DNA of 64,000 nt from Hypomyces perniciosus (taxonomy: Eukaryota > Ascomycota > Sordariomycetes > Hypocreales > Hypocreaceae): NCBI GenBank assembly GCA_008477525.1, contig SPDT01000003.1:2294001-2358000 (forward strand), read 5' to 3'. The notes under the pieces are model-generated. The model did not search any database. It was not told the origin of the DNA and worked only from the letters and a program-made list of their open reading frames with translations. The position numbers and the translations under genes were made by a program. This document shows, piece by piece, positions 1-64,000 of the stretch; position 1 is the first letter of the stretch, and each line of letters begins with the position of its first letter.

Positions 1-650
1 AATATATTATATATATAATAAAATTATTTTATAAATATTAAAAAATTAAATTACAATTAAAATAAATAATAAAAAATAAGGTTATATATACTTAGAAAAA
101 TATTTTTTAATAAATGTATTTCATAGTATTTTAAATAAAGACTTATTATTTTTAAATTTAAGATTAAAATAAAATATATTCGATATTATATAGGATTATT
201 CTAGATTTTATTTAAGCTAAATTAATATATATATTTTCTTTTTAAAAAATAATAATAAAAGAAAATTTAAATTTATATTATATAAATTAACTTTTTAGTA
301 TTTTAAATGGATATTTAATATTTCTAAATATAGAATATTAATTAGAACTTTTTTAAATATTTAATATAAATTTTCTAGAATTTCTTTAATATACATTAAA
401 ATATATATTTATTTTTTAAGAAATTTAATAATATTATTTTTAATATTTAATTTTTAGCCTTTATATCATAATTAAAAATATTATATAAATACTATTTACT
501 AATAAAAGTATTTTAATATTTATATAATTTTAATATATTTAATGAATTTTTAATATATTTTTTATATCTATCCGTTTCTATTTTTAGATTAGTTAGTTTA
601 GTTACTAAATTAAAGTGGGTCTAGTTAGTTTTAGTTACTAAAATCACAAT
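1..650. repeat. AT-rich RIP-type DNA
   Basis: This stretch is almost entirely A and T, dominated by TA, AAT and TTTA words, with no open frame of useful length. That pattern is what RIP leaves in repeated DNA of filamentous ascomycetes by turning CpA into TpA. The original element cannot be recognised. GC content rises abruptly near 650, where an LTR remnant begins. Confidence 0.8.
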
Positions 651-654
651 ACTG

Positions 655-815
655 CAGCTAATACAAAGAAGAAGCTTTATGCAGGCGCTGTAAGCGCCTG
701 CAGAGTCTGACACATCGCTTACGCGATGTATATGTCAGCTCGTATCTGCTTTGTAACCAGATAAGAGCTCCCTAGCGCTGATAGGCGGTAGGGCCCCGGC
801 CTGCTCAACCCAACA
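655..815 (+). repeat. LTR remnant matching the 61.4-61.7 kb LTR
   Basis: About 160 bp here align with the 3' two thirds of the LTR at 61416-61679. They share the AAAGAAGAAGCT start, two GC-rich hairpins (681-701 and ACATCGCTTACGCGATGT at 712-729), AGATAAGAGCTCCCTAGCGC, and the end AGGGCCCCGGCCT...AACCCAACA. The 5' part of the LTR is not recognisable. No internal domain follows, so this is a solo or truncated LTR surrounded by AT-rich DNA. One difference is striking: the 681-701 hairpin is the reverse complement of its counterpart at 61545-61565. Confidence 0.75.
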
Positions 816-1020
816 ATACCTTTATCTATAGTATTTGATTTTAATAAATATAAATAGTACTTTATATATATTTACTTTATATAAAATATATATAAGCTAT
901 AAAGTGTAAAGTTTAGGAAAAGAATATATTATATTAAATTATATACCTTATAAATTATTCCTATAATAAAATACACTATATAACTTTTTAATATAAATTA
1001 TTTTAAAATTTCATTTAAAT
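816..1020. repeat. AT-rich RIP-type DNA
   Basis: A second short AT-rich block follows the LTR remnant and carries no gene signal. It ends sharply near 1020, where normal-composition DNA begins. Confidence 0.7.
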
Positions 1021-1093
1021 GCAATGATACACCAGGGCTGGATCATTATCCCCCCATGGGTCCGAATGAGGAGGACGAGGAGTTAGACGAGGA

Positions 1094-1520
1094 ATGGGCG
1101 GAGGACGACTAGGGCGAGAAGGACGTCCGCCTGCTGACATGTTCCGCACGGAACCGCTGGCAGATACGATCGAACCCCTTCTGTTGGCCTTTGTTGCAGC
1201 GTTGCAAGGCATGCCCGCCCTGGAGGGCAGAGCTATTCACCTACCTGTCTTGGAATCCGTCGGAAGAGAGATCGGCTGAGTATGGAGATGAGGCACCCTA
1301 CGATTCTGAAAACGGCGGTCGCAGATGGGGGTTGAGATACGTTCCAGGGATGGATAGTGTTGAGGGGCTGGTCCAGTGGCAAGTCGGGGCATGGAGACCG
1401 CACGAGGGCGTGATCAAGTTATTGGAAGATCTGGGTGGGGATAGTAAACCCAAGATGGTGTGGAAGTCATTCGACTTTATGGACTGCAGGGAGAACGAAG
1501 ATTTTCAAGCTTTTATTTGA
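1094..1520 (+). pseudogene. F-box-type protein, C-terminal fragment with frameshift
   Basis: Two overlapping plus-strand frames read as one protein tail. The first (1094-1226) contains FRTEPLADTIEPLLLAFVAA and ends in MPALEG. The second (about 1227-1520) continues AELFTYLSWNPSEER and has WQVGAWRPHEGVIKLLEDLG before a stop. A FRT..P...TI.PLL.AF...L..MP.L segment followed by a W.V..WRP.....L....G tail resembles C-terminal regions of many fungal F-box proteins; this is from memory, not a search. The join needs a one-base shift in the GGAGGGC run near 1221-1228. No F-box is present because the upstream part is missing at the AT-rich border. It is read as a truncated, frameshifted relic, although an unusual intact gene cannot be excluded. 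Confidence 0.5.
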
Positions 1521-2880
1521 AGACTGGCGGTGACGGGGTGCAACTCATGCGAGGTCTAGCAAGGCCTCTCTTCTTTCATTGTAACATCGATCGGTACCGG
1601 TGCGGCTGTGGTGGGCGTAAGGGTGGCAGCTCGACGGTAGGCTCCACGAACTTTGTCCTAGGCGTGTCCACGGACAGCTCCGTGCCGTTCATCAGGTCCA
1701 GGTTGGATCAGCCAAAGTTGATGACGGAGTTCCATGCATGGAGCGGGACGACTTACCACGATGCCGATGCCGATACCGGCACCGAGGGTGGGGAGCTGCT
1801 CTAAAAGAGAAACAGTCTCGTACTTGTTCTTTATCGTCTGATATGTGGCACATGCTGCTTTTAGGTTAGATGTACCTGTCTCAAAAAGTTCGCTTAGCCC
1901 TGCTCGTTGGGCTACTGCATCTCAATGAACGTTGGACTTGATAGTCGCTAGTATTAGCTTGAAGAGGACGTCATCCTAGTCATAGAAAGAGTCCGGGGTG
2001 CCAAAGCAAACCTGTTCAAGCTGGGGGGTCCGGAAGATCCTCAAGCATGTGGAGACGACGATGACGCCTGCCTTCACCAAGATGAAGTGCTTGAGAGCCT
2101 GATCAGGTGCGAGATTGAGGATTTCCAGTGGATGAAGATGGATTTGTCAAGCATAGTCCTCAGGCATGCAGTGCCTCATGCACAAATGCTTTTATCTCTT
2201 CAGTAGTGGCAATCACCCTGTGCTTCGAGACTAGTCGAGCTCTGAGGGACTTGGTCAGATGGACATGGTGGGTTAATCGATGTACCACTTATGTCATGAT
2301 TTTATCTGTACGCCAAGGAGAACCTGGTTGGAGTCCGTATACGTTAGGATTTACTGGAAACAGAATCCCAGAAGAAGATAGAAAGCTACACGAGAGATTT
2401 CATCATATAGGAGCTGTTCTCGATAATGGAATCAACTGGTCCTTTGCTAATGAAATTGGGTATTTCAGCAGACCTTTCTACGGCAGAGCTCTTTCTGAAA
2501 GCGAGTTTTTCTTCCCGGGCCAAACATATGGACTCACGGACTCGCTGCCATCATTCCCGTCAAGAAATACTTCAAGCCCGATACTCCATAAATCATCTTC
2601 TCTTGTATCACTATGTATAATGCTTCATGTGCATCCTAGTAGTTGACTTGAAATACGGAATGGCTTATCCAATCGCCTAGACTTTCCATCCAATGCCTCC
2701 AGGGTCATGAGTCTAAGCTTGGGGCTTGAAAGTGAGGTAGCAGTGGTCTTCATATTGTCATTCTTGGATATGGTATAAAGGACTATTAAATAGAGTTTTG
2801 AAAATATTAGATTAGCTCCAGTAAGAGCGTTCTTCCCATCACATCGTACGAGCGAACCTTCACTTTCAATATATGGACTT
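1521..2880. other. Unassigned region with one unrecognised plus-strand ORF
   Basis: No gene could be assigned. The longest ATG-type frame is 2128-2646 on the plus strand (172 codons), with a plausible globular patch (GNRIPEEDRKLHERFHHIGA followed by GINWSFANEIGYFSRPF) but no recognisable family, start context or introns. It could be part of a decayed gene. The last 240 bases before 2881 are the 3' flank of the minus-strand UstYa-like gene. Confidence 0.3.
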
Positions 2881-3813
2881 TCATCCTTCGAAATGCGCAA
2901 ACCCGTGGTCATCATTATATCGAAATCGTTCAGCCCAGTTGAACAGTTGTCGAAAGTCTCGACACTGATGCGGAGTCCCGTATCCGTCTACCCCGTTTCT
3001 GGGCGCCGTGTTGTCAAATTTAGGTTTGAACGGCTCCAAAGTAGAGTCAGATGTGCATAGGATACTCTCCCTGAGGTAGTCCAAACAGTGGAGTGTGTGA
3101 GAGTGTGTGGCAGTGATGTTTGCTTCCAGAGCCTCGAAGAGGTCGGATTGAAGAAGGAACTATGCAAAGTTTAGTTGAGTTTATTTGTTTTTAACAGAAT
3201 CCAGAAAAGAGGTTGGGTGTAAGAGAATATATTACATACAAGGCAGTGTAGTTGGTGGAATGCAGCTACGGAAAATCGACCGGTGCCATCCGTGCTGGTG
3301 TCTCGGACGAAGTCAGGCACTGGACCTGCAGCCGCGATATTGTCTATCGAAACATACCCCTTTCCCTCTATACGTGTATATTAGAAAAGTGACGAGATGT
3401 TGATGAGGAAAGGGAGCATACTTGGGAAAAGGTTCATCCATGCTTCATACCCTTTCTCTGAGCGTGGATCATCATACACCCTCTCGGGCATGAATGCTTT
3501 TTGAATCGGCCCAACTGAAAGTCCTGATTAGCAAAGGCAACGAGGAATGGACATCATTTTGCTCACGGGGAGGAATATCCAACCCAGGAAGTAATTTTCG
3601 ACTCTCACTTAAGCCAGTTCCATGTTGTATGGTCTTCCACACAACGAGACTTGCTGTGGTCGAAATCACTAAGCTGAGCAAAGTAACAAGAAAAAAATCC
3701 ATTAACGTAAGATTCGCCCTTCTCTTCTCTATCCGCTGTAGAGGGAGATCTTCACTCTTGGAGTCCAATAGCCTATCCTCGTCAGCATCAGAGCCAGAGC
3801 TTAGCCGAGACAT
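2881..3813 (-). CDS. UstYa-like (DUF3328) oxidase 1
   Basis: Four exons on the minus strand, complement(join(2881..3159,3240..3367,3422..3514,3567..3813)), give 248 aa. All junctions are GT-AG and keep frame. Intron 1 (3515-3566) has a good branch site, GCTAATC. The in-frame TTG upstream of 3813 is not used; ATG at 3813 starts MSRLSSGSDADEDRLL. A single membrane segment lies at about residues 38-58 after a Lys/Arg-rich stretch. GPIQKAFMPERVYDDPRSEK and W-M-N-L-F-P-K-G-K-G-Y-V lie near residues 84-119. The two diagnostic HxxHC motifs are H151-Q-L-H-C155 and H177-T-L-H-C181. UstYa proteins are membrane-anchored oxidases that make C-O and C-C cross-links in fungal RiPPs such as ustiloxin and asperipin. 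The gene lies 191 bp downstream of a second UstYa-like gene and 2.7 kb from a repeat-containing precursor, supporting a RiPP role. Substrate is inferred. Confidence 0.88.
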
Positions 3814-4004
3814 GATGCGATCAGGGTGTGGCAGGAGATCCAAGGAAACTAAAGCAGAGAATACCAGAAATCCTCCGCCTAGGGTACAGTAATTAAAAAC
3901 AGTCCCAAGGGGATTACATACTATAAGTAAGCAAGGGGGGTAGGACAGTTTGGAACTATACTAAGAAAGGAAGCTCCCTGGTAAACGATTCCCCATGTAC
4001 GGTT

Positions 4005-4889
4005 TTATGGGGCAATATCTAGGATCTTATCGCCCTCCCTCAACTCCACTTCCACCTTGTCGAGGGTCTGATGCTCCCGGACCCATTCTCGTACTGGCTC
4101 CCAGTCGATACACTTATGATCAGTATTGAAATCCACAAAAGATCCATCCACTCCCTGTTCCTTATCCTTCACCCAGTATTGCCCGAACACCCCCAGGTCG
4201 GGCTTGCACTGGATTGTCTGCCGCAGCATGTCGATGCAGTGCGTTACGTGTTTCACGACGGTTTGCTCGTCTGCACCAAGATGGTGTCCTGGGGAGTCGG
4301 GGGCTGAGTAATACTTGTAGTTGAAGAAAACGGCTTTGCGAATCATGTTGAGGCAGTGCAGGTGGTGATTGAACTCGAAGTAAACTGGGAAGTCTCCCGA
4401 GGAGGTTTTAAGGTGGTCTGAGCTGATGCCAGCATGCCTTGCCTGTGACGAGGACAAGAGAAGAGGTTTTGAGGTGGTACCGAGACCTTCCCATGCTGCG
4501 TCCACAGATGCAGACGGGGGAAGACGGTAAATGGAGGTTGAATTAGCGAGAAATGTTCCGTCGTAGAGGACTGAACGATAATGAATCGGGATATCGATAG
4601 GTGTAGCTAAGAAATAGTCAGCAAAAGGACAAATTGAACGGCAAGACACGAAGGGGAGAGTACGATTTTGTTGCGTATGTCGTACGCAAGTTGCATCGAG
4701 ATAGGAAGTTCTGTGGATGTAGAGGTATGTCCAAATATGCAAGCATAGAGAGACGCCAAGTAAGGCAATCAAGCAGCATATGAGTATATCACGCCCCCGG
4801 TGACTTCGAAATTCATCTTTTGGGCGTGAGGAAGAGCCTAAAAAGGGATCGAGCTCTTCAGCCGGGCTGCCCTCTCTTTCTCTCTCCAT
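4005..4889 (-). CDS. UstYa-like (DUF3328) oxidase 2
   Basis: A single exon of 294 aa. ATG at 4889 (MEREREGSPAEE) was chosen because the three codons upstream begin with TTG. One transmembrane helix lies at about residues 34-57 (DILICCLIALLGVSLCLHIW), so the protein is probably type II with a lumenal catalytic part. SASVDAAWEGLG matches the P-S..VD.AW motif of the family. The two HxxHC motifs are present as HHLHC near residues 175-179, followed by MIRK, and HVTHC near 214-218, followed by IDMLRQ and a downstream Cys. A CIDWEPVREWVREH segment lies near the C-terminus. The family catalyses oxidative cyclisation of RiPP cores, often as two different UstY proteins per cluster (UstYa and UstYb). 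It is head-to-tail with the gene at 2881-3813. That it acts on the YQW repeats encoded at 6527-6873 is inferred. Confidence 0.9.
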   Translation of the reverse strand: MEREREGSPAEELDPFLGSSSRPKDEFRSHRGRDILICCLIALLGVSLCLHIWTYLYIHRTSYLDATCVRHTQQNRTLPFVSCRSICPFADYFLATPIDIPIHYRSVLYDGTFLANSTSIYRLPPSASVDAAWEGLGTTSKPLLLSSSQARHAGISSDHLKTSSGDFPVYFEFNHHLHCLNMIRKAVFFNYKYYSAPDSPGHHLGADEQTVVKHVTHCIDMLRQTIQCKPDLGVFGQYWVKDKEQGVDGSFVDFNTDHKCIDWEPVREWVREHQTLDKVEVELREGDKILDIAP

Positions 4890-5390
4890 GCTGATCAACT
4901 TCCAAATGATGGCAGCAACAATTGCAGGTTATGGTATTGCTCCCATACGACGTGGATGGAGAAGTGTTATTCAGCATCAGTGTCACCCAGTAGATGAAAG
5001 ACCTGTGATGTATCGGCTGGTCAAGGCCAGTTCCTCCAGTAATATTGAGCTCTAGGTATGATATCATGCATATTCCAGGATTACTTGATAGTTGATGCTT
5101 CTGGGAAATTTTACCTTCCATTTGTGAGAACTGTAGTGTTCACTAATGCAGACTTTGAAGGCTTCACAAGGCGTAACACTTTCTATGTATAAAGTTCTTA
5201 AGGATAAGCACTAGTAAGTAGCTTAGCTTAAAATTTCCCCGCAGGAACTTTTGTCCCACCAATACTTACAGGGGCTGTGCAGCCAATAGAAAAGGATGAA
5301 CAGGTTGATATAGAGCTCGAGTTATTCAACCTTTGGTATATTAGTGACAAGGGTTACAAAAGATCCAGCAGCGTAATCAAAGAGTAGATA
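4890..5390. promoter_or_regulatory. Upstream region of the UstYa-like genes
   Basis: About 500 bp of normal-composition DNA between the start of the second UstYa-like gene and the inverted-repeat element. No gene is seen. It must hold the promoter of the minus-strand UstYa pair. No binding site could be named with confidence. Confidence 0.5.
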
Positions 5391-5686
5391 GACCAACTGA
5401 CCCCCCCCTTGTTATCCGACCCCTACAGGGGTCTAAGTACCTGACCTGACCCGGTCGGATGAACTCTAACAGGTCAGTTCAGCCTGACCTGACCCCTATA
5501 ACCTCATCAGACCCTTTAATGCATTTTAGAGGTACTTTGCATATAGGTAATATACCTGTATATATAATGACAGATATATACATAATATAAAAAAAATTGC
5601 TTATATATATATTAAAATTATATAGTTTATTTTTATAATTAAAACTAATTTTAAATTAATTTATATTTATTTTTATATTTATTTTA

Positions 5687-5717
<31 letters not shown>

Positions 5718-6253
5718 TTTATTTTTATATTCATTTTATATTTATTTTAATTTTATTTTTATATTTATTTTATATTTATTTTATATTTATTTTATTTTTA
5801 TTTTTAACTTTAATATATAAATATTATTTCTATAATAAATTTATATATATAAATAAAATATTATATTCAATTATTAAATATAATAAAAATATATAAAAAT
5901 CCTTTTAATTTACGTTAATTAAATAATTAACTACTTAATTAATTGAAAAAATAAACGGATATTTTATATATTTTTATTATTATATATATAAAAAATTATA
6001 TATTCTAGGTTATAGTTAGGTTATAGTTAGGTTAAATAATAAAAGAGATAATAGCTGAATATATATATAAGTATTTTTTTTAAATGTTATATATTTAAAA
6101 GTTACGTGGCTATTTTTATTAAGGGTCTGATAAGGTTATAGGGGTCAGGTCAGGTTAAGCTGACCTGTTAGAGTTCATCCGACCGGGTCAGGTCAGGTAC
6201 TTAGACCCCTGTAGGGGTCGGATGACAAGGGGGGGGGGGAGGGTCAGTTGGTC
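5391..6253. mobile_element. MITE-like element with about 130-bp terminal inverted repeats
   Basis: The left end (5391-about 5520) begins GACCAACTGACCC. It is repeated in inverted orientation at about 6122-6253 with only a few differences and a longer G run on the right (ten or more versus eight). Both arms contain TCCGACCCCTACAGGGGTC and the CTGACCTGACC words. TA flanks both ends (5389-5390 and 6254-6255), as expected for a TA target duplication of Tc1/mariner-type DNA transposons. The roughly 600-bp interior is nearly pure A/T, including degenerate TTTTA/TTTTATTTTA tandem repeats and no ORF, so the element is non-autonomous and its centre has probably been hit by RIP. It sits between the UstYa genes and the peptide precursor, ending 273 bp before the precursor ATG. 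Confidence 0.85.
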
Positions 6254-6526
6254 TATATACTCGTCACAATATCTCACGACTAATCGGCCATCGGGAACTG
6301 ATATCGAAATACGTCATGTGGAGTAAGTATCATCATATGAACAAAAATCATGGGGATCGATTGTATCTACCCACCGCTCCTCCTGAGGTATTTAATACAA
6401 CCTACTAAGGTAGACAGATCTTATAGAAAGGGCAATGCACCTGCTATTTTCCCTATCTTTATCCTCACCCATTGTACTCCATACTGTGACAGATATTTTT
6501 TATCTGCTGGCAATACTTTTACCAAG
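6254..6526 (+). promoter_or_regulatory. Promoter region of the RiPP precursor
   Basis: Unique DNA between the inverted-repeat element and the precursor ATG. A TATA-like TATTTAAT lies at 6389-6396, about 130 bp before the start codon. The start context ACCAAGATG is good. The insertion upstream may have replaced or displaced original control sequences. Confidence 0.4.
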
Positions 6527-6873
6527 ATGAAGTCATCACTTTTCCTCAGCTTCATTACAATTGCGGCTTCAGTCACTGCTGCCCCAGCTCCTGTATATCA
6601 CTCTCTCCATCTCTCTCTTTTTCTTCTCAATGCTTGAATTGCTTACCATTGATCCAGGACGTTGCCAACGTTGCCAGCTACCAATGGAAGAGGGGTACCG
6701 AGAGCACTGACAAGGTTGCCAATTACCAGTGGAAGAAGGATACGGAGAGCACCGACAAGGTTGCCAACTACCAGTGGAAGAGAGGTACTGAGAACACCGA
6801 CAAGGTTGCCAGCTATCAATGGAAAAAGGATACTGAGAACACCGATAAGGTTGCTAATTACCAGTGGAAGTAA
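6527..6873 (+). CDS. Secreted RiPP precursor with five YQW repeats (dikaritin-like)
   Basis: Two exons, join(6527..6592,6658..6873), give 93 aa; the 65-nt intron runs GTATAT to CCAG and keeps frame. Residues 1-20 form a signal peptide (MKSSLFLSFITIAASVTAAP). The rest is five copies of VA(N/S)YQWK. Copies two to five each sit in a 15-residue unit, (G/D)TE(S/N)TDK plus the core plus a dibasic site. Sites alternate KR, KK, KR, KK, and the last copy ends the protein at K93. Tyr falls at 30, 45, 60, 75 and 90, and Trp two residues later. Fungal dikaritin precursors (UstA, PhomA, AprA types) have this design: signal peptide, Kex2-cut repeats, and a Tyr- or Phe-containing core just before the dibasic site. 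Two UstYa-like genes lie 1.6-3.6 kb away. The mature product is unknown. The alternative is an unrelated Kex2-processed secreted repeat protein such as a pheromone or repellent-type peptide. Confidence 0.85.
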
Positions 6874-7778
6874 TTGTATAGGGTAGTTACAGTATCTTTC
6901 AGTACTAGTCTCATCTGAATTATCTGGAGTTAGGTGCTTGGAGAATAAGCAAGCAGTATCCACATTCGTGATGACCTAATTAATGCCTTGATCACAGGGA
7001 GGTTGAGATGGTATATTGTGTTAGCCTGGTTTACATCCCAAGGAACGATCCAGGAGCGACAGGATCATAGGGATCCTAATGATCCAAGGGCAAACCACTA
7101 GGTATAAAGACTATCCATTTCCTAACGTTTAGTATTGATATTAGCCAGTCGTCAATACAATACATTCACCAGAACTACCTGTTGTACCGAATATGTGGCA
7201 CGGTTGCTGTGCTATGACCTAGTCTTTCTGCCAATATGAGCTAGGTACGTTCTCTGGCTTATCCCTTGGGAAACCCCAAGTGGAAAGGTCACAATGAGTC
7301 CTGTCTGAGCTAACGAAGGCTTCCTTCCTTTCAGAGGGGTGAGCCATCACCATGCCATGCTCGCCTGGCTGACTCGGGATGTGAGCCAAAGTGCCCTCAC
7401 ATAATTGTCTACCGTTTCGACCTTTTATCTGCTTGCGTGCCTCCCAAGGTATCGCGTTCCGACCCGTTATGTGGCAATAAAACGTCGGGATGTACCTCTA
7501 TAATAAGTGGAGCCAAGTACCAAGATGCAGAATATTCAAGCCATACTCGTAGACTGCATACGAATACTCCATAGTAACTAGTAGAACTACTTTATGGGTT
7601 TGGGATGTAGTAGTGGAGGGGGTGTGAGCCTGATAGCTGATCATGCTTATCAATATCAGGCATCGACATCGGAATTCCCATCATACAAAACAGGGACAGC
7701 GCAAGCTTAGTTTGTTTGAGTTAGTTTAGGTGACTTATTGGTGTAAAAAATGGAGGACATTAAACTCAAGAAAAGAAG
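6874..7778. other. Non-coding region with a possible solo LTR
   Basis: No gene is seen. From 7019 the sequence starts TGTTAGCC, has a TATAAAG box near 7104, and continues to CAATACATTCACC near 7160, with TGGCACGGTTGC near 7196 that could be a primer-binding-like site. This layout resembles a Ty1/copia-type LTR, but no target duplication or second copy is visible, so it is only a suggestion. Confidence 0.3.
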
Positions 7779-7818
7779 TCGACAGGACCCGAATTTTTCA
7801 CTGCTTATGGTCGTATGT
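7779..7818 (-). pseudogene. Truncated 5S rRNA copy (5' end only)
   Basis: On the minus strand the first 40 nt of 5S rRNA are recognisable: ACATACGACCATA at the 5' end, followed by a diverged segment that includes AATTCGGGTCC. Homology stops near 7779 and the remaining two thirds are absent. It lies 78 bp from the first complete copy. Confidence 0.6.
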
Positions 7819-7895
7819 GCTTAGCGATAGCTTCAGTTAACCTATGGTAATCCCCAACACAGACTATAGAAAACACCAAAAACACCAAAAAAAGA

Positions 7896-8014
7896 ACATA
7901 CAACAGCCGGTGTTCGCCAGTGGTCACCCACCTGACTACTAATCTGCCTCTTATTGGCTTGACTATGGGAGAGCGGACGGGATCCCGTATATTCCAATAG
8001 ATATGGTCGTATGT
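7896..8014 (-). rRNA. 5S ribosomal RNA, copy 1
   Basis: A 119-nt minus-strand copy begins ACATACGACCATA and ends GGCTGTTGTATGT, so the two ends form helix I. It contains the conserved GGGATCCCGTCCGCTCTCCC and GATTAGTAGT blocks of Neurospora-type 5S rRNA. The helix III arms (ATTGG with CCAATAAG) still pair. It differs from copy 2 at only a few sites, including AGTCAGGTGG where copy 2 has AGTTGGGTGG. The A-rich flank on its 3' side gives a T-rich Pol III stop on the transcribed strand. It is probably functional or nearly so. Confidence 0.82.
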
Positions 8015-8084
8015 AATAGTCTGTCTCTCAACTCACATTATATCCGCACCAGCACAAACCACAACAAAAAGGCAAAAAAGAAAG

Positions 8085-8203
8085 ACATACAACAGCCGGT
8101 GTTCGCTGGTGGTCACCCACCCAACTACTAATCTGCCTCTCATTGGCTTGACTATGGGAGAGCGGACGGGATCCCGTATATTCCAATGGATATGGTCGTA
8201 TGT
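8085..8203 (-). rRNA. 5S ribosomal RNA, copy 2
   Basis: A 119-nt minus-strand copy with ends that pair (ACATACGAC with GTTGTATGT). The internal promoter region is conserved: GATCCCGTCCGCTCTCCCAT, then AAGCCAATGAGAGGCAGATT and AGTAGTTGGGTGGGTGACCA. The helix III arms CCATTGG and CCAATGAG are complementary. Its 5' end is 189 bp from that of copy 1. Filamentous ascomycete 5S genes are usually dispersed and independent of the rDNA, so a local tandem set is somewhat unusual. Confidence 0.88.
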
Positions 8204-8285
8204 GCTGGTTGGTGTCTCAACTCGCATTATATCCACACCTGCATTCGAAGAACACAACAGTAAAAAAAAAAGGCAAAAAAGGAAG

Positions 8286-8404
8286 ACATACAACAGCCGG
8301 TGTTCGCTGGTGGTCACCCACCCAACTACTAATCTGCCGGTTAGTGGCTTGTCTATGGGGGAGCGGACGGGACCCCGAATTCTCCACTACCTATGGTCGT
8401 ATGT
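8286..8404 (-). rRNA. 5S ribosomal RNA, copy 3
   Basis: A 119-nt minus-strand copy with the same ends and the AGTAGTTGGGTGGGTGACCA block. Helix III differs in sequence from copies 1 and 2 (GGTAGTGG with CCACTAACC) but pairs equally well, so both arms changed together. That argues for selection on structure rather than decay. It is 201 bp from copy 2 and only about 60 bp from the 3' end of the gene at 8467-10068. Confidence 0.88.
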
Positions 8405-8466
8405 ATAAGACGCTGACCTGAATGCCCTCATAACCTTGTACGAAAGGTCGGTGTTTGTGATGGTCC

Positions 8467-10068
8467 TCATTTTCCAAAACCTCTCCAGTATGTCGACCTG
8501 CGCATAGCCATTTCCTCGAGAGACCGACAGCCTGGGTGCCAGTGATCTTCTTCATTGCCATATGGCCACATGGCAACAAAGACTATTTCGCCATCCGCAC
8601 ACGGCTGCGGTTTCTTCCATGCAGTCCAGGAAAGCTTGTTCATGAGATCTCGCGTAAGACTTCGACTTGTATTCACGGCCTTTTCCTGTTCTTTGTTGTT
8701 CTCATTCAACTTGATGCGATACGAACTAGCCGTCGAGTCGATAGAAGCCTCGAGAATTAGTGATCGCATGAAGAAAAGCTTGTGGCAGATGTTTTGCATA
8801 ACGGTCTCCAGAGCAGCGTGGCTGAGACCGTCGAAGATGGTCCAACGGTCCTGGGAGAGTAGTGCCTGTTGAAGATGGTGCACCACGCACCGCTCAACCG
8901 CCTCGGCAGTCCTATTCTTCTCAGTTCCAGTCATTAGATTGATATCTCCCGGCAGAGAAGGTGCCTCGTAATACGTGAGTGTCGCTCCCTCTAGCTCGGT
9001 GATGAAGTGTTTGGTGGATAGGCTCGGCGAGGCCATTGATACCAACCGACCCGATAACCGAGAGATGATCATGTCAGTGACATCCTGCCAGTTGACGGTA
9101 AACTTCCTGGGCTGAGTGCAGACATCGCGCACATATGTTCTGATGTCCTTGAGTTCATCCAGCGATGCGGCACCCAATCGAATGAGGTCAGGCCGATCTG
9201 GGTCGGTGTTGGAGATGTTGATGGGAAAGAAAAAGCCCGATACCATGGAGGAGAAGTCCATGTGAACTCGACCTCCGCCCAAGCCGTCATATCGCTCACC
9301 AACGGCCCTGGACCACGAAAAGTACACCATATCGGTCGCACCAATCTTGTCATTCGTGAAGAAGGTTCGGAGGGCTGAATCAAGCTGCAGTCCAGAGCTG
9401 AAGTTGCAGTATATGATCTCAAATCCAACCTCCATTCGCATGATACCATCAAAACCCCACTCTGTAACCATCTCACACAGGCTCTTTGCGCGGCCTAGCT
9501 CATCCATGAAACCATCATGGGTGTTGGTACGGTTCTCGCGAAGAAGATAGTCTTGTGAATCGAGTGTCCCCATGTGTGTCTTGGCCGCAGACATTCCATC
9601 AACGTAAAGGAACCGCACGTCGCGAGTGGTCCGGTAGGTGTGAAAATATCCTCTAATATTACCTTCTTCGTCTTCACCTTCGTGTGTAGCATCCAAGGGC
9701 TTCTGCGCAATAGAGTCACTGGAGCGTCCGCGACCGGGCTGGCTTACTCCCCTCATCGATGATGAAGCGAAAGCCTCTGCGTGCTCGACCTCAAAGGCCA
9801 GCCATTCAGGGCCTGTAGGCGGGTGATCTTGGGTAGTTCCATGGTACAGCGGTGTCCCAGCCGGCATGACGACGGGAATGAAGCCGAAGCCATTGTGGTT
9901 CAGGGAAGAGCCCCATTGTCGACCGGCTGAATGGATCGCGTTGAAGATGTGATGAGCGTTGGCTCTCGCACTCTCGTTGCTGGGTCGAATCGGCTGTCTT
10001 GCTGGAGTCTCCGCAGCAGCAAGAGGAATCGCCAGCAAGGCGAGCAGACCAAGGGATCGGAGGGCCAT
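8467..10068 (-). CDS. Secreted protein of unknown function
   Basis: A single-exon gene of 533 aa. ATG at 10068 opens a clear signal peptide (MALRSLGLLALLAIPLAAAE). Residues about 70-110 contain LYHGTTQDHPPTGPEWLAFE followed by HAEAFA. Later segments include YHTYRTTRDVRFLYVDGMSA and DGLGGGRVHMDFSSMVSGFF. The HGT-like motif recalls the substrate-binding turn of ADP-ribosyltransferase folds, but no full H-Y-E type active site could be traced, so this is only a structural hint. Several Cys residues fit an extracellular protein. I do not recognise the family by name. The stop lies close to 5S copy 3 and the two are on the same strand. Confidence 0.8.
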   Translation of the reverse strand: MALRSLGLLALLAIPLAAAETPARQPIRPSNESARANAHHIFNAIHSAGRQWGSSLNHNGFGFIPVVMPAGTPLYHGTTQDHPPTGPEWLAFEVEHAEAFASSSMRGVSQPGRGRSSDSIAQKPLDATHEGEDEEGNIRGYFHTYRTTRDVRFLYVDGMSAAKTHMGTLDSQDYLLRENRTNTHDGFMDELGRAKSLCEMVTEWGFDGIMRMEVGFEIIYCNFSSGLQLDSALRTFFTNDKIGATDMVYFSWSRAVGERYDGLGGGRVHMDFSSMVSGFFFPINISNTDPDRPDLIRLGAASLDELKDIRTYVRDVCTQPRKFTVNWQDVTDMIISRLSGRLVSMASPSLSTKHFITELEGATLTYYEAPSLPGDINLMTGTEKNRTAEAVERCVVHHLQQALLSQDRWTIFDGLSHAALETVMQNICHKLFFMRSLILEASIDSTASSYRIKLNENNKEQEKAVNTSRSLTRDLMNKLSWTAWKKPQPCADGEIVFVAMWPYGNEEDHWHPGCRSLEEMAMRRSTYWRGFGK

Positions 10069-10981
10069 TGAAAGGATATGGTCGCGGTTTATCGCCGCGT
10101 TTTGGAGAGGAGGACGGGTGCCTAAACAGGTGGAAGGATCATATTAGCGGCCAGACAGGCGCCAACCCTCGAAGGATCGGAGTCCGAGATAGCCAGTGCC
10201 GAACCGAACAGAACAGCATTAGTCATCAGTGGTTATCAATTCAAAGCATCACCAAATCGGAACAGCTTCCATTTCCTGTTGTTTATTCAAAGTACCTTAA
10301 AGAAGGTTTGCTTGCAAGTACTCGCAACAGTGAAGAATAGATGCAGCAACATGTCTTGAAAGCCCCACTTCCAAAGTAACCTCATCATGAAGAGCGAACG
10401 GCGCATGAAGAAGAGAAGAGGAAACCAGCTTTGATGTTGCGAGAGTTTGGACGAATAAGCAATGAATCTCTGATGTTGGGATGCATTACAATCATTGCCA
10501 TGGCGGTTGGATGCATCACAAGTAGGCACTTCAGTACTTCAGTACTTCAGTACCTAGTACCTACTACCTACCTAGGTAGTACCTTAGGCAAGTATGGTGG
10601 TTCCTGTGTCATTGGCAGGAAGGCGACGGTGAAGCAGAGAATACTGAGGAAGGTCCCAAAGCGAAGAGAGCAAAGAGACAAGAGACAAGAGAAGAGAAAA
10701 GTTCCCGCACCGCAGGTACTCTCTCTTCCTCCAACAGCTGTTCATGCCTCCACGTGCATCTTCCTCCTGTAACCGCTCTGCGACACTCCGTAACCGACTT
10801 TGTCACTTGTTTTCCAGCTCTCCATTCAATTCACCTCAATTCCCGCCTCTCCTTAAGGGCGAAAAGGTAAACACAGAGAGTTCTGACAGCTGTCTTCTCC
10901 CCATTGTCAGGCCCTAACCCTTCTGTTGCGCAAATCGTGCCTCTCGTCCTATCCTTCAGACTGCAGCAGCCAGCAATCGTC
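10069..10981. promoter_or_regulatory. Divergent intergenic region
   Basis: About 900 bp between divergently transcribed genes (8467-10068 minus and 10982-12285 plus). It contains a short tandem array of ACTTCAGT near 10528-10551 followed by TACCTA repeats and the palindrome TACCTAGGTA near 10568. The 300 bp before 10982 are rich in GAGA/TCTC and are probably leader sequence. No gene is seen. Confidence 0.55.
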
Positions 10982-12285
10982 ATGGCGACTGTCGAAGCCC
11001 TCGAGCCCATTGTTGTTGTCAGCTCGCCACACAACATGGAAGGGATGAATCCTGAGCGAGTCAGAATGCTTCTCCAGAGCTCTCCACCTCCTGATGACGA
11101 CAAGGGGCCTCATGGCGACACGGCCATAGGGCTGGGGAACGGGCCGCCGATTGGCATCACTGGCGCCAACCGTCTTGCGCTTGGTAATGGCCCTGTCCAC
11201 ATCAAGGAGGAAGAGGGCTCTCTGCCACGCCTGCTGCCAAAGGCGACCGAGCCCCGCCTCGTGCCACTTGTGGTGAAGGGTCAAGCGTCCAGTGGCAAAC
11301 ATCGTTCAACGGTGGCAGGCATCAAGAGAGCCCATAGTGAGCTGGACAATAAGGGGAAGAAGCAGAAGCACCAGCCGCAGAAAATCCCCGAGTGTTCGGA
11401 CCCTCCAGTCCTGCCGCCTGGTAAGTCATCCCTTCTGCTCCTCCCCTCATCGTTTGTGTGCATGCATACTCAACACTCTCCGTGTCCACAGCACCACCAT
11501 CCAATCAGCACACCGTTTATCTCGAGAGCCTCCTCGAGTCCTACCCTCTGCTGTTGACTCTTCAACCCAAGGGCGTCAGGATCAGCAACCCTGCTACGAC
11601 ATCGCAGCACCGCAACATTTCCAACGCCGGCCTGTTGTTGAATGAGATGATACAGGTTCAATTCCAGCTTCCAATGCTGCAGCTGCCCACCCAGAGCCGC
11701 TTGGGTGGTGGAATAGACCGAACCGTGGAAGGGGAGCTGCTGGAGGACGTCTGGTTCGAGCTTACCCCTGAGGCCAAAGTCGGGTACGCACGACAGTTGC
11801 GAAAGATTTTGACCAAAATGAGGAGCTCCACCCACAACGGGAAGAAACGGCAACTGGGATCCATCCGCTCTGGTCCATACTCTCTCATTTTGGACAAGCA
11901 TTCTCGCAACACGTACTGGGCCATCCGACCCAATCCCACCGATGCTCAATTCGTCGCCTTCTTGCTGTCGTCATTCTCCTCCTCTGTTCCAAATGCCGTG
12001 ACCGCAACGCTGGCTTACCAGTTTCGGCCATCATATTCCCTGGTGCTCTCCCACGGAGAGCTCAGTCCAAGGAATATCATTGTGAGCGGCAGCAAGATCA
12101 TGTGCATCACGGGGTGGGACTGTGCCGGTTGGTATCCCGAGTGGTGGGAGTATGCCAAGTTTTTCGAAGCTCGCACCCGCTCAGAAAACCAGGATTGGTA
12201 CGAGTTTGCGGGTGAAATCTTTCCAGATGCATATCCAACCGAGTTGGCAGCCTATCAAGGCATCGCAAGATGCCAGAAGCCATGA
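10982..12285 (+). CDS. APH/protein-kinase-like domain protein
   Basis: Two exons, join(10982..11420,11492..12285), give 410 aa. The intron is GTAAGT to CACAG, phase 1. ATG at 10982 (MATVEALEP) has a good context. Residues 1-147 form a low-complexity, Lys-rich extension (GKKQKHQPQK) that may be nuclear. The second part follows the fungal phosphotransferase (APH) family: GELLEDVWFELTPEAK, then a QLRKILTKMRS helix, the catalytic-loop region HGELSPRNII, and GWDCAGWYPEWWEYAKFFEA. In most relatives the loop is HGDL and the later motif is DWE. Here the catalytic Asp is Glu and the metal-binding position reads TGWD, so activity may be altered or lost. Fungal members of this family mostly lack a known substrate. 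The gene is convergent with Mn-SOD. Confidence 0.8.
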
Positions 12286-12606
12286 GCAGCAGCTCTTTTA
12301 GTTTGAAGGGGGGGGGCTGTTTTCTTTCTATGAACGGGTATCTATTGTTGGAAGCGGTTGATCGTTTTCTGTAGTATGTCAGCTTGAGCTTTTTTTTTTT
12401 TTTCAAGGGGAGGGGGCTATCATTTCTTTTCACTACGAACCAGCTAGAGGAGTCTGCGCAAGCATATCACCTGGAACAACTCAAAGATGTAATCTTGCGT
12501 TTGCCATATTGCATTTGATCAATGACCTACTACAAGATACACTAATTCTGACAGTAGTGTTATGTTCTTTTATTACTTTTTTCATGTCAATGGGAAATAT
12601 GTGCAT

Positions 12607-13437
12607 CTACTTCTCGAATCGCTTGGAGACAGTTCCCCAATTGACGACCTCCCAGATGGCGCCAAAGTACTCGGCCTTGCGGTTCTGGTACTGCAGGTAG
12701 TAGGCGTGCTCCCAGGCGTCAATGCCCAGCAGAGGCTCAAGGTTGCCGGTGACGGGGTCCTGGTTGGCGCGGGTGACAACGCTGAGGGTGCCGGAGGTCT
12801 TGTCCTTGACGAGCCAGGCCCAGCCAGAGCCTTGGATGCCGGCGAGAGCGGTGTTGGTCTGCTTCTTGAGGTTTTCGAAGGAGCCAAAGTCCTCGTTGAT
12901 GGCGGTCTATTGATTGGTTCAGTGTTAGTGGTGGAATCTTGTTTGCGCCGCCAGAAACCAGAAAGGGAGGGTTGATGTTACCAAGAGCTTGCCCTCGGGC
13001 TCGCCGCCGCCGCCCTTGCCGTTGGGAGCGAGGTTCTCCCAGAAGAGAGAGTGGTTGACGTGGCCGCCGCCGTGGAAGTTGATGAGAGGCGCCTGGGCGG
13101 CAGCGGCTTTGGCGTCGCCTTTGGATTGGGCCTCGGCGAGGGTCTCGAGAGCGGTGTTGAAGCCGGTGACGTAGGTCTGGTGGTGCTTGGAGTGGTGGAG
13201 TTCCATGATTTGGCCGGAGATGAAGGGCTCGAGGGCGCCGTAGTCGTCTGGCGGGTTGGATGTTAGGGAGGGGGATGCTGGGAGGTGAGGGGGGGAGGGA
13301 GACTTACAGGATAGATCAGGGAGGGTGGCCTTCCAGCGGATGAAGCTGGTTGTGGCAATTGAGGCGAGAGGTTTGGCGGCGGATGTGCGCAGGCTGGAGC
13401 GCAGGATAGGCGCTGCGCGGAAGAGGGAGGGGGACAT
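12607..13437 (-). CDS. SOD2: Mitochondrial manganese superoxide dismutase
   Basis: Three exons, complement(join(12607..12906,12982..13247,13308..13437)), give 231 aa with GT-AG introns that keep frame. It converts superoxide to hydrogen peroxide and oxygen in the mitochondrial matrix. The first 35 or so residues are basic and hydroxylated ([20 protein letters not shown]), a mitochondrial targeting presequence. Exon 1 joins exon 2 in [20 protein letters not shown]. The four metal ligands are visible: His in [12 protein letters not shown], His in [15 protein letters not shown], then Asp and His in [14 protein letters not shown]. Length and spacing are normal for the family. An upstream GTGAGC to TTACAG pair (about 13460-13525) suggests a 5' UTR intron. 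Confidence 0.96.
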
Positions 13438-14334
13438 TTTGGTGGTTTCGTCGCCGCAGCTGTAAGGAGAGAGTGAGCTTGAATTGTTTGGTACTGGATA
13501 GTCGGGTTATAGTCGAGAGCTCACTCAATTGAGTGTTGAAGTAGCCGTGAGAGGACACAAGGGGTGTATGTAATGCTTACCAATTGGACTGCGGGTTGGG
13601 ATATGAGGCGATGAGTTGTGGTGGATGATGTCAAGTCAAAGAGAGATTATTCGGAGAGACAGAGAGCTCTCGGATTGCCGAGCTTTAGCGGGTTAGCGTG
13701 CTGAGCGCATCGTTTCGTCATTCTGGTGGGCACCAATAGCGGGAGAGGTATTTGTGAGGCGTGTGGCGGGTGAGGGTGGCTTGACGGTTGAATGTTGAAT
13801 AGTATTACCTAGATTGAAGTCTAAAAGTGGTTGTTTGCGTGTGTATTTATTACATTTGATTACATGTTTCTACGGTATTGGTATTGTCAATTAATTCATA
13901 TTACAGACTGTTTACCAGGCTGGTAGTGCGATACGTTGTATGTAGTAGTAGATTCAGGATATTACTACGGAGTACTACTACTATGGCTAAGAGTGGCCTC
14001 TGGACCATCAATACCGAGTACGGAGTTCCGATCGGACTTGTTGCTCACGCCCGGAGCTTCGACACGGTTCGAGTATCTTACAGAGTCGGTTATCCGAAGT
14101 ACTCGGTCGGTCCTAATTGAGAATACTAGTCAGAATTAAAGAGCTGGAGGGCATCTTGTGAGAGTGCTGAGTCGACCCTGTTAGTCAGCAATGCATCTCC
14201 AACAAACGCGCGCCTCAAGACGCTCACTCCGATCACACCCCACTAAACCACCTCTACTCGTAATTACCATCTCTCCCCCCAGGGCCACTATCAGTCACCT
14301 ATCCGTGGCCATAAACCCACAATGAAGTTCCACC
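13438..14334. promoter_or_regulatory. Divergent promoter region of Mn-SOD and PSF3
   Basis: About 900 bp separating two divergent genes. It holds the putative SOD2 5' UTR intron, one perfect TACGGAGTA at 13976-13984 and a near copy at about 14019. Small frames here lack coding character. Confidence 0.5.
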
Positions 14335-14354
14335 ATGTCCTACTACGACGTTGA
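14322..14354 (+). promoter_or_regulatory. Overlapping upstream ORF at PSF3
   Basis: ATG at 14322 opens a ten-codon frame ending at TGA 14352-14354, which overlaps the PSF3 start (14335) in another frame. Its context (CACAATGAAG) is as good as that of the main start. If transcription begins upstream of it, translation of PSF3 would need leaky scanning. Confidence 0.5.
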
Positions 14355-14942
14355 TGCCATCCTCACAGATGGGGAGGTAACTACTCATCCCCTCTATCCT
14401 ATCCCCTCCCCCCTCCTTCGCCCTCTCTAACAAGCTCCCAGAAAGTCCCCTGCCAGTTCGAGCTCGACGTCCCTTACCTCGGCCACCTCGACAACTCCGC
14501 CACCGGCCTCAAACCAGGCACCCAGCTCCTCCTCCCCCTCTGGCTCGCCGAAATGCTCGCCCTCGCGTCCTCCGGCGAAGACACCAAAGCCCCGCTGACG
14601 CTCAACCTCCCGCCGTGTCTCTCGGAGCAAGTCCTCGCCGCGCTCAAGGCCGACCCGCGCGCCGTCGCCCTGCGGGACCAGAGCGCGCATTTCTACGGCG
14701 TGGGCGTGCGCATGCTGGATCTGTTTGACGAGAGGGAGGTGGGCGCCGTGCTGCGGAGGACGTTTGTGGTGAGGGCGGCGGATGTGGGATTGCATGCGCG
14801 GAAGGCGGAGGAGGTTGGGTTGGGAGGGCAGGGGGAGGAGTTTCTGAGGGGGTTGGATGAGTGGGAGAGGCAGTTGTTTCGGAGGGGGCATGAGGGTGTC
14901 AAGGGGGCGAAGGAGTGGACGGATAATGTGAAGAGGTCGTGA
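14335..14942 (+). CDS. PSF3: GINS complex subunit Psf3
   Basis: Two exons, join(14335..14376,14442..14942), give 180 aa. The 65-nt intron (GTAACT to CCCAG, with CTCTAACAAG as branch site) sits after codon 14, in phase 0. The start MSYYDVDAILTDGEKVPCQF is the typical Psf3 N-terminus, followed by ELDVPYLGHLD and LLLPLWLAEMLA. Psf3 is one of four GINS subunits in the CMG replicative helicase with Cdc45 and MCM2-7. Length fits the family. A short upstream ATG at 14322 overlaps the start in another frame (see findings). Confidence 0.95.
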
Positions 14943-15068
14943 TGGTTGCGAGGGAGGAGTGAATGATGATACCCAACGATGTAGACTGCATTTATGAGAG
15001 ACGGACAAGCATTGATACGGCTCTCCAGACTGGATGGAGAGTATCTACTCCAATAGAAAAGATGCTGC

Positions 15069-16076
15069 TTATACAATTATATATCCTGCCCTTGCTATAT
15101 ACCACAAAACCACCACTCCCATCCACCCAAACGTAACCACCATATCACTCATCTGCAACACCAAGAAATACTTATTCGAATACCTAACCAAATACATCGT
15201 TCCCCTCCAAACTACTCCATGCAACAGCAATCTCACCACAGCCCCCAACCCCGCAGGCCTGCTGCTCATCAGCGCCACAGCTTCAGGCACAAACCCTCTC
15301 CAGAACCACCGCAGAACAAACCCCCATTGCAGAACAGCCCGAGGCCACCGCTCCAAAAGCAAGGTCTTCAGGAATCCCTTCTCAGAGTCGTTGCCAAGGG
15401 CGAGAAGCCGAGTGTAAGCGTATACCTGTGCGCCAACCCAGCATGTCGAGACATATGCTCTCTCCATCTCTGCCAGAAGAAGGGCAAGATAGACCACGCG
15501 ACACACATCATCCATCATCATCATCACCCCCTGAGGCTTCTTCTTCTCCTTTCCATTCGCCTTTATATCAGATGCCGCTCCTTGTAGAACTCTCCTCCGC
15601 ATCAACCCATGAACAAAACGTATCGCCTGAGACCAGCACATCCATTTCACAGCATCCCAGAAATCATACTCCATTGCTGTCTGGAGATAGTAATGCGGCG
15701 ATGACCGCGCAAATTTCATGTCCTCCATAGCGTGGCACCATAAAAATTGTGCCATCCATGGCGCCAGAATGCGACGGATGTGATTGATGAGAATGGCCAC
15801 GAGGAGATACACAACAGGGAAGTGTCCATTTTGCGAATGTTTACCTGATGGTGATGGTGATGGTGATGGTGATGGTGGTTGGAGACTTTGCAGGAATTCA
15901 TTCCAGAGGGTAGAATAGCGGGAGAGAATGTCACGTCTTGATATACGATGCATGTTTTCAATGGACGTATGGCAATTCATACTTGTAGTGAGGTTTAGAA
16001 GGACGCGGGCAGATATATAGCGCTCTAAACACTTACAGCACCAGACTGTCACGTATTCGTAGTATCCACCCACCAT
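15069..16076 (-). CDS. Unknown membrane-type protein
   Basis: A single open frame of 335 aa starting with ATG at 16076. Hydrophobic segments occur at FPVVYLLVAILINHI, VCRVVYLALLLAEM, and near the C-terminus (MVVTFGWMGVVVLWYIARAG). Many Trp and His residues and repeated aromatic stretches (EYDFWDAVKWMCWSQAIRFV) suggest a membrane protein. A Pro-Ser repeat is encoded by a GGTGAT hexanucleotide array near 15848-15880, which is probably length-variable. A possible intron within the first 40 codons (GTAAGT to ACAAG) would break the frame, so the uninterrupted ORF is preferred; a start at a later Met is possible. The 3' end is 126 bp from the convergent PSF3. I do not recognise the family. Confidence 0.6.
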   Translation of the reverse strand: MVGGYYEYVTVWCCKCLERYISARVLLNLTTSMNCHTSIENMHRISRRDILSRYSTLWNEFLQSLQPPSPSPSPSPSGKHSQNGHFPVVYLLVAILINHIRRILAPWMAQFLWCHAMEDMKFARSSPHYYLQTAMEYDFWDAVKWMCWSQAIRFVHGLMRRRVLQGAASDIKANGKEKKKPQGVMMMMDDVCRVVYLALLLAEMERAYVSTCWVGAQVYAYTRLLALGNDSEKGFLKTLLLERWPRAVLQWGFVLRWFWRGFVPEAVALMSSRPAGLGAVVRLLLHGVVWRGTMYLVRYSNKYFLVLQMSDMVVTFGWMGVVVLWYIARAGYIIV

Positions 16077-16169
16077 TGCATTAGATACTAATTATGTTCA
16101 TTTACAAAGTACAATTGATTGTGTTCCTTGAAAAATAAAAATAAAAAAAGCATCAAATGATAAAAATGC

Positions 16170-16485
16170 AAAAAAAGAGGTCCATGTTCCAAGTGGAACA
16201 ACCAACCACACCCCCATGACTACACCCTCCCAGAGCCTCATCCGTCAAAACTGCCCCTATCACGCTGATATCAGGTGGCAAACACAAACAGACACCTCAC
16301 AGGTCTTTTCCGCCTGCACCAATTTCTGCGCTCTCTGGCAGGCTAGGCTGATCGCTAGGTCGGTCTCAAGTACCTATCTCTCGGGTGCTGCGGAAACCCC
16401 CCGGGAACTCTCCCCAGGGAGCCGGATTCGAACTCTTGAGCTGGAGGTATGCAACTGAGCGAGTAGCCAATTGCGCCGCATGGAC
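16170..16485 (-). ncRNA. Candidate Pol III transcript (tRNA-derived / SINE-like RNA)
   Basis: On the minus strand, GCGGCGCAATTGGCTACTCG (from 16479) resembles a tRNA A box, and GAGTTCGAATCC (16435-16424) is a near-perfect B box at tRNA-like spacing. The rest does not fold as a tRNA, because no acceptor or T stem closes. The two ends are complementary: GTCCATG at 16485-16479 and CATGGAC at 16186-16180. A hairpin TGTTCC-AAGT-GGAACA type (16185-16200) and a run of seven T (16176-16170) follow, as expected for Pol III termination. It could be a tRNA-derived SINE or a structured RNA of about 315 nt. No second copy is seen in this window. Confidence 0.45.
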
Positions 16486-17748
16486 TGGACCGGGGCCCTG
16501 TTAGAGGGGTGGGGTATTATTCTCGGCTATATACTGTAGGGCCCGTGCGTAGTACCTCTGCTTGTTTCATCGGCTTAGTCAACGCGCCGAGGACCTCGTA
16601 TTGCCTAGGCCTACCCGAAATGGCTGCAGTTCTGTGATGCTATTATGAAGAAGAAGCATAGAGTACAGTAGCAATCACATAGCAGTTGTCTTGATTATAA
16701 GGTCCGATTTGCAAAAATCACCAGGCAGTTATCGAACGGTAGCTACATTCACTTTGCAGAGTTTTGGTCAAACGAGGCACATGGCTAGTTTGACATGGCC
16801 GCACTGCTGGACTCTTTCTATCCACTCTTACTAGTACCCACAACACAATGGAGACAATTGAGCGGTCAGTCGAAAAGCCATCAAAATAGTAATCTGGCTT
16901 GTGTCTGCGTTAATACTATAAATCATAGCATGTACATCATATCCCACAGTCTTGTTCTAACATCTATCCGAACCGCCATGCCCCATATACCCAATACCCA
17001 AGAAAACACCATGTGTCATCCTATCGTTACAGTCCAATATCATTACTCATAGACCATCATCAAAGTGCATGCATCGCACATCAAACGCCGCTCTAGGTCC
17101 CGTGCCCAAGCCCCATAACATCATGTACATGAGCATTACGCTCGCTCTTGTGCAGCACCAATCCTTTCTTTCCTTGTACACAGTCTTCCCGATGATGAAG
17201 CACTTCCTTCGGGTGATGAACAAAAAAAAACGTGAAATGGCCACCGTGTTCCGGTGATGCGTCGTGTGCTAGGGGTTGCCGGTAAATGGTGACCGGGCAG
17301 ACCAAACGTATCCCCAACATCGTCTGATAGATTGATACAGCAAAGAACAACAAGAAAAAGGGCAAAGGTACACGCAAGAAGAGAGCATACGCAAGAAGAG
17401 AAATGTAAGAAAATGAGGAGCAAGACCCCAAAACGCTGGTGGATGGGATTGGTGAACAGCAGCCGGACATGGTATGTCCAAGCGTGGTGAGACCAAATCC
17501 TGCCTTCAACATCATAGCCACGTGAAGCGGCCACTGATCTATATGGCTCTGTATTATGTTTATTTCTGTCGTCGCAATTTCCACCACTTTGTCTTTGTTC
17601 AATTTTTTTGGTCTTTTTTCCCCTGAAATTCCAAATTTTTTTCTTCTTCTTTTTTGCAATAAGTGATTATTATAAAATGGCAAGGTGTATGTAAATAGTC
17701 GAGAAGAAACACCTTCAAAGGCCCCCAAGGTTAATGTAGGGGCTACCG
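16486..17748. other. Intergenic region, no gene recognised
   Basis: About 1.2 kb between the Pol III candidate and the stop codon of the C2H2 regulator. The frame 17093-17767 on the minus strand is hydrophobic by composition only and starts inside the TF gene in another frame. The part near 17600-17720 has long T runs and is probably the 3' UTR of the regulator. Confidence 0.5.
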
Positions 17749-19673
17749 TCAATCTCGCATCTCCCACCCATCAGAGATGGTGAGTTGGCTCATGCTTTGG
17801 GAAGCAGGCGGCGTCGACGAATTCGCCGATGCGGATGCTGCACTGAAAGAGCCGTAGTTAGACTGAGATATCATGTTGAACCCAGTGGTGTTTGGGCTGA
17901 AGTTGGCCATGTAGTCGAACGATGCAGAGCCGGAGGACAGAGGCGAAATTCCAGTGCCATCAGAACCAGGGAACATGGATGCGGGGGAGAAATCCTGTCC
18001 AACAGACATGTTGCCGTCTCCAAAGCTGAACGGGGACACGCTGGAGAACAACCCATTGGTGATGGGATCAAGATCAATGTTATCGGTGTCCATGCCTTCG
18101 ACATCATCATCTGCATTCTCAGTCTCCGTGTCGAGAGCACCGGAGCGATCAACATGGACACGCACTTCCTCGAACCATGCCTTGAGTTCAGACATGGGTG
18201 GCCAGTCACCACCGCCCTTACCACCTCGCTTCTCATCCATGGGGAGCTTGTTTTTTCCCCGGTTGGGCTTTGGCCTAAAGTGCGTGCGACGAAGGTGTGC
18301 CGCCGCATTGTAGTACGCACCGTACGGCTTTTGAGTTACGCAGGCCTTGCATTTTTCAAGGGGGTAGAGAAGCTTGAGATTGGAGCGAATGCCAACCGAA
18401 GCAGGGTCGCGGCAAATGAACTTCTTGACAATGCCCTCATGCTTGGCGTTGACATGTCGGCGAAGCTCATGATCACCTCGAAAGCCTTCGGGATAGTCTT
18501 GGCACTGGGTGCAATGAACCTTTGGATGCTTGGGCCGCTGGTATTTGGTCTTGTTTAGGGCCAGTTTGGCCTCCTTGGCTGGTGCAACGGCTGTCAACTC
18601 GATTAAAGAGTCTTGCTGGGGTTTGGGGGCAATCCGAGCTCGACTAGCTTGTAGGATTCGCTCGCGAGCTTCTTTAGCACGACGTTCTAGTTGGGAGGCA
18701 GTCGACTTGGTGCTCCTAGCACTAGTGCTCGAGTCGCTTCGCTCCATGGCAGCTGAGGTGGGTAGGAGGTAGGGGTTGGGATTGGCGGGCGCTGAGTATG
18801 GTTGAGGTGCCGAATGCGAAAGGTTGCTGCCAATAAAGAGGAGATTGGCGGTGGAGTCCATATTCTTCCAGTCGGGATACATTGTGTTGTCCATGTTTGA
18901 AGGCATCAGTGTGTCCTGAGTAGAGAACATGTCGGCTTGCGACCTGACTGAGGCAAGCCTTGTCATGTTGACTGAAGAGGAGCCAAAGGAGCTGTTCTCG
19001 CGTGTCATGGGGAGTGGAGCTTCAGCAGCCGATGACGCCGAGATCATTGAGGGAGGTGCTGATGGGGCATGACTGTTGCAAAAGTCCTGAGTAGACAGGT
19101 TTGTCCCAGTCGATGACAGATAGGATTGTTCATGGCTCCAGGTGGTGGTGGCAATGTAGTCTCTGGGGTTGATGCCAACATCAGGAATACCGCAGTTCTC
19201 TAAGACGCTGGGCAGACGACGACTGGTAGGGTTGTCTTGGGAGGCATGCAACCTGTCGAGTGATAGGCTCATAGGCTGAGTTGGGAGAGAAGGCATGCTG
19301 GGCTCCGAGCGGTTTGACACGGTGTGACGCATTGTCTGGGCTGATGGTGCCTGCTGGGAAAAGGCCCTTCGTTGTGAACCCTGGTGGAGATGGAGTTAGT
19401 GATGTACGGCAGCTGTGACAGCTCAGTGCCAGAATGATGGACGACAACAGTGTGTAAACTTACTGTGACCATCATCGTAGAAGAGGCCGCCAGACCGTGG
19501 CTGACATTGGATCTCCTTCTCTGGAGGGCAATACCACCATGGAGTGCAGCGTCGTGCTGCGCGGGGTTAGATTTGAGAAGAAGAAGCTCTGTCTCAGCCC
19601 GGGCTCTGCGTGCCTGTTCTGATTGCAGCCGACGTTGGAGCTGCTCGATCGTGTTGTTCTGGAGCTGGCTCAT
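17749..19673 (-). CDS. C2H2 zinc-finger transcription regulator
   Basis: Two exons, complement(join(17749..19380,19464..19673)), give 613 aa; the intron (GTAAGT to CACCAG) is phase 0. The N-terminal 35 residues form a coiled coil (NTIEQLQRRLQSEQARRARA). A long Ser/Thr-rich region follows, then a basic segment (SQLERRAKEARERILQASRA). The DNA-binding part is near residues 360-450: a C2H2 finger C-T-Q-C...H-E-L-R-R-H-V-N-A-K-H, then FICRDP, and a second finger-like unit C-K-A-C...AAHLRRTHF. The pair with the intervening LLYPLEK segment is a conserved arrangement in ascomycete regulators. The C-terminus is acidic and Ser/Asn-rich, a possible activation region. Targets are unknown. The gene-free 4.4 kb upstream suggests complex promoter control. 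Confidence 0.85.
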
Positions 19674-22600
19674 GCTGGAGCAAGCCGCCGTCGGTCCTGT
19701 TCAGGACAGAGAGATGGTGGGGGTGGGTGTCTATGGAGGCAGATGATGCCTGATGGCTAGCTGTCGTCGACAACAGGCAAGGTTCAAAAGGAATATCGGT
19801 AAGGATCGTGGAGAGGAGAGCAGTGCTGGGTGGAGGGGGAGCTGTGTCGTATTTATATACTATAGGTAGGTAGGTAGGTAGAGTTCACTCTTAGCAGCCA
19901 ACAAATGCTGCAGGAGTGGAAGAGGATAAAGAAGATATGAATCAGTGAAGTGAGTGGTGGAAGATGGCAAAAAAAGAAGAGGAGGAAGAAGAAGGAAGAA
20001 GAAATAGAAGAAGAAGTAGATCTGGAGGTGAGTGACGGAGGGTATAGTTGTATGATTATGTATGTACGGAGTACCTATGAAGGTGTGAGAGGGGATGCGT
20101 GTGGTGTGTGTATGCAGGCTATGGATGTATGTCAGGCTTCTTGCCCAGGCTAGCCACTGCTGCTGGCTGGGAATCGAGAGTGTGTGCGACGACGGACAGG
20201 TCCAAGTCCATGAGAGACGTGGAATGAATCGGTCGCAAAGGCGATGCTCCTTGTGTGCGCCTATGCTCCACGTCCCAGATGCGATGCGATGCGATGCGGA
20301 TGAGACAACCCATGCGGCGTGTCTCGTGCCATGGGTTGGGCTGGTGCCAAGACAAGGACATAGTGTGTGTGTGTCCCAGCAGCATCTATCTATGCCCAGC
20401 TAATATTCTAGATAGCTAATGGCAGTCAAAGACTCAGAGGTGGGGTGTGTGAGGGTGAATGTGGAGTGGATATCCAGGCTGGCTGTTCGACCCGTGGGAT
20501 TCGGATCCGGGTCTTGGATTGCCAGCAAGGGGGGTCGGAACGTGATGGCGACGACGCTGTGGCAGCGAGTGAGCGAGTGAGCGAGCCAATGCTGATGATT
20601 CCTCGCTGGTGAATCAGGTACTGTGCAGAGATGCCTCGTAATGCGTTGTAAAGTCGAAGTTTGAGATGTCACTTGCAAAGCGGTGTCGAAGTGGTGAACC
20701 TTGAACGCCGTCTGGCCAAAAGTACTGGTACGAAGACAGCGCGCCCAAGGGCTGTCGACGTCTGCGCACTTCGTATGTACAGTGCGTATTATCTGTCGTG
20801 CTCCCGCACCCCAGAGCGCCCAAAACCCGTCTTTCCTGCGTGCGTGAAGCAAGGTACGGTACATAGCATAGGACATAGGGCAACCCCTGTCGATGTGTCG
20901 ACGCCCGACTTCTGCGGTTCCAGGGTTGAATGAGTTGCGAGTTGTTACTGTGCGAATTGCTTCTTCGCAGAACATGTGTACATACCTTACGTGCGAGTAC
21001 ATGAATGAGCTGGACACGAACATGAACTGCATTCGCCGACTTCCTTACCGCATGTTTTCACGCTTCTTTCGGCATCACTCACATATCACATTGCACTTTT
21101 ACTGTGCGAAAGTCAGTCGGTTGCATGTAACATACATACATGTAGGACATGCTGCTGCGCGCGCTGTGGAAGGGGGCCCGCCGTATCGATGCAGCTCACA
21201 GCATGTGGCCGCACGGAGGACACGGAGCAGGTCCCGGACAGCCCAAGGCCAACGAAGCCCGCAGCACACTGTACCTCGTACGGTACGGATCCTCCAGAAG
21301 ACGGCGATCGAGCCGCGATGGGCCATGCGGCTCCTCCTGCACTCCATAAGGGAGGAATCCGTACCCCGTTCTAGGTATGTAGCTATCTATGTACTATCAG
21401 CTGGCGTTCCGTTGGCGAGTCTTCGGTGTCCAGGTCGGTATTGCTGTTGGCGAAAGCTGCCATTGGACATCAACCACACGCGCACACCACCGCAGCAGCA
21501 GTCCTGAAACCTTGGGAGAGAAAAAAAGAGGCAACGACGCTAGAAAACTCATGATTGCGGCGTAGCACAGCGGGAAGAGGACAAAAAAAGGCATCCCACG
21601 TTTTATTCCCAAACTCCAGAGTTGCCATTAGTCCATTAATGATGCCCAAGAAACTCAGCAACCTGATGAATCACTCGTTGATAAGGGTCTCGCTCCGTTG
21701 GCATTTTCGTACTAGTACGACACAGACAATGGCGTGGGTGGCGTTTCCCAACCTACTTAGGTAGGACGGAGAGTCCTTTGAGTCCTTGAGTCCTACAACA
21801 TGCCCGCTGGCCTTTTGGAGGGACAACGCAACGCCCGCTAGGATAATGGCAGATGGGTGTTCTTCAACCACATGGCATTCCTCGCGGCGTGGGTCCCCGG
21901 AGGGCTCCGTGCTGTCCCGAAGGGAGTTTGCATTTTTAGACCCGTGCATAATACTTCGTACATGCGAGTACGGTAGGTACGTAAAACCCGCAGTTGAGTG
22001 TGAATCAGGTCCGCGAGTCGCCGGGCTCCAAGAGTGCACAACAGGCTCTAACTGGAGAACCTCACCGAAATCCGAGCACCGCCATCTTTGGGAGCTGTCG
22101 TGGCAATGGGCTGGCATGGCAGACACACACACACACATATAGTATGGTATGGATGGTACCTTATGGTATGGTATGGTATGGCGTGGCGTGGGCGAATCAG
22201 GCATGGGCGCGGATTTCCTCAGACAGCAACCGGACTGGACAAGGTTGACGAGCCACACACGCCAAGGCCCTTTGATTCGCCGTACTAATACTACGTGGAC
22301 ATTCACTTTCTTGGTTGCGTTGCTCATGTGAGGGCCGAAGGGAGCCTTGTGGAAAAAGGCATACGGAGTACTACGAGCACATACTGTTTGACTGCCATGT
22401 AATAAAAGAGGCAGTGAGGCACCCCCGTTGATGGCTTGCATGACGGCCGCACACTCGATTGGCGATCCTTGGTCCACGACGACGAGTGAGGCGAGTCGAC
22501 GGCCTGAAATGGCATTGGCTGTACACCCCTGGCAATCCACCCAATTCGATTGCCAGCCAGCCAGCCAGCCCATACGGAGTACATGCTGTAAGGGAATGCC

Positions 22601-24100
22601 CACTGCAAATGCCTATTGGGAAGGCCAGAGGCCTGAACATCCAATGTGCGACTTCAGAAACATGCCTACATACGAGTACGCATACATACTACTTCGTACT
22701 CCGTACATACATACGCATACGCATACGCATACGCATACTGCGCGCACATTGTGCACTGGTGAATATGCAATCGAGTGATAGTAGCGGTGAGCCAACATCC
22801 GACGTGCCATTCGTACTCGTACACTGTCCAGCGCATTTCGGTGAGGGTTATCGAAGCGAAAGCGAAAAGGGGCCGCGATGGTGTCGTTCCTGATCGGCGG
22901 ACCCAAAGGCCCAATAGAGACGTCTCCATGCACGGAGTATGTACGTACCGTTACAGGACTCACACAGGTGATTTGTTGGCGTCTTCTGAGAGGCTCGATG
23001 CCAACGGAGGCTGGCTGTGGGTTTCGCCTTTGCCAATATTGGAATATTGGAGATGACCTGCCATCCTTGCAACAGCCGATCAGCAACAGGCCATGTTCGT
23101 GTTGGCGAGCTCCGTTCTAGAAACGGCTGTATTTTGCTAATCATAGCAACTTCATAATCGTACGGAGTACTTCGTACGAAGTGAGACTTGATTATTCAGG
23201 TTACCCTTGGATCAGCATCAGCACATGCAACCATGGTGCGCACCGTATCAGCACCCCATTTGATGCGGGCGATTTGTCGATGCCCACCCTACAGCTCACG
23301 CTTCCACAAATGGAATTCGCGGCGTCATTCGTCCCGTTTACTGATTACCCAGTTTGTTTCGCTCGGAGCGGTTCGCGGTGACTGAGGCATATTCGTAATG
23401 AGAAAACCCACAGATGCTCTGAAAGCTTGGATGATTGATGACGATTGATCCATTTCGACCCTCGCCGATGCAGGGGTACGTCGTCTGTCTCGGGAGCCAA
23501 CGTGGTCCCGCGTGAGTCAAGTGACCAGCAACATGCCGCGCCTTTCCGAGGAGTCTAACAGACATTGACGTTTACAGTGGTCTCGTAGCTCCGTACTGTA
23601 TCGGTTTTGGAAGTTCGTGTGTGATCACGGCCTCCCTTTTCGGTCAACTCCGATGTCTAGGAGGCACTTGGTGAGGTGTTTGTGGGAATGTCGTCACACT
23701 CCGCTATCGATAGGAGGTCCGGTCCTCTGAACAGACACTAAGCCGAGTCCCTTGCCTTGCACGTGGACAACAACATCCGAGGCAAATGGAGCTCGCCAGT
23801 TGGAGCTTTGAACATTGCTTTGTCCACTGTTGCTATTCTATGCTGTGCTTCAACTTCCTGTAGTCTCTGTTCTGAACGTTGTATCTACCCTGTAGTGTAA
23901 GTTGTGATGAATCGTAGTATCGATGATTGCATCATGGCCTAGCAACTAAGATGGATAATCGGTAAAAGGTCGGCTTAAGTACCCTCGATGACACTGTGGT
24001 CGCATCACAACGACCTAAGATACGAAGCACGTCCATACGATCTAGCAAGGCAACGTAGTTCATCTCCATGTGCGCCGAATAAAATCCAAAAAGCGGCATC
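19674..24100. promoter_or_regulatory. 4.4-kb gene-free region
   Basis: No gene with coding character was found on either strand. The region holds several simple repeats: GATGC near 20279-20298, GAGC/GAGT near 20568-20585, AC near 22122-22138, TATGG near 22141-22190, CCAG near 22555-22570, and CATACG near 22708-22738. It also contains at least five copies of TACGGAGTA or its complement (20065, 22362, 22573, 22698, 23161). The portion next to 19673 is the promoter and leader of the C2H2 gene, including GAAGAAG-rich sequence near 19975-20030. Unusually long regulatory DNA or a non-coding RNA gene are both possible. Confidence 0.5.
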
Positions 24101-25706
24101 ATGCGCCGTCAACATCTCGTCTTTCTCGCAACTCTGCAATTGTGCAGAGCCCGCTCCCGCAGCTTCAGCATCCATGAGGATCTCTTAGCTTTCCCACAGG
24201 TATTCACACGCCTGGACCCAACCGCCCCCATCTAGCAGCAGCTGATCTGACCGATCTACGCAGTTTGAAGTTGTATTTTCCGACAACTTCATATCTGAAA
24301 AGGATGCACATGCTCTTCTAGACAGCCATAATCCGCATCCTACCTATTCGGCCGACTTCTCGCAACCAACCATCGGCGATGCGACCGAAAACCACGATGA
24401 GACTCGTGCCGGGTCACTGTCTGGTGTACCCCTAACCTACGAGGTTATCAACATGTCGCCTCATCGATACCTCTGCTCCATACCGGTTATACAACCCCCC
24501 GAGCTCGTGAACCAGACTGCGAACGAATTGGCCAAGGCAGAGGAGGCACGCGAGCAGAGCAGAGCAGCGGCCAGCGGCTGGGACCTGTTGAATGAGCTCG
24601 AGGACACCTGTCTATATTTCCTATCAGGATGGTGGAGCTACAGCTTCTGCAACAACCGTGAAATCGTACAGTTCCACGCTCTTCCCTCTACGCCAAATGG
24701 CCAACCGCCCCGCCCCGATCCCAAGACGACACCATACGTCCTGGGACGAGTTCCCGCCATCCCCGCAAGCTCCGAGACACAATCACGATCTGCCGATTCC
24801 GACGCATCGCGAGTGCCAGCGGAGCTTCAGGTCAAGGGCGACCAGCGGTACCTGGTGCAAAGGCTAGAGGGCGGTACGGTGTGCGACCTGACGGGACGGG
24901 AGCGGACCATCGAGGTGCAATACCACTGCGTGCCTGGGATGCAAGGCGATCGAATTGGCTGGATTAAGGAGGTGACGATTTGCGCCTACGTGATGGTTGT
25001 GAATACGGCACGGCTGTGCGACGACGTCGCTTTCCTCCCGCCAGAGGAGAACAAGGCGAATCCCATTACATGCCAGCTCATCACTGATGATGGGAAGCCA
25101 ACACCTCCGCTTCTGGACCAGCCCAAGCCTGGATCCGACTCTACCAAGCAGGCTCAGAAACAACAAGAGGACGTTCCGCTTGAGTCCCAAGGAATTACAG
25201 TTGGCGGAGTAGTCGTCGGTGGACGGAAAGTCATCTCCAACGCTGACAAGGAAGGCCAACCACCTATGAAGTTGGCACCACCTCGCAACTACATCAATCC
25301 CCCCCAAACACCAGAAGAGAGCCTCATCGAGGTGATTGTGCAAGCCGCAAGCAAAGAGGACGGCGGCAAAATCGAGACCCTGAGCAGGGAGGAGCTGGAA
25401 AAGCTAGATCTGAAGCCGGAGGTCGTTGAGGAGATGCGTGAACGCATGCGGAAGCTCGCTGGTGATTTGGGGTGGCAGCTGGAGATTGTGGAGATACCTG
25501 GGGATGATGCTAGGGAGCTCCGAGGGTGGATTCACGATGGCGCGGATGCTAAGGATGGCAAGGGGAAACCCAAGAAGAAGGGAAAGGAAAATAGCAAGCA
25601 GCAGGGAGCTGCCGACGATGCCGGTGATGCGGACAAGGGGAAGGCGGGTGGCCAAGGAAAGGAAGACAAGGGGAGTGAGGAGCAATTCTTCAAAGAGGAG
25701 TTATAG
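24101..25706 (+). CDS. YOS9: Yos9/OS-9-like ER lectin
   Basis: Two exons, join(24101..24199,24264..25706), give 513 aa; the intron runs GTATTC to CGCAG in phase 0. The ATG at 24101 (MRRQHLVFLATLQLCRARS) gives a signal peptide. The mature part begins FEVVFSDNFISEKDAHALL, typical for OS-9 homologues. The MRH lectin domain spans about residues 115-250, with WSYSFC, YLVQRLEGGTVCDLTGRER, VQYHCVPG and the closing EVTICAYVMVVNTARLC plus DDVAF. Yos9 binds trimmed N-glycans on misfolded glycoproteins and delivers them to the Hrd1 ubiquitin ligase in ER-associated degradation. The tail is Lys/Gly-rich and ends KEEL, which may act as an HDEL-like retrieval signal. All features match the family. Confidence 0.93.
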
Positions 25707-28700
25707 ATGAAGGCAAAAGCATTTAACGAAGGATGGCGTTTGGATTTTGGGATCTGGGCATCATAGGCTACTAAGCATGCTTGATGCGCGACGTCTCGTC
25801 TTGAGACAGAGGACATGACAATGGAGATGAAGTATATTGATTTTTGTATCTATAACACTTCTTATTGTCTATGAAGTATGTCTGATTGAGAATCGCTACG
25901 AGTGCGCTGGACGATAATGTCTTACATCCAGGAACGTGGGCTGAGTTATCTGCATGTCGTAAGAGCATTACAGACTCCGGGACATCCATGACCATTGTAA
26001 GCCATGTGCTATTTTTGATACCACGGGAGAGGGATGGTCAGCTGCGGGGCATGTAAGCAAACAAGACTCGGTAGTCGTCTTCAGTGGTCATGGCCTGAGA
26101 GCAAGAATAGGCATAGTAGCACGGGTCTACAGTCGGCATGCCGGCAAATGCGAGATTTTCAAACTTCAGTGATGGTTTCGGCCCGAGCGGAACACCGGGT
26201 ATAACGACGATATCGTGCACCTAGACCTCCAAGTTGGGAAGTGATGCCAGGGATCTATTCCGGGGCCTTGTCAGCATTCTTGCTCTATGTCCAGGGATTG
26301 AGCGACAACGGAGTAGGAAGAGTATGGGAGATCAGGGCAAATGGTGTCATTAGTTGTCTCATTGCCTGTTGAGGCTCTGAAGTAGCAAATACTTGAGATT
26401 GCAAAACATCATGTCAAAAGGGAGGAGGATGTGGTAGAAGTGAGAAAAGCTTACCTAGCTTGGGCGAGGACGAAAGATGGAACACGAATCATGATCACGA
26501 ATCATGATCGCGAGCACAGCACGACTCACGCGTCCCAGGAGGAGGTAGAAAACCAGTGGCCGTTTGTGCTAAGAAAATAGCAATGCGATCAGTCAGAACC
26601 GTCAACAGGCCAATGGACAGCCGAACGTTGATAGCTGCCACATGGTCAACTTAGCCGAAAGGCTGAAACGAAAATGAAGGAAAGGAAGAAAGAAAAAAAA
26701 AAAAAAAACGTCGCGCGTTTTTTTATTGCTTCGGGAGCGCGGACATTGCCCCTAAAATAAGAGCCGACGGACCCCTGCCTTCAAACAAGAAACGGCTCGT
26801 CTCCAGTGGACGCCACGGCTCGTCCTGATTGTTTCGCGACGTTTTCGCCACGCGTCCGGCGATTGCTAGTGAAGGCACCGGCAGAAAAGGCGCGCGCTGG
26901 ACAATGTCGAATAGGTAGTGAGCGGCCCGAAGGAAGGATTGTTTTTCTTTTTTCCCTCTTTGTGATGCGGGAACGCGGTCCTTCAAGTACTCAGAGCTTG
27001 TCGCCACAACCGCGAGAAAAATGGGCCTTTTAATGGAGAATCAGCTGACGATGCGACAGCTTTGAAGCTCGCTCCGTTGCTCATGGTAACTGGAGGGGCA
27101 AGAAAATAAACCGCAGGCAAGGGCTTCTCTGCTTTCATGCACCATGATGACAGAACACGACAGGACACGACACGACACGACACGACAGGACAGGCTGATT
27201 TCTCAGGGAGCCATTTTAAATCCGTCAACCCCTGCTTAGCGAATCAATCCAATGTCACAGTGGGGGAAACCTTTGATTGATGGGCAGCAGCTCTGTCACC
27301 TCTCCGAACCGCAAACCCGGATCCAGGGGGCATAGACCCCCGGAATAGCTCTCCGCCACGCTGTGGAAATGCTATTCATTGATTGGACTGGGCATCTTTT
27401 TAGGCCCTGCATGCGAAGAAAGAAAAAAGGGGGGACCGAGGAACCGCCCTGCAGGATGCATGATGGATGCATGCAGCCCGGTGGACCAGTGGACCAGTGG
27501 AGCTCTTGTAGAGCACTTTTTTCTTTTTTAGTTTCAAGGTCTGATTCTGTTTGGAGGACCTGAGTAAGTTGGGCTCGTGCAGGGTGATCTGAGCATAGCA
27601 TGTGCATAGACGAAGGAAAAAAGACAAAGGGGAGATGCATGAGTTGGTGGTCAGCTAGTTGCTAGCTGCGAACTGGCGGGCGAAGACGAGATGTAAGAGG
27701 AAAAGGGGCAATGAAAGTTGCACTGAACGTGACGAGTATTATCCGGTAGGCCGCCCATGTTGGTCATCGTATTCTCAAATGGTAGTTGTACTACTTGGAG
27801 ACGAGTAATTTCAGCTGGGGCGAAAGTGGTTGCAGACGATTGCGAGTGACAGCTCATTTCGTGGGCATGGACGAACAAGGCCATGTAGCCAGCTATCGCC
27901 CATGACCTCCTATCACAAGACAATCAACCCGCTGCAATTTCTGTGCCTGGCAGCCCGGCTTGTGGCGAACAGTTGACGCCCACAGCACTAATTAAGCACG
28001 GGCTGCTGATCCCTGGAGAAAGTAGTGCTAGGTATGTCCTCCGTATGCACTCCATACTCGTACGTACATGCAGGTACTTGTCCGTCCTACGCAACGACTC
28101 GTAGGCAGTTGTCCTACTAGTACTACTACCACTGCTACTACTACTCGTAGTTCAGCAACGAAGAAGAAACCCCAAGCATCATCAATCACTCACAGCCACT
28201 CCTCCTCGAGCTTTGCAAGGGCATCCACACTTCTTCTCCCTGTGTGTCGACTTTGCCCCTTGTCTGTACTAGCAAAGCCACAGTCCTTCGTCATTCCTCT
28301 GGCCTTGGTCGATTACGCCGCAAGCATACCTTACGATCTCACTATTGTCGAAACCTCCATTCCTCCCTCCCTCGACTCGCCCTGTCTCTCCCCAGTTTCT
28401 GCGACCGTATCACTTGACGCAGGGCATCGAATTGTCAACAGACACCGTCCATCCTGTCGGTTTCGCTCTATTGAAACACACTGCCCAAAGCAAGTCGCCC
28501 GGACAACAGGGCATCGCCATCTAGCACCGCCAACGAACCGTTGTGTTACTCTCGATAGTATTTCTAACGGCTGCTCCCCACTCGCCATTCCTAGCTGCGC
28601 AACGGCTGTGATATCCTAGCCTGGAGCTGGATTCCCTGTCATGGTGTGAACGGCACGCGCGCCAAAACGCAATCGCGAAACCGACGCTTATAACCGTCCT

Positions 28701-28988
28701 CGAGCGATATGCTTCACTTTGCCTCTCACCAGCGTGTCTGAAGATCTATGTGATTTGGCCGCAGCGCGTTTTTTGATACCCCATATTTTGAACGCTGCAT
28801 TCACTGTATGGCACGCGCGACGAGTACGCAAACTTGGATTTTGCAGTAACTTGGTCTTTTGGTGCAGGCATCAACGCGACTTGGATCCCGGCTTGTACCA
28901 CGTCTGGAAATTGGACTCACTAAGTGGTTTTACATCTCAACACCTACCTGAGACGATAAAGCTTTACAGTGTTTAATTCGTCCTCACA
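25707..28988. other. Intergenic region of 3.3 kb
   Basis: No gene is recognised. Notable sequence: a 17-18 nt A run near 26693-26708 beside a CG-rich palindrome (ACGTCGCGCGTT), a CACGA/CAGGA pentanucleotide array at about 27150-27195, and poly-pyrimidine stretches upstream of 28989. The Ser/Thr-rich frame at 28068-28619 lacks a recognisable domain and probably lies in the long leader of the next gene. Confidence 0.45.
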
Positions 28989-31876
28989 ATGGATCCCTCT
29001 CAGCCTCACGGTCTTCAAAGGCCTCTCCGACCTCCATACCCTCCGTACCCTCGCGCCTCTTCTCGATCTTCCAACAGCACCACACACACCAGGATGACGT
29101 CTCAGAGTGCAAACAGCTCAGCCACGCAAATTACCACCTCACCTCAGCTCTCCAACTCGCATCCAGCCCATCGATTCTATCACAATGCTTGCAACAACCC
29201 CCCCGGCTCACCTCGATCTACCGCACGACATACGCCGCAGTTGTCTAGAGAAGGAAGCGCAGAGTCCACACGGCAGCAGGCCATATCAACATTCTTGCAG
29301 GAGAAGCTTCAGCGAGAACGCAGAGCGGAGAGTGAGAAGATGGGACATCCACCAACCCTATCAAGAATCAACACCGATATGAGTGCATCATTGGATCTCG
29401 GCAGGGCTGCCCAGGATTCACCATTGAGGTCAGGAGAGTCCGACGGCCAGCGGCCAAGGTCAAGCGCCGGCGCTGAACCACCAAAGAGGCCGGGGCTGGG
29501 GTTGAAAGAGATGGAGCAGGTAAGAACCTGACAACCCCATGTGTAAAGTCAGTGCTGACACATATCTAGGTGATGTCTACTCTTCACAAACAAAACTTTG
29601 ATCTCAAGCTAGAATTGTACCACCGTCGCGAAAAACAGACGACCCTGGAATCACGGATCGAAAACCTGGAAAACGACAAGCGACAGACTGAGGAGATCAA
29701 TGATTCCCTGCTAGAAGAGCTAGAGAAGCGTGACAAGGCCGTCGAGGAGGCCGTCGCCATGATTGTGGAGCTGGAAGCCAAGGTAGAACGCCTCCTTGGG
29801 GAGCGGAGCATGGTCCAGCACGTCGAGCAAGATGAATTCTTTTGTCCCCGGGACTTCGAAGCGAAATACAGAAATCCAACACCCGAATCCTCCCACCCGG
29901 ATGTCACAAAGTTGGAGGATGATGTCAAGGTCATCAACCGCATGCCCAGTTTCTTATCCGAGCGGAGCGAGAATACCGAGAACCTGCGTAATGTGTATCT
30001 CGGTGTTAGAGGCAGTGCTCTGAGTCTATCACGCGTCATGGAAGGGACGCCAGAGGCTGAGGCTATCCCCGTTAATGGCTTGGCCAGTCCTACTCTGAGC
30101 GTCCTAAGTGAGAGCTCATTTGCAAGCGTGTATGGTAAGAAGAGTCACGACAACGGTTTCCCCCCGCCAATCGATAAACCATTGAGCCTTGATGGTGTCG
30201 ATGCGAATCATCCCATGACTCACACGGATGACCTCCATGTTATGTCGAAAGGACGACCGACAGTGCTACCAGTTCGAGCAGCCACTGCCAATTGTTTCTT
30301 GCGGGGGAACCATACATCTGGTCCATTCCAGTCTATCTCAGGCATCATACGTCATGAATCTCCACTACAACAAATCGAGCAGCTTGACCAATCCCATATG
30401 ACCCTGAAGGAAGCATTCCGTCCAGTGGATCAGGGCAGGGAAAGACGCGGCTCGCAACCGACGCCATCCAACACATCACCCCGCAAACTTGCCAGGGAAG
30501 AAAAGCGGGAGGCTTTAAGGAGAGTGCTAACTGATGCGCCTGGTGGTGTGAGACTGCACGAGCAAGCCTTCCCACCCACTCCCGATACCATCTCTACCTC
30601 TACGCTGCATCGCATGAGGAACTCCAATGACTCTCTAGCACAGCAGCACGAGATGAGAAATCAACGTTCTTCTGTCATCTATGACGCGGATGTCGCAAAT
30701 GGTAGGTATCCAGACCAGCATTCCGGCGCATCACTGAAGGAGAAGCCAAGACATGTCGTGGATCAAGGTATGGTGAGAGACCCCAGGGTAAGCCAAGTTT
30801 ACAGCCAAGAAGCGGTCATTCACCACGCCCGTTCCGCCAGCGAGACAACTGTTTCTCAAAAGCGTGACAATGGCTGGGATAGCGATAGCGATGATGGGTC
30901 CGATGGCCGTTCGTTGCAGTCTAGCATTGACGTCTGGATGCGAGAGAGTGCCAAACCAACCAGAGATGGTGGCCGTGCCTCTCCAGATCTGTTCAGCTTT
31001 CCCAACAGTACCTCCAAGGGCGGATGGGCTCCGGAGACGATGTTTGGGCAAAACAGTGTGCGACCTGGGACACAGGGCATTGGTCCTGATGCTAACTACA
31101 TGAGCGACCTATTCTCCCTGCGTCAAGCCCTCTACGCCGCACATGCCGGCACATTGCAGGTTGGGCCTCTGCCACCAGACAGGAGATCTAGCTTGCACGC
31201 ACGCACGGTGTCCACATCTGGCTCCATCATTCAGAACTCGCCAAAGCCAGACGCATGGCAGAACTCTCCTGTCCAACGACCGCGACAGGCACAGGGACAT
31301 ATTAGGCGGCAGAGCGATGGTGTGAGAATGGATATACGAACACCGGTGCAACAGCAACAGTTTAATCTGCCACCTCAACCACACAGTGATCAGAAGAAGA
31401 ATCACTACCCACCTATTACAGGTCAACAAGGACCCCGAAGTGGCTTCAACCGACTGTTCCGTCGTTCCCTGGTCGGTGGTCCGCCCAGCAGTGCGTCAGA
31501 GAGCGCACCACAAAGCCCAATGGAAGGAAATGTGGACACCTCAAAGAACCTCCAGAACATGGGCGCTCCCATCTGGCCTGGCAGGACTGGCACCGTGGAT
31601 GACGAAGATCGCACAGGCGCAACTCCTCCGCCCATCATGCTGAACCCCCGGCAGATGAGGAGAAACACGGCAGGAGCGGAAGCAGCACCTGACTTCATAC
31701 CCCCATCGATCAGTGCTCCGGAGCAAATTACGGAGTTATGTGCAGGTGGACGACAAACACCAACGTTGCAAAAGCCCCCGCAAACTGCTCCAGCACCGTC
31801 GGGCACGGGAATGCGGAGGAAATGGTTGCCCGGGTTTGGACGGGCGACTAGTGGCCTTAAGAACAGAGCCGGCTAG
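28989..31876 (+). CDS. Centrosomin N-terminal motif (Cnn_1N) protein
   Basis: Two exons, join(28989..29519,29570..31876), give 945 aa; the 50-nt intron (GTAAGA to ATCTAG) falls inside the conserved domain in phase 0. Residues about 168-250 form the Cnn_1N motif: GLGLKEMEQ, then VMSTLHKQNFDLKLELYHRR and a coiled coil ending LLEELEKRDKAVEEAVAMI. This motif recruits gamma-tubulin complexes to microtubule-organising centres in Mto1, Pcp1, centrosomin and Aspergillus ApsB. The 170 N-terminal residues and most of the C-terminal 650 are Ser/Pro/Gln-rich and predicted disordered. Unlike ApsB it has no long coiled coil after the motif, so it is probably a different, filamentous-fungus-specific family member. 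The exact orthologue is uncertain. Confidence 0.85.
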
Positions 31877-32597
31877 AGACTGAGCTCTACCTAAAAGAAC
31901 CGCTGGCGGGCATGTGCATAGAGAGAAGGGGTCTTTTCCTGTGTATTTTCAAGGTTATATGAGATACCAATTGGGATCAGAGCATTGAATATGACTCCTG
32001 ATCCCCGGGTAAAGGGTGAATTTCCTTTGTTCCTAAGGGTTTTACTTTGTTCGGGTGTGTACATATTGCGGATTGCATAAAAGTCTTTTCTAGGCAAATG
32101 TATAACTAGGAATTAAGGATCTCAGGGCGGGCGCATATTGGCTCGAGGCTATGGGCTTTGCATATATATTTGCTTTGAGAAATACAACTCCGTGACCACT
32201 AAGGTGTGTCCCTACCAGCATTGTGAAACTCTTTATCTCCGCCAAGTTATAGGACTCTGTTGCTATGAAAGTACGTGGAACCCGTTTTTATATGCTTGAT
32301 CGAAACCTAACATTGCTGACTAGTCACTATTGCGAACGGCAACTGAGGATTTTTATACGAAGTACCTAGGTACTGTACTTGCATTCAACTAACTCTTCTT
32401 CAATAGTCCACCTCCCAACTCGCGTATATACAGGCACCCCCTTCGTGAACTATTGAGAAATAAAACCAAAGAAATCATCAACCGATCCCAAAAAGAGCCA
32501 TCAAGACTCAAATCAAAATATTCTCGAATGCTTAGTTGAGCGGGGCTCTTGAAAGAAGCATGAAAGAAGAGCCCCCAAACATCAAGAAGCTCGATGC
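31877..32597. other. Intergenic region between convergent genes
   Basis: About 720 bp of 3' flanking sequence between the Cnn_1N gene and the DPBB gene. No gene or repeat recognised. The palindromic TACCTAGGTA occurs near 32364-32373. Confidence 0.5.
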
Positions 32598-32981
32598 TTA
32601 AGCCCAGGTCCAAGAACCCTGGACACGGCCAGCATCAAGGCTACCGACGAGATCGGCGAAAGCTGCGGGCGAAAGGTCTAAGTCGTTCAATTGGCAGCCG
32701 GCGCAGCGGTCGACGACCTCAACGTTGACGGTGCGGCCTTGGTACGAGACATTGATCCTGTTGCCGCAGGGGCGCTGGGAGTCGAAGAGTCCGGCGGACA
32801 CGGCGACGATGTAGTCATTGTCGCCGTTCTGCCAGCCACAGGCGCCGAGGCCGGGGTTGAAGTAGGTGATGTCGCCGCCTCCCTGGCGGGCTTGAAGGTC
32901 GGCGGTATTGGTTTCAGTGACGGGTGCAGCGGTGGCAGTGAAAGCCAGGGCGAGGGCGATGAGGGACTTGAAGCCAGCCAT
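32598..32981 (-). CDS. Secreted RlpA-like double-psi beta-barrel protein
   Basis: A single-exon gene of 127 aa with ATG at 32981. The signal peptide is MAGFKSLIALALAFTATAAP; a short pro-segment ends in LQARQ, with a possible monobasic site. The mature part GDITYFNPGLGACGWQNGDN, then YIVAVSAGLFD, CGNRINVSYQGRTVNVEVVD, RCAGCQLNDLDLSPAAFADL and a WTWA end is the RlpA-like DPBB fold of expansins, barwin and small fungal effectors. The Asp in VVDRC and four Cys (two disulphides) are conserved. Fungal members are secreted, often abundant, and many lack a proven enzyme activity. No carbohydrate-binding domain is attached. Confidence 0.93.
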   Translation of the reverse strand: MAGFKSLIALALAFTATAAPVTETNTADLQARQGGGDITYFNPGLGACGWQNGDNDYIVAVSAGLFDSQRPCGNRINVSYQGRTVNVEVVDRCAGCQLNDLDLSPAAFADLVGSLDAGRVQGSWTWA

Positions 32982-33141
32982 TGTAATGTTTGGAAGTTGG
33001 GGGAATTGGAAAGAGAAGAAGTTTGAAGAGTTGGTTGTGGTGGAAGAGTTGTGGTTTGGTGAGTTGCTTGGAGTTGGTTGCTTGAGGACTGTGTGTCTGG
33101 TGAGGATGGGAAAGTATGACCCTTGAGGGATTGGCGAGGGT

Positions 33142-33149
33142 ATTATATA
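33142..33149 (-). promoter_or_regulatory. TATA box of the DPBB gene
   Basis: TATATAAT on the minus strand, about 160 bp upstream of the ATG at 32981, at a position that would give a leader of roughly 120-130 nt. A strong TATA box fits a highly expressed or induced secreted protein. Confidence 0.5.
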
Positions 33150-36100
33150 GCTAAGATCTTGGATATTGATTCACGTCTTGATACCACCGCCTACGAGTTC
33201 AGATCCGACTTCGCTGACCGACTTGGCAGACCGACTTGCACATTGAGTCTCCATCATGACGCGATTCATGACCCAAGGGGTGTTGCCAAATCACCACGAT
33301 GCCAGCATGGTTACAACCATCACGACCATACGAGTTGTGCCCGTTTCAAAAACTTCTCTTTCCCTTGAAGGTCAAGGCTTGGTGGAATCACGCATCACGG
33401 TCAGCGAATGACAAATAGAGCTGGGAGAGTGTTCCTGATGGACGACAAGGAGCCACTGGGAACAATGGGGCGAGTTCTCACGGCAAACGTTACGTGGGTA
33501 GTGCTCGTGTTCTCGACGAGGACTGGAGAGACAGATAATCGAGAGCCAACAAGGTGTCGAAGCATCTTTGCAAGTCTAGAACAGGAAGGTGAGCCTTAAC
33601 AAGGCATTATGGCTGGATCGTTGAGGGAACCTTGATGATCGAATCAAGCTGCAGCAGTATATCCCGTGCTCACGGCATGTTTTGTTTGCTTGGCTGTCGC
33701 TTACCCGTCATCCTCGGAATAGGCCTGTCTTAGCTTTGGTTAGGAGTCTCTGCCGAGTTATCCATACTCAAATGCTACCCTGCCATGTTTGGCAGACGTC
33801 GTTCAGGGACATACACCTTGGCGATGAAGTTGCACCCATGTAAGCCATGTTCGTCATAGCCACCGAGCTATCCTAGGAAGAGGAAGAGTGGATAGGAAAT
33901 GACACGGCTGACATGCATACGCACACATATAAGCTTTCAGGATGATCTGTAACCTTACTAATTTGATACAATGGCGATGGCACGTTTCGAAATCATCTGG
34001 TTTGTAAAGCTTGGCATGCAAGATCACTAATGGCGCAAAGCGGGACTCGGATATTTATCCTGCGAGATGGATTTTGCCGGGAGTTCCAACATGTTTAATT
34101 TGGAAGTTGGGATGTTAGTATCGATTAGTAGTTTTGGCGGTTGGTGAGATGGACTCTAAATGCATTCCGTACACGTATACCGTACCACGTATGTCGTATG
34201 CTCGTAGATGGGATGGTTTAGCACACGATGGATATAACTAGTGAGCAGAAAAACAGTGTGAAAGCGTGATATTGGTATAGACCGTAGTCAATTCTCGATA
34301 TTCAGCTACGGATCTTTCTGTTCTCGGGAACATGCAATAACCTCCAGATCCTAGCCACGGCACCAATGCTCCGTAGATCCGATTAGAATAACCACCAAGG
34401 GACCCATGGCGTCATTGCTGACAGTGGACACACCTGCAGGTCCGCGGCGGCACTGAAATCCGAAGCATCTTATTATCCAACCTGCTTTTTTAGGAAATGG
34501 CCTGGCCAGGAGTCATGGCATTTCAGCTTACGATACCGGGGAAATTCTGTCATCATTGCTTACTGAAGCTACCAGAAAACATGACTTCCGAATGCGTAAC
34601 GATTCATCAGGAATTCCACGCAATATGGGGACAATGTTACGGTAGATGCTCACTAGATGACCTCAGTGTTGAACTGTGTGATGACCTGGCAACATAAATG
34701 GAGGTTTACTTGCTGCCTTCGGCTCAATGTCCACCCGAGCCGTGGGCGACTAAACTTTTCTGGAGTGCCGTGATTGTTGCTTCAAACCCCAAAAGTTTGC
34801 AAACCTACGAAGTACGCGGTCAAAAAGATGCTGATCCTCGCATCGTCAGCATTCCAGAAGTTTTCGACGCTTTCAGAGCGCCGCGGCTGGGTAGCGAAAT
34901 TGTGACATATATCGTCATAGAAAAGGTAAAGGACGATGATTGCGCCAACTACCACAAGCAGTATCCGAAAGAGGCGGAACAAGCGATTAAGGTATCGCAA
35001 ACGCCGTTCTATCAAACCGTTGTACCAGGCCAGCAGCAGTGAATTGTACACACCCCAGCAATTGTAGCTGATAATGCAGGTTGTATTGCATTTGACACGT
35101 TCGCCATATTTGGGACATTTTACTGTCCCCCAATGCGCTCCCTGGGCCCTTTGAGCGACAGGAGCCTTACGACATATTATTTTCAGATGTCGGGGCAGGT
35201 TGTATTTTCAACGACCTCAAGGAGGTAGAGGACTGGATAAAAACAAGTGGAAGGAGGCGAAGCGCCTAGAGCTTCGCCTAGATAGAATCAGTTTGCAAGG
35301 AGAGCGACTTTCTATTTGTCATTACGATCTAACCCGGTTCAACATCAAGGTGGTGAGCGAATTAACATTCTTGACCTGGGGTTCTCTGGCATCTAACCTC
35401 ACATTTTCGAGCAATTTAGCCTTATCCACCGATTCGACTTACGGAGCCGGTTTACAAAAAGATCTACCCAAGCAACTTTTTGTACCAAAATCATCTAAAC
35501 CTATGCTTTATCTTACAGTAAGATTTCACATGTTCGGCTGTTAGCGGGATTAGCAAGATCAGCAATGTCCTTTCCGACACCTTTCCACGAGTAGGTTTCA
35601 CGGTAGACGAGCGATTATATTTGCCCACATAACCCAGATGCTTGAGCTGAGTACCACAGGGTCAGCAGGCCCATTCATCAGCTGATAGATCCATGTGCCG
35701 GGACACAGCTCACTGAGGGGTTTTGATGCATACGCGTAGCTGCATCTGACGCGTGCTTAGGTATCACGCAGCTCTGAGTTTCCGCAGATGACAACACATG
35801 AGCTTTGCATGTAAGCAGCGGGGTTGACTGCGGGCACAGCTCCTAATAGATTGCATTGAGGAAAGGAAAACCAAGAAGACGACAATATATCAGAATAGAA
35901 GCCTTCTTGTGATTCTGTGATTTCTATAATTTCCTGTAATTCCTGTGATTCCTGGGTTATATTCTACTATATGCCTAATAGATGGAATGCTTTCTTATTC
36001 GGAAACTTTGTAAATGACGAATTATTCTCCAAGGCAGCAAAGACTCAGAAACGCACTGAATTCAGTTTCATGTCCAGAAGCACACCTGTGTACATCTAGC

Positions 36101-38973
36101 CGGGTTTGTGTGTATTCCTCCTCTTGGTGGCTGTGAGTCAGAGTAAGCAGTCTGGAGTCCATAATTAATTTCCCTTCTATAGAGTGCAACAATGGCTCCG
36201 TGTACCTGACTGTGTTGTACAGTTTCGGACTCAATCGACTGGATCGAAACCTTGTTGGGTATCAATGCAGGATTCGTAGCAATTTAGTTAATTGGATCCA
36301 GCACTGTCAATTAAAGGAACCACCTACTTAATCTATCTAGCAGGTAGCAAATCTAGTAGTAGATCGCTTCCCCGAAATAGAAGTAGTGGAACAGGAGGGC
36401 TGACAGCGGCACTTGCAGCGGCAGCATCCATACTCCGCCTCATTTGCGTAAATCGAGCCACTTTTCGGTTCCTAAGCGATCTGTTTCCCATGCTTAACTG
36501 GAGGTTAATGGCGTCCGCCCAAGCACGCTTCCCACATAGTCCTTACATATGTGCTGGCATACTTTATAAACTGTGGCTATCATGGTTGAAGAAGCGAGGA
36601 GTAATACAGGTCGTGTGAACTGGAGTTAAATGCCTAGTGCACCGAAATCCTTTGCCAAGATGACCACGACTACAGTGGTTTAACTATGAGCATTACTATA
36701 CTAGTGCAGGTGTCTTGGCACCAGGAGGTCTAGGAAATCGTACAGCCCTAGCTTAGCTAGTGATCCATTGTGAGACTCTAGAGTAATGTGCGGCAGGCTC
36801 GTCAAAATATTACATCCATAATGAGAAAAGTGAGACTTGGTATCTGAAATTCTGGAAAAAGGAGCCTCCAAGTCGGGCAAGGTGTGGCTTACGGTCTTAT
36901 GTTAGTTCACTGCCAGCCAGCCACGTATGCGTAATTAATATAGAGTAGAAATGGATGGCTATGAACATTGATCATTGGTAACTTTCCCCTACAACTTACA
37001 GGTGATGTGCGAAGAGTAGATAGTATTCGCCCGATATGGACCGAAGAAGTATAATATTTGCGTGCGAACTGCTATAATTACTGGGGTCTTTGCTTGCGCC
37101 TCCAGTAATTAACTTCGGAGACACCAAGTCTAGCCTTGGCCTTAATGCAACATTGATCCATCGCCAAGGCTTCTCCTGACTAGCGTTTGATATTGGGCAA
37201 GTCCTCTCACGTTTCGTTGTTCAAGCCACATAGAAAGTGAAGACCTAGCAAGGTTATTCCTCGTCATGGTATGGCTGAGCAAACTTGCGCAGTAGACCCT
37301 CTAGGCTGAAATGCCATCCTTGGACCTGCTCAGCAGTCTTCTCATTCCTGGCTTTCAAGGGACGTCTAGGCGAACAGCCCTAACATTTAATAGATGTCAT
37401 TAAAAGAGCCACTATTGCTAAAGAGGTATAGGTTCGGTAAATAGATTTAAAGATAATATATAGGCTGATTGTATAAGCTTTACTAAGTTCTGTGTTTTAG
37501 CCGCAATTTTACGCAATATTTTCAATACGCGTGTTCCGTAATTTGTTATACTACGGAGTATCTCTTATATCAAAAATCCGACAAATTAAGCAAACACCTG
37601 TGCAGTCAAATCTGCCTCTATTGAGTTACCAAGCAGCTGATTGATAGACATGCTGCGCTGGTGAGGGCCAACTTATGATGCCTACGAGAAGTAGCTGAGA
37701 AAACCCTTTGAACACCATCGGGATTGAGCTCCAGTTGTCGACTAAGAGATCCAAAATGGGCTACTGCGCCCGCACGTCGTCAGCATTCAGCATATGTCAG
37801 ACGTCGCGAAACTGAGTCACTTTAAGCAAATGAAGCTAACTCCTTCGTGCGCCATCAGTGCAACTCTCGACCAATAATCCTTGCCTATCGTTTCCTTTTA
37901 CCAAGCTGCCAAGCCAAATTCTGAACTAAAGCGCCCGCAAATAATGCGTTAGCGTTTGAATCATCCTCCTTTAAATAGAATCTTAAATTCCAGAGTATTC
38001 TACTACTATTATTATTACTGTTACGAGTACGGAGTAGTAGCTGTTGACAACTACTCAATTGCAGAGTGTAGCATCGCTTCAGTCAATTGGGCCTCATTGA
38101 TGAATGAAAAACCAACATTATCGTGCCCGATTTATCAATCACAGATCAACAGTATGAGGGCTCATTTGGTGGATTGAAATGATTGAATCCGACACTCTTG
38201 CTGATCCCAAGTTAGGTGGGAAAAGCTGCTGCTTAAATACATGAAAACTTGCTAACTAATTGATCATGACCACCCGGATCTAGGAAATCTAGCTGTCATG
38301 ATATCGTCATGGACTTACGGATCTGGCTGTTGTTGCAAGCCAGTTGGGAATCAAGGAATGTTGGAATGAAGGAATGTGTCCTGATGTGAAACTATCCGTT
38401 ACTGAAGTTGACACGATGTACCTCTCTGCAGAACTAAGATGCAAAAATGTTTTTGTGAATGTTATTTGAATGTGGTATTTCCCTGTGCCAGCTGACAGGA
38501 GCTAATATCAACTGATAGATGCCAATGTTTATGGCGGATATAGCTATGATACTCGGTGTTCCAACTACCCGTTGGTGTTCACGAAGTACTACACCAACTG
38601 GTACGGAGTAGTATTTCCTCATATTAAGCAAAAGACCAACTCGGCGTTGACCAAACCGGCCCGAGTGCCCTTGTGACTCGGGCCGGTTGGCCAATCTGCC
38701 GAATACGCGTACTTGACCATTAAAGGCATCTTGAAGGAACGGAGGCTGTGTTTTTGTCGTACGAGTAGGATTTAAGGCCGCGTGTGGCGCCCCAATTTGG
38801 GTGTGTGCTGGTTCGGAGTACTGAGGAACGGAGTAGGAATGTATTCCGTACGGAGTACTCCGTGCTTACTCCGTACACACTAAAGAATAAATTGCCGACA
38901 AAGCCGTCGAGTTCATCCTGTCAATTCTGTTCCCTCAAGCTATCAATTACATGAATAGCATTTCGGGCTCAAT
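33150..38973. other. Sparse 5.8-kb region with decayed fragments
   Basis: No intact gene was found. Small frames at 34497-35042 (listed separately), 35200-35544 and 36292-36618 on the plus strand look partly protein-like but match nothing I recognise. Imperfect GTGATTCCTG-type repeats occur near 35910-35955. TACGGAGTA or its complement occurs at 37552, 38028, 38602, 38849 and 38867; the last two flank each other just before the MBOAT gene. AT content is higher than in the housekeeping block. Confidence 0.4.
34497..35042 (+). pseudogene. Unrecognised ORF split by one TAA
   Basis: Two plus-strand frames, 34497-34697 and 34698-35042, are in the same phase and separated only by a TAA codon (34695-34697). 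Read through, they give about 182 residues, including LPENMTSECVTIHQEFHAIW and EIVTYIVIEKVKDDDCANYH. One CAA to TAA change would explain the break. No family is recognised, so it may equally be two chance frames. Confidence 0.28.
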
Positions 38974-40358
38974 ATGAGTGTCGATATGAGTGAAGTGACA
39001 ATGTCAGTTCTATTTGACACCTCAAGAGCAGCTTCGTGCTTGCTCCTTTACCTGGCCGCCTTTGTACCGCCAGCAATTCTCATCAACACGACTCCCAAGA
39101 CGTCTCTTCTACGGACTCTCTGGGCCCCCTGCATATTCCTTATTGGCAAGCAACTTATACTGGAGATATATTATTTTATAAAGTTATTCACAGCCAGGAA
39201 TCTAATACTAGGTGCGACAATGGTCTCGCTCCTCCATTGCGTAAATCTTCTCGCCATCGCACGTCTTCACCCAGAGGAGCTACAAGGTGTCATATATAAG
39301 CCATCGGACAACTTGTTGCAGAAGGTATTTCACACTGGGATTCTAATTTTCAACATACGCGCCTTCGAAACACCATGGCAGTGCAAGAACATCCCGGCCT
39401 TTCCGCGCTATTACAGCGGCCAAGCGGACAAGAAACCCCAGAGCAAGGTGCGGCCTGGTAGAGGCTCGTTTATCCTCCGCCAGTCACTCATCATTTTCTG
39501 GCAATATCTAGTACTGGATTTGATCAATACCAATGCGGCTGACACCCCTCCGGAAGTGAACGCCGAACTTTTCGCTCCTGGTGCGGAATACAAGTATCTC
39601 AGCGCAACATCTCAACAGTGGATTGGTCGCGTGTCTGTCGCATTCGCATGGATAGGGCCGGTGAGGTTATCTCTCGACCTCTATTACCGTTTTCTAGGAC
39701 TGGTTTTAGTCTGTTTTGGTTTGGTGTCACCTGAGTGGTGGCCACCACTGTTCGGAGGCATACTGGAAGCGTACACTATCCGTGGGTTCTGGAAGTAAGC
39801 AATATCTTCTTCAAAACGTGTCAATCTCTCTAATCTAACATCATCTCTAGCAAATTCTGGCATCAGATGTGCCGGTTGGGGTTGACTTCATGGAGCAACT
39901 TCATAGCCAGAGACGTTCTCCGGCTTCCTCGCCCGTCCTTCTTGGAGCGTTACTTTAACATATTCGTCGCGTTCCTCATCTCTGGTACTATTCACCTCAT
40001 TCTCGACACACTGGCTTCGATACCGTGGTACCAGTCTGGTGCCACCGCTTTCTTCTGCTCTTTCACGATTGGTATCATGATTGAGGATGGGGTTCAAGGG
40101 TTATGGCGTCGGTTGACCAGCAAGAGGAACGAGAATCAACCAGCTCCATGGTGGCACAAACTCGTTGGATTCGTCTGGGTGATCTTTTGGTTCAGCCTGA
40201 CCTCGCCGTGGTATATGTATAATTATTCCAGGATGCCACCTGAACTCCACGCGTCGGTCCCCGTCAGTGTGGTGAGGCAAATTGGACTGCCAACTACGCA
40301 GGGAATACTGGCAATCGGCGGTTTAGTATTGAAATTTGTCTTTGGTGGTGAGCTTTAA
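38974..40358 (+). CDS. MBOAT / wax-synthase-like acyltransferase
   Basis: Two exons, join(38974..39794,39851..40358), give 442 aa; the intron (GTAAGC to TCTAG) restores RGFWNKFWHQM across the junction. ATG at 38974 was taken (MSVDMSEVTMSVLF); a second Met three codons on is possible. There are seven to nine hydrophobic segments, for example ASCLLLYLAAFVPPAIL and TAFFCSFTIGIMI. The conserved RGFW..FWHQM motif precedes RDVLRLPRPSFLERY and the active-site His in FLISGTIHLI. This matches the MBOAT_2 (wax synthase-like) family, whose fungal members, such as Tri7-type enzymes, transfer acetyl groups to secondary-metabolite alcohols in ER membranes. No terpene, polyketide or NRPS core gene is nearby, so the substrate is unknown. 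Confidence 0.88.
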
Positions 40359-41241
40359 TCACCGTCTGCATCGCGACAGTGACTGCAGGGGTCACTTTGC
40401 CCTTGACTTGACACGAGGTCGATGTGGCTTCGTTCGATCTACATGCAACCCCCAGCGGCGATTGTCTCATAACGAAAATGATTACGAAGTATGCAGCAAT
40501 GATATTGAAATACCCTGAGTCCGTGTATAGCCTTTCCCATATGCTTTCCATGCCAGATTAAGTGACCACGCTTGGTCATTTTTCCTTCCATTAATGCACT
40601 GCTGCTCTTGGGCACAACAATTTTCCTACCGTCAAAGTACATGGAGCAATTGTACGTAGATGGAGTTTGATGTGTTTTTTTTTTGGCGGCCAACGAACCG
40701 CGCGCCACCCCCTTACGATACCTGACCCCATGCGCGGAAACGGACCTCACACACCGTTTTGTATGTCTCAGCAACGAGGTGGTGCATTCTAAGTAGCGGT
40801 GCTCAATCAAGCCTACTCGTATTTATTTACCTACTGATTTGATACCATTGGATGCATCGTATAAGGAACCCAGCAGTGAAAGCACAGATGTTGCATTGCA
40901 ATGGGGCTCGCTAGGCACAGTGAGTTGCGACAGGCAACGCTTTCGTATATCACATATCAAAAGACAGTCTTCAAGTCATACCAATGCGTGTCCGGTTGTA
41001 ATTGCTTTAGATATACGAAGTAATATGCAATCAGCTTTTAATACTTCACAGTGCCATTTCATACAATATCGTCCGGCTTGCAGCTGAGCAGCTGCGTTAA
41101 TGCAAGCGCCATGGACTTGTCTTAGCGTAAGACATTACTTTCTAAATGCAACTCCGAGATGAAGTTTACGTGTTAAATAAAATTGCATCGGCTGTGATTC
41201 ATCTTCTGTCAAGCCACCAACATGACTTGTACTAATATCCA
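40359..41241. other. Intergenic region, nothing recognised
   Basis: About 880 bp between the MBOAT gene and the small secreted protein. Short frames here show no domain or signal peptide. A run of 11 T lies at about 40674-40684. Confidence 0.5.
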
Positions 41242-41247
41242 TATAAG
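41242..41247 (+). promoter_or_regulatory. TATA box of the small cysteine-rich gene
   Basis: TATAAG, 82 bp upstream of the ATG at 41329, in a typical core-promoter position. Confidence 0.45.
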
Positions 41248-41328
41248 ACGCGAAATCTGCCCATTCGAGATCACCACAAAACACCCAATCTCTTTATCGT
41301 CCATCCTGGGTATTACCCTGCTGCGAAA

Positions 41329-41739
41329 ATGAAGGCCGCCATTTCTATTCTTCCCGTTCTCGTTGGACTTGCATCAGCGGCGGCCTGTTATCCACCACCC
41401 CCCGCAATAACAACGACATCACCACCCACGACGACAACGACATCTCCGCCAACAACGACGACATCGTCAGCGCCAGTTTGTGTCCCACCAGGAGGACCTT
41501 GCGACTTGGCAGATCCTGGTGCCTGTTGCAATCAAATATGTGAAAATTTCAACCCTCCCGTAAGTGTCTTCAATATGTTCAGTCAGGCGAGCAATGCCTA
41601 GCTATATACACCAATTTGGCTAACGGAGAATAGGCTCAGCCGGTAAGTTTACATCCTGAAAATTAGCATGAGGCGTAAAACTCGAGTAGCATATATGGAG
41701 TATACTAATTCGGTTGACAATTCCCAGACATGTGGTTAG
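41329..41739 (+). CDS. Small secreted cysteine-knot-like protein with mini-exons
   Basis: Proposed join(41329..41559,41634..41642,41728..41739) gives 83 aa. The signal peptide is MKAAISILPVLVGLASAAA. It is followed by a Pro/Thr-rich spacer (TTTSPPTTTT repeats) and a C-terminal Cys module: C-x6-C-x7-CC-x3-C, then a last Cys from the mini-exons. That spacing is close to the inhibitor-cystine-knot pattern seen in many small secreted peptides of fungi and animals. Introns carry GTAAGT donors and a good branch site (GGCTAACGG); exon 2 is only nine bases (Ala-Gln-Pro) and exon 3 gives Thr-Cys-Gly and stop. Without the mini-exons the sixth Cys would be lost, which supports the model. The T/P spacer is probably O-glycosylated. 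Function is unknown: effector, antimicrobial or other. The 3' end is uncertain (see findings). Confidence 0.65.
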
Positions 41740-42560
41740 TGTCGGTGAGATGACTATTGAGGGCGATGGCATTCAGTTGTGGGGCGGAGGATGTTGGTTA
41801 ATCCGTTGATGAAGATGGTGTTTCTAGTACTTATCTTTCAGAACACCTCCTTATGGCTGTGGTTAGTATGGTGACTGTTGTATTCTATTTGCAGCTTGGT
41901 CACCCTTGCGCTCTAGTTGATTGAGCCAAAGGGAATCAATAGATCAAGCCTTCATATTTTTTATTCCAGTGATATGCCAGCCCCACGACCCCATTTATCC
42001 CATTGCCACCCCCTTCCCCATCTTTGACTTGTACAGTCTACCCCTTAAATTATTCCTTGGTCGTGACTTCTGATACACTACCCCGCTTCACTTAAAAGAA
42101 TGTACTTTCTTAACAGAATCGAAGTAGTATAGCAGTTCTATACATTAGGCTTCAATAAAAGGATATAAAATAATATATAACCTAATACTATCTGAACAGA
42201 TAAAGGAGGAACTAGATATAATATAATATAATTATAAAGCTTTATAAAGCTATACCAGATAATTATCTTAACTGCTATTATACCCTATAAGGATTAAATA
42301 GTGCCACGAAGTACAAGCCCTACAAGCAAAACGTTAATTAGATAATCTCGTCAAAGTAGCTCTTTTAGTAAATTTCTATAGAGAGTGACATTATATCGCC
42401 ACCTATTTGCCATAAATAAATCGATATTATTAGCGATAAAGTTATTAATAAAAGTGTTGATATACTTTAATAGTAGCAGCTATTCTAGTAAGATAAAGCT
42501 ATTATAACAGTATAAGCTATTATAATACCAGATCTTTTATCACGACCCGACCATATCAAA
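41740..42560. other. Transition into AT-rich repeat DNA
   Basis: Normal composition to about 42100, then increasingly AT-rich. The first part holds a second possible terminal exon of the small cysteine-rich gene (41843-41865). CACGACCCGACCATATC near 42541 resembles starts of fungal gypsy LTRs, but no partner was found. Confidence 0.4.
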
Positions 42561-42699
42561 GACCTAGTCAAGGGATTACGGCAGAATATCGGAGCCTCCA
42601 GCCAATTACTAATAGATCGCAACTATAAGCGCAATCCTATAAAAAAGATTACTATATATATTTGTTTGTTTTATTATTTACGTCCACTAAGTAAGCTAG

Positions 42700-45600
42700 T
42701 TACACAAATCCCTTATAGGCAACAGGATATTAGGAGCCGGCGGCTTGCGCCGCTGTTCGCTGAGTTTCAATTTATAAAGGAAAAAGGGTTAATCTAGGTA
42801 GTGTTAATCTGTTTCCGCCAGGGGAGGGCTATAAAGGTCCGCTTCCTCCACTAGTTTCTAGAAGGCCTTACTTCCTGTAGGTCCGAGTAAGTAAAAGAAG
42901 GGGGTCTCTTTTAAGGGGATATCTAGGAGGAAAAGCCTAACTATTCTGCATTCCGCAAAGTGGCCTTATCTCCTTAATTCGCTACACTTACAGGCAGACT
43001 CTCTATCATGCCTGAAGCGTTTATAGTATTCTTAGAAGTCCCTATATCCTGATCTTTCTGCCAGGAGCCTATAGAGGATAGGGCGTAGGAGTTTAAGTTT
43101 TAGGGGGGAAGCTAGGGCCTTAAGCCCTTATTGTTTATAGCCCCTTAAAGTCTTGCCAAGCCAGTCTTATTCCTTTACCTCCGCGACTTTTTCCTTAATC
43201 TATCTTTTAATATATATAATTATAGCCTAATTCTATAGTATAATAGGGAAAACTGCGCCTTATTTAGCTAAACAGTTAATTTATTTATTGCCTATAATAT
43301 CTTTATATCTTAAAACCTATAAAATAAAGGTTTTATAAAGTAAAATACTTTATACTAGTTTCTAGAAGTATATATATACTCTTTATATAAAAGGGGGGGG
43401 CTTACTAAACAGCCTATTAACTATTAATAAATTATCTAGGAAAAGGTAAACTATTTAAATTATATAATCTTCCTTTATATACCTAGCCATTAACTTTATA
43501 GCCTTTAAGGCAGCCTATACCTTTACATTATAGACCTCTACATTATTAAAGTGTCTAGTATTTATAATTACTTTTACTTTATAGTAAATAATTTCTCCCT
43601 AGCCTATATTCCTTTTAATTTAAAACTTATTAAAGTAGGCTAGGATTAAAAGGGGGGGGAAAGACTTAATTATCTTTAAGTATTTCTTTACTGCAGTTAA
43701 TTTACCTATACCTTTTAAGTTAAGACTAAAGAGAATATATAGGGACTTTTTAGCAAAAAGTATAGGTTTAACAGTCCTGCTAACTAAGGCGGCAGTGCGC
43801 TAAAGCCTGGTTTATAGCAGCCAGGGAAGGAGTTTTTTATTAATGCATTAACTAATCAGGTAGTCTTAATCTAGTCCCGCGAATCTTGCCGTACACCTAA
43901 GTCAGGCCTGGGCTAAGGCAACGCTAGCTAGGGGGACCCTTAACTTTCTATATAGGATAGGAATACTTATAATCTTTTAGACTAAAAGAACTGCCTTTAC
44001 CGCAGCCTTAAAGGCTTTATCTATTTTATCTACTAAGCTAAATACTCTTATATTTACCTACTTATTAAAGTCGGTTTATAACTATCATTTATGCCCTAGC
44101 TATTACGCCTTTATCTTATATAAAGTAATAAAGAGGATATAGGCTTTCACAGCTTATACTATAGCCTTAAAGGGTAAACCCTTTTAAATCTTATTAAATA
44201 ACTTAAAGAAGTTAAAGACTTTATATATTTTGCCTGCAAGCATTTCTATATACTTTTTAAAGGAAAGCTTTAAGTTAAAGTAGACCCCTAGCTATTAAAT
44301 ATCCTCTTTAAATTAAACTAGTTTTCCCTTTATTATAATGCCTTTTTTATATATTTAGCCTTTTATATAGTAAAAGTGCAGCAGTTTAGCCTTAATATAG
44401 TTAAAAGATATTACATTTTCTATTCCTTACTTTAATATTTTATTAAACGCCTATTATATAAAGGTAGCTGTCTTTTAAGTAAACCTGCCTATAATAAATA
44501 TAGTAATATTATTAGTATACTTAAAGTAAAACTATTAATCTTTAAGTTAAAAGATTAAGCTAAAGTATAGTATTAATATAATAAAGGAGATAAAAGACCT
44601 TTATAAAGCACTGCACTTAAAGGCAAAGTCTAGTAAACTAATCCTATCTCCTTTATAGATAAATATAATTCTATTATTTATAAAAAACTCTACCTATCTT
44701 ATAAACTAAACAGGCCAGCCTTATTATCTAAACTATAAAATTAATTTATTCTTTATAATAATATTAAAGGCCTTAAAGATATTAAAAGTAAAAAAGGTTA
44801 TAACCTCCCTTTTATTTAAAGTAACTTTAATATTATAAATTAAATAGGCAATTAAGTCTATAGCTACTCTTTTAAAGAGGGCTTTAAAATATTACTTTAA
44901 AAGGATTTTATATTTAAATACTAAAAGGGATACTCTTTTAATAAACAGTCTCTTTAAGCCTTTTCCTATATAGGATAATAGTAAAATAGGCCTAAAAGCT
45001 TTATAATCTATATAGTTAGGTTTATTAAATTTAAGAATAATAATAACTTTAATATTTTTAAAAGGGAGGGGGTAATACCCTAGCTTAAAATAGCCTTTAA
45101 AGAGGTTTATAATAAACTTTTTAATAGTAGGCTATATATAATATAAAAGGGTAACTAATATATTATCTACACTAGGCGCAATATTCCCTACTTTAGTTAT
45201 AGCCTTCTTTACCTCCTCTTTAATAATTATTTTATCTTATAATATTTAAGGGTTCTTTAATGCCTGCAGTTCTTATAGGTTTTTAATATCTTTTTCTACT
45301 CCCTTTTATTATAGTAGGTATTCCTTAAAAAAGGCCGCTTACTCCCTAAGGTTTAAAATACTCTTATTGCTATCTACTAAAAGAGGGGGTTAAAACTAGT
45401 CTATAGCCTTATATTACTTAGCCACCTATTAAATGCCCCTGCCTAAACTAGCTTTAACTATAACCTTATCCTAATAGTTGCATTTCTTATATTTAACTAT
45501 ATTATATAGTATCTTCTTTACCTTAATCTATTTATTAGTTTTAATAAGCGCTATAGTAAAAGCTAAATAGGCTATTTAATAGTCTTTATCCTACTAAAAG

Positions 45601-48600
45601 GTATTATATTTATTTTAATATCTCTTTTTACCTACTAACTATATATAGTCCGCGAAAAGTCTCTAAAGTACTTATACTGCTATATCTAAATCTTCTTTAA
45701 TTAAATTAATTATATTTACCTTTAAAAAAAGCTAGGTATATATATATATTAACTAGCTAAACTCCTATAAACTTTTAAAAGGGATATATTTCTTTCTTGC
45801 GCCAGCTATTAGCCTAGCAGGGCTTAAAAGTATAATAGTAACTATATAATAGTCTAAGCCTATATTTAAGTTTCTTATAATAATTATTAATATAGGGCAG
45901 TTAAAGAAAATAAAGTTAATACATTTTTTAGAATCCTTTATAAAGGCATCTATAAAGGCAGGGGCTAGATTATATTTATCCGCCTACTTAGCTAGTTTAT
46001 TGCCTATAGTATCTAAAACTTAGCCTAGCTATTATATCTAGTATATTACATTAAAGTCTTTTATAATAATTAAATTTAAAGGGGGCTAACCTTACCTTTT
46101 AAAGGTTTTTATTATAGTATTAAAGGAAGCCTTACAGTAAATATTAATAATAATATAGCTATAAACTTCCACCTAGCAAATATAATCGCTCTTTAATTTT
46201 AAAGGTAAAAGTTATTAATATAATAGATTTAATAATTTTCTAATATATATAAAGATAAAAGGTTTAATCTCCCTTTAATTATTAAATAGGTTAAATACTT
46301 AAAAGCCAGGGTAAGATTTTATTTATCTTCTAAATAATATAGTATTTTAATAGGTTTATAGCTTTTAAATTAATATAATATTAAAGCTATTTTCTTAGGC
46401 TAGTAAAAGGGCTATATTATAATACTTTCCCTTTTTTCTTATATTAGCCTAAAAGATTTTTAGGCTAGAGTTTTTTTAGCAGTTTTAATAAAGTTTATTA
46501 TTTATAGGTTAAACTTATAGGGTTTATCTCCTTTAAGGGATTCCTTTAAGGCATTATTTATAAAGTTATTAAAATTAATAACCTTTACTGCAAAGCAGGC
46601 TAGTAAACTTTCCCTTAATAAGCCATTAAGGATATTTATTAAGTTAATTTTATTTTAAAGGGGCTTTATTATAAGGGCAAAAGGTATTATCTTATTTAAA
46701 GGGGGGGGTCTTTAAATCTAAGCCTTAAAAGCAGTAAAAGATTTGGCTAAAGCAGCTTAAAAAGCTCCTCCTTTAAGTGCGCCAGGTTTAAGCTTAAAGG
46801 CAAGGGGGGTAAAGTTCCTCTTTTAAAATTCCTAAATCTTAAATTCTCTAATACTCTTAAATTATTCTTTAATAATATATACTTTTATACTATCTTTAAT
46901 AGTTAAGTATATATAGCAGTTTAAAGCATTAAATTAATAAAGTTTAAAGCAATTAATATATTAAGTAAAGTTATTATAGTTTCTATTTTTATTAATATAT
47001 TAAAAGGCAGGTTTACTGCACTTTTTATAGTATATAGTTTTAGTATACCTTTAAAGGTTATAAAAGCTAAGGCATCTATTATATTAAATTATTCAGGCTT
47101 TTTAGACTTAAAGTTCTGCTAAAGCTAAATAGCTAAAAAGTTTAAATCCTGCTTTAATATCTTCTTTAAATAAAATAAAATAATAGTAGGTATTAATAGT
47201 CTCTTTAAAGGGGGCCTTTTAGTAAAAGATTAAAGGTTCCTTAAACTTAATATTTACTTTAGCTTTAATTAAGACTAGTGTATTTATAAAAGAGGTGCTT
47301 AAAGTGTTAATATAATATTTAAGGACGCTGCGTATAAAGAAACTCTTCTATATATACACTTCTTTAATCCTTAGGCTACTAGCCTTTACAGTTAAGGTTA
47401 AGGCAAGGATTTTCTTTTTAATATCTTTTATTTTAATTTAAAGTATAAAGCTAGACTTTACTTTTTAAAAATAAGTAATATCTTTGCTTTTAAAGTTATT
47501 AATTTTAATAACCTCTTGCTTAATGCTAATAATAGTAATCTTCTTTTAGTTATAGTTTAAAGGGACCTAAAGGAAAATCTTATTATTAGTCTTTAAAGTA
47601 ATCTTTATTTTTTTTTTTTTTTTTTTAAAAGTAATAAAGGCTACCCTGCTATTACTTTAAAAGGAAGGTTTATTTCCTTTTCCTTATATTAAAGGATTTT
47701 TATTTATACCTATAACTGCAACTATAGTTTATATAACTCGCTTTAGGCCACTAATCGCTAGTAAAGCGCCTAAATTAATTTAAGTTAAAGGGTAGGGTTT
47801 AATTTATTATTGCTTAATATTTTAATAGGTCTTTTTATTAACTGGCTATATAATTATTAGTTAAGTTAAAAGGGGGTTTCTGCCTAACTTCTCAGGGTCT
47901 ATAAAAGCCTTTAAAAAGAGGAGGCCTTAAAAGTATTAGTAAGTACTTTATTTACTTATAAGGCAGCTAAAAGATAGTATTTTCTTTAATATTTAGCTAA
48001 ATAATTATTATTAATTTAAGCTATTAAAAATAAAACTTTTTATCTAATTTTTTAAATTATATTAATTTCTTTAATTTAAGTAAAGATTTTATAAACTGCA
48101 GTAAACTATTTACTATTATTAAAGGCAAGTGCTTTTATTAGCCTGCTTTAAAGGGAGGAAAAAAGGCTTTTTTAAATCCCTTTTAAAAAGAAAAAGACAC
48201 TAAGTTTTATATTAGAACTAAAATTAAGTCTAGGGATATTAGTTTTAATGCATTTATTATCAATATAGCGTTTCTTAAAAGTAAACAGGAGGACTATAGT
48301 CCCTCTTTATCCTAGGATTAAAAGAGTGCTCTCCTTCTTAAATCGCTAGATTACTGCCCGCCTAGCAGCAGCAAGGTTTAATTATCCCTAGTTCGCTTAA
48401 AGTCTAATAGCATTCGCTATCTTTCTCTATATACCTAAAAGGGGCAAGGGAGAATTATTAAACTTATTTTTCTTAATAGCTAGTTAAAAGGTTGCGAATT
48501 TTAGTGAGTAGGCACCCAAAAGGTAGGGTACCTGTAGGTATAGGAGGGAAGCTTGTAAGGATTACTATATAAAACCATAATCTAAAATCACTAAAATCAC

Positions 48601-48650
48601 TAAAATCACTATAATTTAAATAATCTAAATACATTTATTATATATCTCCT
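42700..48650 (-). mobile_element. RIP-degraded non-LTR retrotransposon (LINE, Tad-like)
   Basis: About 6 kb of AT-rich DNA. On the minus strand, relics of a LINE polyprotein are legible through stops. Near 46050-46058 is DFNV of an APE-type endonuclease, followed by DTIGNKLAK.ADKYNLAPAF. Near 44508-44519 the reverse-transcriptase active site reads Y-T-N-N-I-T-I-F instead of the expected Y-A-D-D. About 250 bp further on (44300-44225) is LGVYFNLKLSFKKYIEMLAG, the region after the palm that is typical of Tad1-like fungal elements. Gln codons have become TAA/TAG throughout, and the Ala and Asp changes are all G to A on the coding strand, as RIP predicts. The 5' part lies toward 48.5 kb. Exact ends and target duplication are not visible. 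It is certainly inactive. Confidence 0.8.
48582..48611. repeat. Nine-base tandem repeat CTAAAATCA
   Basis: Just over three perfect copies of CTAAAATCA at the outer edge of the LINE. A single related ACTAAAATCACAA occurs at about 638-650 beside the LTR remnant. Confidence 0.7.
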
Positions 48651-49043
48651 TTATATATATATAACTAGCTTATTATTTATTTAATATAGTTATTTAAATA
48701 GTTATTAATAATTATATTTACTAAAACCGCCCATTTTATAGAATTATAACTATATTACTCTACTTAATATTTATCTTTAACCTCTCTATTAATATAAACT
48801 TATAAACTTTAATTTATCCCTTAAGAATTAAGTTAAATTATTATATATTAATAACTTTTATTTAAAAAGCAGTTAAAAATCCTAAGCAATGTTATAAATA
48901 TATCTATTATAGTATCCTTTTTTAATAATCTTAACACTTTGCCTTTTACTTTACCTTTTTATTAAAGATAAAATAATAGTCGTGGAATAGTACCCTTAGC
49001 TTGAGTCATTGGACAAGACAAGGGGCGCTTGCTTGGATCGTCG

Positions 49044-50640
49044 TCACTTCCTGAACCACTCCTTCGACTTTTCGAAGGTGACGCTGATAATGGCATGGGC
49101 ATAACTCAGACCCGGGAAGCTCGACTCTTGGTTGGGGTCGATGTAGATAGTATAATCAGAAAGGCCACCCGCTTCGCTTCCGTCTTCGTACTCATTCCAG
49201 TACTTGATCTGTGTGTCCATATCAGATGGTGGGAGAGACTCAAAGTTGACTTACCGTCCCCGAGAGGGGGGGAATGATTGTGCTACCGGCGTATTAACTG
49301 ACGAGGGAGAGCTAGTCTCCCTGAAAATAGGCGTAGCATTGCGGAACTTCTCCGCCACTTCATCATGTAGGCCTTAGAGGTCTGTAAAGCTGCGCTTAGT
49401 AAAGCTCTTGGTATTGCTCAGGTTCTTTTCATTGAATCTCGAACTCAACGTGGTGGGGCCAGTCCATTTCTGTGGAAAAATGTTAGCTAAAAAGCAGTCA
49501 AGGTACGTAGATAAGACCTTAGGGACATATTCTATACTGCTTCAAGATTCTTGAGGAATGCAGCGATTTGAGCGTTGGTGAATCGAGTGAGTGCCTGGAT
49601 GTCTTCTCCGCAGGAGTTCTCGTTGATGTTTTACGGACCGCCTCGGCCGCTTGCGGGAAGCACGAGGCGAGTTAGACTCTTGGGGAGACTTGGAGGCGAA
49701 TCGCTGGATGCTGACGGCTATGTGTTCTGTATAAGTCGCATTGATGGATCCATGGTTCTTGTTGCGACCAATTGGCGGCGACTCAGGAGCTTACCTAATC
49801 GCCTTGACACCTCATCTGCCTTTCCCGTAGCCTGATCGCGGGTGGCATAGACCTTCATTTACTGCTTGAGCGAATTGTAATTATCTGCAGGATAGAAAGC
49901 GATTTGGTTAGCAGATGAAATATGGGAAGCGTGGCGTAAGACCTTGCCAAGATAGATGGCGTACGGAGGCTTCATTCAGAGACAGACTGGCGTTCCAGCT
50001 GACTGCCTGCCGTATTTCATACCTCGTAAAGCTTAAGCCGATCTTGGTGTTCGCAAGCAGTCGCATTATTTCATGTTATTGCATTTCTCGTCGTTGCAGT
50101 TTTTCCTACTTGAAGAATTCGCGGCTCGTCGGTAGTCGAAAAGGTAATACGGAGTACTTCGATCCAGATGCGTGGGAGGTGGGGGAAAGAGAATTTCACT
50201 CCATACTATGCACGGTTTCATTGGTCAATAGAACTGCGGAAGAAAGTATTCCCGAACAGTGAGAAGTGGAAGAAACCGGAGCCACAACTCTACCACTCGA
50301 TGAAGGAAATTCTCCGTGAAGCTCAAAGCGAGGTGGTAAATATGTAGTACCGTCTTCTGGCACGTTGGCTCGTCATAATGGATGTTTGATCTAGTGAATT
50401 TCTATCTGCTTCGCCTTGAAGCCTAGTGGGCTCGTCGATAGCCTGCTTCTTTTCGCACGGGAAGTGGCCGGACTCGAGTCTGGTGTCCATCTCGAAGTCC
50501 TGTATCCATCTGCGGTAATGCAGGCGGATTGGAGCAGGCGATCCTATATGAAGACGGTGAGACCAAGTACATTACTAGGGAAAACCCGTTCGCACTAACG
50601 GGACAAGGTGCATGATCTCTTGGTAGTCTGCGGATATATT
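49044..50640 (-). pseudogene. Decayed multi-exon gene beside the LINE, stops of RIP type
   Basis: The minus strand carries coding-like segments that no plus-strand frame explains. The 3' exon ends at TGA 49046-49044 and reads YWNEYEDGSEAGGLSDYTIY then IDPNQ and SYAHAIISVTFEKSKEWFRK. Upstream are RFNEKNLSNTKSFTKRSFTD and GLHDEVAEKFRNATPIFRET, then ENSCGEDIQALTRFTNAQIA with AAFLKNLEAV, then MKVYATRDQATGKADEVSRR; weaker segments (WIQDFEMDTRLESGHFPCEK) continue to about 50.6 kb. In-frame stops lie at 49376-49374 (TAA), 49534-49532 (TAG), 49633-49631 (TAA), 49720-49718 (TAG) and 49861-49859 (TAA). Every one is TAA or TAG, as C-to-T change of CAA/CAG would give. Intron remnants include GGTAAGTC to ACACAG. 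It looks like a conserved fungal hypothetical protein; I cannot name the family. Confidence 0.6.
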
Positions 50641-53600
50641 GCGGAGAGAGGTCACGGCGTGGTGGAGAGGATGTTGTGCTTTGTGAAACTCACGTTGAAT
50701 CTTGGCCGGTTTGCCATTTGCCGCTTGGCATACAGAAATTGCGTCATTTCATCGATATGTACTCCGTACTCCGTAGGGTTTATCACGTCGATAGCGGCTC
50801 AGTTATTAGTTACGGGCGGATGTAATTCTAGCGGATGATTGATCCCTGATTTCGTTAATTACATTTTCTTTAATTCTCGCATCATACCGCCCACGGTGAG
50901 CTTTTGTCGCATCCTCTAGCACCACAAAAGCTCATAAAATTCAACCATTAAACATCGCTTGCACTACGCTTGTATATAGTCCTACGATGGGCCAATGCTA
51001 GCTGATGCCCTGTCTCAACTTCATCCTTCTTCTGATATATTTCGTCTTTCTCGATTGTGTCTCCTGGGAGCCGTGGACCTGTGATGTTCTAGGCGATTTA
51101 GCTGTATTCAATGTCTGCTTTACACTTAAGAGTTTTTGTAGATTATTTTGATTTCACATAGTTTCACGGTTCCTTTTCCTTCGTTGCCTCGATACAATCT
51201 TGGGCACGCCTATCGCTTTAACCCCCTTCAACTTATTGTTCTTAAGCTTTCTGGTCTTCTTGTTCGTCGTCTTGTTCGTCGTCTTGTTAACCCCATGATT
51301 TTCCTGCTCTGTGGCATCTCAGCCTTGGTTCGCATTGGGCCTCGTCGACGCTCTGTTTGTTTTTCGCTTGGTTGCTTTCTTCGGCTTTTCTGCCATATAG
51401 GTGGAGGCTGTCGGCGCGTTCAACGCACCCTTGGAAGGCGTCTGAGCCTGTTCTAAGCCAATTTGTTAACGTACGGTGTGTCTTTTAACATCGAAATATA
51501 CCTTTGGGGCCTTCACCTTCATGTCCTGTTTCTGTGGACCCGCCTTGGCGTTTCGCCATTAGATGAAGATGGTTGCCCCCAAAGGCGATATTCTATAAGG
51601 AATTCCGGTCTACTGACCATATTTGGTATGTAAAATCCGCGGCTCCCCTTATAGTTGGGTGGACTCCTTAATTGTTTGGTAGTATGTTTGCCCGGATGGG
51701 TGTAATCGCTGTGGCGGAGGCTGCGACAGAACGGTAACCACCGGCGATGTACCAGGCGAACACAGCCGAAGCCAGCCGAAGCTCCATGTATGTGCCTAGA
51801 CTCTTTCTTAGACGACTTCTTATTGTGAGGTCATAGCGGATGCTTAATATCCATTAAAGGACCCATGGCCGTAGTCAATGTCCAACACTGGGCAGTTTCG
51901 CGCGGCATTCCGCTCCACAAGACCTGGCGGTTTCGGGGACATGTCTGTTAGAACTGCTGATATGTCTCGTTACTTTCCTTAACTATCAGAAACGGTCGTA
52001 TGAACGGCACTAATTGCCGACGCAGGCCCTTGTCCTTTCCAAAGGCTTCCTGAAATAATGAATTAATCGATATTTACTGAATAAGATAGCCGTCAATTCA
52101 TAGTTTCACATAACTAATTCCAAAAGTGAACTTTACTACCTATGTAGTATACCATACTTTATTGCCTTACGTGGCACGTGCTCCAAAAGTTAAGAAACAG
52201 ATGTGGTCTCTTTGTTGACTTTTGGCCTCGGGGATGTTCTTAGCACAAGGTAAGTAGAAAACATGACAGCCGAGAAATGGGAACTATCCATTTGTTTAGC
52301 TATGTCCTTCCACGGTGACTAGTCCAAGAAAGAAATAGACAATAACCTGCGGTCGGAGGTTGGGTAGTAACTGCTGCTTTCTCATGACAGTCTACTGCGA
52401 TTTTGTAGGCAACTACAGTCAACGCCAGACCATACATGGACGAAGCGACTCCACTCTCAGCAGAATCCCTATCTCGAATCTAGACGTCGGACGTGGATTT
52501 AGCGACGCTCGGGACAATGCCCATTGGTGATGAAGGCCGCAGAGATGAGATACGTGGGAAGATTACAAGGATGGAACGACGACAAGCAGTGAGATTCTGA
52601 TACCAAGCTTGGGCCAGACTTGATGAGGATGTGATACAGTACCGTAAATTTCAAAATGGGTGTCGCGGGCTCTCTTAGTTCATTTTAGTAGGATAGTAGG
52701 ATTAATTGTAGCTCTTATAGCTTTGAATGGGCACTTATACCCTGTAGGTACTGAGGGAGGACCATTGTAACGGACAAAACAGGCCTTTCACCCCACCACC
52801 AAGAGCAGCGGCCAAATTTGGGGCAAACGCCCGCCCACAGTTCTGCTTCCGCTGTTGTTTCCCTCTTCTCTACCCAGCCAAAACTAGCTTTCTGTCAGAT
52901 TTACAGCATGGGTCGAGGCATTGGGTGAATTATGAAGGATTGAATTTATCTACTCTAATATTATGAAAATAGGGGTAAAAACGAGGATAATTTATACTCA
53001 AGGAAATTGACTATAGGACACGATATCACATGCTATTTCACGTGTTATCATGGCTTACGAGAAGGCAGGGACTAACCGGCTAAATGCGACACATAATCTA
53101 CATTGGCAGAAAATATGTAGTGGATGTAATTTATTGGGTCCCTGGCCAGCGTAGAGCCCGAGAGAGGTAGACGAGCCATAGATGAGCACGTTAGTAATAT
53201 TACCCGCATCTTAATTCGGGCAACTGCTGCAGAAGTTGAGTCAAAAGGGCTAGGGAAGCCCAGGCGAGGAAAACTTCTTGCGCGGCTGTGAGGCCGCACA
53301 CGCCGACGGTTGAGGCAGCCTCAAGCGAGAGGCTCTTCAGCGCCGTCCAGAGGAGATCATACGGAACAGCCTAGGCATCATTCAACCTTCGTTCTAGCAA
53401 AACGAAAGAGTGGTCGGGGTTGCGCCACCGGCCGCGTTGTAAATGCATTAAACATAGTTAAACCCGACATATACGGAGTACCCCCTACACCTAATAAAAC
53501 TCGCTTAGGGGAAAATCATGCCGCCTGGTATTAGTTTAATATGCTTAGTGGGACCACAACAGGAGTTTAACGGCGGAAGACGAAAAACCCACTTGGTGCA

Positions 53601-53874
53601 ACTCTTCGTCCCGGAATTAAACAGAGAAATGCCCGAATCTTGCAGCTTGGCTGCCTCGGTTCTTGGAGGGTTCTGTCTCGCCGCTTCAAACGAGAGTTGT
53701 GTAACTTTAGAAACCCTGCAGCACTAACATTGTTTGGTTAGTGATTCATACGGACCGCATAGTGCCGTACGTCGTAACAAGTTAATATACAAAAGTTGCG
53801 GGTATCAAGCAAGTATTGGTAAGAATGAAATATTTTGTGACGACCTCAGTAGCCTTGAACGTTCCTTGCCCAGA
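50641..53874. other. Gene-poor region, possible further remnants
   Basis: No intact gene. On the minus strand near 51170-51440 a Lys/Arg-rich frame (KPKKATKRKTNRAS, then NKTTNKTTNKKTRKLKN) is interrupted by one TGA and may be another relic. On the plus strand near 50998-51085, LADALSQLHPSSDIFRLSRL is a short frame with some resemblance to retroelement RNase H tails, but it is too short to call. Two overlapping TACTCCGTA lie at 50760-50775 and a TACGGAGTA at 53472. Nothing else is recognised from 51.5 to 53.8 kb. Confidence 0.35.
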
Positions 53875-53882
53875 TATATAAA
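53875..53882 (+). promoter_or_regulatory. TATA box of the aldo/keto reductase gene
   Basis: TATATAAA, 93 bp before the ATG at 53975, in a standard core-promoter position. Confidence 0.55.
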
Positions 53883-53974
53883 CCTTGACAGTCACCACTA
53901 ACCTGAGTTCGAAGACAGTAACATCTTTTAGCAACAAGATACACTTAAAGGTACTTTCAAGAACACTCAGCACT

Positions 53975-55073
53975 ATGTCGCATATAAGCCACCCTACCCG
54001 GCCTCTGGGAAAGAATGGACCTCACGTGCCTCGTTTGGGGCTTGGTCTTATGGGTGCTAGTGGGTTTTATGGCACCCAAGCTTCCGATGCAGAACGCTTG
54101 GCTTTTCTGGACAAGGCATACGAAATAGGCGAGAGATTCTGGGATTCCGGTATGTCCATAATAACCTCGAGTGGTATTTTTTTTGTTTGGGGGGGGGGGG
54201 GGTTTCGCAAAAACTGATAGCTCTTGAACAGCCGATATCTATGGCGATTCCGAGGACCTCCTTGGGAAATGGTTTGCTGCAAACCCTGAGAAACGGAAGG
54301 ATATCTTCCTTGCGACCAAGTTTGGCTTCAAGGGGATGTCTATCGACTCGTCACCCGAACATGCTCGCGAAGCCATTGAGAAATCACTGAAACGTCTGGG
54401 CTCGTCGTATATTGACCTATACTACGTTCACCGACTCGATCAGGTGACACCGATCGAGAAAACCATCGAGGCTTTGGTTGAGCTCAAGAAGGCCGGGAAA
54501 ATCAAATACATAGGCCTTAGCGAGTGTAGTTCCAGTTCTCTACGCCGTGCACATGCCGTCCACCCTATCTCCTGTGTGCAGACGGCGTATAGTCCATTCG
54601 CTCTGGATATCGAGTCGCCCAAATACGGAGTGTTAGAGACGGCTCGAGAGCTTGGGGTTGCTATCGTTCCGTATAACCCACTTGCCAACGGCCTTCTTAG
54701 CGGGGCCATTCGCAAAAAGGAAGATTACACCAAGGAGGGCGATGGGCGTGGTTTCCTCCCTTGGTTCAGCGACGAGAACTTCCCGAAAAATCTAGCGATA
54801 ATTGACGAGATTAGTGCCATCGCGAGAAAGAAGGATGTTACAGTGGCTCAGCTAACGCTGGCTTGGATTCTTTCTCAGGGGGATGATTTCTTCCCTATTC
54901 CGGGAACTACCAAGGTTAATCGACTGGCAGAGAACCTAGCTAGCCTTGATATTGTCTTGACGAGTGCGGAGGAAGGATTGATTCGTCAATTGTCAAATGG
55001 GGTCGCTGGAGCACGACTCCCCGACTCTCTGTTAGCGGCTTGCTTTGCGGATACTCCAGTTTTGGTTCCATAA
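53975..55073 (+). CDS. Aldo/keto reductase
   Basis: Two exons, join(53975..54149,54232..55073), give 338 aa. The intron (GTATGT to AACAG) restores WDSADIYGDSEDLLGKW. ATG at 53975 starts MSHISHPTRPLGKNGPHVPR. The catalytic tetrad of the family can be traced: Asp in DSADIYG, Tyr of the same motif, Lys in FLATKFGF, and His in YYVHRLD. Later motifs are KIKYIGLSECSSSSLRRAH, VAIVPYNPLANGLLSG and the cofactor-binding PIPGTTKVNRLAENLASLDI. The enzyme would reduce carbonyls with NADPH, like AKR13-type fungal reductases and the pyridoxal reductase group. The substrate is unknown. The intron holds a 14-G run (54189-54202). The neighbouring convergent Zn2Cys6 gene could be its regulator. Confidence 0.93.
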
Positions 55074-55815
55074 GGCCTTCATTAAGATCGGGTTGTTGGA
55101 CTTTAGTGGGTTGACTACGAGGAAACCGAGGAATACGAAGGAACTAGGGAATGGGTCCCGGGTCACATGGAAGAAGAACGCGACGCGTTCTTCAAGGACT
55201 ACTGGCCGGGAAACCATCTGTGATACAGAAGATAGTTCCTCAGACAACTACATGTGAGATCAATGAAGATGGAATTGAGGTGCCCAGAAAGCCCCTATCT
55301 TGTGATATGACAGACTGACTACGTAAACACGTTATGCGACACCTCTGGGCTTAATTAATAGAGCCACTTTAAGCTCAATACCCAGAATTTAAATGGACTT
55401 GCGGCTTTCTGTCGAAGGCGACCTGATATAGTGAACGCGCAATGTTTCGCTTTAGGACGATTGTAATATCCATTACTTGGAATGGCGAATTGTAGATTCT
55501 AGTGGGTAGCGTTGCTCCACCAAATCTCTTTAAAATTTCCTCGGTGCGAAGTAGAGGCTGCCACATATTCAAATCGACGTAGTAGACTATGTAACATTGC
55601 AATTAACATCCTTTGTTGGTACAGAAGAGTGTTAGATAGAGTCGCATCCTGTAGATATGAGAGTGTACGAACACAGGTCGTCGGCGGTCCAAGAACCGGC
55701 GGAAGACCTATTGACAACATTCCAGCATCGCCACCCCCATGTCTTGCTGGTAGAGAAGACTCCATATCTATTACAGGGTTAAAGACGAGGGTGGCGTTTG
55801 TTCCCCGGTTCGCCT
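55074..55815. other. Intergenic region between convergent genes
   Basis: About 740 bp of shared 3' flank. Small frames on both strands overlap and show no family signal. Nothing else recognised. Confidence 0.5.
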
Positions 55816-58014
55816 CTACCCTCTGCGGACAATTCTGATAGTACCGAAGTACGGGACCGACAGCTTTACCGAGTGGTTCTCCAGATCCATGATGTAGCCT
55901 TCCTCAGGAACCTCATCCTCGCTGCAGGCCATGTAAGAGACCCCATCTGCCGCTTCCTCCTCGATCTCGACCAGTTTTCTAAGAATCTGGGCACTAGATG
56001 CGCTTATCATGTCGTGCTTTAAGCGTGCCATGTTTTCCATACTCTCAATAACGTGCTCTACCATTGCTAAATCTGTTGGCCGCTGGTGTTCGAGCATGTT
56101 TTCGCGACCAAGGAGATGGCCCTCGAGGTGCGCTAATAGCAGAGTCATGGAGGCGCAAAAGGCCTTGAAGTCTGCGCCATGGCAGCAAAACGGCACATGG
56201 CTGAGGGTCCGATAAACAAAGAACCTGGACAAGATCTCGCGGCTCGAGTTGAGAGTAGTGGATTTGCTGTATGTGACATTAAAGCAAGTCGAGATGGACC
56301 TACCTTGATCTATGGTCGTTGACTTATCAGCCCTCCGCATTATGTATGGCATGTGTAGAAGAACCAGTAGGTAATGTTGATTGATTTGTGCGAGAAGCTT
56401 CGCTGTCTCCTCCACGATATCCACATCCGTTAGTGTGTTCGATAATGATGGGATAATCCACCACTTCAAAGGTAGAGATCGCATTGCCCGCTTCAATTCA
56501 TAGTCGATTTCTTGAGTCTCCGCATAGACCTTACACATCCCTTCGCAGCGCATGCGATGATTCCTGGTAATAATATGACCCATAATCACAGCATGCATGC
56601 GCTCTAGTTTTCCCAATGGCACCTCAGTCGCTAGCAAGTGCTCGCTGGCAAAGCTATTATCCATAATGGAGAGGGGATTGGACAGCATCAAGGAGAGAGA
56701 TCGATCTCCGTAAACAAGACGGAACCAAGCAAATTCCTTTGCGGAAGAAGTACAATGATCGGTGTCCACCTGCTGTTGGGGTATATGAAGGCCCATCAAG
56801 GATGCAATACCCAGTGCGCGCCGATATTTGAGCGAAGCAAGCCGTATGTTTCCCAGGTTGAATTGGTACAGGCCTTCCATCATGAGAGCTTCAAGCCCTG
56901 TAAGCGAACTTACAAGCAGGTCCTGGGAGGTTACATGGGACGCCGCCTCAAAGTAGTAATTTGCGATGTCGCGAGGGTGCCCTCTCAAGTTCAAATCTGA
57001 GATATCGGACGTCTTGTCTAATCGCTGTAGGCTGATTGCTAACTGGAGAAGCTGACGGGCCAAGGCGGCAGGGGGTGAGTTCGGAGGTGGCAGGGTGAAC
57101 TTATGGAAAGCTTCTTGGGCGCCAGATGATGAAGGAAGGACTCGATAAGGCTGTCGAAGAGTCTGGATAGGCAAAGTGAATTTCCCACGGCGCATGATAA
57201 GTGATGCGTTGTCTGGAGATGGGAAGAAGGAGTATAGTCTGCGACTCAGCGAGTGGTCCCCCAATGCTCCTGGGACTGGGAACAGCGTCTCTCGACCGGA
57301 CCAATGACTTTCAGGTTGTCCAATAGAGTGCGCATGTAAAGGCGAATAAAAGCGTCTGACGTTGCCAACTACGTCTCTCTGGAGAGAATCAACGGCAGGA
57401 GAATGGCTCAATGTCGAAAAGATAGCAGGTTCTACACAACCAGTCGTAGCTTGAGCCGACCTGCTGTTGCTATGCAGCTCGTCGTTGCACACTGAGAATC
57501 CATGCTCGACGCTCTGGGATGTCATTGCTTTCTTGCACACATCCGCAGAACGTATATGACCGCCGGTTGGGGCACTTGATGTCTGCCGAACTAGTTGGTC
57601 GACTAAGGCCTCGACATGGACGATGCGTTTCGCGACTTCATCATAGCGTCCGCGAATCCATTCCTCGGAGTCTTCTTCAGGTTGATGTTGGGTGATACAT
57701 TGACTTCCCCGGCGCCTACAGGGGGTGCAACTGGCGCTCAACTTAGAACGAAAGTCACATCGAATCTTGCGCCGCTTACACTCCCAGCAGCTGAACGTTC
57801 CCTTTCTCAGCTTCCGTCTCTTTGTGGCGGACTCATCAAGGGACGTTGCGGTGCTTAGGTCAGCCCCGAGAGGGACGGACGGCGACAGCATTTTGGCTGA
57901 TAATTCCCTCTCTTCAAGAAAGCGCTGGATTACGCGTCGAGATTCAGGGTCTGTAGTGCACAATAGTATCCGAGGTCCGGATCGAAGAAGACTAATGGTA
58001 TTTGAACTAGCCAT
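55816..58014 (-). CDS. Zn2Cys6 fungal transcription factor
   Basis: An uninterrupted ORF of 732 aa with ATG at 58014. The binuclear zinc cluster is complete: Cys76, 79, 86, 96, 99 and 106 in CWECKRRKIRC and CTPCRRRGSQC, with the usual six-residue spacings, preceded by a basic KRRKLRK. A linker and short coiled coil follow (VAKRIVHVEALVDQLVRQ). The middle region contains the fungal-specific TF domain, with EAASHVTSQDLLVSSLTGLE, ALMMEGLYQFNLGNIRLASL and KYRRALGIASLMGLHIPQQQ. The protein would bind CGG-type half-sites as a dimer and control nearby or catabolic genes. A GTAGGT to ACAG pair at about 56290-56325 would shift frame if spliced, so no intron is assumed. It is convergent with the aldo/keto reductase. 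Confidence 0.92.
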   Translation of the reverse strand: MASSNTISLLRSGPRILLCTTDPESRRVIQRFLEERELSAKMLSPSVPLGADLSTATSLDESATKRRKLRKGTFSCWECKRRKIRCDFRSKLSASCTPCRRRGSQCITQHQPEEDSEEWIRGRYDEVAKRIVHVEALVDQLVRQTSSAPTGGHIRSADVCKKAMTSQSVEHGFSVCNDELHSNSRSAQATTGCVEPAIFSTLSHSPAVDSLQRDVVGNVRRFYSPLHAHSIGQPESHWSGRETLFPVPGALGDHSLSRRLYSFFPSPDNASLIMRRGKFTLPIQTLRQPYRVLPSSSGAQEAFHKFTLPPPNSPPAALARQLLQLAISLQRLDKTSDISDLNLRGHPRDIANYYFEAASHVTSQDLLVSSLTGLEALMMEGLYQFNLGNIRLASLKYRRALGIASLMGLHIPQQQVDTDHCTSSAKEFAWFRLVYGDRSLSLMLSNPLSIMDNSFASEHLLATEVPLGKLERMHAVIMGHIITRNHRMRCEGMCKVYAETQEIDYELKRAMRSLPLKWWIIPSLSNTLTDVDIVEETAKLLAQINQHYLLVLLHMPYIMRRADKSTTIDQGRSISTCFNVTYSKSTTLNSSREILSRFFVYRTLSHVPFCCHGADFKAFCASMTLLLAHLEGHLLGRENMLEHQRPTDLAMVEHVIESMENMARLKHDMISASSAQILRKLVEIEEEAADGVSYMACSEDEVPEEGYIMDLENHSVKLSVPYFGTIRIVRRG

Positions 58015-59220
58015 TCATAATAACGGGGTAGATCCATAAAATATCTGGGGTTTTGAATGCGGTCGGCTGACAAGCCCTCCATTAAACTCCACCGTAAAAT
58101 CCGTGTGTGGGGTATTTTAAAATGGCGTCTTAGTTAACTACTAAGGCAGGGCTAAGATTTTGCTACATAGCAATCAGGAATTACTCTACTTCGTACTAAT
58201 AACTTACTGCGTGGTATTGCTGCGTCTTGCCCCTATGCAATTACCTGTTATGGATTAGCTTGTACAGCAAGAAAAGATCACGCGTGAATCGTCGGTTGGC
58301 GTGGAAATGTGTAATAAAACAGTCATACTGAATTACTGATAGGCGGCCCATCGAACGGGGTCCCTCCATCGTTTCGAACCCGGACCTACACCACCCCAAT
58401 CCTCCCGCTCCAAAACCTCCAGGGTTGCAATGAAAACCGGTGTTTATGCCGGTTATCGCCCGGAACTGGTCCCGCCCCGCTACTGTTCCTTACCTGCCCC
58501 CCGTCACATACTTCTCCCAATGCACCTTGATTGCCATCTGTCGCGTTATACGGTTCTGCAGTCAGTCATATTACGAAAATAGGGCATTTTGGGAACCTGA
58601 ACTTCCACTCAATTACACCGTATTCTGTGTGTTGTCTCTCACCTTCCTTATCCTCATTGGATTCCCTTCCAGCCATTTTATCATAGAAACAGAACGCCGC
58701 GTGTTCCGTTTCACCTCACGTAAGATCACAGGTTCCCTTGCATACCCAGTTATTGCTTATTCCAGCAACTAGACCGACGTTATCCGACACCATCCGCTTT
58801 ACGTTAAACCAATTCGTTCGCCGCGAGTACTTTACTCCGCCATGCAAGTGCTCGGACATCGACATCTCCTATTGCCAAAGCCTCTACTTTCAAGATCCGA
58901 CATTATAATCAGGAGCAGCTTCTTGAGCTCTTGCACATAGATCATCAAGTTCTGCCAGTTTTGATTGGTAACTGAAGAATGAGTGGTTGATTTGCGAGAG
59001 TTATTCATGAAACTCTTAAATTGGGCTCGGCATCGCGATAGGAAGATTTTCAAAGCCGGCATAAATAACTGACAGATGAAACTTTTCCGTTTTAGCCATT
59101 AGTTGTCTATCTGATAATAAGCTTGAATGTGTTACTTTGAGAGAAAGAAAGCAGAGTAAACGTACATCCACAAGGGTATTAATTGCGCGGAAAGCATCCG
59201 ATTCCCAAAAATTTATAACA
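58015..59220. other. Intergenic region leading into AT-rich DNA
   Basis: About 1.2 kb upstream of the Zn2Cys6 gene. The frame 58440-58772 has hydrophobic patches but no recognised family. Composition falls to AT-rich from about 59230. Confidence 0.45.
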
Positions 59221-61415
59221 AGGTAGAGAGAGTGGCTTGATATAATGCTATTTATTTTATAAATAGTAAGAATTACTTTATTCCTAGCTCTTTTATTTTA
59301 AGTATAAAAAAGGATTATATTGAAATAAAAGGAGCTAGCTATTTAATAATTAAAAAAGGGCGTTATTTTATAAAGGATACTCTCTATAATCTATATTAAA
59401 AAATAGTATACTTTATTAAGTTTATAGATATAACTATAGTTAAAGGATTTTATATTAATATGATATTTTTGTTAAAGCTTTAGAAAATAAGGATTTGGCT
59501 AATAGGGTATAATAATATACTTTACACTAGCATAGCTAATTTAAATACTATTATAGGGAAAGTAAAGTATAGGTATAATTTTCTATTTCTTTAATATAAG
59601 CCTTTACTACTTTATATTACCCTTATCTTTAAATATATTATCTTAAATAAATTAATAGTTATTTTTATTTTTCTTAATATAGATTACAGTATTTATATAG
59701 TATTAAAAAGAAAGAAAAGATTAATATATAATTATTTAATACTATATTATAACTTAAAATAACTTTAGTATTTATAATTAAGATATTTAGGCCTAGAAGT
59801 ATTTAAAGCGTTCATAAAGAATATAAGGAATATATTACAGCAATAAACCTGCCCTCTAATAACTTATCAGCATTATATATATCCTTATATAATAACTTAA
59901 TCCTATACCTTTAAACTACATTTTTATAGCTTCTTACTTTATTTAAGGCATAATGAAAATATTACTTTAACCCGCTATTCTATCTACTATAATAGTTTAT
60001 ACCTTCTTATAATAACTGCGCTATTACCCTTAGCCTTTAACGCTGCCTGAGAAAATTACTAAAGTCACTTATAGCCTAGTTGCAATACTATTATAGAGCC
60101 TTATATTTTACAGGAAATTCACTAATCCCTAGCTATAGCAAGACCTTAAGCCTAAAAGCCTATATCCCTGCAGTAAAAAATATACCTTAGCCTAACTCTT
60201 TAACCTATATTTAATTCTTTAACCTGCATTTAACTTAGAAATATTAAAGTAAAAATAGAAGGTATAGAAAAGGACTTTAATTAAAAAGTAAGATTTATTA
60301 ATTACTTCTATAATTACCTTTATATTTATATTATTTTAAAAGTTTATAATAATCATTATAATTTAACCTTATAGCTTTAAATATTAGAATTTCAACAGTT
60401 CTTTAATATTATTTTTAACTACTTTTAAAACTAAAAGTATAATTTTAATATAGCTTTAAAATAAAAAGAGTTTGGAAATATTACTATTATTAAAAACTTA
60501 AAGCTTATTTAATATAAAGTTTAAAGCTAAAGTAATATAATTAATAAGTTTATTAAAGCTAAAAGTAATAATATCTTAAAGTATTAAATTAATAACTTTA
60601 AAAATAAATTTAATATTAAAAATAAAGATATAAAAACCTATTAAGAAAAGTATATTAACTAGTGTTTTACTATACTATATAATATTATAATTAATATTAA
60701 ATACTTTAATACCCTTTATAAATATATCCTTTATATTAGCAGCTAATTAAATAGTAATGCCTATAATTTAATATAAAAGGTATATAATTATATTATAATA
60801 AAAAAGGATAATTATATAATATAAGAATAAAAAAGTAATAAAATTTTCATTAAATTCCTAAATTCCTATTATATAACCTTTAACCTTTTGCAATCTGCTA
60901 TTTAAAAGTTTAATATTTATTATATAGTAAATAAATTATTCTAAAACTTTATTATTAAGTTCTATAAACTAATAGCTTAAACTAGTAAAATTAATACTTA
61001 AAAGGTTAATGCCTTTAATTTTAAAATATTTAAAAGAATAGCTGCTGCCTTTATTAATAAAAGTAATAAGTTTATAAGTAAAAATAATTAATTTATTTAG
61101 AACTTTTAGTTAAAAAGTATATAATAACTTTAAAAGTAGGCCTATTATATTAAACTTAAAGGCAATTATAAGTTTAAAAGGCTAAATAGTAATTTTACTC
61201 TTTAATAAACTTTACTATAAAATAAATTAAACCTTTTAAAGTAAAAGAATATAGGCAATCTTATATAGTTAACTATTATATCTTTTACATTATAATATAA
61301 AAAGTATTAATAACTCTATAACCTATATTACTATTATAGCAGTTAATATATAGTTAATAATTATATAAAAAAGCAGAAAGTTAATACTATACAACTTTAA
61401 ACTTTATAAAGATAC
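59221..61415. repeat. AT-rich RIP-type DNA, element unidentified
   Basis: About 2.2 kb, nearly all A/T, with stops in every frame. A short patch near 60040-60180 can be read on the plus strand as LPEKITKVTYSLVAILL followed by stops of TAA/TAG type, but it is not enough to assign an element. It directly abuts the LTR at 61416. Confidence 0.7.
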
Positions 61416-61679
61416 TGTAGCGGAGCGCGGCACAGCTATATGGAGCATAGAGAGATGGGAAACGAAGCTTGATTCTATGAAAGAGAATATACCGTAGTGG
61501 CCTCGCTATATATACACATAGCTAACATAAAGAAGAAGCTGTATGCAGGCGCTTACAGCGCCTGCATAGTCTAACACATCGCTTACGCGATGTATATATC
61601 AGCTCATATCTGCTGACAAAGCAGATAAGAGCTCCCTAGCGCCGGCAAGCAGTAGGGCCCCGGCCTACTTAACCCAACA
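61416..61679 (+). repeat. LTR of a retrotransposon (264 bp)
   Basis: Starts TGTAGCGGAGCGCGG and ends CTTAACCCAACA, the TG...CA boundaries of an LTR. It contains a TATATATACA box near 61509, two hairpins (61545-61565 and 61576-61593) and AGATAAGAGCTCCCTAGCGC. The 3' 150 bp match the remnant at 655-815. With the gag-like frame downstream on the plus strand, this is best read as the 5' LTR of an element continuing past the window end. The opposite orientation (TGTTGGG...CTACA) also fits TG/CA rules. Confidence 0.7.
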
Positions 61680-64000
61680 CACCCCCCAGTTAATAAAGCT
61701 ATTCCCAATACCTCATTGACTGCTATTCTAGCCTATCTATAGTATTGTGACTGACTGGCCGCGCTCCTAGAGCCTCTTTTACTTAGTCAGAAGCTCCTTA
61801 TTGTGAACACGCATTAATATTCTGTTATAGAGGTGAAAAGAATGTAAGCGCCGTAGCTATTATTGTTCTATAATAATAGGAAGTTGAACAATAAAGCTCC
61901 CAAGCAGGTAAATCGGTCCTAAAAAGCTAAAATAGGTATATTAGCTGCCCCCCTGGCCCTATTCCTCACTCTTCTTCTTCAGTCATTAACATTGTCATCA
62001 TCAACATTAACAACAACATTAACATCAACAGCAACAGCAGCATAGCCCCCGCTGTAAATATCACGCTTCCGACTAATTCCCTTCGCGCTGTATATTTATT
62101 AGCTAACAGCGAAATTGCAGAAGAAAAATACCTAGTCAGTAAAGCGTGGTCGTAGTCGCCCCCTGAAGGTGGCTTGTCGCGGCGTTGGTCACTCAGCTAG
62201 CCGAGCGGCCACGCCTATTGCTGCTCCTGCGCCGGCTAGTCCCGGCCAGTCTAGGCGTGCTGCGGCTGTTGCCGCTCTTGACGTGCACTTGGCTGCTGTT
62301 CGTGAAGCACGCCTCGCTGCTGAGGCAGCTTTATCCTCGTCTTCATCAGCTCCTCCTCCTACTGCTGCTGTCCCAGCCCCTGCCCCTATCGCTGCTGCTG
62401 CTACTCCAGAGGCTGCCTCTGCGGCTGCTCCCGCTACTACTTCTGCCTCTGCCACTGCCGCTGCCCCTGCTGCTATACTATTATCCCTTCCTTATAAAGG
62501 TTACTTAAAGTCGGCAATTGCCGGTAAAAGAGACTTCACCTAGTATATTTCTATTGCCCGCTCTTAGCAGTATACTGCTTACTTTAATAGTAATTACTAA
62601 TATACCCCTTAATAAGCTCCTCTTTAACTTGCCTATATTACTTTATCTAATTATATACTCTACAGTTATTTAGTACTTGCATTAATTATATACTAGCTTT
62701 TTTAAGCTGTAAGTAAAAAGAATAACTAGGTAAATATACTCTCTTTTCTTTATACACTTACAAGCTTATATAATTAAATAGTAACCTAGTGTAAAAAGGC
62801 ATTGCGCCTTTAATTTAACCTGTTAGATAAAGAGAACTCAGTTTACCTTAAAGAGGCTACTGCCTTAGGCAATAGCAATAATAATAATAATGCCTTTTAC
62901 GCGTAGGCGCGTAAAGGCTAAAAAGCTTTCAGAGAATAGTTATTGCAGTAATAAAATACACCCCCTATAGTATATAGCCTATACGCTAGAATTAACTAGT
63001 TTCCTATATTCTTATATATTCTATTCCAGTAACTATATATCTGCTAAGTTTAATAGTATTTTAAAGTGCTTAAAGCGCTGCTATAATAAAGCTTTAATAA
63101 GCCTATTAATAGATATAAAGTTAATAAAAAGATAAAAAACTGTAAATAATCTTTTCTAGTATTCCTATTAAAGCTATATATTTTATATATTAATATAATG
63201 TAAGTAAGTATTAATTTATATATTCTTTTTAATTATAAAATATACAGTTAATTAATTATTATAATTAATATTCCAATTAGCGCTAAGCTTAAATTTTATT
63301 TTTTAGAAAAGGCAATATAAACCTATAGCCTTTTTCGCTATTTAAATAAAGGCAAGTAGTTTAGCTTTTATTATAAATATATTAATAGTACTTTAGCGCA
63401 TTATATTCTATAGGATAAAGCCTAAGAAAAGTATAATAAAATACCTTTAAGATAATCTCTAAGTATTTATATTATTAGTAAAAGAAGTATTACTTAAAGC
63501 AGTTAAAACCTATATTTCCCTGCGCCCTTTATATTAAAGAGCTAAAAAACGCTATATATACAGATAGCAGATTAGCTAGTTAACTACTTTAAGGTACTCC
63601 TTACTAGGGTTAATTAGAAACTGTAATAAAGCTAAGGCGCTATAAGCTATATTAGGCTTTATTATAATAGCTATATAAAGCACTAATCCTACTTTCTTTT
63701 AATATATTTTAATAATTACTTTTAAAGCTTGTAATATACTCTTTTAAAGCTTTATAATAGGTATTAAAATTATAGGAAGCTATATATTTTTATTAAGCTT
63801 AAATTGTTTTGTAATCCTTTTAAAATCGGTTTTATAGGAAAGGTATATCCTATATTTTATATAAATATAGGTAATTTTAATCTTTAAAAACTACTGCGCG
63901 TCTCTTTTACTATAAAGCTTATACTTTACTTTTAAAGCATTTAATAGCTGAATATAAAAAGCTTTGTTATTATAATAATATACAATTAAAATATTATTTA
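61680..64000 (+). mobile_element. RIP-degraded LTR retrotransposon internal region (partial)
   Basis: The leader after the LTR (61680-62160) keeps normal composition. A gag-like reading frame follows: an Ala/Pro/Ser-rich N-terminus (frame open at 62169-62543, no ATG visible) that passes into SLPYKGYLKSAIAGKRDFT and then a series of stops. Read through them, about another 130 codons are still legible before decay dominates (for example KKALRL*FNLLDKENSVYLK). The GC-rich, alanine-coding start is much less damaged than the rest. No protease, integrase or reverse transcriptase is recognisable before the window ends. Copia or gypsy class is undetermined. Confidence 0.6.

What the first reader, a model, noticed from the sequence alone, without database searches (positions are those of the whole stretch)
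2881..6873. Compact dikaritin-type RiPP cluster: YQW-repeat precursor with two UstYa-like oxidases
Seen: a 93-residue secreted protein with five VA(N/S)YQWK units, each of the first four followed by KR or KK, and two neighbouring proteins with paired HxxHC motifs and one membrane helix. Known: in ustiloxin, phomopsin, asperipin and epichloecyclin pathways such precursors are cut by Kex2 and cross-linked at Tyr or Phe by UstYa proteins. Inference: the core is a short (N/S)YQW-containing peptide, probably cyclised through Tyr and perhaps Trp. I know of no described dikaritin with a YQW core, and no tyrosinase, methyltransferase or transporter is visible here, so this would be a minimal cluster.
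Basis: partly seen in the sequence, partly recalled or inferred. Interest (0 to 1): 0.93.

Follow-up and report, generated by a model that had tools for sequence, protein, structure and literature searches.

The report
Fungal YQW-repeat peptide gene cluster
A fungus that appears related to Trichoderma carries three neighbouring genes that look like a small factory for a secreted, modified peptide built around the residues Tyr-Gln-Trp; the product and its role are not yet known.

Summary
The window lies in a 44 Mb fungal genome. A spliced gene (6527-6873) encodes a 93-residue secreted-type precursor with five VA(N/S)YQWK units, followed by KR, KK, KR, KK and finally K-stop. Two divergently transcribed neighbours (4005-4889, 2881-3813) match Pfam UstYa/DUF3328 and carry two HxxHC motifs and one hydrophobic helix each. 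Repeat units differ far more at synonymous than at replacement sites. The one precursor homologue found, in Trichoderma novae-zelandiae, has a similar leader and three VASY(Q/E)W units, and its listed contig has the same length as that of a UstYa-1 homologue. No tyrosinase match lies on this contig; 25 further window frames gave no methyltransferase, transporter or peptidase. Best reading: a minimal dikaritin-type RiPP locus in which Kex2/Kex1 release peptides ending in YQW and two copper-type UstYa oxidases modify them, probably at Tyr; a Tyr-Trp bond is possible but unproven. As a class it is a new member of a known kind: 1758 KEP genes beside DUF3328 genes were counted in 2020. No expression, chemistry or function has been shown.

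The parts
6527..6873 (+). Precursor gene (exons 6527-6592 and 6658-6873): 93-aa protein with a signal-type leader and five VA(N/S)YQWK units
   Evidence: Spliced translation; homologue P0001 in Trichoderma novae-zelandiae, E 7.6e-20; only this gene's two exons match in the own genome
6593..6657 (+). Intron of the precursor gene (GT...AG, 65 bp)
   Evidence: Sequence and frame
6670..6690 (+). Core unit 1, VASYQWK, followed by R (KR site)
6715..6735 (+). Core unit 2, VANYQWK, followed by K (KK site)
6760..6780 (+). Core unit 3, VANYQWK, followed by R (KR site)
6805..6825 (+). Core unit 4, VASYQWK, followed by K (KK site)
6850..6870 (+). Core unit 5, VANYQWK, then stop
4005..4889 (-). UstYa-1 oxidase gene (exons 4664-4889 and 4005-4606; intron 4607-4663), 275 aa, HHLHC and HVTHC
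   Evidence: Pfam PF11807 150.5 bits; model; 12 relatives at 61-84% identity over 68-100% of the query, nine of them named: Trichoderma, Xylogone, Mariannaea
2881..3813 (-). UstYa-2 oxidase gene (exons 3567-3813, 3422-3514, 3240-3367, 2881-3159), 248 aa, HQLHC and HTLHC
   Evidence: Pfam PF11807 84.1 bits; model; ten Trichoderma relatives at 72-81% identity over 94-100% of the query
5382..6262 (.). AT-rich element with long terminal inverted repeats between UstYa-1 and the precursor; probably an insertion, not part of the pathway
   Evidence: Arms 5401-5516/6121-6236, 96% complementary, and 5382-5408/6236-6262, 93%; the arm matches three further places in the genome

Best explanation
This is a compact dikaritin-type RiPP locus. 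Shown by sequence: a repeat precursor with a leader and dibasic sites, two distinct UstYa-family genes beside it, open reading frames throughout, and an excess of synonymous over replacement differences among the repeats. Inferred: the precursor enters the secretory pathway. Kex2 cuts after each KR/KK and Kex1 removes the basic residues, giving peptides that end in YQW (a first one starting near APAPDV, then 13-mers such as GTESTDKVANYQW, if every site is cut). The two membrane-anchored UstYa enzymes, each with a binuclear copper centre made by the HxxHC pair, oxidise the peptide in the secretory lumen with O2. Most likely Tyr is one partner of a ring-forming cross-link; Trp two residues on, or Val three residues before, is the other. 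General peptidases may trim the TEST/TENT arm. Estimates: processed and UstYa-modified peptide 0.8; a Tyr-linked ring 0.6; Trp as the ring partner 0.3.
For: Gene structure and motifs. Chance controls. Between repeat units 2-5, pS is 0.38-0.89 and pN 0.03-0.11 in 6 of 6 comparisons; codon differences within Y-Q-W-K over the five units are all synonymous. The T. novae-zelandiae precursor P0001 has a similar leader (16 of the first 23 residues identical by eye), and V, A, Y, W and K are kept in 8 of 8 units over both species, Q in 7 of 8. P0001 and the UstYa-1 homologue P0005 of the same species list a contig of 2,178,755 bases. Two well-separated orthologous groups with compatible branching. One kexin-type P-domain match in the genome. 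Ustiloxin B is barely made without KexB (PMC4740483, passages); the DUF3328 enzyme CctR is copper-dependent (PMC12435403, parts 1-2 of 3).
Against: No expression, mass or knock-out data. Two of four sites here, and all three in P0001, are KK, which classical Kex2 cuts less well than KR (recalled). V, A and K are as conserved as Y and W, so conservation does not single out cross-linked residues. The precursor search returned one homologue only, although UstYa-1 and UstYa-2 searches returned 28 and 42; short genes are often not annotated, but that was not tested. An element with terminal inverted repeats sits between UstYa-1 and the precursor and may have disturbed a shared promoter region.
Confidence: 0.74

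Rival explanations
1. A linear Kex2-processed repeat peptide (pheromone- or hormone-like signal) that happens to lie beside two UstYa genes acting on something else.
For: Most KEP genes counted in 2020 (6120 of 7878) have no DUF3328 neighbour (PMC7329392, section 7). The repeat with a strongly conserved C-terminal half resembles a signalling peptide in form.
Against: In the same survey nearly all KEPs annotated as mating factors or pheromones lacked DUF3328 neighbours, with three exceptions (abstract). Tyr is in every unit, as is commoner among DUF3328-linked KEPs (65.6% against 38.2%).
Confidence: 0.13
2. The UstYa enzymes modify the peptide without making a ring, for example by hydroxylating or desaturating Trp, Tyr or Val.
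For: DUF3328 proteins are implicated in hydroxylation, halogenation, macrocyclisation and isomerisation; CctR is a hydroxylase (PMC12435403). Phomopsin UstYa homologues also desaturate residues (PMC10512285, passages).
Against: DUF3328 proteins are stated to be indispensable for ring formation in ustiloxins, asperipin-2a and phomopsins (PMC7329392, section 7), and the products of the other two repeat-precursor pathways, epichloecyclin and victorin, are cyclic too (PMC9233826, passages). With two UstYa proteins here, one of each kind is possible.
Confidence: 0.2
3. KK sites are not cut; only KR is, giving peptides of about 30 residues with two YQW cores each.
For: Sites alternate KR, KK, KR, KK and the next residue alternates G and D, as if the unit of duplication were 30 residues. 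Yeast Kex2 is described as cutting at KR and RR (PMC4740483, passage).
Against: The T. novae-zelandiae precursor has only KK sites yet keeps the repeats. KK is counted as a Kex2 site in KEP work (PMC7329392 section 13; PMC9769878 passages).
Confidence: 0.12
4. An unprocessed repetitive secreted protein, the repeats serving a structural or other role.
For: No processing was shown here; secreted repeat proteins are common in fungi (recalled).
Against: Dibasic residues at all four junctions, the last unit ending K-stop in the same register, and linkage to UstYa genes.
Confidence: 0.05

Closest known systems
Ustiloxin B pathway (UstA, UstYa, UstYb)
   Same: Signal peptide, repeats with KR doublets, two UstYa-type oxidases, Tyr in the core; production nearly lost without KexB (PMC4740483, passages)
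   Different: Core is YAIG/YVIG, not YQW; the A. flavus cluster has 15 genes (abstract) and a tyrosinase is needed (PMC7329392); no such set was seen around this locus
Asperipin-2a pathway
   Same: Repeat precursor with a DUF3328 oxidase; cross-links at Tyr; cluster lacks a peptidase gene (PMC9233826 and PMC12048977, passages)
   Different: One DUF3328 gene instead of two (PMC7329392); bicyclic, with linkages from two internal Tyr side chains; no Trp in the core (recalled)
Epichloecyclin (GigA) and victorin
   Same: Repeat precursors; cyclic products joining an N-terminal Ile to an internal Tyr, or a C-terminal Phe to an internal Leu (PMC9233826, passages)
   Different: Different cores; victorin is chlorinated and its cluster encodes peptidases; here an aromatic Trp would be the C-terminal residue after trimming
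KEP genes beside DUF3328 genes in general (Umemura 2020)
   Same: Meets the survey's repeat and site criteria (section 13), with two DUF3328 genes next to it
   Different: Whether this sequence is among the 838 listed types or 2560 stand-alone KEPs could not be checked (supplements not readable here)
Bacterial biarylitides with MxYxW cores (P450)
   Same: Tyr and Trp at i and i+2 in a minimal core; a Tyr-Trp cross-link was formed by such P450s on Trp-bearing peptides (PMC13417212, passages)
   Different: Unrelated enzyme (haem P450) and precursor; likeness of spacing only

Membership tests
Dikaritin RiPP pathway | Precursor with N-terminal leader and repeated core units | tested here: met
   Five units after a hydrophobic leader; leader judged from the sequence, no signal-peptide program was run, and its best 19-residue hydropathy is 1.54
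Dikaritin RiPP pathway | Kex2-type dibasic sites between units | tested here: met
   KR, KK, KR, KK; KR and KK are among the sites counted in the KEP survey
Dikaritin RiPP pathway | UstYa/DUF3328 protein(s), the class-defining enzyme, with two HxxHC motifs | tested here: met
   Both genes over the Pfam cut-off, two motifs each
Dikaritin RiPP pathway | Tyrosinase, methyltransferase, and transporter or peptidase in the cluster (older five-gene definition, since relaxed; PMC12048977 passages) | tested here: not met
   No tyrosinase match on contig C8; no methyltransferase, transporter or peptidase among 25 further window frames, a partial scan. The relaxed definition does not require them
Dikaritin RiPP pathway | Oxidatively cross-linked product from the repeat core | not testable with these tools
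   Needs LC-MS/MS and NMR
Kex2-processed repeat protein (KEP) | Signal peptide and at least 3 tandem repeats of at least 8 residues between KR/KK/RK/RR sites | tested here: met
   Units 2-4 lie between dibasic sites, 13 residues each; the signal peptide is by eye only
Binuclear copper DUF3328 enzyme | HxxHC(x)nHxxHC pair on paired helices after one membrane helix | tested here: inconclusive
   Motifs present. Models of the relatives P0003 and P0030 put the two motifs on two helices after a long N-terminal helix, but mean pLDDT is only 57.4 and 58.3. Copper not testable here

The most novel reading that the evidence does not exclude
The copper UstYa pair makes a Tyr-x-Trp aromatic cross-link (a three-residue ring at the C-terminus of the peptide): a fungal, copper-based counterpart of the bacterial P450 biarylitides, run by only three genes, with its enzyme pair kept from Trichoderma to Xylogone.
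Probability: 0.25. Interest if true: 0.75.

Novelty: new member of a known kind. Interest (0 to 1): 0.45.

Why it matters
Only five dikaritins had been reported by 2022 (PMC10512285, passages), although 1758 KEP genes beside DUF3328 genes were counted (PMC7329392). A three-gene locus with a fixed Tyr-x-Trp core is a small and practical test case for what a pair of copper UstYa enzymes does without a tyrosinase or methyltransferase. The enzyme pair occurs in several Trichoderma species, a genus used in agriculture (recalled), so the peptide may be an overlooked secreted product of a well-studied genus.

Tried and rejected
Precursor paralogues in the own genome: none; the search matched only the two exons of this gene. 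YQW-type strings in the literature: 39 papers hold at least one of three strings; the 20 listed are unrelated by title, the other 19 were not seen. The Trichoderma RiPP-mining paper PMC7099791 was considered as a prior description: its main text has no YQW and its cluster 55 is a different locus (predicted core KKAHPYEEP, no UstYa among the listed genes; outline, passages and sections 9-10). A solved structure of a relative by sequence, UstYa-1 only: one row, E 0.31, an antibody chain, taken as chance; UstYa-2 was not searched. Fold search was not run because both models are of low confidence. NCBIfam was not searched: the only attempt failed. Placement against the known UstYa, UstYb, asperipin, phomopsin and epichloecyclin enzymes was not tested.
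Full report
Where it is. The window is part of contig C8 of a 44.0 Mb assembly in 23 contigs. In both UstYa groups the window sequence branches just outside the orthologous Trichoderma sequences, so it is probably a close relative of that genus (inference).

The precursor. Joining 6527-6592 to 6658-6873 gives a 93-residue protein: leader MKSSLFLSFITIAASVTAAPAP, then five VA(N/S)YQWK units at 15-residue spacing, followed by KR, KK, KR, KK and lastly K-stop. No signal-peptide program was run. The YQWK codon pattern occurs 5 times in the window against 0.05 expected, and 0 of 100 shuffles reach 5. A longer form occurs 4 times in the genome, all 4 in this gene. A scan for repeats beside dibasic sites scores 12 here and 0 in 60 of 60 simulated windows. 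It also gave one spurious score of 2 over the 5S rRNA repeats. Run on the seven stretches around the other UstYa matches of this genome, the scan found repeat genes in 2 of 7 (see noticed in passing).

Constraint. Among units 2-5, 6 of 6 pairwise comparisons give pS 0.38-0.89 and pN 0.03-0.11; unit 1 was left out because its upstream part is leader and intron. Over all five units the codon differences within Y-Q-W-K are synonymous. The site numbers are small (about 8 synonymous sites per unit) and the comparisons are not independent. The protein search returned one homologue from one candidate: T. novae-zelandiae J3F83DRAFT_727605 (P0001, E 7.6e-20, 70% identity over 69% of the query). Its leader is similar (16 of the first 23 residues identical by eye) and its units are VASYQW, VASYQW and VASYEW, each followed by KK. 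Over the 8 units of both species V, A, Y, W and K are kept in 8 of 8, Q in 7 of 8. This does not tell which residues are cross-linked.

The two UstYa genes. UstYa-1 (4005-4889, minus) has one 57-bp intron and 275 residues; UstYa-2 (2881-3813, minus) has three introns and 248 residues. Both pass Pfam UstYa (150.5 and 84.1 bits; cut-off 25). Of the homologues returned, 27 of 28 (UstYa-1; the other has none) and 41 of 42 (UstYa-2; the other has one) have at least two HxxHC motifs. The gene models rest on splice signals, frame and relatives, not on transcripts. One of ten printed UstYa-1 relatives, P0002, has an insert where the intron is.

Linkage. Of the 12 closest UstYa-1 hits (P0002-P0013), 9 carry an organism name. 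Locus tags are consecutive in T. asperelloides (005107/005108) and two apart in SZMC 28014 (380027/380029). For the other four (T. arundinaceum, T. novae-zelandiae, T. compactum, Mariannaea) no UstYa-2 row of that name was listed; rows are clusters at 90% identity, so this is not evidence of absence. Same length stands in for same contig; the DNA could not be fetched.

Trees. A maximum-likelihood tree of 46 rows (20 of 28 UstYa-1 hits, 24 of 42 UstYa-2 hits, both window proteins; the choice was mine) separates the two groups with 100/100 support. The program rooted it at the midpoint for drawing only and warned of long branches (P0014 among them). In both groups Xylogone, a leotiomycete, is the nearest relative of window plus Trichoderma (forks 94/86 and 96/79, neither reaching the program's star). 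In UstYa-1, Mariannaea, of the Hypocreales, branches outside Xylogone. This hints at transfer of the pair between classes but does not prove it. T. simmonsii and Cladobotryum UstYa-2 hits fall in another branch, probably paralogues.

Surroundings. To the left the DNA is AT-rich (8% GC at 1-500; flank read). Between UstYa-1 and the precursor lies an 881-bp AT-rich element with long terminal inverted repeats whose arm matches three further places in the genome. To the right are three 5S rRNA genes, then ordinary genes. I scanned 25 further window frames, chosen from the ORF lists. Of the 20 gave a match at E 0.01 or better (APH, Sod_Fe_N, Sld5, PRKCSH, Cnn_1N, DPBB_1/KWL1, MBOAT_2, Aldo_ket_red; APH, Cnn_1N, DPBB_1 and KWL1 below their cut-offs) and 12 none. 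Of the 5, 3 matched (Zn_clus with weak Fungal_trans at 55816-58014, weak MBOAT_2, DUF7896) and 2 did not. Tyrosinase matches are on C22 and C16 only. Genes of several short exons may have been missed.

Mechanism. Ustiloxin B is barely made without KexB (PMC4740483, passages). Kex1 trimming and KK as a site are as described for KEPs (PMC9769878, passages). CctR showed a DUF3328 enzyme to be a membrane-anchored, binuclear-copper, O2-using homodimer whose HxxHC residues are essential (PMC12435403, parts 1-2 of 3). My models of one relative of each enzyme have the same order of elements (long N-terminal helix, then two helices bearing the motifs), but mean pLDDT is only 57.4 and 58.3. By analogy, the released YQW peptide would be oxidised in the secretory lumen. 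In ustiloxins and phomopsins Tyr is joined to an internal Ile; in epichloecyclin an N-terminal Ile to an internal Tyr; in victorin a C-terminal Phe to a Leu (PMC9233826, passages). Here the residue two after Tyr is Trp, which would stand at the C-terminus, and Val is three before it. Tyr-Trp is the more novel option; Tyr-Val is closer to precedent.

Prior knowledge. Umemura 2020 counted 7878 KEPs, 1758 of them with DUF3328 neighbours, and gives a W content rate of 20.5% for those 1758 (PMC7329392: abstract, sections 6 (part 1), 7 and 13). So a Trp-bearing KEP beside UstYa genes is not in itself unusual. Eight paper searches listed no paper that, by title and abstract start, describes a YQW-type core or this locus. 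Six of these lists were incomplete (20 of 21, 21 of 24, 30 of 3019, 20 of 39, 30 of 401, 12 of 53). Supplementary tables could not be read and most subscription papers are not held.

Verdict. Observation confirmed. Class assignment supported. Cross-link chemistry and biological role remain open. I score it as a new member of a known kind, with a testable and somewhat unusual core.

Noticed in passing
G000 C23:5067280-5067625 (locus L016): A second repeat-precursor candidate: six NNYPKYGTAGDFEAVN units, the first five followed by (N/D)EKVKR, near UstYa matches at C23:5069181-5069687 and 5073819-5074040.
   Followed up: partly
G000 C4:2127370-2127480 (locus L021): A third, weaker candidate: three SADESYLPQ units, two followed by KRAD, near a UstYa match at C4:2125617-2126102; no leader was looked for.
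   Followed up: partly
window 5382-6262: AT-rich element with terminal inverted repeats between UstYa-1 and the precursor; its arm also matches two places on C10 and, in part, one on C22.
   Followed up: partly
window 7895-8404: Three 5S rRNA genes in a row on the minus strand.
   Followed up: yes
window 8467-10068: Intact 533-aa reading frame on the minus strand with a signal-type leader by eye and no Pfam match.
   Followed up: no
UstYa-1 and UstYa-2 trees: Xylogone (Leotiomycetes) carries both UstYa homologues, and in UstYa-1 it lies closer to Trichoderma than Mariannaea of the Hypocreales does, hinting at transfer of the pair.
   Followed up: partly
PMC10459490, one table passage: A T. reesei UstYa-like gene (105220) appears in a differential-expression table of an epl2 study; whether it is an orthologue of either gene here was not tested.
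   Followed up: no
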